DNA from: Flavobacteriia bacterium
GTDB lineage: Bacteria; Bacteroidota; Bacteroidia; Flavobacteriales_D; Crocinitomicaceae
Length of the DNA: 64,000 bases
Direction of reading: 5' to 3'
NCBI GenBank assembly: GCA_016183815.1
Contig: JACPDW010000008.1
Location: 62,001 to 126,000 of the forward strand
Positions 1 through 64,000 of this stretch are shown piece after piece; within the stretch, counting starts at the first letter, position 1, and every line of letters begins with the position of its first letter. The notes beneath the pieces were generated by a model. That model was given only the letters and a program-made list of their open reading frames with translations, had not been told where the DNA came from and did no database searches. The position numbers were made by a program, and so were the translations under genes.

Positions 1-3000
1 TCACCTTCATTTTCAGTAAGTTATGGAAACAACACTTTTAATAATATGATTTATTTTGCTGGCGAAGCTCAAGATCTTAGTTTTCAATGTACTAATAGTA
101 ATTCAAATAATTTTTTTTCACAAAATAATTGGATAAGTGTTGATGCTAATCTTCAAAGTCCAGGAAATTACAATTCTGCCGAAAATGAGTTGTTTGCCCA
201 ACAAATTAATGCCGTCTGTCGCACTCCTTTTAATGCAACCGTTTCGTTTACTGATGACATTTGTGGTGGTGCTTGTGATGGAACTGCTCAGGTAGATCAA
301 GTAACAGGCGGTGTGTTGAATTATAGTTATTTATGGTCAAACTCAGAAACAACAACTTCTATTTCTGGATTGTGTGCAGGAGACCACTCGTTAACCGTTA
401 CAGATGCTTCTAATTGTGAATTTGTAGTTGATTTTACAATTGCTTCGAATGGTTCACCAGAAGAAATTCAGGTAAATGCTGATGTAACAATATGCGAAGG
501 TGAATCTACTACATTGACGGCAACTGGCCCTTCTGATGTAATATGGCAAAATATAGGAGTTCAAGGTTTGTCTATAAATGTTTCTCCAACAATCACTACT
601 ACTTATACTGCTGAAGATATTCAAGCAAATTCGTGTTTTTCTCCAAATGATGTCACGGTAACCGTTTTACCTTCTGAGACTATTGGAATATCTGCGTTTC
701 AAAATCCAACTACATGTGGAGCAATCGATGGTTCAATAACTATATCAGGTTCATCAACTGGAGATTTGACGTGGACAGGCACTAGTTCAGGAACTTTAAG
801 CAATATCACTTTACCATCAACTATAAATAATTTATCATCAGGAACATACAATATTTCATTTACTGGTTTAAATTTATGTGAAAGTAATGCTGTGAGTCAA
901 TCGTTAACTGATCCTAATGCCCCAACAGTTCCAATTATTCTAGTTACAGGAAATAATCCATTTTGTGAAGGAGAAAGTATTGTTTTAACTTCAAGTTTTG
1001 CTTCTTCTTATTTGTGGTCCACAGGAGAAACTACTCAAAGTATAACGGTTTCTTCTTCTGGAGATTATTTTGTATCCGTTACGGAAAATTCTTGTACTTC
1101 GACTTCCACGGTGTTAAATGTAAACGAAAATCCACTTCCTATTCTCACCGTTGAAAATTTAATTACTTTATGTGATAATGCGGCTAACTATACTATGACA
1201 TTTTCACCATCAGGCGGGCAATGGAGTGGAGTAGATGTTTCTTCAAATGGTGTAATTAATCCAAATACTCTTGGTTCTCATACATTGACATATACCTATT
1301 CAGATGGAAATTGTTCAAACACTGCAACTTCGTCATTAGAAATTATTGCAAGTCCCATTGTTTATGCTGGATTAGATATTCAAATTTGTGATAATCAAAG
1401 TGTAACTTTAAATGCAACTGGATCAGATTCTTATCAGTGGGATAATGGAGTACAAAATAATATCCCTTTTAATGTAACACAAACCAATACCTATACTGTA
1501 ATTGGTACAAATACAAATAATTGCACTGCCACTGACCAAGTTACAGTTTTTGTTACTTCACTTCCTCCAATCAATTTAGGTCCAGATTTTGTGAGTTGCG
1601 ATGGTTCATCTTGTAATGTAAATATTAACAATACCTATGATTATTTGCAATGGAACGATGGCTCAAACGATTATAGTAGAACTTTTGATCAAAATGGAAC
1701 TTACAGTGTTACCGCTTGGAGTAATGCTGAAAACATTATCAATTTTGGTGATTTTAGTGCTGGAACAACTAACACACTCAATCAATTTTCAACCTCTTAT
1801 GCTTTAGGAACTCCTGGAGCTTATGGATTATTAACTAACGCAGGAACTTATGCAATTTCTACTTCTCCATCATTAGTACACACTAATTTTTTCAATTGTG
1901 GCGACCATACTACTGGAAATGGTAATATGTTGATTTGTAATGGGTCAAACATTCCAAATACACCCGTATGGTGTCAAACTGTTGCTGTTCAGCCCAATAC
2001 CGATTATTCATTTTCTTGTTGGGCAATGAACGCCATCACTAATCCTGAAGTATCTAGTTTACAATTTTTTATAAACGGTGTTCAATTAGGTGATGTTTTT
2101 CAAACTGATGTAAATGGTTGTGTATGGAATGAATTTTATTCTTTATGGAATTCTGGTTCAAACAACACAGCAGAATTATGTATTTATAATCAAAGTACTA
2201 TTGAAGGTGGAAATGATTTTGCTTTAGATGATATTTATTTTTCCCCGATTTGTTCGGAAACAGATGAGATTTCTGTTTTTATAGAAGAATTTTCTGTTCA
2301 AGCAGGTGCTGACCAATCAATTTGTCAAGGGGAAGATATTGATTTACAAGGAGTGATTAATCAGAGCAATAATTTTGAAGAAATTAACTTTTCTAATACT
2401 CTTGATACTCCAATTTTTGATAATTTTAGTTCAACTTCAACAATAAATGTTTCAGGAATTAATTATACAGGAAGTGATTCTCCTATCGCTTCACTTTGTA
2501 TAAACATTAACCATTCCTATACTGGGGATTTAGATATTTCACTGATTTGTCCTGATGGTACTTCAATTGATTTGACATCAGACAATGGAGGTTCATCTGA
2601 CAATTATACGAATACTTGTTTCGACGAAATTTCAGCTAACATCACTACTGGTTCAGGTCCATTTACTGGCACTTTTAGTCCCGAACAAGCTTTTTCTCTA
2701 TTAAATACCTGTACTATTAATGGAATTTGGACTTTGCAAGTGAGCGATGATGGAGCTGGTGATATTGGTACTTTGTTGGATTGGTCAATTACTTTTAAAA
2801 ATGACTTAAATTCTCCTAATTTTAGTTGGAATCCAACTGATTTTATGCAAAATTCAACTACACTAACACCTACAGTTAATCCTGATGTAACAACAACTTA
2901 TACTCTTTCAGCGACAAGTGCTTCTGGTTTTTGTCAAGTTTCAGACGACGTAGTAATTAATGTTCAAGCTGGAGGTGATGCTAGTTTTTCTTTTGCACAA

Positions 3001-5325
3001 GATTCCTATTGTCAAACGGAAACGAATCCTAGTCCAACTATTACTACTGCTGGAGGTACTTTTACTTCAAGTCCTGCTGGTTTAGTTTTTTTAGATAATT
3101 TAGGTACAATAGATTTGTTAAATTCAATGACTGGGACTTATACTATAACCTATACTTTAAATGTTGGGTGTAATACTGTGCATAATGAGACAGTTAGTAT
3201 TGCAGATAATCCAACCGTTGACCCAGTTGACGACATAGGGATTTGTTCTGGTGCAACACTTTTAGAAATTCAATTTACTGGTTCAAATGGAACTACGTTT
3301 CAATGGTCAAATGACAATACGAATACTAACATTCCAGCAAGTGGTACAGATGTATTAAATACAACCGTTGTAGCAAATTCTAGTTCAAATACCATTTCTT
3401 CAATTATAGAAGTTACTCCTGTGGCTGGAACTTGTTTTGGTCAAGCCATAACGTTTACTATTGATGTATATCCTGTTGAATCTTTAGATGCTGGTGATGA
3501 TTTTAGTGTTTGTCAAAACGAAGAAATTACTCTTTCAGGTATAAGTAATTTAGCGATTACTTGGGATAATAATGTAATAGACAATGTTGCGTTTATACCT
3601 AATAATACTCAAACTTATACTGCAACAGTCGAGACAATAAATAATTGTATTACAACTGATCAAATTACTGTTACTGTATTAGAACTTCCAGAGATTATTA
3701 TGCCACAAGATACTGCTTTTTGTTATGCAGATCCTATTTTTACTTTTCAAGGTAATCCAAGTGGAGGAACATGGACAGGGGTAGGGGTGAGTGCCAACGG
3801 GCAATTCGATGCTAGTATTCCTACAACAAATCAAAACGAAATACTAACTTATTCCTATACAGATGTAAATTCTTGTTCTAATTCTTCACAGATGAATGTA
3901 TTAGTTCATCCATTGCCTATTGTTGATGCTGGTCAAGATTTGAATATATGTTTTGGTGCTTTGATTAGTTTAAATGCATCTGGTGCTCAATCTTATATTT
4001 GGGATAATGGAATTGTGAATGGTGAAATATTTTCCGCTTTTAGTGGAATTTTTACAGTAATAGGAATAGATGAATTTGGATGCAAAAACACTGATCAACT
4101 GGAAGTTGTAAATGGAGATTATCAATTGAATCCTATTCCAGATATTACTGCTTGTCAAGGTGATACTGTAATTGTTCAAACAGGAAATGCTCAGATTTAC
4201 GAGTGGAGTCCTACCTATTTGGTGGAGGAAAATCAGAATATTGCTAGTATTGTTGTTCAACAACATGATGTGATTCAAGTATTTGGTTATCATTCAGGAT
4301 GTTTAGATACTATTACTTTTGAGGTTTTTGCTTTACAAACTCCGTTAGTGTATGCAGGAGAAAACATTAGAGTTTGTATTGAAGACAGTATTCAACTATT
4401 GGCACAAGGAAATGCTGATTATTATATTTGGAACAGTGACATTCCTGATTCTACTTTTGTTTTTCCTACTGAGGACATAGTCTATACCTTAACAGGATAT
4501 ATTGGAACTTGCAGTAAATCCGACGAATTAATAATTACAACTGCTTTGAAACCGGATTTAGTTAACTTTACTGATTCACTTATTGGTTGTGTTCGTTTAG
4601 ATGTACCTTTTGATATTTCTGTTTCACCTGATGCACAAATACATTGGGATTTTGACGATGGAACTTATTCTACTGAAGAAGATCCTTTACATACTTACAT
4701 TTATGAAGGAATTCCTAGAATTACTGTAACAGCTTATAATGAATATTGCATGAGACAACTTCATTTAGATTCATTAATTCAGGTTTTAAACGTGCCTATT
4801 GCAGACTTTGGTGTAGATGTGAAAGAGTTGTCACAGATTAATTCTACAGTTAATTTTACTAACTTTAGCTATTTTGCAACAGATTACGAATGGCATTTTG
4901 GGGACAGTAGTACTTCAACTGAAATACATCCAAATCATCATTATCAAATAGAAGACGATAAAAATATTGTTGTTCAATTAATTGCTTCGAATCATAATGT
5001 TTGTTCAGATACAGCAATAATGATAATAGAGATTTTCCCAGATGATTTAATTTTTGTACCAAATACTTTTACACCTGATGGAGATGAATTTAATAATACT
5101 TTTAAACCACAAGTGTCAGGAATTAAAGAAAATACTTATCATTTGACCATTTACAATCGTTGGGGTGAAATTTTATTTGAGTCTTTCGATGTAAACATTG
5201 GTTGGGACGGAACTTACAAAGAACATGAAATCTGCAAAACAGATACCTACGTTTGGAAAATTGAATACAAAACCCAAAAAGGTCTTTCAAAAAACAAACA
5301 CGGAAGCTTTACTTTGTTGAAATGA
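1..5325 (+). CDS. Giant secreted repeat protein with type B T9SS sorting domain (5' end outside window)
   Basis: The frame is open from the first base, so this is the C-terminal part of a longer protein; the first in-window Met is at 46. Counting from that Met, residues ~60-135 resemble a SprB repeat. Many Cys-containing Ig-like modules of ~80-90 residues follow. A proprotein-convertase P-domain-like segment lies at ~780-920 and two PKD domains at ~1520-1665 (WDFDDGTYS, WHFGDSST). The last ~90 residues are a CHU_C/gliding-motility C-terminal domain (FVPNTFTPDGDEFNN, YNRWGE), the type B signal for the type IX secretion system. The protein is probably secreted and surface attached; an adhesin or gliding-related role is inferred from family, not shown. 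Confidence 0.9.
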   Translation, partial: SPSFSVSYGNNTFNNMIYFAGEAQDLSFQCTNSNSNNFFSQNNWISVDANLQSPGNYNSAENELFAQQINAVCRTPFNATVSFTDDICGGACDGTAQVDQVTGGVLNYSYLWSNSETTTSISGLCAGDHSLTVTDASNCEFVVDFTIASNGSPEEIQVNADVTICEGESTTLTATGPSDVIWQNIGVQGLSINVSPTITTTYTAEDIQANSCFSPNDVTVTVLPSETIGISAFQNPTTCGAIDGSITISGSSTGDLTWTGTSSGTLSNITLPSTINNLSSGTYNISFTGLNLCESNAVSQSLTDPNAPTVPIILVTGNNPFCEGESIVLTSSFASSYLWSTGETTQSITVSSSGDYFVSVTENSCTSTSTVLNVNENPLPILTVENLITLCDNAANYTMTFSPSGGQWSGVDVSSNGVINPNTLGSHTLTYTYSDGNCSNTATSSLEIIASPIVYAGLDIQICDNQSVTLNATGSDSYQWDNGVQNNIPFNVTQTNTYTVIGTNTNNCTATDQVTVFVTSLPPINLGPDFVSCDGSSCNVNINNTYDYLQWNDGSNDYSRTFDQNGTYSVTAWSNAENIINFGDFSAGTTNTLNQFSTSYALGTPGAYGLLTNAGTYAISTSPSLVHTNFFNCGDHTTGNGNMLICNGSNIPNTPVWCQTVAVQPNTDYSFSCWAMNAITNPEVSSLQFFINGVQLGDVFQTDVNGCVWNEFYSLWNSGSNNTAELCIYNQSTIEGGNDFALDDIYFSPICSETDEISVFIEEFSVQAGADQSICQGEDIDLQGVINQSNNFEEINFSNTLDTPIFDNFSSTSTINVSGINYTGSDSPIASLCININHSYTGDLDISLICPDGTSIDLTSDNGGSSDNYTNTCFDEISANITTGSGPFTGTFSPEQAFSLLNTCTINGIWTLQVSDDGAGDIGTLLDWSITFKNDLNSPNFSWNPTDFMQNSTTLTPTVNPDVTTTYTLSATSASGFCQVSDDVVINVQAGGDASFSFAQDSYCQTETNPSPTITTAGGTFTSSPAGLVFLDNLGTIDLLNSMTGTYTITYTLNVGCNTVHNETVSIADNPTVDPVDDIGICSGATLLEIQFTGSNGTTFQWSNDNTNTNIPASGTDVLNTTVVANSSSNTISSIIEVTPVAGTCFGQAITFTIDVYPVESLDAGDDFSVCQNEEITLSGISNLAITWDNNVIDNVAFIPNNTQTYTATVETINNCITTDQITVTVLELPEIIMPQDTAFCYADPIFTFQGNPSGGTWTGVGVSANGQFDASIPTTNQNEILTYSYTDVNSCSNSSQMNVLVHPLPIVDAGQDLNICFGALISLNASGAQSYIWDNGIVNGEIFSAFSGIFTVIGIDEFGCKNTDQLEVVNGDYQLNPIPDITACQGDTVIVQTGNAQIYEWSPTYLVEENQNIASIVVQQHDVIQVFGYHSGCLDTITFEVFALQTPLVYAGENIRVCIEDSIQLLAQGNADYYIWNSDIPDSTFVFPTEDIVYTLTGYIGTCSKSDELIITTALKPDLVNFTDSLIGCVRLDVPFDISVSPDAQIHWDFDDGTYSTEEDPLHTYIYEGIPRITVTAYNEYCMRQLHLDSLIQVLNVPIADFGVDVKELSQINSTVNFTNFSYFATDYEWHFGDSSTSTEIHPNHHYQIEDDKNIVVQLIASNHNVCSDTAIMIIEIFPDDLIFVPNTFTPDGDEFNNTFKPQVSGIKENTYHLTIYNRWGEILFESFDVNIGWDGTYKEHEICKTDTYVWKIEYKTQKGLSKNKHGSFTLLK

Positions 5326-5497
5326 CAAAATGTTTAATCTTACTTATGAAGTTTAGATTCAATAATATCATCAGTTTGCAATTTACTTAATATATTTTCT
5401 CGAATATGAAATTAACCAAAAATGTTAAACACCTAATTGTCTAAACAGTTTAAAATTTTTTTCTTAGAGACAATTATCTTGTTTAAATTTATTTTTG

Positions 5498-5743
5498 TTA
5501 CCAATTATCTTCTTTTGCTTTAATTGTATTAATAATTCCATTTTCAAAAACTTTCATATTTTTATCCAAATCCTGAAATAGCAAATATCTTTTTTTAGTT
5601 TTACCCGCTCTAAAATGGATGTTTACAGGTTTTTTAGGGATTTCTGTAGGAATATTTGTAGTACTCCAGGCTGAAGAACCAAAGGGAGATTGATTTGAAA
5701 ACCAAGAATAGGTATTAATTGAAACATGCTTATACAATAACAT
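5498..5743 (-). CDS. Small hypothetical ORF in degenerate region
   Basis: An 81-codon ORF with no family I recognise, 20 bp downstream of another unrecognised ORF on the same strand and surrounded by mobile-element remnants. It has no signal peptide, membrane segment or clear ribosome-binding site. It may be a gene remnant or not coding at all. Confidence 0.25.
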   Translation of the reverse strand: MLLYKHVSINTYSWFSNQSPFGSSAWSTTNIPTEIPKKPVNIHFRAGKTKKRYLLFQDLDKNMKVFENGIINTIKAKEDNW

Positions 5744-5763
5744 AAAGTTCGTAGCTTTATACC

Positions 5764-6084
5764 TTATTTTGTTATCTTTAATATTTTTTTTAAGTCATAA
5801 AGACAATTAAATTCTTGTGTGTTAAAAAAAAATAAAAACCTACTTCTATATCTTGCTTCAAATTTGCCTGTTGCGTATATTTCATAATCATCTTGATATC
5901 TTATAACAAAATCTGATATTGTGAGAAATTTTTTAAGTAAATCAAATAATTCAGCCTTAAACTTACCTTCAAACTGAATAATGTTTTCATAGTAAATTTC
6001 TGTTCTACTTTCATTATTTTTATAAAATACCTGTGAGCTAATTCCTAGTGTATAAGTAGGGTCTGCTGAAAAACAATAAAACAT
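5764..6084 (-). pseudogene. 5'-truncated hypothetical gene fused to a MITE-like end
   Basis: The 106-codon frame starts inside a MITE-like element: its first residues (MFYCFSADPT) are encoded by the terminal inverted repeat at 6057-6073. The rest has a charged, folded-protein-like composition but no recognised domain. The simplest reading is that insertion of the 6057-6289 element removed the native N-terminus and supplied an artificial start. Confidence 0.4.
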
Positions 6085-6289
6085 TTTGTTTTCAGAGTTT
6101 TATGAGTTGATTTCCAATTTTACATGCAAGGTTTTTTTAACAATTTCGCTTAAAACCTTGCACCTTTTTAATATAAAATAACTAAAAATGAAACAGTAAG
6201 TTTTATTTAGCCAGAACAATTTCACTTTCTCGTAAAGGATTTTCGAAGTCCCGCAATTAAAGCTGTTCTGACTTTTTCAGCAGACCCTA
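6057..6289. mobile_element. MITE-like element with 17-bp perfect terminal inverted repeats
   Basis: TAGGGTCTGCTGAAAAA at 6057-6073 is exactly repeated in inverted orientation (TTTTTCAGCAGACCCTA) at 6273-6289, bounding 233 bp. If the outer TA is a duplicated target, the terminal repeat proper is 15 bp (GGGTCTGCTGAAAAA), as in elements that duplicate TA. The interior has no long ORF but contains an 11-bp perfect hairpin (6125-6135 with 6152-6162). It is non-autonomous; the parent IS is not in this window. Confidence 0.7.
6125..6162. repeat. Perfect hairpin inside the MITE-like element
   Basis: TGCAAGGTTTT (6125-6135) pairs with AAAACCTTGCA (6152-6162), 11 bp without mismatch across a 16-nt loop, followed by a T-rich stretch. 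It could act as a terminator or be the structural core of the element. Confidence 0.6.
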
Positions 6290-6585
6290 AGTAATAAAAG
6301 AGAATATTAATAATAATTTTTTCATGTAAATATCATCAATTTTAATTTTTTTTCTTTCTTGATTATATTTTAAATTAAAATTTTCATTTTGGCTATTTGG
6401 ATAGATTTCTCAGCCAATTTTCTTTGCCCCCCCCTATAATACTGCCACAAATTATACGACCTTTTAACCGGATAACAGTATTAGATTTACAAAAGTAAAA
6501 AAATGGTAGAACTTAAGCAGATAAATGTTGAGACCAATTCTATTTACTTTCTAAAGTATTTTTACCAAAAAAAAAGAGTTGGATT
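6290..6585. other. Non-coding AT-rich stretch
   Basis: I see no credible gene here. It contains a run of eight or more C at about 6427-6435 and long A/T tracts. It lies between the MITE-like element and the PIN-associated small gene and looks like decayed sequence. Confidence 0.4.
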
Positions 6586-6750
6586 CTATTTTTGACCTAC
6601 AAGTTTAGTTGTGTTCTTAGTCAATTTCTTGTTAATATATGCTTTTAATTGTTCAAAAGTCATATTCTGAGTTTCCTGGCTTATTTTATCTCTTATTTCA
6701 CGCATCATTTTTACGGCGTCATAAGTTTTTTCTTTTTTATTCATCTCCAT
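6586..6750 (-). CDS. Small antitoxin-like protein paired with PIN toxin remnant
   Basis: A 54-codon ORF (MEMNKKEKTYDAVKMMREIR...) translated from the minus strand. The pattern of a charged N-terminus, a 'DAVKMMREIRDKIS' helix and an 'MTFEQLKAYI' segment is typical of small proteins encoded beside PIN-domain toxins. Its start overlaps the toxin frame end by 14 bp, so the pair is translationally coupled toxin-first. Because the toxin gene is frameshifted, this partner may now be dispensable. Confidence 0.6.
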   Translation of the reverse strand: MEMNKKEKTYDAVKMMREIRDKISQETQNMTFEQLKAYINKKLTKNTTKLVGQK

Positions 6751-7199
6751 ATTTTATTAAATCTTTTGGGCTTCTAATTTCAATCATTGCGTATCCAAGT
6801 CGTAGGTTAATTGAATTATAACCTTTAATTTTATCGAGATTTACAATATGCTTGAAATTCCAACTTGCAAGAACATCAACTTTGTAAATGGTCGCCATTG
6901 CTATGTGTCTGCAATCTTCAATACTGGTTTTACCAACAACTCCTTCTTGAATATATGTATCTGCTAATTTAACAGCTTCATTTGTGAGTTCAATTCTTTC
7001 AAAAAAATCTATTGAAAAATTAAAAAGCAATTCTTTAACGTGAATTGGGGCATTAATAAGTTCTAAATCAAGTAAGTCTGAAACTACAAATTTGACTTCT
7101 TTTTTCAAGTCTTTGGAAAAACATTTTAGTTACTTCTTTGAATTCTTTATCAAAATAACCACCTACAACGGATGTATCAATATATATTCTTTGAATCAT
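6737..7199 (-). pseudogene. PIN-domain toxin, frameshifted
   Basis: The N-terminus starts at ATG 7199-7197 (MIQRIYIDTSVVGGYFD, with the first PIN acidic residue in YIDTSV) and runs out of frame near 7105. The remainder (EVKFVVSDLLDLEL... DCRHIAMATIYKVDVLASWNFKHIV) continues in another frame to 6737 and carries the later PIN motifs. Removing one A from a run of six A in the minus strand near 7100 restores one continuous ~153-residue PIN protein. It is either a pseudogene or a homopolymer sequencing error. Confidence 0.75.
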
Positions 7200-7286
7200 T
7201 TATCTTTTTGTATTTCTCAAATATAGTAAAAATATTTTTTAATGGTTGAATTATTTTTTATCTTTAACGAAAACGTCAGTCCATCC

Positions 7287-7347
7287 AAAAACTTATTAAT
7301 ATATAAAAGTTTTACTCAAAAATAGGAAAATAAATTGAATATAAGCA
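7287..7347. repeat. Dispersed repeat, copy 1 (probable IS end)
   Basis: AAAAACTTATTA at 7287-7298 and the 32-nt block at 7316-7347 (TCAAAAATAGG...TAAGCA) recur with the same order and spacing at 35205-35263, the 32-nt block having two mismatches. The copy lies just beyond the 3' end of a transposase remnant, so it is probably the terminal non-coding part of that insertion sequence. Confidence 0.55.
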
Positions 7348-7390
7348 CTTATTGATGGATTAATTTGGGTCAAAGACATTTTTATGGGGA

Positions 7391-7590
7391 CTACGCAAAT
7401 AATTTCATCATTCTAAACAGGAAAAATGATCTGTCTTTAACCCCTCTTTGATTAGCTCTGAACAACTTTAATTTTGCGTTGAAAGATTCAGCATTAGAAT
7501 TTGTGCTTCTGTTTTCAAAGAAATTTAAAATTTGATCTAAGTTCTGACTTACTGTATTAGGTAACTGTTGTAAACGAGATTTTTTTCCCC
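7391..7590 (-). pseudogene. Transposase C-terminal remnant (ISAon1/ISL3-like)
   Basis: The minus strand reads ...RLQQLPNTVSQNLDQIL, then ENRSTNSNAESFNAK and FRANQRGVKDRSFFLFR, and stops at 7393-7391. The 'STN.NAESFNAK.K.FR...RGV' signature is the C-terminal end of DDE transposases of the ISAon1/ISL3 type. The frame is closed upstream by a stop next to a run of six G, so only ~65 codons remain. Inactive. Confidence 0.75.
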
Positions 7591-7667
7591 CCGTTTATTC
7601 TACAAAATATTTAACTCATTAAAAAATTTAGCTTTAATTAAAATTTATTTGGTCATTTTATATGATT

Positions 7668-9209
7668 TTATTCTATTTTAATGAATTTTCCAAATCCTGT
7701 ATTTGTTTTGACAAAATATAATCCTAAAGGTAAATTTTTAACTGAAACAAGCATAGTTTCATTTTGATATTCTGACATTAAAACTCCTTGTGTGTTAAAT
7801 ATTGAAATACATGACTGTGGAGATGAAAAGCGTAATTCATCTGATGTCGGATTTGGATAAATTCTAATTTTTGAATTTTTATTATAAGTTTCTTCTTCAC
7901 TTGTTAACAAACAGTTCAAAGTAACTTCTTGAAAATATAATGTCATAACAATATCTGAGTCAGAGGTTAATTCATGAATATTTATCCAAACCCATGAAGC
8001 AATTTGTCCATCAGGAGAAATAATGATATTGGAATTTAAATCATAACGTGAAGTGTCCGTACTTAAGGAAGATGTTTCGGGTCCTAAATTCAAAGTAGAA
8101 TTTGGTAAAGTAGCATCAGAAATATATGCTACAGCAACTCTATGCTGCCATTTATCAAAATAAGCACTATCAGTACGTTCCCATGATACTACTAATTTGT
8201 TGGGATTTTTATCACAAGCATCAATATTTGGTAGCCAACCTTTTCCAACTACACCTGAGTCAGTTGTTCCAAAATTCAAAAGCTCAAACTGAGACATTGA
8301 TGGAAACTTTCTCGCTACTCTGATATGTGATACTGAAGGACCTATATTTCCATGAAAAGCAACATATATCATTGTATCAGCAATAACAATGGAAGGGTCA
8401 CCAACTATAGAGGTTTGTTCTGTATTAAATAAATTCTGAATTGGGAGCCATGAATTTCCCCCATCATTTGACATAGTAAAAAGCAATCTGCTGTCTGGTG
8501 AGGGAACATTCCAATGTTCTTCCCAAACAACTACAACTACATTAGAATCAGAAGCAATAGAAATATCTGAACTTCTTTCCCAATCAGGATTTTCTGAAGT
8601 TAAGGGACTAATATTACTTTCACCAGTTGATACAAACATCCTAGCTTTTGTGTCTCCAGCTTCGGTAAATCCAATAATTGGACTATAGGTTGAATCGGGT
8701 AAAGATAAGGCTAAATATTTAGGTGCATTTAAAGGTATATTAGCAAAGGTGTTAATGTTCCAATTATATAATCCAGTTGAAGATGGTGTACCTTTTGCAT
8801 ATTTTATAATTGTGTTACCAGATGCTAGTTCAAACCATGAAACATGAAGTTTTCCTTGTTTCCAATATACATTTGGATTCTTGAATATTATTGATGGACT
8901 TGCTGTTGCTACAACTTGAGTGTACCAATTTCCATTATCTCTTGTCATAATTGTTAATTGCTTAATACTGTCTACAAATACTACAAAAATATTACCCTGT
9001 TCATTATTATCGATAAAATGAGTGTTATTAACTGCAAAATTCATATATGCGTTATAGTCTGAGTTTGAGGAAAATGAAGTAAGTACATTAGTTGTCGTTT
9101 GTCCAAAAATACAAAAGTTTAATATAAATATCAAAATAAATAAAATATGATTTGGTTTTTGTTTTGCTTTTTTCATATTGAATAAATTAATCGTTTTTTC
9201 CTTTGACAA
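7668..9209 (-). CDS. Secreted BNR/sialidase-fold-like protein with type A T9SS sorting domain
   Basis: 513 codons as listed; the more likely start is the Met 12 codons in, giving MKKAKQKPNHILFILIFILN, a typical signal peptide. The body has repeated short beta motifs and one clear Asp-box (SNDGGNSW near residue 243), as in BNR/sialidase-type propellers, but I do not see a sialidase catalytic set, so the enzyme activity is unknown. The last ~75 residues (IYPNPTSDEL... GVLMSEYQN... LPLGLYFVKT) are a type A T9SS C-terminal domain, so export across the outer membrane is expected. It stands alone. Confidence 0.85.
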   Translation of the reverse strand: MSKEKTINLFNMKKAKQKPNHILFILIFILNFCIFGQTTTNVLTSFSSNSDYNAYMNFAVNNTHFIDNNEQGNIFVVFVDSIKQLTIMTRDNGNWYTQVVATASPSIIFKNPNVYWKQGKLHVSWFELASGNTIIKYAKGTPSSTGLYNWNINTFANIPLNAPKYLALSLPDSTYSPIIGFTEAGDTKARMFVSTGESNISPLTSENPDWERSSDISIASDSNVVVVVWEEHWNVPSPDSRLLFTMSNDGGNSWLPIQNLFNTEQTSIVGDPSIVIADTMIYVAFHGNIGPSVSHIRVARKFPSMSQFELLNFGTTDSGVVGKGWLPNIDACDKNPNKLVVSWERTDSAYFDKWQHRVAVAYISDATLPNSTLNLGPETSSLSTDTSRYDLNSNIIISPDGQIASWVWINIHELTSDSDIVMTLYFQEVTLNCLLTSEEETYNKNSKIRIYPNPTSDELRFSSPQSCISIFNTQGVLMSEYQNETMLVSVKNLPLGLYFVKTNTGFGKFIKIE

Positions 9210-9500
9210 AGAAATAATATAAAGGTTTAATTCAACACATATATTTTTTTAATCTATTCACACCTCAATCACTTAAAATGTCATCAATAATTCGAAAAAA
9301 AAATTATTAATTAATCAAAAAATAAAATATTAAATAATTTAGATAAAAGTTTCTTATTTCAATAAGATTCCCCCATTAAAAATTTTTACTTAGTTCTTAC
9401 TTTTTTTCGTTAGTACTTTTTAAGTAATCTAAACATGAAAAAGAGACAAAAATAAAAGAAAAATTAAATATTCGTACAGAACCCTTTTTTGATAAATGAA
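9210..9500. other. AT-rich intergenic region
   Basis: The gap between the secreted protein gene and the pyrimidine operon control region. I see long A/T tracts and no credible ORF or RNA gene in this part. Confidence 0.4.
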
Positions 9501-9539
9501 AATCGATTTAGTTTTTAAATTATTCATACTAAATCGATT
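9501..9539. promoter_or_regulatory. Candidate operator of the pyrimidine-catabolism operon
   Basis: AATCGATTTAGT (9501-9512) is perfectly inverted as ACTAAATCGATT (9528-9539). Each half contains the palindrome AATCGATT; the two palindromes are 31 bp apart centre to centre, about three helical turns, so a dimer or tetramer could contact both on one DNA face. It ends about 28 bp upstream of the -33 box, a position suited to an activator or looping repressor. No regulator gene is adjacent. Confidence 0.6.
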
Positions 9540-9567
9540 ATTTAATTATTTTATTTATTTTAAACAC

Positions 9568-9598
9568 TTTGTTTTATAAAAATAATTGAATAGTTTTG
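9568..9598 (+). promoter_or_regulatory. Bacteroidetes-type promoter of the pyrimidine operon
   Basis: TTTG at 9568-9571, 19 bp, then TAGTTTTG at 9591-9598, an exact match to the Bacteroidetes sigma-A consensus TTTG-N19-TAnnTTTG. Transcription would start near 9604, leaving a leader of about 20 nt before the ATG at 9624. Confidence 0.8.
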
Positions 9599-9623
9599 TA
9601 TTATATCAGTAAAAAGACAATTC

Positions 9624-11090
9624 ATGGAAATAAGTGAAAAATTAAGAGAAACAAAAAATTATATAAACGGTAGTTTTAAAGAAAACACTCAAAAAATTAT
9701 GGATATAACCAATCCAGCAACAGGAAAAGTAATATCAAGTTTACAATTATCTACTTTTAAAGAAGTCGATTTGGCTGTACTAGCTGCGAAAAAAGCCTAT
9801 ATTTCCTGGTCTGCATTAACCTATAAAGAAAGGGTTCAAGTTTTTTTTAAATACAGATCCTTGCTAGAAAAAAATATTGAAGAATTGTCTCACCTTATTC
9901 AACTTGAAAATGGAAAAATTTTTTCTGAAGCTAGAGCTGAAGTGGAAAAAGCAATTGAACTTTGTGAATTCGCCGTTTCAATTCCTCAAATCATTCAAAA
10001 TGAAGTACAAGAAGTGAGTAGGGGAGTAGAATGTAGAACAGAACGAAAACCGTTGGGTGTAGTTGCTTCTATAACTCCTTTTAATTTTCCAAATATGGTT
10101 CCTCATTGGAGTATGCCAAACGCTTTAGTTTTAGGTAACACAATGATTATGAAACCTTCTGAATTAGTACCTTTAAGTGTAATGAGAATTGCAGAATTAT
10201 TACAAGAAGCAGGACTACCAGATGGCGTTTTTAATGTGGTCAATGGTGGTGTTGAAGTGGTGGAAGCAATTTGTGATCATCCTGATGTAAAGGCGGTTAG
10301 TTTTGTTGGTTCAACTAAAGTGGCTAAAATTGTGTATCAAAGGGCTACCCATCATTTAAAAAGATGTGTGGCTTTAGGTGGTGCTAAAAATCATTTAATT
10401 GTTTTACCAGATGCTAATACTGAAATGACAGCTTCAAATGTGGTTGCTTCAATGTCTGGTTGTGCTGGTCAAAGATGCATGGCTGCTTCAGTAATGGTTG
10501 CTGTTGATGATGTTCAGACAATTATTGATAAAATGGTTGTGGAAGCCAAAAAAATTATACCTGGTGAAAATGTTGGTCCTGTAATCACTCGTCAAGCTAA
10601 AGAAAGAATTGAAAATTATATAAATGAAGCAGAAAAGAATGGAGCAAAAATTTTGGTTGATGGGAGAAATTATCAAGTATCTGAGAATCCTAATGGTTAT
10701 TTTGTTGGTCCAACAATCATTGACTATGTTACACCAGACATGAGTGTGGCAAAAGAAGAAATTTTTGGTCCTGTAATTTCTATTATTCGAACAAAACATA
10801 TTGATGAAGCCCTAGAAATTGAAAACAGTTCTTTATATGGAAATGCAGCTGCGGTTTTTACACAAAATGGTGCCCATGCTAAATATATTATTGAAAGAGC
10901 AAGTGCTGGAATGATTGGTGTAAATATTGGAGTTCCAGTGCCTCGTGAACCATTTTCTTTCGGTGGTTGGAATGATTCAAAATTTGGTGTCGCAGATATT
11001 ACAGGAAGAAGTTCAATTGAATTTTGGACTCAAAACAAAAAAACTACCATTAAATGGAATGCTGAAGCTAAAACAAATTGGATGAGTTAA
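9624..11090 (+). CDS. mmsA: CoA-acylating methylmalonate/malonate-semialdehyde dehydrogenase
   Basis: 488 residues, the usual length for MmsA-type aldehyde dehydrogenases. The sequence shows SITPFNFPNMVPHW, VSFVGSTKVA, the catalytic Cys in GCAGQRCMAAS, and EEIFGPV. In reductive pyrimidine degradation this enzyme converts malonate semialdehyde (from uracil) or methylmalonate semialdehyde (from thymine), with NAD+ and CoA, to acetyl-CoA or propionyl-CoA. It is first in the operon, directly behind the promoter. Family assignment is secure; the substrate is inferred from the operon. Confidence 0.93.
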   Translation: MEISEKLRETKNYINGSFKENTQKIMDITNPATGKVISSLQLSTFKEVDLAVLAAKKAYISWSALTYKERVQVFFKYRSLLEKNIEELSHLIQLENGKIFSEARAEVEKAIELCEFAVSIPQIIQNEVQEVSRGVECRTERKPLGVVASITPFNFPNMVPHWSMPNALVLGNTMIMKPSELVPLSVMRIAELLQEAGLPDGVFNVVNGGVEVVEAICDHPDVKAVSFVGSTKVAKIVYQRATHHLKRCVALGGAKNHLIVLPDANTEMTASNVVASMSGCAGQRCMAASVMVAVDDVQTIIDKMVVEAKKIIPGENVGPVITRQAKERIENYINEAEKNGAKILVDGRNYQVSENPNGYFVGPTIIDYVTPDMSVAKEEIFGPVISIIRTKHIDEALEIENSSLYGNAAAVFTQNGAHAKYIIERASAGMIGVNIGVPVPREPFSFGGWNDSKFGVADITGRSSIEFWTQNKKTTIKWNAEAKTNWMS

Positions 11091-11128
11091 TTAAATTGAT
11101 TATTGATAGATTGCAAATTAGCAAATAG

Positions 11129-11174
11129 AATCTACAATCTACAATTTATAATCTGCAATTTGTTATCTACAATT
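11129..11174. repeat. Short degenerate tandem repeat between operon genes
   Basis: Four copies of an ATCTACAATT-like decamer lie in the 97-bp gap between the dehydrogenase and aminotransferase genes. A related pattern (TCTAACAATCTAATAATCTAA) occurs in the gap before preT at about 16953-16977. These look like the simple intergenic repeats seen in Bacteroidetes genomes; no function is evident. Confidence 0.5.
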
Positions 11175-11187
11175 AAAAAAAAAGAAT

Positions 11188-12528
11188 ATGACATCAGAAA
11201 AAGAACGAACAATACAGGACAGTTTAGATTATACTATTTTTTCATGGTCTAAACAAGGAGGACTTAGTCCAATAAATATTGAAAAAGCAGAAGGTGTTTA
11301 CATCTATGATAGCACTGGAAAAAGGTATATCGATTTTTCTTCACAATTGATGAACGTAAACATTGGTCATGGTAATCAACGAATAACAGATGCTGTTGTG
11401 AAACAAATGAAAAAAGTTTGTTACGTTCAACCTGGAATGGTTACTGAGCCTAGAAGTGAATTGGGGAAAATTTTAGCAGAAATTACACCAAAAGGTTTAA
11501 CGAAATCATTTTTTACTTTAGGTGGATCTGAAGCAATCGAAAATGCAATAAAATTAGCTCGAATTTATACTGGACGTCATAAAATAATTACGCATTATCA
11601 ATCCTATCACGGAGCAACTTATGGTGCTGCTACTGCGGGTGGTGACCCAAGAAAATTCGCTATGGACTCACAGCAAATTCCAAATGTAATTCATGTTGAA
11701 AATCCCTATTTTTATCGTTGTCCTTGGAATTCTGAAACGATTGAAGAGTGTGGAGAACGTGCAGCAGCTCATTTGGAACGTGTCATTAAATTTGAAAATC
11801 CTAATGCAATTGCAGCGATTTTGTTTGAAGGTGAATCAGGAAGTTCTGGTTGTATCAAATATCCTCCAATGTATCTTAAAAAAGTAAGAGAATTGTGTGA
11901 TAAATATGGAATTTTAATGATTGACGATGAGGTGATGTCTGGTTTTGGTCGCACAGGAAAAATGTTTGCAATTGAACATCACGATGTTTCTCCTGATATA
12001 ATGTGTATGGCAAAGGGAATAACTTCTGGATATCTTCCATTAGGAGCAATGGTGGTTACTGAAAAAATTGCGAATCATTTCAACGATATTCCTTTGGCAT
12101 TAGGTTTAACTTATTCAGCTCATTCTGTTTCATGTGCTGCTGCTGTTGAAAATCTTAAAATCCTTAGAGAAGAAAAAATGACTGAAAATGCTCATGAAAT
12201 GGGTAAATATATTGAAGAACAAGTTGAAAAATTGAAACTTAAACATCCATCTATAGGGGATTTTAGAAATACTGGTCTATTAGGTTGTATAGAATTGGTT
12301 AAAAATAGAAAAACAAAAATTCCTGTAACTCCTTGGAATGCAAAACCTGATGAAATGGAATGTTCCAACAGAATGGCTTCTAAAGTCAGAGAACTTGGTA
12401 TGTTTACCTTTGTGAGATGGAATTGGATATTTATTGCTCCACCTCTTTGCATAACAAAATCTGAAATTGATGAAGGTTTAGCAATTATTTCTCAAGTAAT
12501 CGCTATTGCTGACGAATATTGTGAATGA
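11188..12528 (+). CDS. Class III aminotransferase, probably beta-alanine transaminase
   Basis: 446 residues with the fold-type I signatures: TLGGSEAIENAIKLAR, the acidic cofactor site LMIDDEVMSGFGRTG, and the PLP lysine in MAKGITSGYLPLGA. In this operon it would transfer the amino group of beta-alanine (or beta-aminoisobutyrate) to pyruvate or 2-oxoglutarate, giving malonate (or methylmalonate) semialdehyde for the dehydrogenase upstream. Exact acceptor unknown. Confidence 0.9.
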   Translation: MTSEKERTIQDSLDYTIFSWSKQGGLSPINIEKAEGVYIYDSTGKRYIDFSSQLMNVNIGHGNQRITDAVVKQMKKVCYVQPGMVTEPRSELGKILAEITPKGLTKSFFTLGGSEAIENAIKLARIYTGRHKIITHYQSYHGATYGAATAGGDPRKFAMDSQQIPNVIHVENPYFYRCPWNSETIEECGERAAAHLERVIKFENPNAIAAILFEGESGSSGCIKYPPMYLKKVRELCDKYGILMIDDEVMSGFGRTGKMFAIEHHDVSPDIMCMAKGITSGYLPLGAMVVTEKIANHFNDIPLALGLTYSAHSVSCAAAVENLKILREEKMTENAHEMGKYIEEQVEKLKLKHPSIGDFRNTGLLGCIELVKNRKTKIPVTPWNAKPDEMECSNRMASKVRELGMFTFVRWNWIFIAPPLCITKSEIDEGLAIISQVIAIADEYCE

Positions 12529-12534
12529 TAAAGC

Positions 12535-14235
12535 ATGAAAGAGGATATTACTGAAATACAAGTTGATTTGACTGGATATTCTCTTTATAGTGAAGATTTA
12601 GCTCCTATTCCCAAAAACAATAGAATGTGGACAAGTACTTCTTTAGCTGCTTTATGGGTAGGAATGGCTGTTTGTATTCCAACTTATCTTCTTGCTTCTT
12701 ATATGATTAAATCAGGTATGAATTGGATAGAATCACTTATTATAATAGCTATTGCAAATGTACTTATTACAATTCCAATGATACTTAATGCTCATGCGGG
12801 AGTGAAATTTGGAATACCATTTCCAGTAATTGCTAGAGCATCTTTTGGTATAAATGGTGTACACATACCATCCATATTAAGGGCATTAGTTGCGTGTGGT
12901 TGGTTTGGAATTCAAACATGGGTTGGTGGCTTGTCTATTCATCAAATTATACAAGTTTTTTCAGAACAACCTGATCAAAATTCAATGGGATTTTCAATGG
13001 TTTTTAGTTTTATTCTATTTTGGTTTATCAATATTTATTTTGTTTGGAAAGGGAATAAAAGTATCAAATGGCTTGAAGAGTTTTCCGCCCCAATTTTAAT
13101 AATTCTTGGAATTGCATTAATCTTTTGGGGCTCATTAAATGCAAATGGTTTTAAAAATGTTTTGTCTCATTGTGATCAACTACAAAAACCAACCGTTTTT
13201 ATGGAAAAATCCAATTCCATCTGGAAAGTTGAAGTTAATTCTTTAGTAAACGCAGAAAATATCTCTAAATCAACCCATTATCAGATAAAAAATGCTCCAA
13301 ATATTTCTGATATTGAATGGAAAAAAATGCCAAAAAATGGAAAATTGTTTTTTGATTATACTGAAAAACCATCAAACATTGAATTTAGATTCAAAAATGA
13401 TAGTCATACCTCTTCTTGGGTTAACGTTCAGCAAGCAAAGGTTTCTGTTTCAAAATCTTGGGAATATATCAAATGGTTGACAATAATGATGGGATTTTGG
13501 GCGACAATGGCAATAAGTATTTCTGACATAAGTAGATATGCACCTAATCAAAGATCTCAAATTAAAGGTCAATTTATTGGACTTCCTGGAACAATGTTTT
13601 TGTTTTCTTTTATTGCGATTTTTGTCACAAGTGCTTCAGCTCTAATATTTAATGATGTTATGATTTCTGAAGATGCTCCTTGGGATCCAGTAACATTGTT
13701 AGGAAAATTTGAAAATCCATGGGTTGTAATTTTTAGTCAACTTTTCATGCTAATTGCCACTTTAAGTACAAATATTGCTGCCAATGTGATTGCTCCTTCA
13801 AATGCTTTCTCCAATATAAATCCTCGTAAAATAAATTTTAAGAAAGGAGGTATAATCACTGGTTTTTTAGGTATATTAACTTGTCCTTGGTGGTTAATGG
13901 ATGACATAAGTTCTATTTTAATTTTTATTAGTGGCTTATTAGGTCCAATATTAGGAATTATGTTATGTGATTATTTTTGGGTTAGGAAAAAAAACTTAGA
14001 TATAAAAGCTTTATTTGATCCTAAGGGTATTTACAGTTACGGACATTTAGGGGTTAATTTAAGAGCCCTTATTGCTTTTTTGATTGGAATATTACTTGCT
14101 TTAATATGGTATGTTGTACCTCAATTAAATCATTTTTCAGATCTTTCTTGGTTTTCAGGATTTATCTTTGCTTTTTTATTGTATAAATTATTAATGAATA
14201 AACAATTTTTAATTAAAAATGGACAAATTTCTTGA
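12535..14235 (+). CDS. NCS1-family nucleobase:cation symporter with inserted extramembrane domain
   Basis: 566 residues, about 70-80 longer than usual NCS1 permeases. Family motifs are clear: MWTSTSLAALWVGM in helix 1, FGIPFPVIARASFGINGVH, WFGIQTW and SDISRYAPNQ in helix 6. Between helices 5 and 6 (residues ~202-312) there is a hydrophilic, beta-rich insertion replacing the short loop of relatives; with LeuT-fold topology this faces the periplasm. Likely substrates are uracil, thymine or cytosine, by operon context. It ends by overlapping the deaminase start by 17 bp. Confidence 0.9.
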   Translation: MKEDITEIQVDLTGYSLYSEDLAPIPKNNRMWTSTSLAALWVGMAVCIPTYLLASYMIKSGMNWIESLIIIAIANVLITIPMILNAHAGVKFGIPFPVIARASFGINGVHIPSILRALVACGWFGIQTWVGGLSIHQIIQVFSEQPDQNSMGFSMVFSFILFWFINIYFVWKGNKSIKWLEEFSAPILIILGIALIFWGSLNANGFKNVLSHCDQLQKPTVFMEKSNSIWKVEVNSLVNAENISKSTHYQIKNAPNISDIEWKKMPKNGKLFFDYTEKPSNIEFRFKNDSHTSSWVNVQQAKVSVSKSWEYIKWLTIMMGFWATMAISISDISRYAPNQRSQIKGQFIGLPGTMFLFSFIAIFVTSASALIFNDVMISEDAPWDPVTLLGKFENPWVVIFSQLFMLIATLSTNIAANVIAPSNAFSNINPRKINFKKGGIITGFLGILTCPWWLMDDISSILIFISGLLGPILGIMLCDYFWVRKKNLDIKALFDPKGIYSYGHLGVNLRALIAFLIGILLALIWYVVPQLNHFSDLSWFSGFIFAFLLYKLLMNKQFLIKNGQIS

Positions 14236-14653
14236 AGCAGCTATAAATGAAGCTAAATTAGGTTTATCAGAAAATGGTATTCCTATTGGTAGTGTATTGG
14301 TTAAAAATGGTGAAATTGTCGGCCGTGGTCATAATAAACGGGTGCAAGATAACGATCCAATGACACATGCTGAAATTGATTGTCTGAGAAATGCTGGAAG
14401 AGTTGGATCTTATAAAGATTCTGTTTTATATTCCACTTTGATGCCTTGTTATTTGTGTGCTGGTGCTGTGGTTCAATTTGGAATTAAAAAAGTATATGCA
14501 GGTGAATCAGAAACTTTTTCTGGAGCAAAAGAATTTATGGAGGCTCATGGTGTTGAAGTAATCGATTTAAAAAGTCAAGAATGTATTGACATGATGAATA
14601 AATTTATTGCTGAAAATCCAAAATTATGGAATGAAGATATTGGGGAATTATAA
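14219..14653 (+). CDS. Cytosine deaminase of the fungal FCY1 type
   Basis: 144 residues of the CDA/nucleoside-deaminase fold with zinc motifs HAEID and PCYLC. The C-terminus (FIAENPKLWNEDIGEL) closely matches yeast FCY1, which ends in a similar W-EDIGE tail, and the GIPIGSVLV...GRGHNKR N-terminus also fits FCY1 rather than TadA. Reaction: cytosine + H2O to uracil + NH3. Sandwiched between permease and dihydropyrimidinase, it would feed cytosine into the uracil pathway. Bacteria more often use the unrelated amidohydrolase CodA. Confidence 0.85.
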   Translation: MDKFLEAAINEAKLGLSENGIPIGSVLVKNGEIVGRGHNKRVQDNDPMTHAEIDCLRNAGRVGSYKDSVLYSTLMPCYLCAGAVVQFGIKKVYAGESETFSGAKEFMEAHGVEVIDLKSQECIDMMNKFIAENPKLWNEDIGEL

Positions 14654-14665
14654 AAAATATAAAAA

Positions 14666-16048
14666 ATGTCAATACTTATAAAAAACGGAAGAATTATAAC
14701 TGCATCTGACGATTATGTTGCAGACATATATATTGAAAATGAATTAATCGTTTCCATCGGAAAAAATTTAAAAATTGTTGCAGAAAAAACAATTGACGCT
14801 ACAAATAAATTAATTTTCCCTGGAGGAATAGATCCTCATGTACATTTAGATATGCCTTTTATGGGAACAAAATCTAGCGATGACTACGAAACTGGTACTA
14901 GAGCAGCTTTGTTTGGAGGCACAACTATGTGTATCGATTTTATTTTGCAAACGCAAGGTGATACTTTATACAATGCTCTAAAAACATGGCAAGAAAAATC
15001 AAAAGGTAAAGCTGTTGGAGATTATTCATACCACATGGCTGTAACAGATTTTAACGAAAATGTAGCAAAAGAAGTTGTTCAATTTATCAAAGAAGAAGGG
15101 ATTACTTCGTTTAAAACATTTATGGCTTATAAAGGTGCATTAATGATTGATGATGGACAGATGGTGCAATTAATGAAAGTTGTAAAAGAAAATGGGGGTT
15201 TAGTTACTGTTCATGCCACAAATGGTGATATGATTGATACTTTAATTGCAAAAAACAAAAAAGAAGGTAATTTAACGCCATTATATCATTATTTGTCTCA
15301 ACCAGAAATTACTGAAGCTGAGGCATCTGGAAGATTTACCGATATGCTATTTTATACTGATTGTCCGGGTTATATCGTTCACATGACTTGCGAGGGAGCT
15401 TTAAATGCTGTAAGAAGAGCCACGCTAAGAAATCAAAAACTTTTTGTTGAAACGTGTTCTCAATATTTGGTATTAGATGCTTCCTTGTATGAAAATGATA
15501 AAGAAGGAGCTAAATGGGTGATGAGCCCACCTTTACGTGAGAAAAAAGATCAAATTGCTTTATGGTCAGGGATTAATCAAGGAATGATACAAGTGGTTGG
15601 TACAGACCATTGTCCGTTTATGTGGGAACAAAAATTGATGGGAAAAGACGATTTCTCTAAAATTCCAAATGGACATCCAGCTATTGAACATCGAGTAGAG
15701 TTGATGTATTCAGAAGGAGTTAGAAAAGGAAAAATTTCATTAAATAAATTCGTAGAAGTTTGTTCCACAAATGCAGCAAAAATTTTCGGTATGTATCCAA
15801 GAAAAGGGACTATTGCAATTGGTTCAGATGCTGATATTGTGATTTTTGATCCAAAAAAGGAACATGAAATTTCAGTAAAAACTCACCACATGAATTGCGA
15901 TTACTCGGGATACGAAGGTTGGAAATTAACTGGTAAAACAGAAACGGTATTATTAAGAGGAAAAATAGCAATAGAAAATGAAAAATGTTTATTAAAAGCA
16001 GGTGATGGAGAATTTATAGCAAGAGGAAAAACAAGTTTAACCATATAA
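14666..16048 (+). CDS. hydA: Dihydropyrimidinase
   Basis: 460 residues of the cyclic amidohydrolase family. Metal ligands are visible: GGIDPHVHLDMPF, the carbamylated-lysine region TSFKTFMAYKGA, VTVHATNG, IVHMTCEGA and VVGTDHCPF. It hydrolyses dihydrouracil/dihydrothymine to N-carbamoyl-beta-alanine or its methyl analogue. It follows the deaminase by 12 bp and precedes the ureidopropionase. Hydantoin may also be a substrate, but the operon points to pyrimidines. Confidence 0.94.
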   Translation: MSILIKNGRIITASDDYVADIYIENELIVSIGKNLKIVAEKTIDATNKLIFPGGIDPHVHLDMPFMGTKSSDDYETGTRAALFGGTTMCIDFILQTQGDTLYNALKTWQEKSKGKAVGDYSYHMAVTDFNENVAKEVVQFIKEEGITSFKTFMAYKGALMIDDGQMVQLMKVVKENGGLVTVHATNGDMIDTLIAKNKKEGNLTPLYHYLSQPEITEAEASGRFTDMLFYTDCPGYIVHMTCEGALNAVRRATLRNQKLFVETCSQYLVLDASLYENDKEGAKWVMSPPLREKKDQIALWSGINQGMIQVVGTDHCPFMWEQKLMGKDDFSKIPNGHPAIEHRVELMYSEGVRKGKISLNKFVEVCSTNAAKIFGMYPRKGTIAIGSDADIVIFDPKKEHEISVKTHHMNCDYSGYEGWKLTGKTETVLLRGKIAIENEKCLLKAGDGEFIARGKTSLTI

Positions 16049-16074
16049 TAATTAACAATTTAAATTAAAACTAT

Positions 16075-16941
16075 ATGCCAAGAATGATTAAATCAGGGCT
16101 CATACAAATGAGTCTTCCAAAAACTGAAGGTGAAGGAACCATTCAGGAAATTTGTGATGCAATGTATGACAAACACATACCATATATTGAAGAAGCAGGA
16201 AAAAAAGGGGTACAAATCTTGTGTTTACAAGAGATTTTTAATACACCATATTTTTGTCCAGGTCAAGACAGTAAATGGTATGCATCAGCGGAAACTGTTC
16301 CAGGACCTACAACAGAAAAACTATCCCATTATGCAAAGAAATATCAAATGGTTATAGTAGTACCTATTTATGAAAAAGAGCAAGCTGGTTTTTTATATAA
16401 TACTGCCGCTGTGATAGATGCTGACGGGACTTATTTAGGTAAATATAGAAAAAATCATATTCCACATACTAATGGATTTTGGGAAAAATTTTTCTTTAAA
16501 CCGGGTAATTTAGGTTACCCTGTATTTCAAACAAAATATGCTAAAATTGGAGTTTATATATGTTATGATCGTCATTTTCCTGATGGTGCAAGATGTTTGG
16601 GGTTAAATGGTGCTGAAATTGTTTATAATCCTTCTGCTACGGTGGCTGGTTTAAGTGAATATTTATGGAAATTGGAGCAACCAGCTCATGCGGCAGCCAA
16701 TGGATATTTTATGGGTTGTATAAATAGAGTTGGAGAAGAAAAACCATGGAATCTTGGGAAATTTTATGGACAATCGTATTTCGTGGATCCAAGAGGTCAA
16801 ATTTTTTCATTAGCTTCAAGGGATAATGATGAACTTTTAATAGCTGATTTTGACTTAGATATGATTGATGAAGTTCGTTCTACTTGGCAATTTTTTAGAG
16901 ATAGAAGACCAGAAACTTATGGCGATATTGTGAAATTGTAA
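16075..16941 (+). CDS. Beta-ureidopropionase (nitrilase superfamily)
   Basis: 288 residues of the carbon-nitrogen hydrolase fold with the catalytic triad Glu (CLQEIFNTPYF), Lys (YRKNHIPH) and Cys (GVYICYDRHFPDGAR). It resembles plant and bacterial N-carbamoyl-beta-alanine amidohydrolases, releasing beta-alanine, CO2 and NH3. It sits exactly one step after dihydropyrimidinase in gene order and in pathway. Confidence 0.93.
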   Translation: MPRMIKSGLIQMSLPKTEGEGTIQEICDAMYDKHIPYIEEAGKKGVQILCLQEIFNTPYFCPGQDSKWYASAETVPGPTTEKLSHYAKKYQMVIVVPIYEKEQAGFLYNTAAVIDADGTYLGKYRKNHIPHTNGFWEKFFFKPGNLGYPVFQTKYAKIGVYICYDRHFPDGARCLGLNGAEIVYNPSATVAGLSEYLWKLEQPAHAAANGYFMGCINRVGEEKPWNLGKFYGQSYFVDPRGQIFSLASRDNDELLIADFDLDMIDEVRSTWQFFRDRRPETYGDIVKL

Positions 16942-16993
16942 CCAATCCAAAAGTCTAACAATCTAATAATCTAAAAGTCAAAAAATAAAAAAT

Positions 16994-18295
16994 ATGATAG
17001 AATATAAAAAACCAAATACTAAAGAGGAGTTTAAGAAGAACTTTAAGGAGAAAAAGCCATTAATGAATAAGACAGAAGCTTTGGTCGAGAGTTCAAAATG
17101 CTTATTTTGTTACGATCCTCCTTGCATGAAAGCTTGTCCTACAAAAATTGATATTCCTTTATTTATTAAACAGATTCATACTGGAAATGTTTATGGTGCA
17201 GCTCAAACCATATATAAATCGAATTGGTTAGGTAATGCTTGTGCTGTTGTTTGTCCTACTGGAGTTTTGTGTGAAGGATCATGTGTCTATACCAAAGAAG
17301 ATATATTGCCTGTTCAAATTGGTAGATTACAACATTTTGCCACGCAGTATATTATTGGAAATCGACTGAAGACATTTGAACAGGGATTTGATATTCAAAA
17401 AAAAGTTGCAATTATTGGCGCAGGACCAGCTGGAATCGCATGTGCTTGTGAATTGAAAACAATAGGATATAAAGTGGACATTTTTGAAACAAAAAGTGCT
17501 CCATCAGGATTAATTTCACATGGAATAGCACCATATAAAATATCTAATGAAGATGCTTTGTTTGAAGTTGAATTTTTAAAAAATCAATTAAATTTTAATA
17601 TTTTTTACAATGAGAAAATTAATTCTAAACAGCAAATAATGGATCTGGAATCTAAGTACGACGCAATTTTTATTGGAGTAGGAATAGGATCAACTGCAAA
17701 TCTAAATATCTCTGGTGAAAATTTAAATAATGTTATTGGAGCTGTTGAGTGGATTGAAAAATTGAGAAAACAAGAGCATCAAACAACAATCGGTGAAAAT
17801 GTCATTGTATTAGGTGGGGGTAATACCGCAATGGATGCTGCAACTGAATCAGCTAAACTTGGTGCAAAAAACGTTGTATTAGCTTATAGAGGATCAAAAG
17901 AAGACATGAAGGCCTATCCATTTGAGTATGAATTGGCTGTTTCTTGTGGAGTTGATGGTCTTTTTTATGCACAACCTATTGAAATATTAGGAAAGGAAAA
18001 AGTAGAAGGTGTACGATTTAAAAATACACTAAATCAAGAGGAATTTATTATAAACTGTGATTTTTTAATTAAAGCAACTGGCCAAGCTAAACACCTGGAA
18101 TTGTTTTCATTAATTGATAATTTAACCATTGATGACAGAAAAAAAATTAAGGTAAATCAAGATACATTTCAAACAACAAATCCTAAATATTTTGCTGGTG
18201 GAGATGCTGTAAATGGTGGGTCTGAAGTTGTTAATGCTGCCTTTGAAGGAAAAATGGCAGGAATAGGTATTCATAATTTTTTAAAAAACAAATAA
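16994..18295 (+). CDS. preT: NAD-dependent dihydropyrimidine dehydrogenase, PreT subunit
   Basis: 433 residues. The N-terminal Fe-S region has CLFCYDPPCMKACPTKIDIP and CAVVCPTGVLCEGSC; two dinucleotide-binding motifs follow (AIIGAGPAGIACA and VIVLGGGNTAMDAA), then a C-terminal FAD motif (YFAGGDAVNGG). This is the NAD(H)/FAD electron-transfer half, equivalent to the N-terminal part of mammalian DPD. It precedes preA by 1 bp, so the two are co-translated. It works with PreA to interconvert uracil/thymine and the dihydro forms. Confidence 0.94.
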   Translation: MIEYKKPNTKEEFKKNFKEKKPLMNKTEALVESSKCLFCYDPPCMKACPTKIDIPLFIKQIHTGNVYGAAQTIYKSNWLGNACAVVCPTGVLCEGSCVYTKEDILPVQIGRLQHFATQYIIGNRLKTFEQGFDIQKKVAIIGAGPAGIACACELKTIGYKVDIFETKSAPSGLISHGIAPYKISNEDALFEVEFLKNQLNFNIFYNEKINSKQQIMDLESKYDAIFIGVGIGSTANLNISGENLNNVIGAVEWIEKLRKQEHQTTIGENVIVLGGGNTAMDAATESAKLGAKNVVLAYRGSKEDMKAYPFEYELAVSCGVDGLFYAQPIEILGKEKVEGVRFKNTLNQEEFIINCDFLIKATGQAKHLELFSLIDNLTIDDRKKIKVNQDTFQTTNPKYFAGGDAVNGGSEVVNAAFEGKMAGIGIHNFLKNK

Positions 18296-18296
18296 A

Positions 18297-19637
18297 ATGA
18301 TAGATATATCAGTAAATTTTGCAGGAATTAAAGCACCAAATCCTTTTTGGTTAGCTTCAGCACCACCAACTAATTCAGGTTATCAAATTATGAAAGCATT
18401 TGATGCAGGATGGGGTGGGGCAGTATGGAAAACATTAGGTTTGCCAACTATAAATGTGTCAAGTAGATATGGTTCGATAAATTATCGAGATACTAGAATG
18501 GCTGGATTTAGTAATATTGAATTAATTTCCGACCGACCTCTTGAAGACAATTTGAGAGAAATGCAGGAAGTCAAAAAATATTATCCAAATCATGCGGTAA
18601 TTGCTTCATTAATGGTTGATACAAGACAAGAATGGGAAACTATAATTAAAGAAGTTCAAGATGCTGGTGCTGATGGAATTGAGTTAAATTTTGGCTGTCC
18701 TCATGGAATGTGTGAAAGAGGTATGGGCTCTGCAGTTGGACAAGAGCCAGAAGTGTTAAAAACAATTGTTGGATGGGTAATGGCTGCTGCGAAAATACCT
18801 GTAATCACAAAATTATCTCCAAATATTTCTCATATCACAGATCCTGGTTTGGCTGCTGTTCAAGGTGGAACAAATGCAATTTCTTTGATAAATACAGTAA
18901 AAAGTATCGTAGGTATTGATTTAGACACCTTTGCTCCATATCCTATTGTTGATGGTAGTGGTACTAATGGTGGATATTGTGGTCCTGCCGTTAAACCTAT
19001 CGCTTTACACATGTTAAAAGAATTGGCTCAACATCGTCAAATTAATAAAGTGCCCATTTGTGGTATTGGTGGTATCGAAACTTGGAGGGACGTGGTGGAA
19101 TTTATTTTATTAGGCGCAACTTCAGTTCAAGTCTGTACAGCCGTTATGCACTATGGTTTTGGTATTGTTCGTGAAATGGAAGCGGGTTTAAAAGGATTTA
19201 TGGAACAAAGAAGTTTTGATACAATATACGATTTTGCAGGTAGAGCACTTCCTAAGGTAACTGAATGGAAAAATTTAAATCTAAAATATTCAGTTAAAGC
19301 AAATATTGATAGAGAAAAATGTATTGGTTGTCAATTGTGTTATATTGCCTGTGATGACGGAGCCCATCAAGCAATTAAACTTTCAGAAAATAGCGAAGAT
19401 AGAATACCTTCTGTAATTGAGGATAACTGTGTTGGATGTAACTTGTGTTCTTTAGTTTGTCCTGTTGAAAATTGTATAAGTATGCAACGAAAAGACGATA
19501 AAAGTGAACATCTTACATGGGATATGCTTACACAAAAAAATGAAATTCCAAATACTTTTAATGATGAGAGAGCAGGAGGTAAAGGACACCATGTGCCGTC
19601 AGTTGAAGAAGCATGGAATAAAAGGGAAAACATATAA
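18297..19637 (+). CDS. preA: NAD-dependent dihydropyrimidine dehydrogenase, PreA subunit
   Basis: 446 residues: an FMN-binding TIM barrel of the dihydroorotate dehydrogenase type (NPFWLASAPPTNS, ELNFGCPHGMCERGMG with the active-site Cys region, GIGGIETWRD), followed by a two-[4Fe-4S] ferredoxin domain (CIGCQLCYIAC and CVGCNLCSLVCP). It is the pyrimidine-reducing half of PreTA and the last gene of the operon. About 256 bp of gene-free AT-rich DNA follow before the convergent lolD. Confidence 0.95.
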   Translation: MIDISVNFAGIKAPNPFWLASAPPTNSGYQIMKAFDAGWGGAVWKTLGLPTINVSSRYGSINYRDTRMAGFSNIELISDRPLEDNLREMQEVKKYYPNHAVIASLMVDTRQEWETIIKEVQDAGADGIELNFGCPHGMCERGMGSAVGQEPEVLKTIVGWVMAAAKIPVITKLSPNISHITDPGLAAVQGGTNAISLINTVKSIVGIDLDTFAPYPIVDGSGTNGGYCGPAVKPIALHMLKELAQHRQINKVPICGIGGIETWRDVVEFILLGATSVQVCTAVMHYGFGIVREMEAGLKGFMEQRSFDTIYDFAGRALPKVTEWKNLNLKYSVKANIDREKCIGCQLCYIACDDGAHQAIKLSENSEDRIPSVIEDNCVGCNLCSLVCPVENCISMQRKDDKSEHLTWDMLTQKNEIPNTFNDERAGGKGHHVPSVEEAWNKRENI

Positions 19638-19893
19638 TTTTATCATTGAACTAAAGTTTTGAAAATAAAAACAAATTAAATGATAAAGTAAAGAAATAGA
19701 GAATATTATTTAAATTAATGACAAGTTATTTATTACTTATAAGTAAAACTTTTTGAAATATTATTATATTTATTACTTATGATACATAAATTTCATAATT
19801 TTTAAGGTTATATTTTATAAACACTTTTTAATTTAAAACTTTTTTTTAAACAAACTTATAGGGTGGTATCCTTTTTTAAATAAAATTATTATT

Positions 19894-20553
19894 CTACTCT
19901 GAACTTTTTAATTGCCCATCAATCATAAGCAATTGTCTGTCAGACATATTGGCTAATTTTTCGTTATGAGTTACAATAACAAAACTTTGATTAAATTCTT
20001 TTCTTAATTGAAAAAATAAATGATGAAGCTCTTCTGCATTTTTTGAATCCAGATTTCCAGAAGGTTCGTCGGCAAAAATTACTGAAGGTTGGTTAATTAA
20101 AGCTCTCGCAACTGCGGTTCTTTGTTGTTCACCTCCAGATAATTCAGAAGGTTTATTGTTTTTTCTTTCAGAAAGGTGTAAAAAATGAATTAATTCTGTA
20201 GCTTTTTTTTTTGCTTCAACCAAAGAATCTCCATGAATTAAAGCGGGTAAAAGTATATTTTCTTCAAGAGTAAATTCTGGTAAAAGGTGATGAAATTGAA
20301 AAATAAACCCAATATTTTTATTTCTAAATGAAGCTAAATCATTGTTTTTTAATAAAAAAGGATCAGTTTGGTTAATTAATACATTTCCTGAATCGGGTTT
20401 TTCTAAAGTTCCAAGAATTTGTAATAAGGTTGTTTTACCAGCTCCTGATGACCCAACAATACTCACGATTTCTCCCTTTTTTATTTCTAAATTCACATTA
20501 TCTAAAACGGAGAGTGTTCCAAATTTTTTATTGATGTTAGTAGCAATTAACAT
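19894..20553 (-). CDS. lolD: Lipoprotein-release ABC transporter ATPase LolD
   Basis: 219 residues with Walker [11 protein letters not shown]-loop in [12 protein letters not shown], signature LSGGEQQR, Walker B VIFADEP and switch His in VTHNE. Sequence and length fit the MacB/LolD subfamily; a lipoprotein-release role is the usual assignment in Bacteroidota. It overlaps the 3' end of ribBA by 7 bp, so it is probably translated from the same mRNA. Confidence 0.85.
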
Positions 20554-21770
20554 TTGTTTTTAGGTATTTTTAAAGTATGACCCATTTTAAATTTTTTTGT
20601 TTTAAGATATTCCTCATTATGAATGTTACTTTCAATCTCAATGGGTACGTTTTCAATAATTTCTAATCCATAACCTATTAATCCAGTTCTTTTGGTAGGA
20701 TTGTTGGAAATCAATCGAATTTTTTTAATTCCTAAATCTCTAATAATTTGAGCTCCAATTCCATATTCTCTCTCATCGGCTTTAAAACCCAATTTCAAAT
20801 TTGCTTCTAAAGTATCAAAGCCTTCTTCTTGTAATTTATATGCTTTCAACTTGTTTAACAATCCAATACCACGACCTTCTTGATTCATATAAACAATCAC
20901 GCCTTTACCTTCTTTTTCAATCAATTCCATGGCCTTTTGTAGTTGAGGACCACAATCACATCTACAAGAACCGAAAATATCACCAGTAATACATGAGGAA
21001 TGAACTCGAACTAATATTGGTTCATTTTCTTCCCAACTACCTTTAACTAATGCTAAATGTTCTTTGTTTGATATTCTTTCTTGATAAGCATAAAGTTGAA
21101 AATTTCCATGTTCAGTTGGCATTTTAACATCAATAACTCTTTCGATAAGCGAATCGTGTTTTAATCGATATTCAATCAAATCTGCTATTGAAATTATTTT
21201 CATATCGAATTTTTTGGCGATTAGTTCAAGCTGAGGAAGACGAGCCATACTTCCATCTTCATTCAGGATTTCAACTATCACTCCTGCACGTTCAAATCCA
21301 GCAAGTTTAGCCATGTCAATCGCAGCTTCTGTGTGTCCTGCTCTTCGTAAAACTCCACCTTTTTTTGCTCTTAATGGAAATATGTGCCCAGGTTTCGCCA
21401 ATTCGTCTTTTTTAATTTTTGGGTCGATTAATGCCAACACTGTTTTTGACCTGTCGGAAGCGGAGATTCCCGTTGTACAACCATGTCCTAATAAATCAAC
21501 GGATACGGTAAATGCAGTTTCATGACTGGCTGTATTATTTTTCACCATTAATTCCAATTCCAATTCATCACATCGATCTTCAGCTAATGGAACACAAATT
21601 AATCCCCTTCCATGTAAAGCCATAAAATTGATTAATTCTGGAGTGATGTTTCTAGCAGAAGTTAAAAAATCACCTTCATTTTCTCTGTCTTCATCATCAA
21701 CTACAATAATGATTTTTCCATCTTTAATGTCTTGAATACCCTCTTCAATTGTGTTAAAAGCAAAACCCAT
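20547..21770 (-). CDS. ribBA: Bifunctional DHBP synthase / GTP cyclohydrolase II
   Basis: 407 residues. The N-terminal RibB domain has [23 protein letters not shown] and TTGISASDR. The C-terminal RibA domain has the zinc cysteines in [12 protein letters not shown] and [16 protein letters not shown]. It makes the two riboflavin precursors from ribulose 5-phosphate and GTP. It is followed by lolD and preceded by cdsA with a 6-bp gap. I see no FMN riboswitch upstream. Confidence 0.95.
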
Positions 21771-21776
21771 ACCTTG

Positions 21777-22595
21777 TTAAATACTAGAATAAATTAAATA
21801 CCATGTAAAAAAAAATGGAATAACCAATAAACTGGCATCAAAACGATCTAAAACACCACCATGACCCGGCAAGATGTTCCCAGAATCTTTTACATGAAAA
21901 CTTCTTTTTATAAGTGATTCAAACAAATCACCTAAAATAGCTGTTGGTGAAACAATTAAAGCAGCAATGAGCCAAAATGCTAAAGAATTTTCTTTGTCTA
22001 TAAAAAATCCCCAAATACCTGCAAAAATTAATACAAAAAGAAAGCCAGAAAGTGCTCCTTCCCAAGTTTTTTTTGGAGAAATTTTTTCAAATAATTTATT
22101 TTTACCAAAAGCTAAACCACCTAAATAAGCAAAAGTATCATTAGCCCAAATCATAAAAAACATTCCAGTTAATAAATGGTTGTCCCAATTTGTTTCAATA
22201 GTTAAATAAACTAATAGTGAGAAAGGGATTGTTAGATAAAACAAAGCAATAAAATAGATTGATATAGAATAAATAGGGGCTTCACTTTTATTCCATAATG
22301 CAAAAAAGAAAGTAAATAAATATAGAGGTAAAAGTAAAAATACATAAACAAAGTCAATGATTTCAATAAAAGATAAAGAAAGTACTGAAAATGAAACTAT
22401 AGATAAAAAAAATAAATACCATTTTGAAAAATGTATTTTTTCTTCATTCTGAAACAAATTATAAAATTCCAATAGTACCATCAAAAGAAAAAGAGCATAA
22501 ATAAAGATGGAATACTCAATTTTTATATAAATAGCCAATAGAATTGATGAAATAAAGAAAAATCCAGTGATACTTCTTTTTAAAATCTCATTCAT
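21777..22595 (-). CDS. cdsA: Phosphatidate cytidylyltransferase
   Basis: 272 residues with about eight membrane helices and the C-terminal CdsA signature SLIKRSFHVKDSGNILPGHGGVLDRFD. It makes CDP-diacylglycerol from phosphatidate and CTP at the inner membrane. It overlaps the preceding DUF2007 gene by 8 bp. Confidence 0.94.
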   Translation of the reverse strand: MNEILKRSITGFFFISSILLAIYIKIEYSIFIYALFLLMVLLEFYNLFQNEEKIHFSKWYLFFLSIVSFSVLSLSFIEIIDFVYVFLLLPLYLFTFFFALWNKSEAPIYSISIYFIALFYLTIPFSLLVYLTIETNWDNHLLTGMFFMIWANDTFAYLGGLAFGKNKLFEKISPKKTWEGALSGFLFVLIFAGIWGFFIDKENSLAFWLIAALIVSPTAILGDLFESLIKRSFHVKDSGNILPGHGGVLDRFDASLLVIPFFFTWYLIYSSI

Positions 22596-22842
22596 TGTTT
22601 AAAAGAATTTCTTTTGCTTGTAGTTCAAAATTTTTTGGAATTCTAAGCAGAAATACAACATCATTTTCATTTAAACTTCTCATTTTAGAAATCTCGTACA
22701 CAGGAATTTTATATTTCTCCAATAATTTTTTTATAGAATTGGCTTCTTCTTTGTCGTAAGTCTTAAAAATTTCAATAAAATCTCTCGCTTTTTTAACTTT
22801 CTTTTTGAATAGAATGTTCTTGAGAGTTTTCAGAATTCCCAT
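22588..22842 (-). CDS. DUF2007-like small protein
   Basis: 84 residues. The pattern FIEIFKTYDKEEANSIKKLLEKYKIPVYE... FLLRIPKNFELQAKEIL matches the small ferredoxin-like 'putative signal transducing' DUF2007 proteins, often found beside ftsH or cdsA in Bacteroidota. Overlaps the 3' end of ftsH by 50 bp if the first Met is used; a later start is possible. Function unknown. Confidence 0.65.
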   Translation of the reverse strand: MGILKTLKNILFKKKVKKARDFIEIFKTYDKEEANSIKKLLEKYKIPVYEISKMRSLNENDVVFLLRIPKNFELQAKEILLNNE

Positions 22843-24877
22843 CTTTATCTTCTTTATTCTGGTTTTCTATTAACGTGTTTTCTGAATTTTCAGAAAGACT
22901 AGATTTTTGAGTATTGTTGCTGACTTCCTCTTCCATAATTTGATGACCCCAAGGTCTTTTTCCAAAAATTTCTTCTAAATCTTCTTTAAAAATCACTTCA
23001 CTAACTAACAATTTTTCGGCTAAAATAGTTAATTTATCTTTATTTTCATGTAAAATCTTTTTTGCTCTTTGATATTGTTCTTCTATCAGTTTTGACACCT
23101 CTTGGTCTATCAATTTTGCTGTATCTTCTGAATAAGGTTTTGTGAACTGATCTCTGCCTTGTGAATCGTAAAAAGAAATGTTTCCAATCGCTTTATTTAA
23201 ACCGTATATACTCACCATTGCATAAGCTTGTTTAGTTATTTTCTCTAAATCACTCAATGCACCTGTTGATATTCTTCCGAAAATTATCTCCTCCGCTGCT
23301 CTACCACCTAAAGCAGAACACATTTCGTCTAACAATTGTTCGGTAGTTGTAATACTTCTTTCTTCAGGTAAATACCAAGCCGCTCCAAGCGACTGGCCAC
23401 GAGGAACTATCGTTACTTTAATCAATGGAGAGGCGTGTTCGAGCAACCAAGAAGTAGTGGCATGACCTGCTTCATGAAAAGCAATTGAACGTTTTTCCTC
23501 TTTAGTAATAATTTTATTTTTCTTTTCTAGACCACCCACAATTCTGTCAACAGCAGCTAAAAAATCTTCTTTTTCCACTTGAGTTTTATGATGTCGAGCA
23601 GCAATCAAAGCGGCTTCATTACATAAATTGGCAATGTCGGCACCAGAAAAACCAGGAGTTTGTTTGGATAAAAAATCAACATCAATATGAGGGGATAATT
23701 TTAAAGGTTTTAAATGTACTAAAAATATTTCTTTTCTTTCATTGATGTCAGGCATATCAACATAAATCTGACGATCAAATCTGCCAGCACGCATTAATGC
23801 ACTATCTAAAACGTCTGCTCTATTGGTAGCGGCTAAAATAATTACACCGGAATTGGTTCCAAAACCATCCATTTCAGTTAGCAATTGATTAAGTGTGTTT
23901 TCTCTTTCGTCATTAGCACCAAATCCATTTCCACGTCCTCTTGCTCTTCCAATCGCATCTATTTCATCAATAAAAATTATAGAAGGTGCTTTTTCTTTAG
24001 CTTGTTTAAATAAATCTCTAACTCTAGACGCTCCTACACCAACAAACATCTCAACAAAATCAGATCCTGATAACGAAAAAAATGGAACTTTAGCTTCACC
24101 TGCAACCGCCTTGGCAAGTAAAGTTTTTCCTGTTCCTGGAGGTCCTACTAATAAAGCTCCTTTTGGTATTTTTGCACCTAATTCGGTATATTTTTTTGGG
24201 TTTTTTAAAAACTCAACTATTTCTTGTATTTCTTCTTTTGCCTCAGACAAACCTGCAACATCTTTGAAAGAAATGTTAGTGGTTTTACCTTTGTCATACA
24301 CTTGTGCTTTAGATTTACCAATGTTAAAAATTTGAGCACCACCGCCACCGCCACCAGTCATACGTCTCATTACAAACATCCAAATGGCAACTAAAATTAT
24401 TATGGGTAACAAGAAACTTATAATATTTCCAAAATAATTAATTTCCTCAATTGGTTCATATTGAATGGTTTGTTTGCCTTGTGCTTTTAAATTTTCATTT
24501 GTTTTATCTAATTTATCTAAAAAATTACCTGCATCTGACAAGTCTAATTGAAAAGTAGGATTTCTTGATGATAATAAAGATTGTTTTTGATTAGAATTTA
24601 AAGCTTTTTTAAAAGGTGAAAATTGTTCATTCTCATTTTCTCTAACAAATCTTTTACCTTCTTTTGTTAATTTAAAATCCACACGTACACGATTAACTAA
24701 TTTAACGTCTTCAATATAACTTGAATCAGCTAGGGTAAAAAATGTACTTTGGTATCTAATTTTGTATTGCCCTGAACTATTGTTAAATAGTGAAAATCCA
24801 ATAATTGATAATGCAATTAATGCATAAATCCAATATATGGAGACGGGATTTTTCTTTTTTTCTTGATTCTCGTTCAT
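22793..24877 (-). CDS. ftsH: ATP-dependent zinc metalloprotease FtsH
   Basis: 694 residues. Two N-terminal membrane helices (~14-32 and ~150-170) flank a periplasmic domain; then an AAA+ domain with Walker A GPPGTGKT (~243), Walker [12 protein letters not shown] and the SRH region, and an M41 protease domain with HEAGH (~466). A Gly-rich GGGGGG stretch follows the second helix. The C-terminus has a long acidic, low-complexity tail. It degrades misfolded membrane proteins. It is separated from rsfS by 1 bp. Confidence 0.96.
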
Positions 24878-24878
24878 T

Positions 24879-25271
24879 TTAGTTTAAAATTGGGGTAACT
24901 TCATCAGGAATTTCTTTTTTAATAGCGTCTGCCCATAAATCTTCTAAATCATAAAACTCACGAATTCCTTTGTAAAAAATATGTACTACAACATCAACAT
25001 AATCTAATAATATCCATTCAGCGTTTGTTTTTCCTTCAATATGCCATGGTTTTTCTTTTAAATTTTTTCTAGTATTACGAACGACTGCTTGTTGTATACC
25101 TTCTACTTGAGTGTTGGATTCCCCAGAACATATAATAAAATAGGAACACACTGCACTTTCAATTTTTCTTAAATCTAGTAATACGATGTTTTTTGCTTTG
25201 TTGTCCTGCATACCTTCTATTATGCTATCACAAAGTTTTTTTGAATTGACTTTTTTTTTCTTAATTTGCAT
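24879..25271 (-). CDS. rsfS: Ribosome silencing factor RsfS
   Basis: 130 residues with the RsfS/Iojap pattern: VLLDLRKIESAVCSYFIICSG, EWILLDYVDVVVHIFY and REFYDLEDLWADA. It binds ribosomal protein L14 and blocks subunit joining in stationary phase. It is the first gene of the rsfS-ftsH-cdsA-ribBA-lolD run and is divergent from birA across 77 bp, in which CAAAACTA (25290-25297) is a candidate leftward -7 box and TATCTTTG (25306-25313) a rightward one. Confidence 0.93.
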   Translation of the reverse strand: MQIKKKKVNSKKLCDSIIEGMQDNKAKNIVLLDLRKIESAVCSYFIICSGESNTQVEGIQQAVVRNTRKNLKEKPWHIEGKTNAEWILLDYVDVVVHIFYKGIREFYDLEDLWADAIKKEIPDEVTPILN

Positions 25272-25348
25272 TTATTTTAATACGATTTACAAAACTAATT
25301 ATTTTTATCTTTGTTAAAACTATTTAATCGTTAATAATTACTAAACTT

Positions 25349-26080
25349 ATGCTGTTTAATAAAATTATTCAAATTCCAGTTGTTGAATCTACTAACAATT
25401 ATGTTGCCAATATGATGAATAACAGTCAAATTGCACATGGAACAGTCATTTTGGCAGAACATCAGACAAATGGCAAAGGACAAAGAGAAGCCAAATGGGA
25501 ATCGGAAGCTAATAAAAACTTAACTTTTTCATTGTTTTTAAAAAATGAACCAATTTCCATTGTAAATGGGTTTTATCTTAATAAAATTATTAGTATTTCG
25601 TTAATAAATTTGTTAATTTCTAATAGAATATTTGCTAAAATCAAATGGCCTAATGATATTTATGTTTTAGATAAAAAAATTGCTGGGATTTTGATAGAAA
25701 ATAATATTAAGAATGAAAAAATTGATTCTTCTATAATAGGAGTAGGTTTGAATGTAAATCAATTTTCTTTTAACATTCATAAAGCTACAAGCATGAAAAA
25801 AGAGAAAAATATTGAATATGACCTGCGTGATTTACTATACTTGTTTTTAGATGAATTTCAGGTTAATTTTTCATTGTTTGAATCTAAAAATTTCAAACAA
25901 ATTAATGAATTGTATATCCAAAACCTATATTTGTACAATGAATGGGCGATATTTCAAGATAAAACAGGTATATGGGAAGGAAAAATATTCGGTGTTGATG
26001 AGTTTGGCTGTTTGCAAATAGAAAATAGAAAAGGTGAAATGAATACCTTTTTGAACAAAGAAATCAATTTTCTTTTTTAG
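25349..26080 (+). CDS. birA: Biotin--[acetyl-CoA-carboxylase] ligase
   Basis: 243 residues with EHQTNGKGQREAKWES (biotin/ATP loop) and the KWPNDIYV motif. There is no N-terminal helix-turn-helix, so it is the monofunctional ligase, not the E. coli-type repressor. It activates biotin with ATP and transfers it to the biotin carboxyl carrier protein. It converges on a SRPBCC gene, overlapping by 17 bp. Confidence 0.92.
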   Translation: MLFNKIIQIPVVESTNNYVANMMNNSQIAHGTVILAEHQTNGKGQREAKWESEANKNLTFSLFLKNEPISIVNGFYLNKIISISLINLLISNRIFAKIKWPNDIYVLDKKIAGILIENNIKNEKIDSSIIGVGLNVNQFSFNIHKATSMKKEKNIEYDLRDLLYLFLDEFQVNFSLFESKNFKQINELYIQNLYLYNEWAIFQDKTGIWEGKIFGVDEFGCLQIENRKGEMNTFLNKEINFLF

Positions 26081-26474
26081 AAAAAATTGTTTTCATTTCT
26101 TTTGCCATGTGATCAAATAAATTTTTTAAAGGTTGTTCTACCATTATTTTAAGAAATAGACTGATTTCCCCATTAAATTCGAAATAACCTTCTGTTCCAT
26201 TTTCTGTTTCTTTTAAATGAATCAAGATCTGAAATGGAAAAGGAGCTTTTTTGCCTGATTTTAACACTATTAGTTTTGGTTCAACAAAAGATATTTGTTC
26301 GAATGAAATAACAAATCCACCTTGCACTTTAAAAGAACAATATTTTTCATCGGCTTCCCAATTAGAAATTTTATCATTTGGGAGTAAATTATAAAAATTT
26401 CTCGTGTCTAATAAAAAATTAAAAACTTCTTGAATTGAAGAATTTACCTCTTCCTTACAACTGTTTATTTGCAT
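26064..26474 (-). CDS. SRPBCC-family protein (START-like)
   Basis: The frame is open from 26516, but the ATG at 26474 (MQINSCKEEVNSSIQEVFNFLLD) avoids overlap with pyrE and gives a standard ~136-residue SRPBCC/polyketide-cyclase-like protein. It has the usual alternating beta strands and a long C-terminal helix (VEQPLKNLFDHMAKEMKTIF). It lies 7 bp after pyrE. Ligand and role unknown. Confidence 0.75.
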   Translation of the reverse strand: MQINSCKEEVNSSIQEVFNFLLDTRNFYNLLPNDKISNWEADEKYCSFKVQGGFVISFEQISFVEPKLIVLKSGKKAPFPFQILIHLKETENGTEGYFEFNGEISLFLKIMVEQPLKNLFDHMAKEMKTIFSKKEN

Positions 26475-26481
26475 AGTAATT

Positions 26482-27120
26482 TTATTTCCAGTCGGTTGGA
26501 TTTCTTTTCCACTCAACTAAAGATTTTAATTCTTCTTCGTCTATATATTTTTTCTTTAAAGCACTTTCCATCAAATATTCATAATTAGTGAGGGTTTCAA
26601 ATTCACATTTCATTTTTTTAAATCTTTGTATCGATTCATCAAATCCATAAGTGAAAATAGCTACTAATCCTTTTACATTTAATTTTGCCTCTTTCAAATT
26701 TTTTACAGCTTCTAAACTGCTTGACCCAGTAGAAATTAAATCTTCAATAACCACAACGGATTGACCTTCCTCATAATAACCTTCAATTACTTTTCCTAAA
26801 CCATGTCCTTTAGGAGAATTTCTAACATAGATAAAAGGAATTCCTAAATCTTGAGCAACTAAAACGCCATGAGGGATGCCACCAGTTGCTACTCCTGCTA
26901 TAATGTTTGGTTTTCCAAACTTTTCTACTATCAATTCAGAAAAAGATTGACGTATATAAGTACGAACTTTTGGATGAGATAAAGTTACTCTATTGTCGCA
27001 GTAAATTGGAGATTTCCAGCCAGAAGCCCAAATAAAAGGATTTGTTGTTTGTAATTTTATTGCTTTAATTTGTAGTAAAAATTCAGCTAACTTTATAGCC
27101 CGGTCATTGTTTAAATTCAT
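26482..27120 (-). CDS. pyrE: Orotate phosphoribosyltransferase
   Basis: The best start is the Met at 27120 (MNLNNDRAIKLAEFLL), giving ~212 residues. The PRPP-binding loop VVVIEDLISTGSSS, IAGVATGGIPHGVLVAQ and YVRNSPKGHGLG are clear. It converts orotate and PRPP to OMP in pyrimidine biosynthesis. It is divergent from the Nudix gene with almost no gap, so their promoters must overlap the coding starts or the leaders must be very short. Confidence 0.94.
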   Translation of the reverse strand: MNLNNDRAIKLAEFLLQIKAIKLQTTNPFIWASGWKSPIYCDNRVTLSHPKVRTYIRQSFSELIVEKFGKPNIIAGVATGGIPHGVLVAQDLGIPFIYVRNSPKGHGLGKVIEGYYEEGQSVVVIEDLISTGSSSLEAVKNLKEAKLNVKGLVAIFTYGFDESIQRFKKMKCEFETLTNYEYLMESALKKKYIDEEELKSLVEWKRNPTDWK

Positions 27121-27127
27121 ATTGCAA

Positions 27128-27748
27128 ATGTACAAAGTTTTTAGTCAAAATCATGAAATAACTTTTTTAAAAGAGTTAAAAAAAACAAAAAATCCCACAA
27201 TCCTTATGTCAGTGGAGATAGCACTAATTCACCAAAATGAATTGATTGATAGATTGTTAACAACAGGAGATGCTTTAAAATATACTATATATTCTAATTC
27301 ACCTGAAGAAAGTTTTTTACTATTTTTTTCGACTATTTTAAAAATTGAAGCAGCAGGTGGATTGGTCAAAAGAAAAAAATCATATTTATTTATTTTTCGA
27401 AAGAATCATTGGGATTTACCAAAAGGTAAAATAGAAATAGATGAAAAACCAAAAAAAGCAGCAGCAAGAGAAATTGAAGAAGAATGTGGTATATATGGAT
27501 TAAAACAGAATAAAATATTGTGTGAAACATATCATCTTTACAACGATTACGGAGAAACAACTCTTAAAAAAACATATTGGTATTTATTTCATTACAAAGG
27601 AAGTAAAGAGTTGAGCCCTCAAATTGAAGAAGATATTTTGCAGGCAGAATGGAAAAAAGAAAATGAAATTCATGAATTAATATTAAAAAATACCTATCCT
27701 TCCATTATTGAAGTATGGAACTCTTATAATGAAATTAAAAAGGAGTAA
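27128..27748 (+). CDS. Nudix hydrolase
   Basis: I chose the start at 27128 (MYKVFSQNHEITFLKEL), though the frame is open from 27107. The Nudix box is complete: G-x5-E-x7-REIEEECGI within the segment KGKIEIDEKP...AAAREIEEECGI (near residue 105). A ~75-residue N-terminal extension precedes it. The typical substrate would be a nucleoside diphosphate linked to another moiety; not predictable here. Confidence 0.88.
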   Translation: MYKVFSQNHEITFLKELKKTKNPTILMSVEIALIHQNELIDRLLTTGDALKYTIYSNSPEESFLLFFSTILKIEAAGGLVKRKKSYLFIFRKNHWDLPKGKIEIDEKPKKAAAREIEEECGIYGLKQNKILCETYHLYNDYGETTLKKTYWYLFHYKGSKELSPQIEEDILQAEWKKENEIHELILKNTYPSIIEVWNSYNEIKKE

Positions 27749-27809
27749 TTTTTTTAATATAAAATTATTTGCTAACCAATTTAAGTCTCTAAAAATCATT
27801 TTTCTATTT

Positions 27810-27888
27810 TAACCAATAAGAAAGTAAGAACACTTTAGTACAACACCTACGGTGTTTTTTCTTTGTGGTCTTACTTTCTCAGTGGTTA
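27810..27888. repeat. Long imperfect inverted repeat with nested terminator hairpin
   Basis: A 24-nt arm at 27810-27833 pairs with 27865-27888 at 21 of 24 positions. Inside lies a second perfect hairpin, AACACC (27842-27847) and GGTGTT (27851-27856), loop TAC, followed by a T run. The inner hairpin fits an intrinsic terminator for the Nudix gene; the outer arms make a cruciform between two convergent genes, perhaps a bidirectional terminator or a small palindromic repeat element. Confidence 0.65.
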
Positions 27889-27961
27889 ATTTTTTATATA
27901 CAATTCTATAAATCAATTTTTACACTCTAACTTGGTAACCCAATAAAGAAATTTTAAAAAG

Positions 27962-29296
27962 TTATTCTATCCTTTCATTTTTTTCATTGAGATTTAATTG
28001 ATACCAATCAATTTTACGCGAAAAATACATTACCAGTCCGAGGATAATAAAAATTCCAATACTTCCTATAAGTAATGCATAATCTTGTAGTTGAATAATT
28101 ACAAAAATAAAGGTGTACAGTACAGTCAAAATACCTGAAATAATTAATGTTAATTTTTTAGATTTTAAAATAGCTAGAACATAACCTGCTATAAGAAGTA
28201 AAGTAGCCAACGCAGAAACAATAAATGCCAAATTGTATTGAATATGTTCTGATAATGAAAGTAATAGTGTATAAAAAACTATCAATGCAATCCCTACAAG
28301 TATGTATTGTATAGGATGGATAAAAACTTTGTTAAGCACTTCAATAAAGAAAAAAACTAAAAATGTAAAACCTATCATTAAAATGGCATACTGAATGGAT
28401 CTATAAGATTTTTGGTAATTGTCAATAGGAAGTAAAAGGTCTATACCAAATGAAGAATTTTCAATAGTGTGCTTATTACTAGTCCAAATTTGAGGATAAT
28501 TTCTGTTTAAATGTAATACATTCCAATTGGCTTTAAATCCATTTTTATTCACTTCTCTTTTGTCAGGCAAAAAAGCTCCATTAAAGCTAGGATTAGACCA
28601 ATTTGATTTTAGGTTAATATCCGACACTTTTCCTACAGGAGTGAAATAGAGAAGTTGACTTCCTTTAAGGTCAATTGTTAAACTAAAATTGTAAGATGAA
28701 TTATTATTTGTATCTATACTGAGCATAGCATTTATACCACTAGAAACAACATCATTTGAAGAAACACCAGGATTGAAAGAAATATTTTGTTTATTCCAAT
28801 TCAAATTAACTTGTTGTTCAATTCCTCTTAAGTCATTAATTCCTATTACAAATTCAGCATTATTGAATAAAATATTTTTTTTATGAATATCAATAGCTTC
28901 TAAATCAATATTATTGAATGATCCTGAGATTGTTAGTTTGGAGTTATATACAACTATCTCATAAATGCCTCTGTAACGCTTTTCTGGATTAATATTTCCA
29001 GAAATATTCAGTTCTGTTGGCAAAATGTGAATGTATTCTTTAATTTGAACCGTTTTTTCAGAGGAGTTTTTTTTTGAATACTCTTTAACGTATCTATAAA
29101 AAGGGATAGAAATAAATGGTCCTGAAATGGTTTGTTTTTCTCCCCATTTTGCACTCACTTCTCTAATTGCATCGTTTTGAGTTAATTCCCTTTCATAAAT
29201 TAAGCTTTTTATCATTGAGGTGGGAATAAATAAAAGTAATGAGATTATAAAAATGGTGCCTAATTTAAAATAGATATTGGTTTTTAATGTTTTCAT
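27962..29296 (-). CDS. creD: CreD-family inner membrane protein
   Basis: 444 residues: an N-terminal membrane helix, a long periplasmic beta-rich region (~35-300, with the typical EKRYRGIYEIVVY segment) and about five C-terminal helices. This is the architecture and length of CreD, a cell-envelope integrity protein linked to the CreBC response in Enterobacteria. No creBC genes are adjacent, so its regulation here is unknown. Confidence 0.9.
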   Translation of the reverse strand: MKTLKTNIYFKLGTIFIISLLLFIPTSMIKSLIYERELTQNDAIREVSAKWGEKQTISGPFISIPFYRYVKEYSKKNSSEKTVQIKEYIHILPTELNISGNINPEKRYRGIYEIVVYNSKLTISGSFNNIDLEAIDIHKKNILFNNAEFVIGINDLRGIEQQVNLNWNKQNISFNPGVSSNDVVSSGINAMLSIDTNNNSSYNFSLTIDLKGSQLLYFTPVGKVSDINLKSNWSNPSFNGAFLPDKREVNKNGFKANWNVLHLNRNYPQIWTSNKHTIENSSFGIDLLLPIDNYQKSYRSIQYAILMIGFTFLVFFFIEVLNKVFIHPIQYILVGIALIVFYTLLLSLSEHIQYNLAFIVSALATLLLIAGYVLAILKSKKLTLIISGILTVLYTFIFVIIQLQDYALLIGSIGIFIILGLVMYFSRKIDWYQLNLNEKNERIE

Positions 29297-29329
29297 ATTT
29301 TTAGTTTTTTGTTTTTTCTTTTCTCTTTT

Positions 29330-30208
29330 TTAATCTTCTAAGTACCCAAACTTTCCATTATTGAAATCTTCAAATGCCTGCCAAAGTTCTTGTCTTGAGT
29401 TCATTACAAAGGGGCCTTGAGCAAAAATGGGTTCATTAATGGGTTCTCCACTTAAAATTAACACAACAGCATTTTCATTTGCTTTTACGGTAAAAAATTC
29501 ACCGTCATTGGCCATCAATACAAAGTGATTAAGAGGCACATTTTCCGATTCATTGACAACTATACTTCCTTCCAAAACCAACAAAGCTGTGTTGTAATTT
29601 GAAGGAAATTTGAAGTCTATCGTTGACTCTTTAAGCAATTTGGCGTTGAATAAGTTGATGGGTGAAAAAGTGGAAATTTTTCCTTTTATATTCTGATATT
29701 CTCCTGCTATTATTTCTAGATAACTTCCTCTTTCATCAATCTTAAAGCGTTCAATGTCCTCATTTTTAACAGCTTGGTATTTTGGTTTCGACATTTTATA
29801 AAGTGAAGGTAAGTTAACCCATAATTGAACCATTTGAAATTCACCTCCTACTTTACTCCATTCTTTTTCGTGGTATTCTTTATGTAAAATTCCACCAGCT
29901 GCTGTCATCCATTGTACGTCTCCTTCATGAATTACTCCACCACTACCACTATTATCATGATGCTGCACTTTCCCTTTATAAGCAAGGGTTACGGTTTCAA
30001 ATCCTCTATGTGGATGAACGCCTACACCTCTTGGTGTGTCAGATGGTGGGAATACAAATTTTGAATTGTAATCCATTAATATAAAAGGATTCATACGTTC
30101 CATAACTAATGGACTAACACTTGGAATAAAATTATGAACTCTAAACCCATCGCCAACAAAATGAGGTGAAGGAGGACTGATAATTAATTCTACAGTTTTT
30201 GTTTTCAT
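29330..30208 (-). CDS. Pirin-family bicupin protein
   Basis: 292 residues. The N-terminal cupin shows the metal site VHPHRGFETVT...VQHHDNSGSGG and the C-terminal pirin domain follows (LLVLEGSIVV). Some pirins are quercetin dioxygenases and others bind regulators; the role cannot be chosen from sequence. It directly follows the Crp/Fnr regulator with no gap, suggesting one transcript and perhaps that regulator's control. Confidence 0.9.
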   Translation of the reverse strand: MKTKTVELIISPPSPHFVGDGFRVHNFIPSVSPLVMERMNPFILMDYNSKFVFPPSDTPRGVGVHPHRGFETVTLAYKGKVQHHDNSGSGGVIHEGDVQWMTAAGGILHKEYHEKEWSKVGGEFQMVQLWVNLPSLYKMSKPKYQAVKNEDIERFKIDERGSYLEIIAGEYQNIKGKISTFSPINLFNAKLLKESTIDFKFPSNYNTALLVLEGSIVVNESENVPLNHFVLMANDGEFFTVKANENAVVLILSGEPINEPIFAQGPFVMNSRQELWQAFEDFNNGKFGYLED

Positions 30209-30838
30209 TTAAAACTCTTTAAGTATTAATCTATTTCGATGAATAACTAACTTGCCAGATTTTTCAAGTTTTTTTAAAATTCTAGAAACTACAACTCTAG
30301 AAGAGTGTAAATCTTCAGCAATCTTTTGATGGGTCAAATCCAATTCTAAACTACCGATGATTTTCACTTTGTCCGACAAGTATTTAATAATTCGTTCTTC
30401 CATGTTATAAAAAGCAAGAGAGTCAATGGCTTCTAATAATTCGTTTAATTTATTTTCATAGTTTGTCAAAATAAAATTTCTCCAACTTTCATATTTTTCC
30501 ATCCAAACAGCAAAAAAAGAAGAAGGGACAAATAAGATTTCTGATTCTATATCGGCAATAGCTTTGATTTTACTTTTTTTTCTACCATAACAACAAGTCA
30601 ATGTCATGGAACAAGTATCACCTGATTCAAGATAATACAATAACAATTCTTCACCATTTTCGTCTTCACGAAGTACTTTAACCGCACCTTCTAAAATGAA
30701 AGGAATAAAAGTTACTTCTTGACCAGGTTCAATAATTATAGATTCTTCCTTATATTTCTTAATTACTTTATTTTTGTCTATTTCTTCAAGTAATTCTTTA
30801 TCAAACATATATGAAAACTTTTCTTGAACAATGCTCAT
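30209..30838 (-). CDS. Crp/Fnr-family transcription regulator
   Basis: 209 residues: an N-terminal cyclic-nucleotide-binding-like beta barrel (EPGQEVTFIPFILEGAVKVLREDENGEELLLYYLESGD) and a C-terminal winged helix (LTHQKIAEDLHSSRVVVSRILKKLEKSGKL). A cysteine cluster (TCSMTLTCCYGRKK, ~residues 78-92) is notable and might sense redox or metal, but this is speculation. Encoded upstream of pirin and divergent from the gingipain-like gene. Confidence 0.9.
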   Translation of the reverse strand: MSIVQEKFSYMFDKELLEEIDKNKVIKKYKEESIIIEPGQEVTFIPFILEGAVKVLREDENGEELLLYYLESGDTCSMTLTCCYGRKKSKIKAIADIESEILFVPSSFFAVWMEKYESWRNFILTNYENKLNELLEAIDSLAFYNMEERIIKYLSDKVKIIGSLELDLTHQKIAEDLHSSRVVVSRILKKLEKSGKLVIHRNRLILKEF

Positions 30839-30941
30839 TTGTTTTAAAATTATATTTTAGGAGTTCAAACTTAAGCAATATTTTTAATTAAATTTGGTGT
30901 ATATTTTTATTAATTTTGTTATTAATATTTATTTTTCAAAC

Positions 30942-33164
30942 ATGAAAAAAATCAAGTTTATATTATTTTTATTATCTGTTCATTATATATTTTCACAAGT
31001 AGAATATTCTATTATTTCACAAAATGAAGAGGAAATTGTTTTAGAAATTAATTTTAAAGTTAAAGACTTTAATTACCTCACTTACAATAATCAAAATTAT
31101 GTTGATTTTCAATCGATTTATAAAATAATCTCCTTAGAAAAAGGAGCACCTGCTTTACCACTTTTTGGTTCAAGTTACCATATACCCTCTAAAGGTGCTG
31201 TAGAAATTGAAATTATTCCTATCATTACTGATACTATTACTTCAATCAAAGTTTTACCATCTAAAGGAAATTTGAAAAGAAATGTTCTTCCGTCATCCGT
31301 AGCTTATGAATTTTCTGAGGTTTATTCAATAAACGCTTTTTATCCATCAATTCCAGTAAAACATGATAATCCTTTTATTTATAGAACAGTAAGAGGGCAA
31401 AACATTCAATTTTTTCCTTTTCAGTATAATCCTGTAAGTCAAGAACTTGTTGTACATAAAAAAATTAAAGTTAAAATAAAATTAAATAAAAATCTGGAAG
31501 GTGTTAACGAAGTGTTTAATCAAGAAAATTCATCTGATTTAAAAACCATTAGTTACCATTTTAAAAATGAAAAAATGGAAAAATACTCCACGGTTGAAGA
31601 AGATGGTGAAATGTTAATTCTTTCTTCTCCTGGCAAAGCGAGTCTTCTTACTGAATTAGTTCATTGGAAAAATCAAAGAGGCATCAAAACCGTTTTAAAA
31701 ACAACTGATGAAACAGGCCAAACATTACAAGAAATAACTTCTTTTTTAGATGAATATTATCTTACTAATCCCAATTTGAAGTATTTGCTTTTGGTTGGAG
31801 ATTCAGAAGACATTCCAGTTCATTCCTATGGTACTAGTATGGGAGAGAATTTATATAGTGATTCCTACTACGGTCAACTGGCTGGTACTGATTACTATCC
31901 GGATGTTTTTGTCGGTCGTCTATCTGGTCAGAGTTTCAACATAGAAACCATGGTTGAACGAATTTTAGAATATGAAAAAAATCCTTTAGTTGGAGATTGG
32001 AATAAAAAAGCAATTGGTTTAGCGTCTAGTGAAGGTGCTGGTTATGGCGATGAAGGTCAAGCGGATTGGCAACACATGAGAGGTTTGAGAGATTTAATGA
32101 TTGAAGGAGGTTACCAACAGGTATATGAATTTTATGACGGTTCAAGAAATGGTGACGATGCTCCTAATTCTCCTTTGTCTTCTGATATTTTAGATGCTGT
32201 CAACGAAGGAGTGGGTATTTTTAATTATACAGGACATGGAGATTTAACTACTTGTATTACCGGAGAATTTTCTTCTTCTCACATCAATCAAGCTACTAAT
32301 TATGGTAAATATCCATTTGTTGTTTCGGTTGCTTGTAATAACGGAACATTCGTTGATGCAACTTGTATTTCCGAATCATGGCTTAATGCAAATAAAGCTG
32401 AAGGACCAACTGGAGCAATTGCAGCTTGTGGTTCATCTATTCTTATGGCGTGGGCTCCTCCAATGGAAACACAAGATGAATTGACATTGATAAACACTAA
32501 AAATATCGAAAATAATTACAAAACAACATTAGGAGGACTTTTCTATAATGCTCAAATGAGTATGTTAGAAGAATACATGCAAGATGGGGTAGAGGTGATG
32601 CAAACATGGATATTTTTTGGAGACCCAAGTGTTGTTTTTAGAAACGAAATAACACAAGAATTAAATGTATCTCACCCGATTAATCTTCCAGCAAATATTG
32701 GAAACACAATTATCGTTCAAAGTGAAACAGAAAATGTTGAAATTGCGTTTAGTGTAAACAATGAATTAATTGGAACTGCTAAAATTATTGATGGTCAATG
32801 TTCATTTAATCTTCCTTCTTATGCAAATGGTACTGTAATCGATGTGGTTGCAACTAAACAAAATTATTCACCATATATTGGTCAAATCAATATTCAAGGA
32901 AATTCCTCAATTAATGAATATGCGTTAGAAAATTGGAGTATTTTTCCAAATCCAACAAACAATTTTATTTATTTAAAAAACAATAATCTAACTATTGAAG
33001 CAGAAATCTCTCTTTATACAGTTGATGGTCAATTGGTTTTAAATAAGAAAATTAATGAAGATTTTTCTTCTAAAATTAATTTAACTTCTTTAAATCAAGG
33101 TATTTATTATCTACAAATAAAAGACAATCAAAATACTTTTATTAAGAAAATCGTTAAAAAATAA
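30942..33164 (+). CDS. Gingipain-like C25 cysteine protease with type A T9SS sorting domain
   Basis: I start at the ATG at 30942, which gives the signal peptide MKKIKFILFLLSVHYIFS; the frame is open from 30894. A propeptide-like region precedes a C25 catalytic domain with the His in NYTGHGDLTT and the nucleophile Cys in VVSVACNNGTF. The C-terminal ~75 residues (NWSIFPNPTNNFIYL... LNQGIYYLQI... FIKKIVKK) are a T9SS type A signal. Probably secreted or surface-attached. It differs from PorU in having its own sorting domain. Confidence 0.9.
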   Translation: MKKIKFILFLLSVHYIFSQVEYSIISQNEEEIVLEINFKVKDFNYLTYNNQNYVDFQSIYKIISLEKGAPALPLFGSSYHIPSKGAVEIEIIPIITDTITSIKVLPSKGNLKRNVLPSSVAYEFSEVYSINAFYPSIPVKHDNPFIYRTVRGQNIQFFPFQYNPVSQELVVHKKIKVKIKLNKNLEGVNEVFNQENSSDLKTISYHFKNEKMEKYSTVEEDGEMLILSSPGKASLLTELVHWKNQRGIKTVLKTTDETGQTLQEITSFLDEYYLTNPNLKYLLLVGDSEDIPVHSYGTSMGENLYSDSYYGQLAGTDYYPDVFVGRLSGQSFNIETMVERILEYEKNPLVGDWNKKAIGLASSEGAGYGDEGQADWQHMRGLRDLMIEGGYQQVYEFYDGSRNGDDAPNSPLSSDILDAVNEGVGIFNYTGHGDLTTCITGEFSSSHINQATNYGKYPFVVSVACNNGTFVDATCISESWLNANKAEGPTGAIAACGSSILMAWAPPMETQDELTLINTKNIENNYKTTLGGLFYNAQMSMLEEYMQDGVEVMQTWIFFGDPSVVFRNEITQELNVSHPINLPANIGNTIIVQSETENVEIAFSVNNELIGTAKIIDGQCSFNLPSYANGTVIDVVATKQNYSPYIGQINIQGNSSINEYALENWSIFPNPTNNFIYLKNNNLTIEAEISLYTVDGQLVLNKKINEDFSSKINLTSLNQGIYYLQIKDNQNTFIKKIVKK

Positions 33165-33215
33165 ATGAAACATTTTTAGTAGAAATCAACTAATTTTGCA
33201 TTTTATTTGAATTTA

Positions 33216-33236
33216 AAGTTGTTATCTTAACAACTT
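33216..33236. promoter_or_regulatory. Candidate operator upstream of hemN
   Basis: AAGTTGTTA (33216-33224) is perfectly inverted as TAACAACTT (33228-33236) with a 3-nt spacer. A possible -7 box TAATTTTG lies at 33191-33198, so the palindrome would sit in the early transcribed leader. hemN is often controlled by oxygen-responsive Crp/Fnr proteins and one is encoded nearby, but the spacing is unlike the FNR consensus, so the regulator is not identified. Confidence 0.45.
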
Positions 33237-33262
33237 AATTCATACTATTTTATTTTCACGTT

Positions 33263-34612
33263 ATGGAATCAGAGTCTAGTTTAATTAAAAAATACAACAT
33301 ACCCGGTCCGAGATATACCTCCTATCCTACAGTGCCATATTGGGAGTCCGAAAATCTTTCATTTGAAACTTGGAATGAAACAATAAGTAAAAATTTGACT
33401 CATTTTAAAACTAATGAGATTAGTTTATACATACATCTTCCATATTGTGAAAGTTTATGTACTTTCTGTGGTTGTCATAAAAGAATCACTAAAAATCATT
33501 CATTAGAAAAACCTTATATTCAAGCATTAATGAATGAATGGGATGAATATAACTCAAGTTTCCCTTTTAAAATTAAGGAATTACATTTAGGTGGAGGGAC
33601 TCCCACTTTTTTTAATCCTGATAATATAAGTATTCTTTTAGAACATATTTTAAAAAACAATAAAGCAGAAAATATTGATTTTAGTTTTGAAGCACATCCA
33701 AACAGCACATTAGATAAACATCTTAGTACTTTATATCAGCTTGGTTTTAAAAGATTAAGTTTTGGTGTACAAGACTACGACCCTATTGTTCAAAAAGCCA
33801 TCCATAGATTTCAAACTTTCGATCAAGTACAAAAAGTTCATCAAAATGCAAAAGAAATCGGTTATACCTCTATCTCACATGATTTAGTTTTTGGTTTACC
33901 TAAACAAACGTTAATGGCAATAGAAAAAACGGTAAAAAACACTTTGTTATTAATGCCTGATAGAGTTTCTCTTTATAGTTACGCACATGTGCCATGGTTA
34001 AAAGGAAATGGACAAAGGGGTTTTGAGGACAATGATATTCCAAATGATGAGGAGAAAAGAGCTTTGTATGAATTGGCTAAAAAAATGTTTTTGAATGCAG
34101 GTTATATCGAAATAGGAATGGATCATTTTGCTCTTGAACACGATTCGTTGGCAATAGCATTTAAAAATAAAAGTTTACATAGAAATTTCATGGGTTATAC
34201 CACTCAAAACACCAATATGTTAATTGGCTTAGGTGCTTCTTCTATTTCGGATAGCTGGTTTGCTTTTTCACAAAACGAAAAAGAAGTGGAAAAGTATGTT
34301 CAGATGTCAGAAAATAAACAGTTTGATAAAATTAAAGGTCATCTTTTAAACGAACAAGACTTAATTATTAGAAGAAAAATATTGGATTTAATGTGTCATT
34401 TTGAGACAACTTTACCTGAAGACGAAGAACTTAAAAAGTCAATTATCAAAAAATTAATTCCACTTCAAGAAGATAATCTAATTGAATTAAAAGAAGACAA
34501 TCTAAAGGTAAAAGAAAAAGGAATCCCTTTTGTTAGAAATGTTTGTATGTGTTTTGATACTTATCTTACAAAATCAAACGACGACAAACCAAAATTCTCT
34601 AAAGTGATTTAA
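33263..34612 (+). CDS. hemN: Oxygen-independent coproporphyrinogen III oxidase
   Basis: 449 residues of the HemN radical-SAM family. It starts with KYNIPGPRYTSYPTVPYW and carries the cluster motif CESLCTFCGC, LHLGGGTPTF and the HemN-specific C-terminal domain (MDHFALEHDSLA...HRNFMGYTT). It decarboxylates coproporphyrinogen III in anaerobic or microaerobic heme synthesis. Confidence 0.95.
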   Translation: MESESSLIKKYNIPGPRYTSYPTVPYWESENLSFETWNETISKNLTHFKTNEISLYIHLPYCESLCTFCGCHKRITKNHSLEKPYIQALMNEWDEYNSSFPFKIKELHLGGGTPTFFNPDNISILLEHILKNNKAENIDFSFEAHPNSTLDKHLSTLYQLGFKRLSFGVQDYDPIVQKAIHRFQTFDQVQKVHQNAKEIGYTSISHDLVFGLPKQTLMAIEKTVKNTLLLMPDRVSLYSYAHVPWLKGNGQRGFEDNDIPNDEEKRALYELAKKMFLNAGYIEIGMDHFALEHDSLAIAFKNKSLHRNFMGYTTQNTNMLIGLGASSISDSWFAFSQNEKEVEKYVQMSENKQFDKIKGHLLNEQDLIIRRKILDLMCHFETTLPEDEELKKSIIKKLIPLQEDNLIELKEDNLKVKEKGIPFVRNVCMCFDTYLTKSNDDKPKFSKVI

Positions 34613-34640
34613 GAATATTGTAAATTAAAGTTTTTTAATT

Positions 34641-35144
34641 TTAGTCAAATAGGTAAGGTTCATTATTATATGCCATTTGTCTAATATTTTCTATCACATG
34701 TTTCATGTACTTTTTCCAAAACAACTTAGCAAACAACCAATTAAGAGGGTAAAGCAATGCGATGTTGGAATGTAAAGTATAAGTATATTCGACCAAGGTT
34801 TTGTTTGGATTAATTTCTGTTGTTCGCCACTCACCTACAAATTTGTAAAAACCCAACATCCAAGATTGAAAGTCGTCAACCTGAATCTTCCAATATTTAT
34901 TTTCCGATCGTTCCAAAATACTGTCAACCGAAGCAAAACCACCTTTTTGAGAAAGCGATTTTGCAACAAATACTTTTTTGTTTGATCCTACTTTACCCCA
35001 TTTTTCATCGTTTGTACAATGTGTCACTTTAGGCATTATTCCACAACCAGTATGAACTTTTGAAACATCACAAAGTATAGGAGTTTTAAAAGCTCTTTCT
35101 AATGAGCAATTATAGATAGTTGTAACTTTAACTTTAATTTCCAC
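34641..35144 (-). CDS. SRPBCC-family protein
   Basis: 167 residues with the START-like pattern of alternating strands (VKVTTIYNCSLERAF, GKVGSNKKVFVAK, LVEYTYTL) and a C-terminal helix. Convergent with hemN. No ligand-specific motif visible; function unknown. Confidence 0.75.
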   Translation of the reverse strand: MEIKVKVTTIYNCSLERAFKTPILCDVSKVHTGCGIMPKVTHCTNDEKWGKVGSNKKVFVAKSLSQKGGFASVDSILERSENKYWKIQVDDFQSWMLGFYKFVGEWRTTEINPNKTLVEYTYTLHSNIALLYPLNWLFAKLFWKKYMKHVIENIRQMAYNNEPYLFD

Positions 35145-35204
35145 TTAATTGACTTAAAATATTGATTTTTTACTATTTTTTGTTTGCTGTCGTTTATTCC
35201 GTTT

Positions 35205-35263
35205 AAAAACTTATTATTTTTCAACTATAATTCAAAAATAGAAAAATAAATTGAATTTAAGCA
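35205..35263. repeat. Dispersed repeat, copy 2
   Basis: AAAAACTTATTA at 35205-35216 and the 32-nt block at 35232-35263 match the copy at 7287-7347. There is no transposase here, so it may be a solitary IS end left by a deletion, next to a truncated gene. Confidence 0.5.
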
Positions 35264-35304
35264 GAGTTTGTAAGATTAAATTTGTGAAGTACAATATCTT
35301 ATAA

Positions 35305-35682
35305 TTATCCTTCGAAAATAATAGTAAACAACCATGTTTTATTTTTAATACTTTCAATAGGCAATGAAACGGGTGTGAAGTCTTGTATAAAAACATTGTT
35401 AAATCCTTGAGCATATTTGATTTCTATATTACATTTGAAATACACAGCATAAAATTCTAATCCAAAACCAAATAAGCCATACCAATCTTGAGCTTTAATT
35501 TTGACAAAAGAATCTATTAAAGATTGATTTGCTTTAGCTTGAGATTGTAAATCAAATGTATATTGTATCCCACCTGTTGAATAAATTCCAAAATTGTTGT
35601 ACAGTGCAGCTCTAAATTGAAGTAATAAAGGAAAATTAACCAAAATCACACATGAAATTTTTGATTTCTTTTCATAAAATTT
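35305..35682 (-). pseudogene. PorT-like outer-membrane beta-barrel, N-terminally truncated
   Basis: The minus-strand frame (KFYEKKSKISCVILVNFPLLLQFR... GIYSTGGIQYTFDLQS... GFGLEFYAVYFKCNIEIKYAQG... FTIIFEG) matches the C-terminal half of PorT/outer-membrane beta-barrel proteins. A stop at 35685-35683 closes it upstream and only a GTG is available as start, so roughly the first half is missing. Loss may have accompanied the nearby IS-like repeat. Confidence 0.6.
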
Positions 35683-35930
35683 TCATTTTAAAATGTAAAT
35701 AATTTGACTAATTTTTCAAAATAAAAAATGCTCAAATTAAACATTAACAAAAATCATCAAACCTAAATAGGGCGAGGCTTGTAGAGTTTTGCGTGAACAA
35801 AATAATTTAAAAAAACTTGTTCGTGCAATAGTTCACCCAAAGTTTGTATTTGATTGATTTATTTTGTTTGATTTCAAAATTTTCAATCCTCTACAAACCA
35901 GTAAAATCATTAAATTTAGGGCTATTTAAC
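35683..35930. other. Gene-free stretch beside the left provirus end
   Basis: No credible ORF. Complementary segments (GGCTTGTAGAG near 35774 with CTCTACAAACC near 35889; GCGTGAACAA with TTGTTCGTGC near 35793-35826) could form a long hairpin, with mismatches. This is the host sequence that lay downstream of tRNA-Arg before integration. Confidence 0.35.
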
Positions 35931-35958
35931 AAAAAAAGCCTTCCGATTGGAAGGCTTT
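35931..35958 (-). terminator. Displaced intrinsic terminator of tRNA-Arg
   Basis: AGCCTTCC (35937-35944), loop GATT, GGAAGGCT (35949-35956); on the minus strand this is followed by a T run (A run at 35931-35937). It lies just outside the left attachment repeat, exactly where the terminator of the minus-strand tRNA-Arg gene would have been before the 20-kb insertion. Confidence 0.75.
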
Positions 35959-35960
35959 TC

Positions 35961-35981
35961 GTGATCCCCCGTTTGGATTTG
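35961..35981. repeat. Left attachment site of the provirus
   Basis: CCCGTTTGGATT at 35968-35979 repeats the 3' end of tRNA-Arg at 56256-56267. The flanking GTGATC is also shared, interrupted by two extra C. Together with the integrase beside the tRNA this marks the distal end of the element. Confidence 0.85.
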
Positions 35982-36018
35982 TTTTACCTATTGATTTATA
36001 AGGCGTTAAGTAGATATT

Positions 36019-36453
36019 TTAAACTCTACTCACGGTATTGAATGTATTTTCCTCTAAAAATTTGAAAATACCGCCTGATTCAATACCTTTAAGAAAATTT
36101 GGTTTGCCTGCCATTTGGCTAACCAATTTTTTAAAATACTCCAATTCCTGCTTTAAAAAATCATTCGTTTGTTTTAGCTGTTCATACGCTTCTTCTTTCC
36201 AGGAGAATACTTTTCCCTCTTTAGTCTTTGCCTCCGAATCAAACATCTCTCCAGTTCCGTTTTTTAACCAGTTGAATGATACATTGAAAATTTCGCTCAT
36301 ACTAATTAAGGTTGTTTTGGTTGGTTCGGTTGCATTATTTTCCCACCTTGAAACTGTTTGAACAGTACTTCCGATTTGATTTGCAAAGTCAAGTTGCGAT
36401 AATTTTAAAAAACTTCTTAACATTTTAATCCTTTCATTTACAGCTTTTTCCAT
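36019..36453 (-). CDS. XRE-family repressor of the provirus
   Basis: 144 residues. An N-terminal HTH_XRE domain (RIKMLRSFLKLSQLDFANQIG, then TVSRWENNATEPTKTTL) is followed by a coiled-coil-like region (~85-112) suited to dimerisation. It is the only leftward gene at this end and is divergent from the early genes across a symmetric control region, the layout of a lysogeny repressor. No peptidase domain for self-cleavage is present. Confidence 0.88.
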   Translation of the reverse strand: MEKAVNERIKMLRSFLKLSQLDFANQIGSTVQTVSRWENNATEPTKTTLISMSEIFNVSFNWLKNGTGEMFDSEAKTKEGKVFSWKEEAYEQLKQTNDFLKQELEYFKKLVSQMAGKPNFLKGIESGGIFKFLEENTFNTVSRV

Positions 36454-36482
36454 AGTTATTAATATTTAATTGTTAATAAAAA

Positions 36483-36527
36483 TAAACATACATATACACA
36501 GATGTTAATTTTTAATATGTATGTTTG
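36483..36527. promoter_or_regulatory. Divergent lysogeny switch with symmetric operator
   Basis: AAACATACATAT (36484-36495) is perfectly inverted as ATATGTATGTTT (36515-36526), spacer 19 bp. Each arm includes a promoter -7 box pointing outward: TATGTTTA on the minus strand (36483-36490) toward the repressor and TATGTTTG on the plus strand (36520-36527) toward the early genes. A repressor bound to these arms would cover both promoters. Further TACACA motifs nearby may be extra operators. Confidence 0.7.
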
Positions 36528-36611
36528 TACACACTTATTTATGTTATTATTTATTTGTTAGCACAAATATACACAAATAAATAATTAATGCTTATAAAAA
36601 TTTTGTTAATT

Positions 36612-36860
36612 ATGGAAACAAAAAAAATTCAATCACCAACAAAACAATTAAAAGACACTTTTAAATCTATAAGAGATCCTTTAATTGAAGATAAAAAAAT
36701 CTCCATTAGAAAATTTTCGGATTTTGTTATGATTGAAGATCCATCTTATGAAAGTTTACAAGGACTTGAACGGATTAGAAACACTTTTTACGGTCGTTCT
36801 GCTGATTACAGACTAACTGAACTCTTAAAAAGATACCTCCATGAAAAAGCATACATATAA
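36612..36860 (+). CDS. Early provirus protein of unknown function
   Basis: The frame is open from 36588, but the internal ATG at 36612 (METKKIQSPTKQLKDTFKSI) is the more natural start. About 82 residues, basic and mainly helical, no recognised domain. As first rightward gene after the switch it could be a Cro-like or replication-regulatory protein; not supported by motif. Confidence 0.6.
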   Translation: METKKIQSPTKQLKDTFKSIRDPLIEDKKISIRKFSDFVMIEDPSYESLQGLERIRNTFYGRSADYRLTELLKRYLHEKAYI

Positions 36861-36939
36861 AATAGGTTGTTTACTCATTCTCTTAATTGGATTAATTGAA
36901 ATTATCTTTTTCATTCGTTTTTTAACTTTAATTTTTTAA
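36841..36939 (+). CDS. 32-residue single-span membrane peptide
   Basis: MKKHTYKIGCLLILLIGLIE... is nearly all one hydrophobic helix after a basic N-terminus. It overlaps the preceding gene by 20 bp. Small size makes this tentative, but such peptides are frequent in this element. Confidence 0.4.
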   Translation: MKKHTYKIGCLLILLIGLIEIIFFIRFLTLIF

Positions 36940-36943
36940 CATC

Positions 36944-37258
36944 ATGAATAAAAAACATCATCAAGGTTACAAATATTCAATTTTATATAGGTTACAAAAA
37001 ATGCCCTATGATGAATATAAAATTGCTGTGAATTTTTTGCCTGCATGGTTGAAAATTAGTCGTACAACTTTTTACAGATGGTTGTATTTACCAAATGATT
37101 CACATTTTGAAATTCCTGCAAATTGCATGGTTTATTTGAGCAATTTTTTTGAATGTGAAATGAAAGAGTTGTATCTTTCTTCACCACCAACAAAAGACAT
37201 TAAAAATGCTTTTTGTGAATTTAAAGAAGTGTATTATGTAAATACTTTATTCAAATAA
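36944..37258 (+). CDS. Putative helix-turn-helix early protein
   Basis: 104 residues. The segment LPAWLKISRTTFYRWLYLPNDSHFEIPANCMVYLSNFF resembles an HTH with a recognition helix (SRTTFYRWL) and the downstream helices of Cro/XRE-like proteins. It may act opposite the repressor or on replication. Moderately supported. Confidence 0.6.
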   Translation: MNKKHHQGYKYSILYRLQKMPYDEYKIAVNFLPAWLKISRTTFYRWLYLPNDSHFEIPANCMVYLSNFFECEMKELYLSSPPTKDIKNAFCEFKEVYYVNTLFK

Positions 37259-37260
37259 TC

Positions 37261-37434
37261 ATGAGAAAATTTTTACACTTAGAAATGCCCCCATTGGAAG
37301 CAAATAGAGAATTACAAAAAACTTTCTGTAAACTTTCTCAAAAGTGTGTAGAAAAAGACGGTTGTAAAAGCTGTTTGTATTCAGAAGACAATATTAAAGT
37401 GTTTCAAATGCGTTTTAAAGATTTAGAAAAATGA
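37261..37434 (+). CDS. Small Cys-rich provirus protein
   Basis: 57 residues (MRKFLHLEMPPLEANREL... KCVEKDGCKSCLY...). Four cysteines in C-x8-C-x6-C-x2-C spacing suggest a possible zinc knuckle. Its stop overlaps the next ATG (ATGA), so it is translationally coupled. Confidence 0.5.
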   Translation: MRKFLHLEMPPLEANRELQKTFCKLSQKCVEKDGCKSCLYSEDNIKVFQMRFKDLEK

Positions 37435-37652
37435 ATTATCAAAAATTATTTATTTTTCTTCATGAACAACATGAATTAATCCTTTTGAATGAAGAAATGC
37501 AAGAAATAGTTAAAATTGTTAAAGAAATGATTGAAGAAGATGAATCCAAAGAAATGCAGAAAATAACTGCAAGAAAATCTTGCAACCATTCATGTAGCCC
37601 ATCAGATTTCTACAAAAGTGGGAAGTGCGATATAAAAGGTTGTTATCCTTAA
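37431..37652 (+). CDS. Small Cys-rich provirus protein
   Basis: 73 residues: an acidic helical N-terminal half and a Cys-containing tail (SCNHSCSPSDFYKSGKCDIKGC). Coupled by ATGA to the preceding Cys-rich gene, so the two may act together. No known family. Confidence 0.5.
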   Translation: MNYQKLFIFLHEQHELILLNEEMQEIVKIVKEMIEEDESKEMQKITARKSCNHSCSPSDFYKSGKCDIKGCYP

Positions 37653-37669
37653 TTTTAAAATAAGTAAAT

Positions 37670-37879
37670 ATGAAAAAAACATTTAAAGCGTTCTCCATAG
37701 TACTTTTAGGAAGTATTATTTTTAGTGGACTTGTTTACATAGCAATAGCTTTTGTCCTTGCTGAATTAAACCCATTTTTTTGGTCTATAAATGCAAGGGG
37801 TTTAATGGTATTTTTGATATTTTGCTACGCTTCTTTCATTCCATTAATGGTAATAGCTTTGAAAAGTGAAATGGAATGA
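37670..37879 (+). CDS. Two-helix membrane protein
   Basis: 69 residues with hydrophobic segments at ~8-32 and ~43-62. No recognised family. Confidence 0.5.
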   Translation: MKKTFKAFSIVLLGSIIFSGLVYIAIAFVLAELNPFFWSINARGLMVFLIFCYASFIPLMVIALKSEME

Positions 37880-37927
37880 TAACACAAAGCTAAACTACGG
37901 CGAAGTCTAGTTTTAGCGACTGTTATC
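37878..37927 (+). other. Stable nested stem-loop
   Basis: GATAACA (37878-37884) pairs with TGTTATC (37921-37927), and inside it GCTAAACTA (37889-37897) pairs with TAGTTTTAGC (37908-37917) with one bulge. It overlaps the stop codon of the preceding gene. No U run follows, so it is more likely a processing or regulatory hairpin than a simple terminator. Confidence 0.5.
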
Positions 37928-37968
37928 GTTTCGTTTAAAAAAAATAGTAACCAATTAAATTAAAATAT

Positions 37969-38124
37969 ATGTTTAAAAAGAAAAAACCAATTGCAAAAGT
38001 AGATGATGTAAAAATGGCAGGTGCTTTTGATCAACAACGTCCTTTAGATGTTAAAAAAATTATTAAAGAAAGTAATAAGGCAATCGAAAAAAGTAAAAAA
38101 ACTTGTAAAAATAAGAAAAAATGA
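37969..38124 (+). CDS. Small basic provirus protein
   Basis: 51 residues (MFKKKKPIAKVDDVKMAGAF... KKTCKNKKK), strongly lysine-rich at both ends, coupled by ATGA to the next gene. Probably nucleic-acid associated by charge; unknown family. Confidence 0.5.
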   Translation: MFKKKKPIAKVDDVKMAGAFDQQRPLDVKKIIKESNKAIEKSKKTCKNKKK

Positions 38125-39059
38125 TACGGAAAATAAACGATACTTTTAATGATGGAAAATCAACGGCAGATTTGTTTTGGGATAAAACAAATACTATGTT
38201 TTTTTATCGCAGTTTTAGAAAAAATATTGATGTTCCAAAAGATTTTATACTAAATATCAACGATGCTAAAAAAGTTATTGAAAGGTATAAATTAAGAGGT
38301 TTTCAATTTGGCAATTGGCTTACAACAGAAGACAGATACAATTATATAGCTGCTTTATTTATCAGTCTTTATGATTTAAACAAAGTTTTGCGTTTTCCAA
38401 ACAATAATTTAGGATTAAATGCTTCTTTAGGCATTGCTTTGGGATCTCGTGGTGTTCCGAATGCACTCGCACACTTTGAACCTAAAAACGAAGTGATAAA
38501 TATTTCAAGATATATAAGGGAAGATGTTCTTAAAAAAGCACTTGAAAATTCAGGAGTAGAAGTTCCCGAACATATTCCAAAAAATATACGATTTATTAAT
38601 TCAGGAGGAATTGGCTCTTTTGCTCATGAATACGGTCATTTTTTAGATTTAATGTTTGGTACTTATACAGAACAACACGAAAAATATCCTTTTTTAACTG
38701 GTCCAGGAAAATCAGTATCAAAAAAAAGAATTAACTACTCTTCTAATCAACCAATGAGAATACTTGTTGAAGATATTTTTCAAATACTTTTTTATGGACT
38801 TAATCCAAATAAATCTAAATCAAATTTTGCTTATCGTTTAGAAGCTACAAAAAATGATTATTTGCAAAATAGACAAGAAATATTTGCACGTTGTTTTGAG
38901 CAATATATATCCCATAAACTTCTATATACTTATAAAATTAACAATGATTTTATGACTAAACCGAAATATAAGGCAAAACACTACCTTTCTCCAAAGGAAA
39001 TGGAATTAATTATTCCACTTTTTGACAAATTAATTTCTTTAATGAGAGAAAAATTATAA
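38121..39059 (+). CDS. LPD1-like zincin-type protein
   Basis: 312 residues. The motif GIGSFAHEYGHFLDLMFG (~residue 165) contains HExxH, the zinc-binding signature of zincin metalloproteases, in the HEYGH-LD form of large polyvalent protein-associated domain 1. A later conserved segment (NRQEIFARCFEQYI) fits the same family, where an E-x-x-A-R acidic residue is expected. In other phages LPD1 occurs in giant multi-domain proteins injected with DNA; here it stands alone next to the primase-helicase. Proteolytic activity is possible but unproven. Confidence 0.7.
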   Translation: MIRKINDTFNDGKSTADLFWDKTNTMFFYRSFRKNIDVPKDFILNINDAKKVIERYKLRGFQFGNWLTTEDRYNYIAALFISLYDLNKVLRFPNNNLGLNASLGIALGSRGVPNALAHFEPKNEVINISRYIREDVLKKALENSGVEVPEHIPKNIRFINSGGIGSFAHEYGHFLDLMFGTYTEQHEKYPFLTGPGKSVSKKRINYSSNQPMRILVEDIFQILFYGLNPNKSKSNFAYRLEATKNDYLQNRQEIFARCFEQYISHKLLYTYKINNDFMTKPKYKAKHYLSPKEMELIIPLFDKLISLMREKL

Positions 39060-39061
39060 TC

Positions 39062-39340
39062 ATGATAGTTTCAGATTACATTTCAAACGATTTTAAACCT
39101 ATTCCTTTAAATCCTCATTGGTTAATTAAATTAGGTTTTAAAATAGTCAATAGAGAAAAACCAATAGGTTCTTGTTTTCTCAAAAAATTGACTAAAGATG
39201 ATTTTATATGTGTGTATTCTGATATGAGTGTTTCATTACTTTCTGATAATAAAATCTCTCATGTATTGCCACGTACTTACCATGTACATCAAATACAATT
39301 GCTTTTCTATTCTTTAACTGGTAATAAACTAGAATTATGA
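39062..39340 (+). CDS. Hypothetical provirus protein
   Basis: 92 residues, no recognised domain, overlapping the primase-helicase start by 4 bp (ATGA). Probably co-translated with it and possibly involved in replication. Confidence 0.5.
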   Translation: MIVSDYISNDFKPIPLNPHWLIKLGFKIVNREKPIGSCFLKKLTKDDFICVYSDMSVSLLSDNKISHVLPRTYHVHQIQLLFYSLTGNKLEL

Positions 39341-41625
39341 AATTAAAAGACTGTTATGAAAAGTATCAAGATTTGTACCGTAAAAAATATGTTTTCGATC
39401 CTGATGAAAAAACTTTTTTTACTTCCAATCTATCTACTTTTGTTTTGCCTACTGATTTTACTCATTGGGAAGTAAAAGAAATAAAACTCAAACAATACGC
39501 TGAAAAAAGATTTAAAGAATTAAATATTACTCCTGGTCTAAATATTATTAGTGATAAACCAATTTTTAATATTACAGATAGAGGAGATATAGAAATTGCT
39601 CAATTTTCTTTAAAAAAAGAGTTTTATTTTCAAAAAGAAAAACTTTGTCATCAAAAACGATTAAATCCAATCGATGAAAAAATTTGTGAGGGAAAATACG
39701 ATTTTACTTTTGCTAAAAATGTACCTTTTTTTTCTCCACTTTTATTGGATTTGTATTCAGAAAAAAAACAAATTGAAACACTTTGTATTACAGAGGGACA
39801 ATTTAAGGCCTGGAAAGCGTGTGATAAAAATATTCCTACCGTTGGTTTAACTTCAATTTCTCACTATAAAGAAAATTCTTCAGGCAAAATTCACTATGAA
39901 ATAATTGAGTTAATTAGATCTTGTAATGTTAAAAAGATTGTTATTCTTTGGGACGGTGATTGTAAGAACATTAGTAGTAAATCCCTAGAACAGGGAAAGG
40001 ATTTATCCCTACGACCTAGATTGTTTTATAAATCAGCTCTTACCATTCGAGATTTGATTTTTGAATACATTTCTTCTAAAAAAATTTCTGTTTATTTTGC
40101 CACTATCAAAACCGATGAATTAGAGGGAAAACCAAAAGGCTTTGACGACCTTTTAATTACTCATTCAGGCAAAGCCAAAGAGATAAAAAGAAGTTTTGAA
40201 CAGATCGGTGAAATGCCTAGTCAATATTTTGATTGGATTAATATTTCAACTGATATTGGAGCAAAAAAATTAAGACAATACTTTAATCTGCATAATGTGA
40301 ATGAGTTTTATCATTTTCATAGTGCTGGTATTAAAGAAAAGAATTTTGTCTATTTTGGCAGTACATATAAAATTGCTAAAGGTATGCCAGTCATTGAAGT
40401 TCCTTTGGCTGTTAAATCTTATAAAAGAATTGGAGTTAATTATTATAAAATAATCAATTGTCCTGTTCCATTTGGAAAAAAAGGAGATACACGGCTTGAA
40501 GAAGTTTTAGAACCGTGGAGCAAAGAAGAAATTAAGTTAGACCACGGAAAAGAAATTATTCATCAAATTGAAAAATACGAGGGTTTTACAAATGTTGCAA
40601 GTCATACCGATTATCAACCAATTATCAATAATCATTGGAATCTTTATTATAATGTAAAGCATGATTTAAAAGAGGGTGATTATCCTCATATAAAAATGCT
40701 TTTAGAACATCTTTTTGAAGAACAGTATGAAATGATTTTAGATTATATTTCTATTCTTTACCGTTTTCCTATACAAAAATTACCAGTTATTTGTCTTGTT
40801 TCCAAACAACAAAACACAGGAAAATCCACTTTTATTTTTTTAATGAAATTGATTTTTAAGCAAAACATGACTATTATCAGTAATAACGATTTAACGAACG
40901 ATTTTAATTCTCATTGGACCAGTAAATTAATTGTTGCCAGTGAAGAAACTTTACTAGAGAAAAAAGACGGTTATGAAAAAATTAAATCATTAAGCACGGC
41001 AAAAGATGCTTTAAGACATGAAAAAAGCAAAACGCCTAAAAGTATTCCTAATATGCTGCACTTTATTTTTTGTTCAAACCATGAAGACGATTTTATTAAA
41101 ATTGACGATTACGATTCTCGTTTGTGGATTAGAAAAATAAAGACTTTAAGCAATAGAATTAATAAATTTGATGAAAAATTAGAAAATGAAATTCCTTTTT
41201 TTGTTCATTTTATAGCAAATAGAGAAATTCAATATCCTGATACAGGAAACCGTTTGTATTTTCATGAAAAAGATTTTAAAACATCTGCTTTCTTTAATGT
41301 AGTTCGACATTCTGAACCAAATGTAATTAAAGAAATTAGATTAAAATTAGAAGACTATTTCACTATTTTTCCTTTAAATGAAAAACTTCATTTAACAACT
41401 CAAAATTTACGCCAATATTTTGGTATAAAAGGAGAAGACAATTACATTAATAAAGTCATAAAAAGCTATTTGAATGTGAATAGATATGAAAATGACAAAG
41501 GAGAACCTGCTGTAACAACGTATTCGTTTAATCAAATAGATTATAATAATTTAGAGTTTCCTTTACTTATAAAAGACAAAGGACGACCGTTTGTATTTTA
41601 TAAAAATGATTTTATTAAAAAATAA
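39337..41625 (+). CDS. Replication primase-helicase (TOPRIM-like + SF3 helicase)
   Basis: 762 residues. The N-terminal part (~140-300) resembles the DUF3854/TOPRIM-like region: LCITEGQFKAWKA, then VILWDGD and FDDLLI. The C-terminal part has a superfamily 3-type helicase with Walker A SKQQNTGKSTF (~491), LIVASEET as Walker B-like, and FCSNHEDDF as motif C-like sensor. It is the only replication enzyme in the element, so it probably initiates and primes provirus replication. Confidence 0.85.
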   Translation: MKLKDCYEKYQDLYRKKYVFDPDEKTFFTSNLSTFVLPTDFTHWEVKEIKLKQYAEKRFKELNITPGLNIISDKPIFNITDRGDIEIAQFSLKKEFYFQKEKLCHQKRLNPIDEKICEGKYDFTFAKNVPFFSPLLLDLYSEKKQIETLCITEGQFKAWKACDKNIPTVGLTSISHYKENSSGKIHYEIIELIRSCNVKKIVILWDGDCKNISSKSLEQGKDLSLRPRLFYKSALTIRDLIFEYISSKKISVYFATIKTDELEGKPKGFDDLLITHSGKAKEIKRSFEQIGEMPSQYFDWINISTDIGAKKLRQYFNLHNVNEFYHFHSAGIKEKNFVYFGSTYKIAKGMPVIEVPLAVKSYKRIGVNYYKIINCPVPFGKKGDTRLEEVLEPWSKEEIKLDHGKEIIHQIEKYEGFTNVASHTDYQPIINNHWNLYYNVKHDLKEGDYPHIKMLLEHLFEEQYEMILDYISILYRFPIQKLPVICLVSKQQNTGKSTFIFLMKLIFKQNMTIISNNDLTNDFNSHWTSKLIVASEETLLEKKDGYEKIKSLSTAKDALRHEKSKTPKSIPNMLHFIFCSNHEDDFIKIDDYDSRLWIRKIKTLSNRINKFDEKLENEIPFFVHFIANREIQYPDTGNRLYFHEKDFKTSAFFNVVRHSEPNVIKEIRLKLEDYFTIFPLNEKLHLTTQNLRQYFGIKGEDNYINKVIKSYLNVNRYENDKGEPAVTTYSFNQIDYNNLEFPLLIKDKGRPFVFYKNDFIKK

Positions 41626-41637
41626 CAAATAAATACT

Positions 41638-41841
41638 ATGAAAATTTTAGGAAAAAAATTAGTTGTTTTTGCTTTACATCAAAAAAAATTGATTTATTTA
41701 GATTTTGTTGATTCTAAAAAAGAAGCAGATACAGTTTTAGGTCTGGTACGCTCAACAAACAATGTTGATGCTTATGGATTCTTTGCTATGAATGAATTGA
41801 ATGAATTTTTTAATGAAGTAATGGAAAATTCACCTTTTTAA
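41638..41841 (+). CDS. Small hypothetical provirus protein
   Basis: 67 residues, mixed alpha/beta composition, no recognised domain. It follows the primase-helicase by 12 bp and is followed by a strong stem-loop. Confidence 0.5.
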   Translation: MKILGKKLVVFALHQKKLIYLDFVDSKKEADTVLGLVRSTNNVDAYGFFAMNELNEFFNEVMENSPF

Positions 41842-41864
41842 GCTTACCCCATTTGGGGGAAGCT
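41841..41864 (+). other. GC-rich stem-loop after the replication genes
   Basis: AGCTTACCCC (41841-41850), loop ATTT, GGGGGAAGCT (41855-41864), nine of ten pairs. No U run follows directly, so termination or mRNA end protection are both possible. Confidence 0.5.
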
Positions 41865-41899
41865 CCACTTCATTAAAAAAAGTTTTATACCTTTAAACC

Positions 41900-42652
41900 A
41901 TGGAAAATAATGAAAACCTTATTAAAGAATACAATAAGAAAACAAAAGGAGTTATCAATTATTACAAACATACCCTTTTTGTTTCTACTTTTCATTCTAC
42001 TTCGATTGAAGGAAGTACTTTAACAGAAAATCAAGTAATTGACTTGTTAGATTATGGTAAAACCGTTGCTAATAAACCTTTTGAACATCATTTGATGGTT
42101 ACAGACCATTACAAAGCGATTATTTATACAATGAATTTAGCAAAAAACAAAACAAAACTTTCTGTTAGTGAACTCCAAAATATAAGTGCATTAATAATGC
42201 AAAATACAGGTAAAATTGTAAATACTTCTTTAGGTAGTTATGATATTTCTAAAGGAGAATTTAGAAAAAGTGGTGTTTTTGCTGGAAAACGACAATTTCC
42301 TGATGCAAAAAAAGTTCCTGAATTAATTAAAAATATGTTGCAATCTTTTAATAAAGAATTAAACCTAGTTAAAAGTATAGAGGATAAAATTAAATTATCT
42401 TTTAAAATTCATTTTGACTTTGTTTCTATTCACCCTTTTGGTGATGGAAATGGAAGAGTTTCAAGATTATTAATGAATTATGTACAAAATTTTTTTAATC
42501 TTCCTCTTTGTGTGGTTTCTAAAAACTCAAGATTGAAATATATTGAAGCACTTGAAAAAACAAGAAAAACTGAAAATATAGATGTTTTTTATAAATTCAT
42601 GTTTGCTGAATATTCTAAATTTCTTAAATCTGAAATAAAAAAAATTATATGA
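41900..42652 (+). CDS. Fic-domain protein with built-in inhibitory helix
   Basis: 250 residues. The catalytic motif HPFGDGNGR (~177) is intact with its His, so AMP transfer to protein hydroxyls is the expected chemistry. An N-terminal inhibitory motif [ST]xxxE[GN], here STSIEG (~33-38), marks a class II Fic that is self-inhibited. In a provirus it may modify host proteins, act as a guard or toxin, or modulate infection; the target cannot be inferred. Confidence 0.9.
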   Translation: MENNENLIKEYNKKTKGVINYYKHTLFVSTFHSTSIEGSTLTENQVIDLLDYGKTVANKPFEHHLMVTDHYKAIIYTMNLAKNKTKLSVSELQNISALIMQNTGKIVNTSLGSYDISKGEFRKSGVFAGKRQFPDAKKVPELIKNMLQSFNKELNLVKSIEDKIKLSFKIHFDFVSIHPFGDGNGRVSRLLMNYVQNFFNLPLCVVSKNSRLKYIEALEKTRKTENIDVFYKFMFAEYSKFLKSEIKKII

Positions 42653-42658
42653 TTTTCC

Positions 42659-42687
42659 TTGTTTATTAAAAATTTGTTGTATGTTTG
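42659..42687 (+). promoter_or_regulatory. Promoter in front of a structured RNA
   Basis: TTG at 42659-42661 and TATGTTTG at 42680-42687, 18 bp apart, fit the Bacteroidetes promoter consensus. Transcription would start near 42692, precisely where the first paired segment of the candidate RNA begins. Confidence 0.6.
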
Positions 42688-42691
42688 TCGT

Positions 42692-42833
42692 GCAGAAATC
42701 ATTTAGACGAAGTTCTAAATTAATTTATTTACGATAGTCGTTGCCTCATGGGTAACAAAACCGAAAGGTTTGTTGATTCTATTCTCTGAATGGTTTCTGC
42801 AACCCTAAAAGGCAACGGCGTACATACTTTTTT
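42692..42833 (+). ncRNA. Candidate structured non-coding RNA with pseudoknot
   Basis: Three helices are visible. Helix A: 42692-42703 (GCAGAAATCATT) with 42789-42800 (AATGGTTTCTGC), 12 pairs with one U-G. Helix C: 42754-42762 with 42767-42774 closed by a GAAA tetraloop. Helix B: 42737-42746 (GTCGTTGCCT) with 42810-42819 (AGGCAACGGC), 10 pairs with one U-G. B's 5' strand lies inside helix A and its 3' strand outside, so A and B form a pseudoknot or are alternatives. A run of six U ends it (42828-42833). It matches no RNA family I know. Confidence 0.6.
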
Positions 42834-42837
42834 AATC

Positions 42838-43068
42838 ATGCAGGAAAAAAAAGAAAATGCAAGAAATGGGAATAGTTTTCCATTTGCACAAAAATCTACA
42901 AATGATGTAGAACATGAACTTTTTCTATTAAAAGAAAAAAGTATTCACAACCAAGTAATAAGCGAGGTTTTTATTAGTTATCTTACAACAGTTCCTGTGG
43001 AGGTTGAACTTAGCAAAGAAGACTACGGCAATTTAACCAGTACTTATTATTCCTCTTTAAAACGATAA
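42838..43068 (+). CDS. Small hypothetical provirus protein
   Basis: Start taken at the ATG at 42838 (MQEKKENARNGNSFPFAQK), because the earlier start at 42790 lies inside the structured RNA. About 76 residues, no recognised domain. An intrinsic terminator follows. Confidence 0.45.
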   Translation: MQEKKENARNGNSFPFAQKSTNDVEHELFLLKEKSIHNQVISEVFISYLTTVPVEVELSKEDYGNLTSTYYSSLKR

Positions 43069-43080
43069 TAATTAAGCAAA

Positions 43081-43108
43081 AGCCATCTGAAAAGGTGGTT
43101 TTTTTTTG
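43081..43108 (+). terminator. Intrinsic terminator
   Basis: GCCATC and GGTGGT around loop TGAAAA, followed by nine T. It ends the transcript of the preceding ORF; its stem also provides the -33 region of the next promoter. Confidence 0.65.
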
Positions 43109-43116
43109 TAATTTTG
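43086..43116 (+). promoter_or_regulatory. Promoter of the RelE-like toxin-antitoxin pair
   Basis: TCTG at 43086-43089, 19 bp, then TAATTTTG at 43109-43116, close to the Bacteroidetes consensus. Start near 43121, 14 nt before the antitoxin ATG. Confidence 0.55.
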
Positions 43117-43134
43117 TAAAAAAAAAAAATAGCT

Positions 43135-43335
43135 ATGGCAACATTAGTAATTAATACAAGTAATCAAAATGAATTAAATTTATTAAAAAGTTTATTAAAG
43201 CAAATGCGAATTAAAAGTAAAGAATTAAAAGCTGAAGAGGAAGAAGATTTTTTACTAGGTCAAATAATGGTTTCAGAAAAAACTGGTAAAACGGTTTCAA
43301 AAGATACCATTATTAAAAAATTAAAAGGTAAATGA
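43135..43335 (+). CDS. Antitoxin of RelE/ParE-type pair
   Basis: 66 residues, acidic middle (LKAEEEEDFLLGQIM) and a C-terminal segment as in small antitoxins of RelE-type toxins. Its stop overlaps the toxin start by 4 bp (ATGA), the classic type II arrangement. Confidence 0.75.
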   Translation: MATLVINTSNQNELNLLKSLLKQMRIKSKELKAEEEEDFLLGQIMVSEKTGKTVSKDTIIKKLKGK

Positions 43336-43601
43336 AAATAAAATTTGATCACTCTTTTAATAAAAAAGTTGATAAACTTAAAAGTAAATTAGTTTCCAAT
43401 AAATTGATAAAAGTTATTGAGCAATGCGAAAAAGCTAAATCAATAAATGAAATACCTAATATAAAAAAAATGGTTTCTTATAAATCATTTTACCGTATCA
43501 AAATTTCAGATTTTAGAATAGGCATTGAATTAATTGATTATGATACTCTTTTGTTTATCACAATAGCACATAGAAAAGATATTTATTCAAAATTTCCATA
43601 A
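43332..43601 (+). CDS. RelE/ParE-family toxin
   Basis: 89 residues with the RelE fold pattern: N-terminal helices (FNKKVDKLKSKL), KKMVSYKSFYRIKISDFRIGIEL and a C-terminal IAHRKDIY.KFP. This HRK-(E/D)-IY ending is typical of RelE-type mRNA interferases. Together with the preceding antitoxin it may stabilise the provirus or act against other phages. Confidence 0.82.
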   Translation: MKIKFDHSFNKKVDKLKSKLVSNKLIKVIEQCEKAKSINEIPNIKKMVSYKSFYRIKISDFRIGIELIDYDTLLFITIAHRKDIYSKFP

Positions 43602-43622
43602 AAATAAACACTTCATTATTGC

Positions 43623-43656
43623 AAACCGTTCAAATTATTTTGAGCGGTTTTTTTTT
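43623..43656 (+). terminator. Intrinsic terminator after the toxin
   Basis: AAACCGTTCA (43623-43632) and TGAGCGGTTT (43641-43650), ten pairs with one G-T, followed by a T run. Confidence 0.75.
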
Positions 43657-43817
43657 GTGCTTTAGCTTTCCAATAATTCCTTTTTTTGAGAAAAAATATA
43701 AGTCAAAAAATAGATGTTTTTACTTTTTTCAGCTAATTTCTGTAAAATTCTGTTGATTTTTATATTAAAAGATAGATAAATAAAGAGAATATTAATCAAC
43801 AAGCACACCCAAAAATA

Positions 43818-43960
43818 TGTTGATTTTCTGTTGACTGCTGTTGATTTTCTGTTGACTGTCAACAAACAGTCAACAAAATGAAAAAAGATGTTGTTGATTA
43901 TGCAAGTCAATAAAAACAATGCTTTACATCAAAATCAACACAATCAACACAAATTTTGAC
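43818..43960. repeat. Iteron-like repeat cluster, candidate replication origin
   Basis: TGTTGATTTTCTGTTGACTG occurs twice in tandem (43818-43837 and 43839-43858, period 21 bp, two helical turns). GTTGACTG (43851-43858) is inverted as CAGTCAAC (43867-43874), and further TGTTGAT/ATCAACA motifs continue to ~43950. The ~540-bp gap holding it (43602-44142) has no convincing gene. Iterons, or operators for a late-gene activator, are the likeliest readings. Confidence 0.55.
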
Positions 43961-44114
43961 TGGTCGGCACGCAATAGAGTAAAATTTGAATTTATAAAAA
44001 AAATAGAAATCCAATAATTAAGATTTTCAAAAGGTAAATCATTACAAAATTGAACAAAAAAAAACAATAAAGAGGTGATGTAATCATTTCAGACATTTCA
44101 ACTAAAATCAAAAG

Positions 44115-44122
44115 TAATTTTG
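44115..44122 (+). promoter_or_regulatory. Candidate -7 box of the packaging operon
   Basis: TAATTTTG fits TAnnTTTG and lies 21 bp before the ATG at 44143. No good -33 TTTG is seen at 19 bp, so an activator may be needed. Confidence 0.35.
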
Positions 44123-44142
44123 TTTAAAATCAATTAGTAATC

Positions 44143-44745
44143 ATGAGCGAAATCTTAAAACATGGAAAACGAAGTTATGCCTTAAACTTCAATCAAAATG
44201 AAATCGATGAAATTAACGAAAAAATCAATCATTTCAATTTAAAATCAGAACGAAATTTTACTAATATCAAGGAGCTGTTTATCGCTCTTCTTGATTTTCA
44301 ATTGGAAAATAAAAACATTTCAGTTGAAAATATTGTTGATAACAACGACACTATCGAGCAATCAAGTGAAATAAAATCAGATGATTTACAGGAAAAATTG
44401 GCAAATGAAATGAATCATTTCATAATGATTTACCCTGAAATGGAGGGTGAAAACATTGAAATTATTTTAAAATCAGCATTAGAAAAAGCGTCTAATCCTC
44501 AAGTCATTGAAGTAGAAGTAGAAAAAATCGTTGAAAAAGAAGTAGAAAAAGCAGACCAGGAAAACGAAAACATTTTAAAAGTAGAATGTTCAGACGTGGA
44601 AAAAAGAATATTAGAAATTGTTGCAACAAACCGAAATCAAAAAGGAGAAAAACCAAAAAGAACGATTGAACAACAATTGCATGACCTAGCATTTGCAAAA
44701 AGTACTTTAAAAAATTACGGAGGCGGTTACTATACTGGTTTATAA
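44143..44745 (+). CDS. Acidic coiled-coil provirus protein
   Basis: 200 residues. A central Glu/Val-rich stretch (VEVEKIVEKEVEKADQENE, ~125-145) should form a coiled coil; the C-terminus is Gly/Tyr rich (NYGGGYYTGL). No known family. First gene of the operon that leads to the packaging ATPase; possibly a scaffold or regulator, but this is only positional. Confidence 0.6.
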   Translation: MSEILKHGKRSYALNFNQNEIDEINEKINHFNLKSERNFTNIKELFIALLDFQLENKNISVENIVDNNDTIEQSSEIKSDDLQEKLANEMNHFIMIYPEMEGENIEIILKSALEKASNPQVIEVEVEKIVEKEVEKADQENENILKVECSDVEKRILEIVATNRNQKGEKPKRTIEQQLHDLAFAKSTLKNYGGGYYTGL

Positions 44746-44746
44746 T

Positions 44747-45040
44747 ATGGAACAAAAAAAATTAAAATCGGTTGCTGATTATATTCAGAAAGTAGCTGAT
44801 ATGGAAAGTGATGTAAAAACCACCATCAAAGTTTTTGCACGTTTGCTTAAATCTTTTGGAATAGATGAAAAAACCTTTGAAGAGGGCGTTGATTTAGCTC
44901 AATTTTTACCTCAATTAGTCGGTAGAATTTCAAAAAAAATGCTTGCAGGTACTTTTGATACCAAAGCATTAGCTGATTTAAGTGCATTAGTGCCGATTTT
45001 TGAGAAATATCAATATTTAAAAGAAGATTTTGAAAAATGA
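44747..45040 (+). CDS. Hypothetical provirus protein
   Basis: 97 residues, predicted mostly helical (SVADYIQKVADMESDVKTTIKVFARLL). One base separates it from the previous gene and it overlaps the next by 4 bp. No recognised domain. Confidence 0.6.
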   Translation: MEQKKLKSVADYIQKVADMESDVKTTIKVFARLLKSFGIDEKTFEEGVDLAQFLPQLVGRISKKMLAGTFDTKALADLSALVPIFEKYQYLKEDFEK

Positions 45041-45588
45041 AATTAAACGATTTAATCAATTCAGTTGCTATTGAAGATGTTTTGTTTTCGCCTACTGAAC
45101 AACGTCCAGAAGAGAATTATGAAGAATTTATCAATAACAAAGAAGATGATTTTCCAATTGAAAAGCATGAACAAGTAGTGGAACTGATAGAGGAATACGA
45201 TCCTCAAAAAAATGCACGTTCATTGGTTTACACTTTAACAACCTTTGATTCATTGGTTTTGAATGTAATTGGAACGTTACAGCTAAGAAAAAAGTTTGGT
45301 GGTTCTGAAATTCTTAAAAAAATGAAAGAAGCATTAACCAAGGAAATTGCAGGAATCAAATTATCTGATGAAGAAATTCATTTGGTTAAAAAATTCAAAG
45401 AATATGAAACGGCAATCAATATGTTAGATAGGACCATGTACCCATCAAAAGATACATTAAACCATCTTTTTGAAGTTGGTACAGATTATTGTCGTGATAC
45501 TCATTTTAAAATGGGTAGTGGTTTTGCTTTTTGGAGTGCTTATGGTGGATCATTAATTGAACGTGTAACTAAAATTATTATGAAATGA
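45037..45588 (+). CDS. Hypothetical provirus protein
   Basis: 183 residues, soluble, mainly helical, no recognised domain. ATGA overlaps at both ends show it is co-translated with its neighbours leading to the ATPase. Confidence 0.6.
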   Translation: MKLNDLINSVAIEDVLFSPTEQRPEENYEEFINNKEDDFPIEKHEQVVELIEEYDPQKNARSLVYTLTTFDSLVLNVIGTLQLRKKFGGSEILKKMKEALTKEIAGIKLSDEEIHLVKKFKEYETAINMLDRTMYPSKDTLNHLFEVGTDYCRDTHFKMGSGFAFWSAYGGSLIERVTKIIMK

Positions 45589-45779
45589 GTTTAGCGGCCT
45601 GGATAATGTTAGTATGTCATATTTCATTATTTCTATATCTAAGATTGAAATATATAAAGAAAAAAATGAAATTAGAAAAAGAAAACTCTGTTTATTCTGT
45701 TGAAAACATGAAGTTAAAAGAAGAAAACAAAATTTTGAATGAAGCAATAGAAAACTTATATGGAGATACGCACGAATAA
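45585..45779 (+). CDS. Small membrane-anchored coiled-coil protein
   Basis: 64 residues: a hydrophobic N-terminal helix (AWIMLVCHISLFLYLRL) and a charged coiled-coil-like tail. It overlaps the ATPase gene by 20 bp. A membrane protein immediately before a packaging ATPase fits a virus that fills a membrane-lined capsid. Confidence 0.55.
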   Translation: MSLAAWIMLVCHISLFLYLRLKYIKKKMKLEKENSVYSVENMKLKEENKILNEAIENLYGDTHE

Positions 45780-46347
45780 GATCTTTTTATTGGTAGGAAA
45801 TAGAGGAACTGGAAAAACGGACTTTTGCAAAAAATTAATCAATCATTCAGCTTTACCAAAAAAATTAGTAGTGGATACTTTCGATTCACCTGTTTGGCAA
45901 AACATGAAAACCTATGATAATCTAGCAGGCGTAAATGTACCAATTCCTATACTTTCTCCTGAAGAGTTGCCTAGTCATAAACAAGGTTTATATCGGACTT
46001 TTTCTCCAAATACTCGTTTGTTGGAAGAAAAAGTTGCACAATATTGTACCAATTCTTTAGTGATTTTAGAAGATTCCACTCGTTATTATAAACCAATGCT
46101 TACTGAAAATCAAAGAATTTATTTACTTAATTCTAAACAAAAGAATGTTGATTTTGTTCTAGTTTTTCATTATTTATCAGCAGTTCCTCCTGAAATAGTA
46201 AAATTGGCAGATTATTTAACATTATTTAAAACCAACGAGGGATTTTATGACAATAAGAAATGGTATCAACCTGAAATAAAAACAATTTTTGATCATATTA
46301 AAAAGTCTAAAAATCGTTTTGAAAATATTACAATTCAACTGCAATGA
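45760..46347 (+). CDS. Putative DNA-packaging ATPase (FtsK/HerA type)
   Basis: 195 residues. Walker A is GNRGTGKT at residues 13-20; a Walker B-like strand with acidic end is SLVILEDSTRYY (~97-108); then VDFVLVFHYLSAVPPEIVKLADYLTLFKT, matching the 'H-x-x-P-x-x-i-x-x-x-a-d-x-x-i-l-F' region of HerA/FtsK/Zot-like ATPases. Its small size fits the genome-packaging ATPases of PRD1/PM2-like viruses rather than phage terminases. It lies 1.4 kb upstream of the capsid candidate. A Zot-like secretion ATPase is the main alternative. Confidence 0.75.
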   Translation: MEIRTNKIFLLVGNRGTGKTDFCKKLINHSALPKKLVVDTFDSPVWQNMKTYDNLAGVNVPIPILSPEELPSHKQGLYRTFSPNTRLLEEKVAQYCTNSLVILEDSTRYYKPMLTENQRIYLLNSKQKNVDFVLVFHYLSAVPPEIVKLADYLTLFKTNEGFYDNKKWYQPEIKTIFDHIKKSKNRFENITIQLQ

Positions 46348-46538
46348 GTTATAAAACAATAACTAAATTTTCATTGAGAACGATGTACGGCATGAGCCAA
46401 TCTTCATTACAGAAATTAATGAATGATGTTTTTTTTGAAGATTTAAAAGAAGCAGGTTATCAGAAAAATATGAAAATCATTCCTCCAAAAGTTTTAAAAA
46501 AGTTTTATGATCTTTTTGGAGAGCCAATTTTAGAATAA
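46344..46538 (+). CDS. Small putative DNA-binding protein
   Basis: 64 residues. The order FSLRTMYGMSQSSLQKLMND, then KIIPPKVLKKFYDLFG looks like a compact helix-turn-helix. ATGA overlap with the ATPase. Role unknown. Confidence 0.5.
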   Translation: MSYKTITKFSLRTMYGMSQSSLQKLMNDVFFEDLKEAGYQKNMKIIPPKVLKKFYDLFGEPILE

Positions 46539-46539
46539 T

Positions 46540-46743
46540 ATGGAATTAAAAGGGTGGGCAATACTGCGAAGAGAAAAAGACAATAATCTTACTTTTCACG
46601 CTATGAACATTGAAAATGGAGTTTTATTAAGATGTTACAACCTTGATACTGGCGAATATTTAGGAGATGAAAAGGTAGATAATAAACAAGTTGTACTTAG
46701 TTTAACAGATGGTTATATACTAGTTGATGGAAAAAAAGTGTAA
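46540..46743 (+). CDS. Small beta-rich provirus protein
   Basis: 67 residues with short strands (LTFHAMNIENGVLLRCYNLDTGEYLG). No recognised family. Confidence 0.5.
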   Translation: MELKGWAILRREKDNNLTFHAMNIENGVLLRCYNLDTGEYLGDEKVDNKQVVLSLTDGYILVDGKKV

Positions 46744-46764
46744 TTTTGAATAAAAATTAAAACA

Positions 46765-46995
46765 ATGAAAACTGTAAAAATTGATTTTGATTTTAGTCAA
46801 CTATTAACAATAGTTAAACAATGTGATTTAAATCAAAAATTAGCAATAATAAAAGCGATAGAAAAAGATACTTTTAAAAAAAGGTTAAGTATTCTTTTAT
46901 CTGAATTAAAAAATAATAGTATAAATCCCGAAGACATCATAAAAGAAACGGAAAAAGTAAGAAAAGCACGTTATATCAAAAAATCAAAAAAGTGA
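46765..46995 (+). CDS. Antitoxin of PIN-type pair
   Basis: 76 residues, helical and basic at the C-terminus, ending 4 bp into the PIN gene (stop TGA overlapped by the GTG start). Size, position and coupling identify it as the antitoxin. Confidence 0.65.
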   Translation: MKTVKIDFDFSQLLTIVKQCDLNQKLAIIKAIEKDTFKKRLSILLSELKNNSINPEDIIKETEKVRKARYIKKSKK

Positions 46996-47402
46996 GATTA
47001 GTTATTGATACTAATATTTTTATCATTTCATTAATAGGGAAAGGAAGTCCAAAATTGATGGATTGGATGGCTGATAAAAAATTTAAAATCCTTTTTAGTA
47101 ATGAATCCTATTCAGAATTAATTGAAGTTCTTAAAAGACCAAAATTTAATAAACTTTTTACAGAAAAAAAAATATTAGAACTTTTAGAATTGTTAGATGT
47201 TATAATGGAAAAAGTAAAAATTAGAACAAATACAGATATTTGTCGAGATAAAAAAGATAATTTTTTACTTAATCTTTCTAAAGATGGAAAAGCAGATTAT
47301 TTAATTACGGAAGATTTAGATTTACTAGAAATTAAAGAATTTAATAAAACAAAAATAGTAAAATATAAAGAGTTTATTAAATTAGTTTTTATTGAAAAAT
47401 AA
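46992..47402 (+). CDS. PIN-domain toxin (PIN_3 family)
   Basis: 136 residues from a GTG start. The acidic PIN residues are visible in VIDTNIF, FSNESYSELIEVL, KDNFLLNLS and ADYLITED(L). PIN toxins cleave RNA. The pair is inserted between the packaging ATPase and the capsid candidate, an unusual place that suggests later acquisition or coupling of toxin expression to virus genes. Confidence 0.8.
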   Translation: MRLVIDTNIFIISLIGKGSPKLMDWMADKKFKILFSNESYSELIEVLKRPKFNKLFTEKKILELLELLDVIMEKVKIRTNTDICRDKKDNFLLNLSKDGKADYLITEDLDLLEIKEFNKTKIVKYKEFIKLVFIEK

Positions 47403-47419
47403 CAAAATCTAACAAAAAG

Positions 47420-47434
47420 TAATACAAAGTATTA
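47420..47434. promoter_or_regulatory. Palindrome upstream of the capsid operon
   Basis: TAATAC-AAA-GTATTA is a perfect 6-3-6 palindrome in the 102-bp gap before the capsid genes. No consensus promoter was found there, so this could be a site for a viral activator. Confidence 0.35.
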
Positions 47435-47504
47435 GAAAGTAATTTTCATTCTTTTTAATATATAAAACTTTGCTTTCGATAATAAATTAAAAATCGGAAG
47501 TAAA

Positions 47505-47720
47505 ATGGGAAAAAATCCAATCAAAATTTTAGGCATTGTCAATTTAATCTTACTTGTAGGGTTAATAGTTGTCATTGTGTTTGTGAAACAAAAACAAAAA
47601 GACGGTAAAATAGGGTATTTCTTCAAAAAAGACGAAGAAGAAATTGAAACAATTCCGTATAAACCTGTTGGACCTGTTCCAAGTCCTGCACCACCTAGAC
47701 AACAATTTGGTATTAAATAA
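47505..47720 (+). CDS. Small membrane protein preceding the capsid gene
   Basis: 71 residues: one membrane helix (ILGIVNLILLVGLIVVIVFV, ~8-27) and a Pro-rich tail (PVGPVPSPAPPRQQ). Likely a virion membrane protein by context. Confidence 0.65.
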   Translation: MGKNPIKILGIVNLILLVGLIVVIVFVKQKQKDGKIGYFFKKDEEEIETIPYKPVGPVPSPAPPRQQFGIK

Positions 47721-47751
47721 ATTAGTATAAAATCTTTAAATACAAAAAAAA

Positions 47752-48567
47752 ATGAATCAAAAAAATAATATTGCTCAGTTGATAGCAAGTGATCCAAACA
47801 AAACAAGAGCTTTGGGTATCACCGTTAGAGAAAAATCTTTTGCTCCTAAATCAGGAACAAAAAATATGTTAGAGGAACGCTCTAAAGCAATCCGTCTATC
47901 ATGGAATATTGTAAACCGTGATACTTCGGACTACAAAATCATTATTTTTCCTATATCATCTGATGATCCATCTGGTGATTACCAACAAAACAACACTATG
48001 TTTGGAGAACAGGCAGAAGTTTTAAATGAAACTTCAGGATTGGGTTCGGCTGTCTTTTTAGAAGATGGTCCTGTGGTAGCAAATCCTGCTAATCTTCCTG
48101 CCACATTTGAAAATTGCTTTTTAGGAGCAAAATCTTTAAACGCAAGCAGAAAAATCAACCAACTTATTCGTTTTGCTGGTAACTCTCCGATGAGAATTAC
48201 AGAAATGAAACTTAAATCAAAAGTTATTGCTACTGGTGAAAAAGATTCTTCAAACTACGACAATGTTTTTGAAACAATTTTCTTTTCTCCATTTGAAGAT
48301 CCAATTCGTAGAGAATTGCCGTTAAGAGTTTTACAAGAGGGTGCGAGCAACTTCAATCCTGATATGTTGGACATTGACTTCCAAAAATTAGCTTTTCCTG
48401 TAATTTTCTCCAACGAACACGCTTTTGTGTTCCAAGTAAACGCAGGTACGTCATTAACAATGACTTTAGCTTTTGGTGCCCACGATTCCAGAGCTCAAAA
48501 ACATTGGAGAGATGTAAAACAAGCTGATGACACTTTGGCTGAAGTAGGTTTGTTACGTAGAATGTAA
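47752..48567 (+). CDS. Candidate major capsid protein (double jelly-roll inferred)
   Basis: 271 residues, no signal or membrane segment, rich in short strands throughout (AIRLSWNIVN, YKIIIFPISS, SAVFLEDGPVV, MRITEMKLKSKVIAT, AFVFQVNAG, LTMTLAFGAH). Length is close to the PM2 capsid protein P2 (269 residues), a double jelly-roll. It is followed by a strong terminator, as expected for a highly expressed gene, and is surrounded by small membrane proteins. No sequence signature proves the fold; a structure prediction would decide. Confidence 0.6.
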   Translation: MNQKNNIAQLIASDPNKTRALGITVREKSFAPKSGTKNMLEERSKAIRLSWNIVNRDTSDYKIIIFPISSDDPSGDYQQNNTMFGEQAEVLNETSGLGSAVFLEDGPVVANPANLPATFENCFLGAKSLNASRKINQLIRFAGNSPMRITEMKLKSKVIATGEKDSSNYDNVFETIFFSPFEDPIRRELPLRVLQEGASNFNPDMLDIDFQKLAFPVIFSNEHAFVFQVNAGTSLTMTLAFGAHDSRAQKHWRDVKQADDTLAEVGLLRRM

Positions 48568-48599
48568 AAGATAAATTTTGTTAAACCGTGAACGAGAAA

Positions 48600-48627
48600 A
48601 GCCGTCTATTTTAGGCGGCTTTTTTTG
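48600..48627 (+). terminator. Intrinsic terminator behind the capsid candidate
   Basis: AGCCGTCT (48600-48607), loop ATTTT, AGGCGGCT (48613-48620), then a T run. It would limit downstream transcription and give excess capsid mRNA. Confidence 0.8.
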
Positions 48628-48642
48628 AAAAAAATAGAAATA

Positions 48643-48924
48643 ATGGTAGGCGAAGAAGAAGAAAAAGAAGAAAAAGACTATACTGGTTTATGGGGAAATA
48701 TTGCAGGTGCAGTTGGAAGTATTGTTAATACTGGCATGACGGCATTTAATAAAGATTACCAAAAAAGCCAAGTAGCAATAGCAGAAGCCGAGGCCAGGGA
48801 AGCAGAAGCAAACGCTTTATCCGCAAAAGCAGGTGGATTATCTACTAAAATGGTGATTGGAGGCGTGATTGGTATCATTGCTATAATATTATTATTCACT
48901 TTATTAAAAAAATCTAAGGCATGA
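48643..48924 (+). CDS. Tail-anchored virion membrane protein candidate
   Basis: Start taken at the ATG at 48643 (MVGEEEEKEEKDYTGLWG) because the earlier TTG at 48625 lies in the terminator. About 93 residues: acidic N-terminus, Ala/Glu-rich helix (AIAEAEAREAEANALSAKAG) and one C-terminal membrane helix with a basic end. Coupled to the next gene. Confidence 0.65.
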   Translation: MVGEEEEKEEKDYTGLWGNIAGAVGSIVNTGMTAFNKDYQKSQVAIAEAEAREAEANALSAKAGGLSTKMVIGGVIGIIAIILLFTLLKKSKA

Positions 48925-49466
48925 CTAGTAACGAATTAAGAGATAGAAATATAAAAATTGACGAAAAACTTATTCCTTTATACTCTAAAAAGGCTGAACT
49001 TGACGGTCAAATAGCTAAAATATCGAATCAATCAACAGAATTTGTTGGATCAAGATCCTGGGAATGGGCATTTACAGGAATGATTGGAAAAATTAAAGAT
49101 CGAGATGTGCTAGACTTATCAGCTATACAACAAAGTTTGATCACTATTATTTTAGGAAAGATTAAACCAATTGCCGAAGAAATTAAAGTATTAGAAGCTG
49201 AAAAAGCACAAAATATCGAAGATTTAAAAAGTTTAAACAAACAAGCTGAAGATTTAGCTAAAACAGGACAAAGTGCAGCGTCATTAGAGATTCAAGCTCA
49301 AGGTGTAGCTGATGCAATGAAACTTAAAGCACAGGAACAAAGCAAAGCAGAAGCAGAAATATCTAAAGATACTGCCAAAAAAAGAAATATGATCATCATT
49401 ATTGGTGGTTCAGTAGTTCTTCTTCTAATCGGAGTTATTGTAATTTCTAAACTACTTAAAAAATAG
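48921..49466 (+). CDS. Coiled-coil protein with C-terminal membrane anchor
   Basis: 181 residues: a long alpha-helical, coiled-coil-like body and a C-terminal membrane helix (MIIIIGGSVVLLLIGVIVIS) ending KLLKK. Same architecture as its upstream neighbour. Likely a virion membrane protein. Confidence 0.65.
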   Translation: MTSNELRDRNIKIDEKLIPLYSKKAELDGQIAKISNQSTEFVGSRSWEWAFTGMIGKIKDRDVLDLSAIQQSLITIILGKIKPIAEEIKVLEAEKAQNIEDLKSLNKQAEDLAKTGQSAASLEIQAQGVADAMKLKAQEQSKAEAEISKDTAKKRNMIIIIGGSVVLLLIGVIVISKLLKK

Positions 49467-49471
49467 ACATC

Positions 49472-49699
49472 ATGGCTTTAGAATTAGAAGTATCCAATCA
49501 GTTACAAAATCAAGCATTGCCTAATTCAGAGGTTTGGTTTCCCATTACTTTAAATCTTCCAGGAACAGGATCAGATACGGATACTAATCCGGCGGAAGAT
49601 AAAAAATATAATACTGAACGTATGATTAAAATGGGTGCAGTATTGATTTTGCTTTTCAGTTTTATCCTATTTGTTGTACCTAAATTGTCTAAAAAATGA
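49472..49699 (+). CDS. Small tail-anchored membrane protein
   Basis: 75 residues, with a soluble N-terminal ~45 residues and a C-terminal helix (MGAVLILLFSFILFVVPKLSKK). The LSKK ending is shared with the next two-gene neighbour, suggesting paralogy or a common topology signal. Confidence 0.6.
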   Translation: MALELEVSNQLQNQALPNSEVWFPITLNLPGTGSDTDTNPAEDKKYNTERMIKMGAVLILLFSFILFVVPKLSKK

Positions 49700-49815
49700 A
49701 TTTAGATGTAAATACAAAATTTGATTTAGATACAAACAGCATTGTATTACTTACTGTTGGCGTAATGTTAGCAGGTTTATTTTTAATAACCATTGCAAGA
49801 TTATCTAAAAAATGA
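49696..49815 (+). CDS. 39-residue membrane peptide
   Basis: MNLDVNTKFDLDTNSIVLL... with one C-terminal helix and the ending ARLSKK. It overlaps both neighbours by ATGA. The ending matches the preceding 75-residue protein. Confidence 0.6.
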   Translation: MNLDVNTKFDLDTNSIVLLTVGVMLAGLFLITIARLSKK

Positions 49816-50294
49816 AAAAATGGTGGAGCGGTTTAAGTAGTCGTGAACAACTCATTGTAGGTTTGTTGATTATTTTGTTTTTAGCCATTTTTTGGAGAAA
49901 AATTGTCCGTTTTTTTCAAGATTATATCCATAAGCCAAAAAATGCAGATGAATTAAAAAAAGAGTTGGAAGAAAACAACGAGTTAATCCAATACCAAAAA
50001 GCAGGTGTTTCAAGGTCATTTTCAGAGCAAACTTATGTTCATGCAGCAGAAAAATTATTTAATGCTATGCACGGAGCAGGAACAGACGAAGAGGGAGTAT
50101 TAAAAATTATGACTTTTTACGTAAAAAATGACATTGATTTTATTTTACTCTATAAAGCATTTGGATATAGACAAGGTGCATTATGGAGTTCTTCTTCTGA
50201 TTTGAGATCATGGATTAAAAGTGATTTATCTGATTACTGGGTTGGAATGATAAATAATGACTATAAAATTAAAGGAATGTTAAAAAGAATATGA
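49812..50294 (+). CDS. Membrane-anchored annexin-like protein
   Basis: 160 residues: an N-terminal membrane helix (~14-28), a charged linker (~40-60) and a C-terminal domain resembling one annexin repeat. The segment AAEKLFNAMHGAGTDEEGVL (79-98) reproduces the annexin start of repeat with its type II calcium loop M-x-G-x-G-T-D-E (86-93), and WIKSDLSDYW (134-143) matches the KSELSG-type helix that supplies the acidic calcium ligand (here D138; D130 is an alternative). The loop between them is ~8 residues longer than in animal annexins. A membrane-binding role in the virion is inferred. Confidence 0.65.
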   Translation: MKKWWSGLSSREQLIVGLLIILFLAIFWRKIVRFFQDYIHKPKNADELKKELEENNELIQYQKAGVSRSFSEQTYVHAAEKLFNAMHGAGTDEEGVLKIMTFYVKNDIDFILLYKAFGYRQGALWSSSSDLRSWIKSDLSDYWVGMINNDYKIKGMLKRI

Positions 50295-50428
50295 TTGGAT
50301 TAAATAATACAGGAAATAATTATGTAAAAACAATACTTTTTTTTGCTTTTATTTCAGTTGTTTCTGCTGTTATTTCCTACTATGTTCAAAAGCAATTAAG
50401 TAAAATAGATAGTAAGAATGAAAAGTAA
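50291..50428 (+). CDS. 45-residue membrane peptide
   Basis: MIGLNNTGNNYVKTILFFAF... has one membrane helix and a charged tail. It overlaps the annexin-like gene by ATGA and the next ORF by 11 bp. Possible holin or virion membrane peptide. Confidence 0.55.
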   Translation: MIGLNNTGNNYVKTILFFAFISVVSAVISYYVQKQLSKIDSKNEK

Positions 50429-50585
50429 TTTTAACGAGTTTTTAGAATATTTTGGATTAGCAGGTGCAGGTTGGGTAATTCACTTATCGACAGTTGAAAG
50501 CGTTGCTAAAATCGTTTCTTTACTTGTACCAGCTTTTCTTTCAATCTTAGTTTATTATAAAAACAGAAAAAACAAAAATGAATGA
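50418..50585 (+). CDS. Putative holin-like membrane peptide
   Basis: 55 residues (MKSNFNEFLEYFGLAGAGWV...). A Gly/Ala-containing segment and a C-terminal hydrophobic helix (VSLLVPAFLSILVYY) end in a basic tail. It lies directly before a muramidase gene, the usual holin position. Confidence 0.55.
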   Translation: MKSNFNEFLEYFGLAGAGWVIHLSTVESVAKIVSLLVPAFLSILVYYKNRKNKNE

Positions 50586-51162
50586 AGTTGTCAAAAAACA
50601 AATATTACTTTTTTTCATTTTTACTTTCCTTGCATTGCTTGGTTGGAGAATCATTTTTGCACTTATGAATATTAGTATAGACGATATAAAACCTTTTAAA
50701 TACCTTGGAAAAACTCCAAAATCCGATTGGTATAACTGGCTTTCTCCAATGGCTAAAAAAGTGGGTGATGAATACGGTATTCCATGGCAGGCAATTATGG
50801 TACAAACCGCTTTAGAAACTGGTTGGGGAAAATCCTCTTTACTTAGAAAATACAACAATTTTGGAGGTATTAAATCCACAAAAGGACAAAACAGCATTGA
50901 ATTAAAAACAAAAGAGTTTGTTAATGGTCAATGGATTGAAATAAAAGACGGATTTGCTACTTGGGAAACACCATACAAAGGATTGGTAGGATATGCACAA
51001 TTTTTTCATAAGAATAAAAGATATAAAAACGCATTAAAATATCCAAACGATCCATATCAATTTATTGTAGAAATTAAAAAAGTTGGTTATGCCACAGATC
51101 CTGATTATGTGAGCAAATTACACAGAATGTTAGAAAACGATTTAAAAATTAACAGAGCATGA
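50578..51162 (+). CDS. Membrane-anchored GH73-type peptidoglycan hydrolase
   Basis: 194 residues: N-terminal membrane helix (~9-30) and a glucosaminidase/FlgJ-like GH73 domain with the catalytic Glu in QTALETGWGKSSL, then NNFGGIKSTKG and WETPYKGLVGYAQFF. It cleaves the glycan backbone. The membrane anchor suggests a virion-associated entry enzyme rather than a free endolysin. Confidence 0.85.
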   Translation: MNEVVKKQILLFFIFTFLALLGWRIIFALMNISIDDIKPFKYLGKTPKSDWYNWLSPMAKKVGDEYGIPWQAIMVQTALETGWGKSSLLRKYNNFGGIKSTKGQNSIELKTKEFVNGQWIEIKDGFATWETPYKGLVGYAQFFHKNKRYKNALKYPNDPYQFIVEIKKVGYATDPDYVSKLHRMLENDLKINRA

Positions 51163-51905
51163 AAAAAGGATTGATTATCACCCTATTTATATTAGTTGTT
51201 TTAGGAACAACGGCTTTTTTATATTGGAAATTTATCTATAAAAAAGAACAAGAGCCAGAGCCAAACAAAGCAAGTTTTAAACCAAATTGGAAACCTGATT
51301 TTACAGTTGAAGAGAAAAAAGATATAAAAGTTCCAATACCAAAAGAAAAATCTACTGTTTCAGAAAAATCTACTGTTTCAGAAAATTCTTTAAGTCTCAA
51401 AAATCTTTTATTGAAACATATGAACTCGCTATTGACTTTCTTGGAAGATGAAATTAAAGAAACCGAAAGAATCGACACTGGTGATAGCGTTGTTTTCACG
51501 CTAACAAAGTCCGAATCTCTCGAAGCTCTTTCTGAAACAAAGAATAGGTTAATTTTTAAAATTTCAGAAATTACAAAAAATTCTGTTCCAGAAGATTTAA
51601 GAAGTTTTTATCAATTTCTTTTAGATGAATTTGATTCTCAAAAAAAATCTATCGAATATCTTCTTAGCATAAATTATACAGCAGTAGAAGATTTAGGACT
51701 TTTGCCATCGCTGGTGCAAAAAAACCAAAGGTTTTCTTCAATCATAAACGGTTTAAAGCTTAAAATTGAAGAAATTAGATTAAAATTAGAGAACTATGTT
51801 AGTACGAACTCCTCGGTAAATCAAGTAGAATCATCATTAAATAACGTGATAATTGTCAATAAATCTACTGGTGATGTTGCATTAAGAAAAACTTTTGTAC
51901 AATGA
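51159..51905 (+). CDS. Membrane-anchored coiled-coil protein
   Basis: 248 residues: N-terminal helix (~5-24), a short repeat (KSTVSEKSTVSENS, ~63-76) and long helical segments. No recognised domain. Possibly a spike or vertex component by position between two wall-active proteins. Confidence 0.6.
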   Translation: MKKGLIITLFILVVLGTTAFLYWKFIYKKEQEPEPNKASFKPNWKPDFTVEEKKDIKVPIPKEKSTVSEKSTVSENSLSLKNLLLKHMNSLLTFLEDEIKETERIDTGDSVVFTLTKSESLEALSETKNRLIFKISEITKNSVPEDLRSFYQFLLDEFDSQKKSIEYLLSINYTAVEDLGLLPSLVQKNQRFSSIINGLKLKIEEIRLKLENYVSTNSSVNQVESSLNNVIIVNKSTGDVALRKTFVQ

Positions 51906-52333
51906 AAAAGATAAAAAAATATAAATGGCTTATTTTAGTCGTATTGCTTTTACTGGTTCTTTATTTTTGGTATAAAAACAAAAATAAAACATCAGAATCT
52001 TTTGATACTTCAACAACTAGTAACAATCAAAGTAACTCTTTACCCTCAATTGGAAGTAATACTACTTTAAAAAGAGGAGCAAAAGCAAAAGAAGTTCAAC
52101 AATTACAAAGTTATTACAATACAAAAATTGCTAATCCAACAGGAGTTACAAGATTAACAGAAGACGGTATTTTTGGACCAAAAACTGAAAGTGTTGTACA
52201 GTCTGTAATGGGTAGAAAATCAACTACTTTGAATGAATTTATTTCTACACTAAATACAGCAAATCAAATCACAACAAACACTACACAAGATAATTTTCCT
52301 TGGATAGGTAATGCAAACGATATTAATAATTAA
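51902..52333 (+). CDS. Membrane-anchored peptidoglycan-binding protein
   Basis: 143 residues: N-terminal membrane helix (~8-21), Ser/Asn-rich linker and a PG_binding_1-like domain (LKRGAKAKEVQQLQSYYN... LTEDGIFGPKTESVV). It probably attaches the virion or lysis machinery to the wall. Confidence 0.8.
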   Translation: MKKIKKYKWLILVVLLLLVLYFWYKNKNKTSESFDTSTTSNNQSNSLPSIGSNTTLKRGAKAKEVQQLQSYYNTKIANPTGVTRLTEDGIFGPKTESVVQSVMGRKSTTLNEFISTLNTANQITTNTTQDNFPWIGNANDINN

Positions 52334-52345
52334 ATAACAAAAACG

Positions 52346-52483
52346 ATGGCAAAAAAAGTTACAGCAAAACAGAAACAAGCAAGAGCTTCATTTTCTGCAA
52401 ATGTGAAAAAAGTAAATGCCTTATTAAAATCAGGCAAAGCAAAAACTCGTAAATCTGCTTGGAAACAAGTAAAAAGCAAGTAG
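52346..52483 (+). CDS. 45-residue lysine-rich peptide
   Basis: MAKKVTAKQKQARASFSANVKK... has 14 or so basic residues and almost no acidic ones. Candidate DNA-condensing core peptide, by charge and late-operon location only. Confidence 0.6.
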   Translation: MAKKVTAKQKQARASFSANVKKVNALLKSGKAKTRKSAWKQVKSK

Positions 52484-52484
52484 T

Positions 52485-52634
52485 ATGAAAAAAAAACCAT
52501 GTAAAACAAAAGTTGGTGCAAGAGTAACTTCTTCTTCAATAAAAAAAGATTTAAATTCTTTGGGTTATCGTTTACCACATGGTTACGATGTAGTAAAAAA
52601 AACGTGTAAAAAACCAAAAACTAAGAAAAAATGA
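52485..52634 (+). CDS. 49-residue lysine-rich peptide
   Basis: MKKKPCKTKVGARVTSSSIK... with a basic C-terminus (KPKTKKK). Second of two adjacent basic peptides; coupled by ATGA to the next membrane protein. Confidence 0.6.
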   Translation: MKKKPCKTKVGARVTSSSIKKDLNSLGYRLPHGYDVVKKTCKKPKTKKK

Positions 52635-52834
52635 AACAGTCTTTAATCATAGGAATCATTGCAATAGTAGTGGTTTATTTTTTGTACAAAAGATACGAAA
52701 AGTCAAAAGTTACAGAAACCGATAAAACATTAAGAAAAACCACTTTGGAAGACTTATTGAATAAAGGATATGATTATTCAGAAGCACAGCAAATTTTATC
52801 TTCTGAAAATGTTTTAAGTTCAGGAACTTACTAA
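52631..52834 (+). CDS. Small N-anchored membrane protein
   Basis: 67 residues: N-terminal helix (LIIGIIAIVVVYFLY) and a soluble tail (TTLEDLLNKGYDYSEAQQIL) resembling a small UBA-like helical unit. Unknown family. Confidence 0.55.
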   Translation: MKQSLIIGIIAIVVVYFLYKRYEKSKVTETDKTLRKTTLEDLLNKGYDYSEAQQILSSENVLSSGTY

Positions 52835-52960
52835 ATGAACATTGTAAAAAAAATAGAATCTTTGAGCGTAAAGCAATTGGTACTTACTGCCGTTGTCATT
52901 GCTTTGATTGTCATTGCATGGAGAAATAAAGAATTAATTAGAGCAAAAATTGAACAATGA
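52835..52960 (+). CDS. 41-residue membrane peptide
   Basis: MNIVKKIESLSVKQLVLTAV... one membrane helix and a basic tail. It begins immediately after the previous stop and is coupled by ATGA to the M23 protein. Confidence 0.55.
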   Translation: MNIVKKIESLSVKQLVLTAVVIALIVIAWRNKELIRAKIEQ

Positions 52961-53415
52961 AAAAGAACATCGTTTTATTGATTATTTTTAGCACAGTGAT
53001 TGTTTTGGTCATTCATTTTTTTACTAAAAACTTGATATTAAAACCGCTCAATGGAAAAATTACAAGTGATTTTGGTTACAGAACACACCCTATTTCAGGA
53101 AAATATTCTTTTCATAATGGAATAGACATCGCTTCACCAACAGGAACAAAAATAAAAGCTCCTTTTTCAGGGAAAGTATATTCATCTTATTACAATTCAG
53201 AGGGTGGAAACCAAATAATTTTAGAAAGAAAAGACGGCTTAAGAGTTGGTTTTGCTCATTTGAATAAATCCTACCTTAAAAAAGGCGATTCCTTTAAAAT
53301 AAATGATTTTATCGCAGAAGTTGGCAATACAGGAAATAGCACAGGTTCTCATTTACATTTTACAGTAAAAGATAAAAACAGCAAATATTTAGATCCTAAA
53401 AAAATTATGGTATGA
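52957..53415 (+). CDS. Membrane-anchored M23 endopeptidase
   Basis: 152 residues: N-terminal membrane helix (~5-22) and a compact LytM/M23 domain with both zinc motifs, HNGIDIASP and HLHF (plus FAHL). It cuts peptide cross-links in peptidoglycan and complements the GH73 glycosidase. Confidence 0.88.
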   Translation: MKKNIVLLIIFSTVIVLVIHFFTKNLILKPLNGKITSDFGYRTHPISGKYSFHNGIDIASPTGTKIKAPFSGKVYSSYYNSEGGNQIILERKDGLRVGFAHLNKSYLKKGDSFKINDFIAEVGNTGNSTGSHLHFTVKDKNSKYLDPKKIMV

Positions 53416-53987
53416 CAAAAATTTACGTGATAAATCAGCGTTTGGTTTTCGAGATGGGTGGAAAGCAGTATTGTTTTCCTTATTTGGTATCAAAAAACGG
53501 TCAAGTTTTTACAATAAAATCTAAAGACGATACTTCAATAAATTTTTCATTTAATTTTTCAGATGCAGTAGATTATTCTGAACAACCATACGCAGATGAA
53601 GAAAGTTTATTTTATTATTTAGTGGAATATTGTGATATTTCTGTTGATTCTTCTATTGTTGGACAGCTTGAAACAATTTCTTCACATTTATCTCAAATAA
53701 GAAAATATTCCTTACCTACTGAAAAAACAAATGATTATACCATTACAATCAACTCTACACCTGTTAAAATTTTAAATCAAAATAATGACAGAGCTAAATT
53801 GATTTTTGAAAATGCTTCCAACCAACGTATTTTTATAAAATATGAAAGTGCTTCCTCGCCGTCTAATTATTCTTTTTCTTTGGCTCAAAATCTTCCTTTT
53901 ATTGATGATTTTTGTTTTACTGGTGAAGTTTGGGCTTGTACCAATGCAGGAACGGCTAATTTACAAATAACTGAATACACTTTATAA
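53412..53987 (+). CDS. Putative virion surface or spike protein
   Basis: 191 residues. The C-terminal ~75 residues (DRAKLIFENASNQRIFIKY... GEVWACTNAGTANLQITEY) match a small beta-barrel pattern common at the end of phage structural proteins. The N-terminal part is beta-rich and unrecognised. Host-binding is a reasonable guess. Confidence 0.5.
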   Translation: MTKIYVINQRLVFEMGGKQYCFPYLVSKNGQVFTIKSKDDTSINFSFNFSDAVDYSEQPYADEESLFYYLVEYCDISVDSSIVGQLETISSHLSQIRKYSLPTEKTNDYTITINSTPVKILNQNNDRAKLIFENASNQRIFIKYESASSPSNYSFSLAQNLPFIDDFCFTGEVWACTNAGTANLQITEYTL

Positions 53988-53989
53988 TC

Positions 53990-54289
53990 ATGGCAATAAT
54001 TATCACATCAGGCACTAAGTTTTTTAATTTTGATTTTGGAGTTTTAGCAAATCAAACGATTAACGGTTATATTTTTCCTTTTAAAACCAAAAGACAAAAA
54101 ATTTCCGTAGAAAAAGTTGAATTAAGAGAATTTTGGATTGAATACTATGTTGTGGGCAATCCCTCACCGTTTTTAATTTCTCATCAAAATAATAGCCATG
54201 GAGCAATTCCAATTACTTCTGTTAATGGAGTAGTTCCGACAAGTTTAAGTCATTTGTTTGATTTAATTGATTCCATTTTAGAAAATTAA
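53990..54289 (+). CDS. Hypothetical late provirus protein
   Basis: 99 residues, beta-rich, no membrane segment, no recognised family. Next to the putative spike gene, so possibly structural. Confidence 0.5.
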   Translation: MAIIITSGTKFFNFDFGVLANQTINGYIFPFKTKRQKISVEKVELREFWIEYYVVGNPSPFLISHQNNSHGAIPITSVNGVVPTSLSHLFDLIDSILEN

Positions 54290-54294
54290 TTATC

Positions 54295-54513
54295 ATGAAT
54301 ATATTTAAAAGAATTAAAGCAAAAACGCCTGCAAAACATAAGAAAATCGGACGACTATTTACTGTTGTTGGTGGTGCTTGTGTTTTTGTTGCTGAAAGTG
54401 GAATGATTGATACAAAACCAAACTTGAAACTTACTTTAAACATTATTGGTTTATTGAGTGGTGCAAAAGCATTTTACCACGCTCAAAAGGTAGAAAATGG
54501 AAACATTGATTAA
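54295..54513 (+). CDS. Small late membrane protein
   Basis: 72 residues with two short hydrophobic stretches (IGRLFTVVGGACVFVAESG and LKLTLNIIGLLSGAKAF), basic N-terminus. Could be a holin. It overlaps the next gene by 17 bp. Confidence 0.5.
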   Translation: MNIFKRIKAKTPAKHKKIGRLFTVVGGACVFVAESGMIDTKPNLKLTLNIIGLLSGAKAFYHAQKVENGNID

Positions 54514-55021
54514 TGATTTTGATGTCTTCCTGTGCAAAGGAAATTCAGTAACTTCTGAAGGAATTACGACTGTTTCAAACGGCAAATATTCTCATTCAGC
54601 TCAAGCACTTTGGATTAATAACACTCTTTGCATTTTCGACGCACAAAAAGAGGGATCATTTCCTAGAGAATATAACAGATGGAAAAGTGAATTTGGATAT
54701 GAATTTGATGTTTTTAGACCTCCGTTTGAAGTAAATTCTGTTCAATATTCTAAAGATTGTATCAATTATTTTGGCGTGGACTATGACTATAAACATCTTT
54801 TTTTTGGATTTTGGAGAAAAATAATAAGTGCTAAAAAGGTAAAAGATAAATACAAAAACAATAATAAATTCATTTGTACTGAATTAACAGCAAAATTGAT
54901 TAAACAATCTTCTTTTTATTTTTTATTAAGTCCTATCCAGGATCAGCAAAATTTTACTCCAGATGATTTATATTTCTATTTAGTGAAAAATAAATTTAGT
55001 CATGTTCTAAAAAACTACTAA
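54497..55021 (+). CDS. YiiX/C92-like permuted NlpC/P60 protein
   Basis: 174 residues. The catalytic order is permuted: His in GKYSHSAQALW (~31-41) comes first and the nucleophile Cys in FICTELTAKLI (~121-131) later, as in YiiX-like papain-fold enzymes. Possible amidase, peptidase or lipid hydrolase. Last rightward gene; it overlaps the oppositely oriented integrase by 26 bp. Confidence 0.75.
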   Translation: METLINDFDVFLCKGNSVTSEGITTVSNGKYSHSAQALWINNTLCIFDAQKEGSFPREYNRWKSEFGYEFDVFRPPFEVNSVQYSKDCINYFGVDYDYKHLFFGFWRKIISAKKVKDKYKNNNKFICTELTAKLIKQSSFYFLLSPIQDQQNFTPDDLYFYLVKNKFSHVLKNY

Positions 55022-56147
55022 AAGAGTTTCTTTTTTCTGCTTCAAATTCTAATCTATTAAAATTTTTTCCAATATAGTACATTTCTGTTGTTTTTACGCT
55101 CGAATGTCCTAACATCATAGCAATACTTTCTAAACTCCAGCCGTTTTCATTTTGGAGCGTTGCAAAAGTTTTTCTACCTGTATGAGTTGTAAGTCTTTTT
55201 TTTATATTTAGCTTATTGGCAATATGTTTTAAATATTTATTATATAAAGCATTACATAAAAAAGGTAGTTTACCATTGTATTTTTTTAAAATGTTTTTAG
55301 CAATATCATCAATTGGAATACAAAACATTTGCCCTGTTTTTGACCTGGTCCCGATTAACATATTTTTTTGAATGGTAAATTTATTCCATAAATCACAATA
55401 GCTTATTCCTGTGGATATTTGGAATAAATATAATTCTTTACAAATAGATATTTTTGAATTTTCAAAATTAAAATGAATAATTTTCTTTAACTCATCTTTA
55501 TTTAGATGTACTGGTGTATTTGGTTTATCTCTCATTGGTTCGTAATTTATCAATTCATAATTTTTAATATTTCCAATTTTAGATGAATGTTTTAGAGCCG
55601 TTTTAAAAAATTCAATATGTCTGCTAGCTGTGGTTTGATTTGTTGTTTTTCTAGTTTTCATAAACCATGCTATAAATTTTTCAGCTTCTTTTAAAGAAAA
55701 ATGTTCATCATACTTGGTTTTAGTAACTTTTTCAAAAAGTATTAAATTTCTTAATCTTACTTCGTAGGTTCTGATGGTACCAGTTCTTTTTTTCTTTTGT
55801 GATTGTTCAATATAGTCTTTGACTATTTTCACTAAAGTAGTCGGTTCTTTTTCTTTTTGTGGTTGTATTGAGTTGATTAATTCTTTCGAGTTCTTATATT
55901 CACAAAGCAAAGCGTTACTTTTTAATTTTAAAGACAAACTTTGAACGTACATATTGATATATCTATCTTTATTCTTAAATTCAGAAAAATATATTTGTTG
56001 CTCCTGATTCCAGTGTTTTATATTTACAACTTCATGGGTTGCAAATTCTGAAACAGTTCCTTTGTACGATACTCTACAATATAAAATATCGTTTTTTCCT
56101 TTTCTAATAAAAAATGTGATTTTTGGCATTGGATTAAATTTGATCAT
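54996..56147 (-). CDS. int: Tyrosine recombinase (integrase), IntDOT-like
   Basis: 383 residues; a start six codons later is possible. An N-terminal arm-binding domain (~1-85), SAM-like core-binding domain (~105-210) and catalytic domain follow. HTGRKTFATL, MLGHSSVKTTEMYY (nucleophile Tyr) are present. At the position of the first catalytic Arg the sequence is TGISYCDL, with Ser instead of Arg, as reported for IntDOT of CTnDOT. It adjoins the tRNA-Arg attachment site and is transcribed into the element. Confidence 0.92.
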   Translation of the reverse strand: MIKFNPMPKITFFIRKGKNDILYCRVSYKGTVSEFATHEVVNIKHWNQEQQIYFSEFKNKDRYINMYVQSLSLKLKSNALLCEYKNSKELINSIQPQKEKEPTTLVKIVKDYIEQSQKKKRTGTIRTYEVRLRNLILFEKVTKTKYDEHFSLKEAEKFIAWFMKTRKTTNQTTASRHIEFFKTALKHSSKIGNIKNYELINYEPMRDKPNTPVHLNKDELKKIIHFNFENSKISICKELYLFQISTGISYCDLWNKFTIQKNMLIGTRSKTGQMFCIPIDDIAKNILKKYNGKLPFLCNALYNKYLKHIANKLNIKKRLTTHTGRKTFATLQNENGWSLESIAMMLGHSSVKTTEMYYIGKNFNRLEFEAEKRNSFSSFLEHD

Positions 56148-56197
56148 AGTGCAAAATTTTAGTCTTTGATACGACTCACGATTTTGCGGTGTTACAA

Positions 56198-56228
56198 ATA
56201 AAAAAAACCGCCTGAAAATCAGACGGCT
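56198..56228 (-). terminator. Element-encoded terminator beside tRNA-Arg
   Basis: CCGCCTGA (56208-56215), loop AAA, TCAGACGG (56219-56226), with an A run at 56200-56207 that is a T run on the minus strand. It lies just downstream of tRNA-Arg and so replaces the host terminator displaced to 35931-35958. Confidence 0.75.
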
Positions 56229-56250
56229 TTGCCTTATAAATCGTTAAAAA

Positions 56251-56268
56251 GTGATCCCGTTTGGATTC
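56251..56268. repeat. Right attachment site of the provirus
   Basis: CCCGTTTGGATT at 56256-56267 is the 3' part of tRNA-Arg and the direct repeat of 35968-35979; the tRNA gene remains intact at this end. Confidence 0.85.
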
Positions 56269-56325
56269 GAACCAAAGACCTACTGCTTAGAAGGCAGTTG
56301 CTCTATCCAGCTGAGCTACGGGACC
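56252..56325 (-). tRNA. tRNA-Arg (anticodon TCT)
   Basis: 74 nt, full cloverleaf: acceptor GGTCCCG/CGGGATC (one G-T), D stem GCTC/GAGC, anticodon stem ACTGC/GCAGT around CTTCTAA (anticodon TCT), T arm TTTGG-TTCGAAT-CCAAA. No CCA encoded. It is the integration target of the provirus. Confidence 0.95.
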
Positions 56326-56481
56326 AATTTAATTTCATTAGTTTTACTTCTTTGATTTATTTTTTTCCAACCCTCTTTTAGAAAGATTTTTGAAATTATG
56401 AAAATTATATTTCCCAATTAAATTTTATTTAAACTTGTAACAGTTTTTTAATTCAAAAGAAAAATGTAACAATAAATCAAA

Positions 56482-56505
56482 AAAAAAGGGATGATTTCTC
56501 ATCCC
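56482..56505 (-). terminator. Terminator of tRNA-Pro
   Basis: GGGATGA-TTTC-TCATCCC hairpin (56488-56505) with an A run at 56480-56487, a T run on the minus strand, directly downstream of tRNA-Pro. Confidence 0.75.
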
Positions 56506-56508
56506 CTG

Positions 56509-56583
56509 TCGGGGCGGCAGGATTCGAACCTGCGACCTCCTGGTCCCAAACCAGGCGCGATGACCGGACTACGCTACGCCCCG
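56509..56583 (-). tRNA. tRNA-Pro (anticodon TGG)
   Basis: 75 nt cloverleaf: acceptor CGGGGCG/CGCCCCG, anticodon stem CCTGG/CCAGG around TTTGGGA (anticodon TGG), T arm GCAGG-TTCGAAT-CCTGC, discriminator A. Lies ~180 bp upstream of tRNA-Arg on the same strand. Confidence 0.95.
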
Positions 56584-56744
56584 ATTTATTTACTTCATAG
56601 AATCGTTTTTCTATGTTTTGGAGTGCAAAATTAGTATTTTTTTTTAAACATACAAACATTAATGAAAATATACTTGCTGAATTTTACAAAAAGAATCTTT
56701 CTACGTTTATTATCTTCTGATTTTGAACTTATTGACAATTTAAA

Positions 56745-57143
56745 TTAAAATGGCAATACATCATCTTCTTCGGATTCAGTTGAAAAAGTGGGTTTATCAC
56801 TGGTACTTGAGGTTGGATTTAAATTCATAGCTGAGGGCCCACCAGCAGGTATCTGTGTATTTTTGCTTTGTGATTCGATTCTCCAAGCTTCTAATGAATT
56901 AAAATACTTTACCTCGCCTTGTGGACTTGTCCATTCTCTTCCTCTGATATTAAATGAAACATCCAACACATCGCCAAGCTGGTAACTATCTAATAAGCTA
57001 CATTTTTCTTGAGAAAGTTGAAATAGAATGTCTTGAGGAAACATACCTGAATTGTCTGTTAAAACAAACTCTCTTTTACTGAATTTTTCGCTAACCTGTA
57101 CCATAGGATTTGCTACTTTAAGTACACCTTGAATTTTAAACAT
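56745..57143 (-). CDS. DUF3127 protein with SSB-like acidic tail
   Basis: 132 residues. The N-terminal ~90 residues fit DUF3127, an OB-fold-like family (FKIQGVLKVANPMVQVSEKFSKREFVL... YQLGDVLDVSFNIRGREW). A Pro/Ser-rich linker follows and the protein ends in EEDDVLPF, very similar to the DDDIPF tail by which SSB recruits partner proteins. It may bind DNA and interact with SSB partners, but this is inferred. Confidence 0.8.
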   Translation of the reverse strand: MFKIQGVLKVANPMVQVSEKFSKREFVLTDNSGMFPQDILFQLSQEKCSLLDSYQLGDVLDVSFNIRGREWTSPQGEVKYFNSLEAWRIESQSKNTQIPAGGPSAMNLNPTSSTSDKPTFSTESEEDDVLPF

Positions 57144-57154
57144 AATTTATTTTA

Positions 57155-58048
57155 TTAATCGTTAAATGATAAAATGGTTTTCCATGCTTCAATAATCTTG
57201 TTTTCAGCAATCAAATTTGAAGCATTTTGATATAATTTTTTTTTCAATTCATTGGGATTTTTTTCTAAAGTGATAAAAAGTTCGCTCAATTCAAGCAACT
57301 TATACTCATTCACTTCTGTTTCATCAGGAATGCTTTCAACGCTTGCTAATAAAGCCATTTCATTTTTATTTAAAAAAGCATTATTCAATATTTCTTGAGG
57401 AAAAGAATCAAAACCAATTCCAATTGTAGTTAATGGCTTTTCAATTTCAAACAAACTGTCTCCATTTGCTCTACAATACCAATTTCCTCCCATTCGTGCG
57501 ACCAAATCAATTTTTTTCTGATCAATCTGACCCGTTTCAGACAATACCTCTTCACTTATATGTATTTTAAGTACTTCACATATAACCAAATTTCCAGCTG
57601 CTCCTCCATCACCTAACTCAATAATTTGATTCACTTTACATTCTAACTGAACAGGTGATTCTTTTACCCTGAATGGTTTTATCATTTCAGAAGGAATTTT
57701 CTCAAAACCTGCTTTGACAAACTCATCAACATCAGGAGGATAAGGTGAAGAACTTAAACTAATTTGTTGAACTATACTGTAATTCACCACATTTATAACC
57801 ACTTCTGGGACTTTTTTTAAATTGTTGTAAGTGTCTTTTTGAGTTAAAGTTCGGCCATTTTTAGCAGGAGAAAAAACAACAATAGGAGGATTTGCACTAA
57901 AAACATTAAAAAAACTAAAAGGCGAAACGTTAGAAACACCATTTTCATCAATTGTAGAGGCTAAAGCAATAGGACGTGGACCTATAGCTCCCAACAACAA
58001 CTGATGTATTTTCGGCACCTCTAAATCTTTTAAATTATAAGAAATCAT
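57155..58048 (-). CDS. Flavin reductase-like FMN-binding protein
   Basis: 297 residues. The N-terminal ~200 residues are a split-barrel flavin reductase domain (GAIGPRPIALASTIDENGVSNVSPFSFFN, VVFSPAKNGRTLTQKDT). The C-terminal ~90 residues are helical and unrecognised. It probably binds FMN; substrate unknown. Confidence 0.85.
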   Translation of the reverse strand: MISYNLKDLEVPKIHQLLLGAIGPRPIALASTIDENGVSNVSPFSFFNVFSANPPIVVFSPAKNGRTLTQKDTYNNLKKVPEVVINVVNYSIVQQISLSSSPYPPDVDEFVKAGFEKIPSEMIKPFRVKESPVQLECKVNQIIELGDGGAAGNLVICEVLKIHISEEVLSETGQIDQKKIDLVARMGGNWYCRANGDSLFEIEKPLTTIGIGFDSFPQEILNNAFLNKNEMALLASVESIPDETEVNEYKLLELSELFITLEKNPNELKKKLYQNASNLIAENKIIEAWKTILSFND

Positions 58049-58114
58049 ATCTATTACAAAATTATACGGATTTTTTTTAAGTTTAGCATTTTGTATAAAA
58101 TGTTATGAACATCT

Positions 58115-59956
58115 TTATTTATTTTCGTGCTTTGGAATAAACATTTTCACGTTAAACTCATTGATATACAAAGGATTTCCATTTAAATTCCACACATATA
58201 TTTTTAAACGATCTTTTTTATGTCGAATATAGGGGCTGAGATACTCAAAATAAACCTCATTCCATTCATTATTTTTTAATTTAAATTTTTTCAAATCCAT
58301 CGTTGCATATTTATACACTCTATTTTTGGATTCCATGTGACAAACTATAGTAAATTCAGGTAAATTTAATGAATCTAGGATATAAACATTTGCTTTGATG
58401 TGCGTCCAAAAATAAGTTGTTGAAATATTTTTCATTGAACAACTAAATTCTGATGTAAATGGATTATCTTTATTTGAAAGAATAGATTTTTTATTTTTTG
58501 CCTCAGGGGTATCCACAATAAATGGAGATTTTGTTTTGCCAAATTCTATATTTTGGTCAATAATTTTAATGTAATTTTTTTGATAATAGGCAAACTCTTT
58601 CATTTCCGTTTGACTAAAATCAACACTCAATAATTTATCATAATCAACTGGTAATGTGGTAGAAGCAAATACTTTCCAATAAGCTTTTTTTGTCATTCTA
58701 TCGATGTGAATCAAACCATTTCTGTATTGCCACGTTTGAAATAAATTGAGTAAAATAAAAAAACACAACAAACTAAAGACAATTATTCTCCGATATTTAT
58801 TTTTCAACTCTTTAAAAAAATATCCGATAGGTAAAGCGAGTAAAACATAACTTTCAACAATAGACCTTTGTCCAAAACTCGCACCATACCACCAACATTC
58901 CCAGCTTGATAAAAGATAAATATTTAAAATTAAAAACAAAATAATGGAAAGAAAATAGGCATGTTTCATTTTCCACCACTTATATAAACCCAAAAAAACA
59001 AAAATCATCAAAGGAGTGTAAATCAACCAACCTTTTTTATAACTAAACAAAAAAGACAATAAATAAGGATCCTCTAAAGCTAGACGTTCTGTATGAAAAT
59101 TAATTTGAAAAAGATTTTTGTTGACGTAATACAAATACAGTAAATAAATGGAGAAAAATACGATAAAAAGCACTATTCCTTTAATAATAAGCACTTTTTT
59201 TTGCAATAAAAACATCATTCTTTCTTTTAGTTCAACCCATTTTAATGATTTGCCTAAAAGAGGAACCAGAATCCAAATTATTTCTGTCGGACGGCACAAA
59301 GTGGCTAAAGTTATACTCAAACAAAGTAGAAAAAAATGTTTGGATTTATTAGACATAATCCACTGTAAACTAGACCATAAAATCATGCTATTTATAGTAA
59401 AAAGATAAGTGTGCACCATCACTGGATCATAATATGCTGAAAAAAAATAATTACTCCCAAAAACAATACTGAATAAAACCAAAGCACTTATTTTTTCATT
59501 AAAAAAGGTTAATAGAATTTTTCTAAAGAAAATCAATCCAATAATAATTACAAAAAATGAAGTAACATAAAGAGACCATTGATAAGGCACAGAAAACCCA
59601 TCAGCTTTAAAACCAAGTGTTTTACTCAATAAATGTGCTATAAAAAATCCAGGAGCATACACAATAGAATAACCTGGTTGATAAACAATTACATTTTTAG
59701 AACCAACTCCCTCATGAATTTGATAAGGAGTATCAGAGGGTTCGTATTTTTTATAAATATGATCTAACCAATCCTTATTTTGAATACCTATATCCTTGTA
59801 AATAAAAGTAGCAGGCAAATATAAATAATATCCAAAAACGTCCCATTTTATTGGATTATCAATATTAGGATAGGAAGAAAGGTGTTTTTTTGTATGTGTA
59901 AAAAACAAAGTTAGTACCACAAAATACAATACATACAAAGAATATTTTTTTTTCAT
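58115..59956 (-). CDS. Multi-span membrane protein, glycosyltransferase family 39-like
   Basis: 613 residues: about eleven membrane helices, a large first periplasmic loop containing KWDVFGYYLYLPATFIYKD (the D-x-Y pattern of GT-C lipid-linked sugar transferases) and a C-terminal ~150-residue soluble beta-rich domain. Likely moves a sugar from a polyprenyl carrier; acceptor unknown. Confidence 0.65.
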   Translation of the reverse strand: MKKKYSLYVLYFVVLTLFFTHTKKHLSSYPNIDNPIKWDVFGYYLYLPATFIYKDIGIQNKDWLDHIYKKYEPSDTPYQIHEGVGSKNVIVYQPGYSIVYAPGFFIAHLLSKTLGFKADGFSVPYQWSLYVTSFFVIIIGLIFFRKILLTFFNEKISALVLFSIVFGSNYFFSAYYDPVMVHTYLFTINSMILWSSLQWIMSNKSKHFFLLCLSITLATLCRPTEIIWILVPLLGKSLKWVELKERMMFLLQKKVLIIKGIVLFIVFFSIYLLYLYYVNKNLFQINFHTERLALEDPYLLSFLFSYKKGWLIYTPLMIFVFLGLYKWWKMKHAYFLSIILFLILNIYLLSSWECWWYGASFGQRSIVESYVLLALPIGYFFKELKNKYRRIIVFSLLCFFILLNLFQTWQYRNGLIHIDRMTKKAYWKVFASTTLPVDYDKLLSVDFSQTEMKEFAYYQKNYIKIIDQNIEFGKTKSPFIVDTPEAKNKKSILSNKDNPFTSEFSCSMKNISTTYFWTHIKANVYILDSLNLPEFTIVCHMESKNRVYKYATMDLKKFKLKNNEWNEVYFEYLSPYIRHKKDRLKIYVWNLNGNPLYINEFNVKMFIPKHENK

Positions 59957-60017
59957 TTTATTGTAAGTTGTTAGCTAAAAATATAAAAGTAATCTCTAAA
60001 ATTTCAAAAATAATTAA

Positions 60018-60830
60018 CTATCTATTATGTTTATTTTCAATGGCCAATCGAACAGAACCATAATATCTTAATAATTCCATTGATTTATCATAAGGTAAAT
60101 GTAAAGCATTTTGCACCATTTTTGCTCCTCTATCGAGTAATTTATTATTTGCTAACTGCATATCAACCATACGATTGCCCTTTACACGACCTAATTTAAT
60201 CATTAAAGAAGTTGAAATCATATTTAATACCATTTTTTGAGCAGTACCTGCTTTTAATCTTGTACTTCCTGTTACAAATTCTGGTCCGACAATAGGAGTT
60301 ATAGCATAAGAAACCAATTTTGACAAAGGACTATTAAGGTTACAAGAAAGTCCTCCAGTTATAATTCCATTTTCAACAGCATTTTTTATACCACCAAGTA
60401 CATAGGGCGTTGTTCCAGATGCAGTAATACCCAATAAAACATCTTGAGAATCAATTCCTTCTTTTTCTAAGTCAATCCATGCCTGATTCAAATCATCCTC
60501 AGCAAATTCTACTGCTTTTCTAATCGCAGAATCGCCACCAGCAATTATACCATTTACCCAATCAGAAGGAACTCCAAAAGTCGGTGGACATTCGCTTGCA
60601 TCTAAAATTCCTAAACGACCACTAGTTCCTGCACCAATATAAAACAAACGACCACCCTCTTTCATTTTTGAGTATGATGCATCAACAAAAGAGCTTATTT
60701 CAGGAATACATTTTTCTACAGCAAAAGCTACTTTTTGGTCTTCTTTATTAATATTTGAGAGAAGCTCATAAGTAGAACATTTTTCTAAATTAGAGTATAA
60801 ACTTTCTTTTTCCGTTTCTTTATCTTCCAT
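60018..60830 (-). CDS. murQ: N-acetylmuramic acid 6-phosphate etherase
   Basis: 270 residues with the MurQ SIS-domain motifs GAGTSGRLGILDASECPPTFG and GSTRLKAGTAQKMVLNMIST. It removes lactate from MurNAc-6-phosphate in cell-wall recycling. A little shorter than the E. coli enzyme, with no motif missing. It is 3 bp behind the phosphoribosyltransferase gene. Confidence 0.94.
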   Translation of the reverse strand: MEDKETEKESLYSNLEKCSTYELLSNINKEDQKVAFAVEKCIPEISSFVDASYSKMKEGGRLFYIGAGTSGRLGILDASECPPTFGVPSDWVNGIIAGGDSAIRKAVEFAEDDLNQAWIDLEKEGIDSQDVLLGITASGTTPYVLGGIKNAVENGIITGGLSCNLNSPLSKLVSYAITPIVGPEFVTGSTRLKAGTAQKMVLNMISTSLMIKLGRVKGNRMVDMQLANNKLLDRGAKMVQNALHLPYDKSMELLRYYGSVRLAIENKHNR

Positions 60831-60833
60831 TGA

Positions 60834-61328
60834 TTATACTAAATAAGCCGTAAATTCTTCTTTTTCACATTTGATTTCTACATGATTTTTTAGTGTTGTA
60901 GATAAACTTAAACCAACAAAATCACAATGAATAGGATATCTTCTATAAGACCTCTCTACTAAAGCAACGGTTTTGATGGCACGAGGGTTAAACTCAAGTA
61001 ACTTCATCAAAGCGTATTGCATCGTTTTACCAGAGTTTATTACATCATCAAGCAAAACAACTGTTTCATTTTCAAATGATTTTCCTTCGATTGACAATAA
61101 AATCTCCTCTGACAATGGAAGATCTTTGTTTATATATATTTCAAAAACTACGGTTTCAATATTAAAAAAATCATGGAGAAGTGTGCCTATTTTTTTGGCT
61201 AATATCAATCCATTGCCACAAATTCCACCAAGAAAAATACTTTTATTTTCAAAAGCAAATTCTTTTATTTCATAAGCAATACGCGTAGTTTTCTGATCGA
61301 TTTGAAGTGGGGATAAAATAATTTGCAT
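60834..61328 (-). CDS. PyrR-like phosphoribosyltransferase
   Basis: 164 residues of the type I PRT fold with PRPP loop VVLLDDVINSGKTMQYAL and IFLGGICGNGLILAKKIG. It resembles PyrR/uracil phosphoribosyltransferase proteins; whether it regulates pyrimidine genes or simply salvages a base cannot be said. Confidence 0.8.
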   Translation of the reverse strand: MQIILSPLQIDQKTTRIAYEIKEFAFENKSIFLGGICGNGLILAKKIGTLLHDFFNIETVVFEIYINKDLPLSEEILLSIEGKSFENETVVLLDDVINSGKTMQYALMKLLEFNPRAIKTVALVERSYRRYPIHCDFVGLSLSTTLKNHVEIKCEKEEFTAYLV

Positions 61329-61339
61329 TATAATTGAAT

Positions 61340-61987
61340 TTAGATTTTATTAATGTGTGATTTTAAAGAACTAGCTAGTTTCAAATACGGAAACATAAAA
61401 TATAATATCATCAAACGAAAAGCCATGGCTATAATAATTCCAAAAATTGAAAACTTATTATTGATTGATGGAGCATAAAAAATATAAAAAACATTGTATA
61501 AAAGAACTAAAGTAAATAAAAAATAAATAAAAAAACCAGCATAAACTGCCCATATTTTTGATTTTGAAGAGAAAAAAGCAAAACAATAAAAACTAAAGGA
61601 CAGCATTAAATCAAACATTTCATCAAAAGTAAATACCTGTTTGTTTAAATATCTAATTATCACACTTAAAAGTGATAAAGTTGCAATAATATTAAAAATG
61701 TATTTAATATTTCTGATTTTATTTATTGGATGATTGATATTATTTTCACAATGAAACCCATTTACAATTATATCTATTCCAGTAGGTTTTTCATTAAATT
61801 TCAGCTCAATTTCACCTAGCTTTTCAGATATAAACTTAACTCCTTTTCTTAACTTAGTTAAGTTGTCTATTAGTATAAGTTTATCTCCATTAAAAGTAAG
61901 TTCAATATTGTAATATCCTCTTTCCCATGATAAAACTAAAAAATTATCTTCAATATTTGGAAGTGGATATTTTTTTTTGTAGTACAT
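61340..61987 (-). CDS. Membrane protein of unknown function
   Basis: 215 residues: a beta-rich soluble N-terminal half (~1-85) and four membrane helices in the second half. Its start overlaps the stop of the upstream gene, so they are co-transcribed. Confidence 0.65.
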   Translation of the reverse strand: MYYKKKYPLPNIEDNFLVLSWERGYYNIELTFNGDKLILIDNLTKLRKGVKFISEKLGEIELKFNEKPTGIDIIVNGFHCENNINHPINKIRNIKYIFNIIATLSLLSVIIRYLNKQVFTFDEMFDLMLSFSFYCFAFFSSKSKIWAVYAGFFIYFLFTLVLLYNVFYIFYAPSINNKFSIFGIIIAMAFRLMILYFMFPYLKLASSLKSHINKI

Positions 61988-62508
61988 TAAATGTATTCTT
62001 GAAATTCTTTTTTAAGAAACTCAATGGTTATTTCGGAAGGAAGTTGACCTACTTCATTACATATTTCAAAAATCTTACTACTCAAATCAGTTGAAGTTGC
62101 AATAGTCCCCATTTGATTACCAGCAATATTGATGATTTTTATTGTTTCTTCTTTAGATTTTTTCACCATCTCCCAACTTTGAATAGATACAAATAATTGT
62201 TGAGCAACATTATGTTCAAACTCTTCACGAATGGCTTTAAGTAGCTCACTTTGCATCATTTTTGCTGGATAAGCAGGATTATGTAAACGCATTACAAGTG
62301 AATTGGGATGTATTCGTTCTAGAAACAATACTAATCGTTGATATGACTCTAACCTATTGGGTAAAAAGAATTTCTGTCTTTCTTTTTTTAAATCAAACTG
62401 CAACATTTTTTTTTCTTTATCTTCTTGTTTTTTTAAAAAAATATAAGTGGTTAAAAACACACCGAGTGACGGAAAGATAATTAATGAGATATAAAGAAGG
62501 ATTTCCAT
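61987..62508 (-). CDS. N-anchored DUF-type protein
   Basis: Start taken at the Met at 62508 (MEILLYISLIIFPSLGVFLTTYIFL), seven codons inside the longest frame. One N-terminal membrane helix, a charged segment and a helical cytoplasmic domain (FLPNRLESYQRLVLFLERIHPNSLVMR). A common flavobacterial protein family of unknown function. Confidence 0.7.
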   Translation of the reverse strand: MEILLYISLIIFPSLGVFLTTYIFLKKQEDKEKKMLQFDLKKERQKFFLPNRLESYQRLVLFLERIHPNSLVMRLHNPAYPAKMMQSELLKAIREEFEHNVAQQLFVSIQSWEMVKKSKEETIKIINIAGNQMGTIATSTDLSSKIFEICNEVGQLPSEITIEFLKKEFQEYI

Positions 62509-62529
62509 ATGGTATTTTACAAAGTACAA

Positions 62530-63046
62530 ATGTATTAATATTTATTCTTTATCCAAAATTGAATTCATTGACTTCTCTGAACATGTGTTTTGGAACATTT
62601 TTAAATAAGTTATTGTTTCAAATTCACATTAAGTTAAATAATAGGCTTACCAACATTAGTCGCAATCCATACCTCATGCTTATATACTAATTTTTACTTT
62701 TCTTTTTATCAGCAGAGCTGATGAGATCGCTTCGCTAAGTTCCGCAAAAGAAAAGTAACAAAAGAAAACTCGGCACTTATTGTTAGTAAATGCACTCCAC
62801 AAAAGTAACAAAAGAAAACTCGGCACTTATTGTTAGTAAATGCACTCCACTCGGCTATTTGCGACCGATTCGGTGATTCCGTCATCTCTGACGGACTTCC
62901 TCTCGGTTCCAGCAATAGCCATCGCTTCGCTTTTTACTAACAATTAGGTGCCATTGATTATCGTTAAACCTGTAATTTTCAACTAATAATTTATATTGCA
63001 CTCTATCTTGTTGTCCCATTTAAATAATTAACATCAAAAATAAGTT
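62530..63046. repeat. GC-richer intergenic repeat element
   Basis: No gene is seen in these 517 bp. The segment ~62700-62955 is clearly richer in GC than its surroundings and full of palindromes (ATCAGC-AGA-GCTGAT near 62710). GGCACTTATTGTTAGTAAA is inverted near 62934-62953 as TTTACTAACAATTAGGTGCC, so the segment looks like a dispersed palindromic repeat element. Confidence 0.55.
62751..62850. repeat. Exact 50-bp tandem duplication
   Basis: Positions 62751-62800 and 62801-62850 are identical (start AAAAGTAACAAAAGAAAACT, end TGCACTCCAC). Exact identity implies a recent duplication, or an assembly artefact. Confidence 0.9.
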
Positions 63047-63994
63047 TTACAATTTAATACTTATTTGAACTGGCAAATGATCCGAATAACCTCCTAAATA
63101 TTTTATTCCAGTATAAGTTCTTTTTGGCTGCATACTTTCTTTATCATTTTCCATTAAAAAATCGGGAGAAACAATCTTTCCATTGCCAATTAATTTTGGT
63201 TTTGATTTTGAGATTAAATTATTAGAAACCATGATATGATCTAAAACTTCCCACTCCTTTTTGTAACAATGAGTACCTCCGTAATCGCCGCTTTTTTCAG
63301 AAATTTGTGGAGACAACCTTTGACTGATTAATTTTGGAGCATCATCTTTTGGTCCGTCATTTAAATCTCCCATAAAGATTATTCTCGACATTGGTGAAAC
63401 TCTTTGCACAGAATCAATAAAATCAAAAGCTTTGTTTGCTGCAGTAAGACGTTTACTGTTCGATTCTTCCTTACCCCCAATTCTACTCGGCCAATGGTTC
63501 ACTAAAACAAAAAAGGTATCCTTTTTGACTAAAAATTTTGCCCACAAAATATCTCTACTACTTGCTTTTTGTTTTTGAGGTAAAATAAAACGAAGATACC
63601 CAGATTCAAAATATTTAAATACATCAGTATGATAAATTAAACCTACATCTATGCCACGTTCATCTTCGGATTCATAGTGTACAATGCCGTATTTTTTTCT
63701 ATTATTTGAATTTTGAAGTAACAATTCTAATACTTTTTTATTTTCAATTTCACAAAAACCAACTAATGCAGGAAAATCAAAATAATCTAATACCTGATTG
63801 ATGTGAGAGATTTTTTCAAACATTTTTTGTGAATTCCACCCTTTTTTGTAAGAAGGTAAAAATTCATTGTCATTTTTTTTTGGATCATCAATCGTATCAA
63901 ATAAATTCTCTACATTATAAAAAATCACCTCAACTTTTTGAGTAAAACTAAAATTGTGTAGAAAAAAAAGTAAGCTTATAAATAAAAATCGCAT
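63047..63994 (-). CDS. Secreted endonuclease/exonuclease/phosphatase-family protein
   Basis: 315 residues with an N-terminal signal peptide (MRFLFISLLFFLHNFSFTQ). EEP-fold catalytic motifs: FYNVENLFDT, VGFCEIEN, VNHWPSR, FMGDLNDGPKDD and GYSDHLPV. A metal-dependent phosphodiesterase or nuclease, probably periplasmic or extracellular; substrate unknown. Confidence 0.9.
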   Translation of the reverse strand: MRFLFISLLFFLHNFSFTQKVEVIFYNVENLFDTIDDPKKNDNEFLPSYKKGWNSQKMFEKISHINQVLDYFDFPALVGFCEIENKKVLELLLQNSNNRKKYGIVHYESEDERGIDVGLIYHTDVFKYFESGYLRFILPQKQKASSRDILWAKFLVKKDTFFVLVNHWPSRIGGKEESNSKRLTAANKAFDFIDSVQRVSPMSRIIFMGDLNDGPKDDAPKLISQRLSPQISEKSGDYGGTHCYKKEWEVLDHIMVSNNLISKSKPKLIGNGKIVSPDFLMENDKESMQPKRTYTGIKYLGGYSDHLPVQISIKL

Positions 63995-64000
63995 TTAGAA

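Follow-up and report, generated by a model that had tools for sequence, protein, structure and literature searches.

A membrane-anchored single annexin-repeat protein in an integrated, tailless-phage-like element of a flavobacterial genome

The open reading frame at 49812-50294 (forward strand) of the window, i.e. the whole stretch of 64,000 nucleotides that was analysed, encodes a membrane-anchored protein of 160 residues with a single annexin repeat (Pfam, PDB profile search, AlphaFold2 and Foldseek). The gene belongs to an integrated, tailless-phage-like element, and lies there in a module of capsid and wall-enzyme genes. The protein is an annexin-repeat protein and not a canonical four-repeat annexin: the core of four tandem repeats of the strict annexin family is not present, one repeat being found in the 160 residues. 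Proteins with the annexin fold are known to hold on to membranes by means of calcium; annexins are textbook membrane binders of eukaryotes. The small single-repeat annexin of the window likely serves to move a genome across or out of the Gram-negative envelope. More specifically, and with a chance a little short of even, it is a structural or entry protein of the element, acting in envelope crossing with a peptidoglycan-binding-like partner.

Annexin-like repeat in sequence and predicted structure

The frame begins with ATG and contains, as the earlier note had claimed, both MHGAGTDE (residues 86-93; 50067-50090, forward strand), a motif like a type II calcium loop, and KSDLSD (residues 136-141 of the 160-residue protein). 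A transmembrane helix at residues 14-32 (49851-49907, forward strand; hydropathy, and a helix at 10-38 in the AlphaFold2 model) is followed by a linker helix and then by the annexin-like repeat at residues 66-160 (50007-50291, forward strand; model and structural matches). The charges flanking the membrane helix do not decide the membrane side. Both the type II loop GxGT(D/E) and the acidic residue before helix E are present, the latter as D138 (50223-50225, forward strand), which occupies the place of the acidic ligand in annexins; 17 of 18 aligned repeats have an acidic residue there. The spacing from GxGT to D138 is 46 residues, compared with the usual 38 in annexins; the extra residues belong to an insertion that separates helix C from helix D and was modelled with low confidence (pLDDT < 50 at residues 124-128).

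Pfam Annexin (PF00191) matched the window protein with 17.7 bits (E 0.0037; residues 78-103), below the gathering cut-off of 25 bits, and for a single sequence this match is only suggestive. In a phmmer search of the window protein against PDB sequences, annexin VI was matched at an E of 2.5e-15, summed over several repeats, and the best single-repeat i-E was 0.72 among the alignments listed. One sequence was therefore insufficient, because the Pfam match was below the cut-off and the phmmer E summed several repeats. A search of NCBIfam with the window protein returned nothing, and a PF00191 scan of the window's own genome returned no match at E 0.001.

The profile of the seven orthologues, chosen without the motif, gave annexins or annexin fusion constructs in all of the best 60 of 77 matches among PDB sequences (best E 1.1e-18, summed over repeats; best single-repeat i-E 0.16 among the two alignments listed). 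The likeness to the annexin profile put forward in the earlier note was thus significant for the orthologue family, and below the Pfam cut-off for the protein alone. A model built on 20 repeats, none of them from the seven orthologous elements and with four of its source loci fetched by loop motif, scored the window protein at 25.1 bits against 7.7 bits for the best of 2000 shuffles (residues 44-160); with the same model, the orthologue L031 reached only 8.1 bits and the other five 24.7 to 50.7 bits. Annexins were still placed at the top by a profile built from 18 loop-deleted repeats (E 0.0034; 27 of 30 rows annexins), so that the likeness extends beyond the motif; four of the 18 rows derive from L018 and L021, both of which are above the Pfam cut-off. 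The loop-deleted profile of the seven orthologues alone returned no annexin among nine rows.

Three other Pfam matches were set aside because each was below its cut-off and occurred in one of the seven orthologues. T2SSM (PF04612) matched the membrane helix and linker of the window protein (residues 2-60; 22.9 bits, cut-off 27.8), with an E-value better than that of Annexin for the window protein alone; Annexin matched three of the seven orthologues. The other two were NicO and DNA primase.

The AlphaFold2 model obtained with a 22-sequence alignment (A3) had a mean pLDDT of 87.8 and a pTM of 0.65. The five-helix repeat expected from the earlier note is present in it, with helices at residues 72-86, 93-103, 107-120, 131-138 and 141-153. 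The alignment rows were the window protein, L009 and IMG/VR loci, the last fetched by loop-motif patterns; the repeat was obtained with this alignment alone, and was absent when the window protein was folded as a single sequence (pLDDT 54.3). In a Foldseek search against the PDB, the best 50 of 136 rows were annexins or annexin fusions (probability 0.96-1.00), with E from 0.084 to 0.5 and none at E 0.001, and with TM-scores of 0.33-0.39 as normalised by the whole 160-residue query. VIA gave Z 10.7 at an rmsd of 4.3 over 83 residues and Z 10.6 at 2.1 over 76 residues, values in a range (Z < about 13) in which helical folds may share only a common arrangement; 49 of its 50 rows were annexins, fusions or giardins, the exception being Astrotactin-2 (Z 8.2). 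In BFVD, the model was matched by an 801-residue phage protein (A0A6J5RF64; 5.5e-4) and by an unnamed viral protein of 154 residues (A0A345N3H1; 148 columns, E 0.042).

Like the annexins A2, A4, A5, A6 and A8 of the PDB, which provided the best sequence and structure matches, the window protein has a five-helix repeat, a GxGTDE loop between helices A and B and an acidic residue before helix E. Unlike them, it has one repeat instead of four, placed behind a membrane helix, and carries the insertion between helices C and D.

The integrated element and the peptidoglycan-binding-like partner

The element spans approximately 20 kb of a 3.24 Mb genome and is flanked by chromosomal genes. It includes a repressor-like gene (36019), a DUF5906/DUF3854 protein that is possibly a helicase-primase, and a P-loop ATPase (45760-46347, forward strand) whose best PDB rows were general P-loop proteins and which is a candidate genome-packaging ATPase. 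The candidate major capsid protein (47752-48567, forward strand) was assigned by its position and its conservation; it had no annexin-like or capsid match in PDB sequences and none in phage records. Its gene is followed by a run of genes for small one-helix proteins, and these by the annexin gene. Beyond it are genes for three further membrane-anchored proteins, a glucosaminidase (50578-51162, forward strand; PF01832, 105 bits), the peptidoglycan-binding-like protein (51902-52333, forward strand) and an M23 peptidase (52957-53415, forward strand; PF01551, 90 bits), the two enzymes having the same plan of a short N-terminus, a helix and a C-terminal domain. A tyrosine integrase (54996-56147, reverse strand) adjoins a tRNA-Arg (56251-56325). 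Tail, portal and terminase families were not found in non-exhaustive Pfam scans of 20 proteins of the element and its edges.

In having numerous one-helix proteins encoded behind the capsid gene and wall enzymes anchored in the membrane, the window element resembles the lipid-containing phages of Flavobacterium (FLiP, PhiCjT23) and those of the PRD1/PM2 type. Unlike in these phages, the candidate capsid protein of the window has no counterpart among phage records or PDB sequences. For the double jelly-roll capsid protein and the packaging ATPase of tailless, membrane-containing phages, the element thus offers candidates in this capsid-gene product, conserved in all seven orthologous elements, and in the P-loop ATPase. 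An internal membrane is presumed for the virus. That a virus-like element encodes an annexin repeat placed after a membrane helix, as proposed earlier, is supported by the family profile, the model and the provirus-like context.

A candidate attachment repeat lies at 35960-35980 and 56248-56268 (GTGATCCC..CGTTTGGATT, with two further bases in the left copy). The 12-base match between the 3' end of the tRNA-Arg (56256) and the left edge of the element (35968) is no evidence by itself, because 111 of 300 control 75-mers match the left region at that length. The element also contains a Fic-domain protein (41900-42652; 64 bits) and a PIN-domain protein (46992-47402; 61 bits), which are possibly toxin or defence cargo.

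A family search of 240 genomes returned eight matches including the window's own, and left six orthologues (28-33% identity to the window protein) after the removal of L008, a chance match inside a 665-residue frame of another protein. All seven orthologous elements encode the same candidate capsid protein, and six of seven the P-loop ATPase, the element in which no ATPase was detected being on a contig of 11.8 kb. A peptidoglycan-binding-like gene is present in the elements of all six orthologues. GxGT is kept in five of seven orthologues (the window protein and four others) and lost in L006 and L007; D107, D109, L113, A116, G118, R120 and L131 are among the positions that are invariant across the seven.

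At 20 of 30 loci the annexin gene is accompanied by a member of the peptidoglycan-binding-like family, always on the same strand and in 12 cases at a distance of 100 bases or less; two of these 12 close pairs, those of L196 (20 bases) and L035 (176 bases), overlap because the frames were taken from the first ATG. The 30 loci are not independent, since L194, L195, L197 and L198 represent one genus and L199 and L201 one genome. At the other 10 loci no peptidoglycan-binding-like neighbour was found by the partner profile, and the partner profiles may have drifted because they were iterated. Against Pfam PG_binding_1 (cut-off 23), the partner of L113 scored 23.6 bits, the only member above the cut-off among those scanned, and that of L009 22.6 bits; the partner of L033 had no match. 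For the partner in the window, an endolysin profile matched at 9.7e-7 and PG_binding_1 at E 0.053. The two domains are combined in a single phage protein (L107), which scored 37.2 bits with the orthologue profile for its annexin-like repeat and 39.4 bits with PG_binding_1; L095, L085, L108 and L115 have peptidoglycan-domain matches below cut-off.

Relatives in class genomes and viral contigs

With a repeat-only profile, further relatives were detected among genomes of the family, the order and the class, and all distant relatives that were kept have a hydrophobic stretch before the repeat, weak in some. Two chance matches were discarded, L019 with internal stops and L026 facing a long frame of the complementary strand. 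Two-repeat relatives exceed the Pfam Annexin cut-off (L021, 38.9 bits; L018, 30.6 bits), and the first repeat of L021 aligns to annexin VI from the loop through the acidic residue. Among the eight distant relatives scanned with Pfam, two had 18.8 and 17.0 bits, both below the cut-off, and four had no Annexin match at E 1. In the wider set of 18 repeats, strict GxGT occurs in nine, and all but one have D or E at the acidic position; with a looser count, GT is found in 14, or 13 without L039, whose GT falls outside the loop register. Two adjacent annexin-repeat genes occur at L037:8549-9463, in an element that also carries the 600-residue protein described below.

A search of IMG/VR with the window protein alone gave no close relative. 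A DNA pattern for AMxGxGTDE retrieved 90 IMG/VR stretches, of which 80 loci were analysed; because these were selected by the loop pattern, the loop in them is not independent evidence. With the orthologue profile, 22 of the 80 loci had frames below E 1e-5 (computed with the database size set to 10,000), several of them near-copies. Many of the 78 IMG/VR frames with AMxGxGTDE were unrelated, such as the recurring VFDEILDRAMDGAGTDEF frames. The top frame by the orthologue profile (L080) had only 14.4 bits with Pfam Annexin, and four of ten IMG/VR proteins scanned (L062, L113, L115 and L118) exceeded the cut-off. The earlier note had regarded a viral, membrane-anchored single annexin repeat as unusual, a view that did not hold: six other elements carry orthologues, the order and the class contain distant relatives, and related repeats occur at more than a quarter of the IMG/VR loci analysed. 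The window protein had no tblastn match in phage records, and neither had L080, L085, L108, L021, the candidate capsid protein or the ATPase; these searches thus yielded no isolated phage carrying the gene in the phage-record collection.

Annexin-like repeats were also present in proteins of 300-800 residues on viral contigs. Some larger viral-contig proteins with such repeats (L048, L062, L085, L095 and L136) have a conserved N-terminal leader (RIKNLMGYDRSKTLNEN-like), which is perhaps a virion or processing signal. At L073:2875-3834, an annexin-like repeat (24.1 bits) follows a glycine-zipper-like stretch (below cut-off), and the same frame matches the ejection protein gp7 of P22 very weakly (E 0.38). 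Three short annexin-repeat proteins, each with a hydrophobic helix, are encoded on an IMG/VR contig of 56 kb (L064:3173-4915), and a peptidoglycan-binding-like gene stands among the three genes.

In the whole-genome Pfam scan, eight of 346 class genomes were above the Annexin cut-off, and in the phylum sample one of 345, itself one of the eight. A PF00191 match was found in 21 class genomes, of which the eight above the cut-off, G454 below it, and G113 and G257 were considered. Seven of the eight over-cut-off loci carry both a family of ~600-residue and a family of ~240-residue proteins, common to the L033 and L035 elements, and the eighth (L197, on a 9.4 kb contig) has other genes in common with these elements; because the eight loci share genes, every over-cut-off annexin of the 346-genome sample lies in one element family. 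The ~600-residue family was found at 16 of the 30 loci and the ~240-residue family at 12; the former is also present on the IMG/VR contigs L049 and L077. Elements carrying over-cut-off annexins are likely viruses.

The element family with the ~600- and ~240-residue proteins comprises L193-L202, L033 and L035 (also L049 and L077). One of its members (L194) encodes an LEA_2-like membrane protein, an amidase and a very large Strawberry-notch-like helicase. Four of nine L194 proteins scanned against PHROGs fell in named families, mainly lysis enzymes and a helicase; no capsid was found, and five of the nine had no match at 0.01.

Proposed role in envelope crossing and relation to described annexins

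The neighbourhood of the gene points to a peptidoglycan-linked envelope module rather than to the membrane-capsid tether or the fusion that the earlier note had suggested. Envelope crossing at entry is favoured because the partners are wall-binding-like and wall-cutting proteins, likewise anchored, and because one large phage protein holds both domains. The window protein would sit in the membrane of the virion or of the host, alongside these proteins. On contact of the particle with a cell, the loop of the repeat may dock on an anionic bilayer, a step in which calcium would probably take part in proteins with an intact loop, and the peptidoglycan-binding partner would meanwhile hold the wall, so that the envelope would be opened and the genome passed. 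Calcium is not essential to all members, because GxGT is intact in only five of seven orthologues and in nine of the 18 wider repeats. Several copies may pack side by side and rebuild an annexin-like core, as is suggested by the two-repeat proteins (L018 and L021) and by the tandem genes in relatives.

A tether or scaffold from an internal virion membrane to the capsid, with the helix in the membrane and the repeat on the bilayer, on the shell or in a lattice, would agree with the place of the annexin gene after the small one-helix proteins behind the candidate capsid gene, and annexins do form lattices on membranes. It is unlikely, however: the steady partner is the peptidoglycan-binding-like protein and not the candidate capsid protein, for which no relative was found at 23 of the 30 loci, several of them represented by short stretches, and the repeats also occur in the viral-contig proteins of 300-800 residues. 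Slightly more doubtful is a part in a lysis cassette, as a membrane protein that aids envelope opening at release together with the glucosaminidase and the M23 peptidase. The wall hydrolase genes are neighbours of the annexin gene, the amidase gene of L194 comes after its annexin and peptidoglycan-binding-like genes, and residues 14-79 of the window protein have Rz-like spanin profile matches (E 0.041 and 0.22), but these are weak and confined to the linker and the membrane helix; phage proteins of much greater size also carry the repeat, in one case together with PG_binding_1. Gene position does not separate entry genes from lysis genes. Reuse of the annexin fold as a calcium-independent protein-protein adaptor that binds no lipid is the least probable of these explanations, despite the loss of the loop in two of seven orthologues (L006 and L007), the nine of 18 repeats that are not strict GxGT and the conservation of positions after the loop (ND-D, A-G-R, DL, GDL), as GxGT is kept in the window protein and four orthologues and the acidic residue in nearly all of the repeats.

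Beyond the role in envelope crossing proposed for the window protein, annexin repeats may tentatively be seen as a phage envelope-crossing module, chiefly of Bacteroidota, with the described Bacteroidota annexins largely proviral and phages the main prokaryotic reservoir of the annexin fold, a generalisation that is rather less probable than its opposite. If single annexin repeats belong to phage-like envelope modules, the patchy annexins of Bacteroidota would be simply explained by proviruses. If phages are the main prokaryotic reservoir, this would bear on the origin of eukaryotic annexins.

No paper on phage-encoded annexins was found in searches of a library of open-licence papers, as judged by titles and the starts of abstracts, and the word annexin is absent from the available text of the PhiCjT23 paper and of a 2018 survey of such viruses. 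The survey of bacterial annexins by Kodavali et al. 2014 (PMC3894181) reported that its approach had detected none in viruses. Single annexin domains of polymorphic toxins delivered by phage-tail-like (PVC) systems were described by Zhang et al. 2012 (PMC3482391), with the suggestion that annexin domains help to breach target membranes. There the domain is within a large toxin, whereas the window protein is a 160-residue membrane-anchored protein with no toxin domain, encoded beside wall enzymes. Kodavali et al. 2014 (PMC3894181) further report that Bacteroidetes have single-domain annexins, that transmembrane regions are predicted for some annexins of bacteria, that short annexin genes form adjacent pairs in flavobacteria, and that metalloproteases lie near them in Kordia. 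These were treated as bacterial genes, whereas the repeats described here are in provirus-like elements and IMG/VR contigs; given the gene pair of L037 and the M23 peptidase near the window gene, the published flavobacterial pairs and the Kordia metalloproteases would fit proviral genes.
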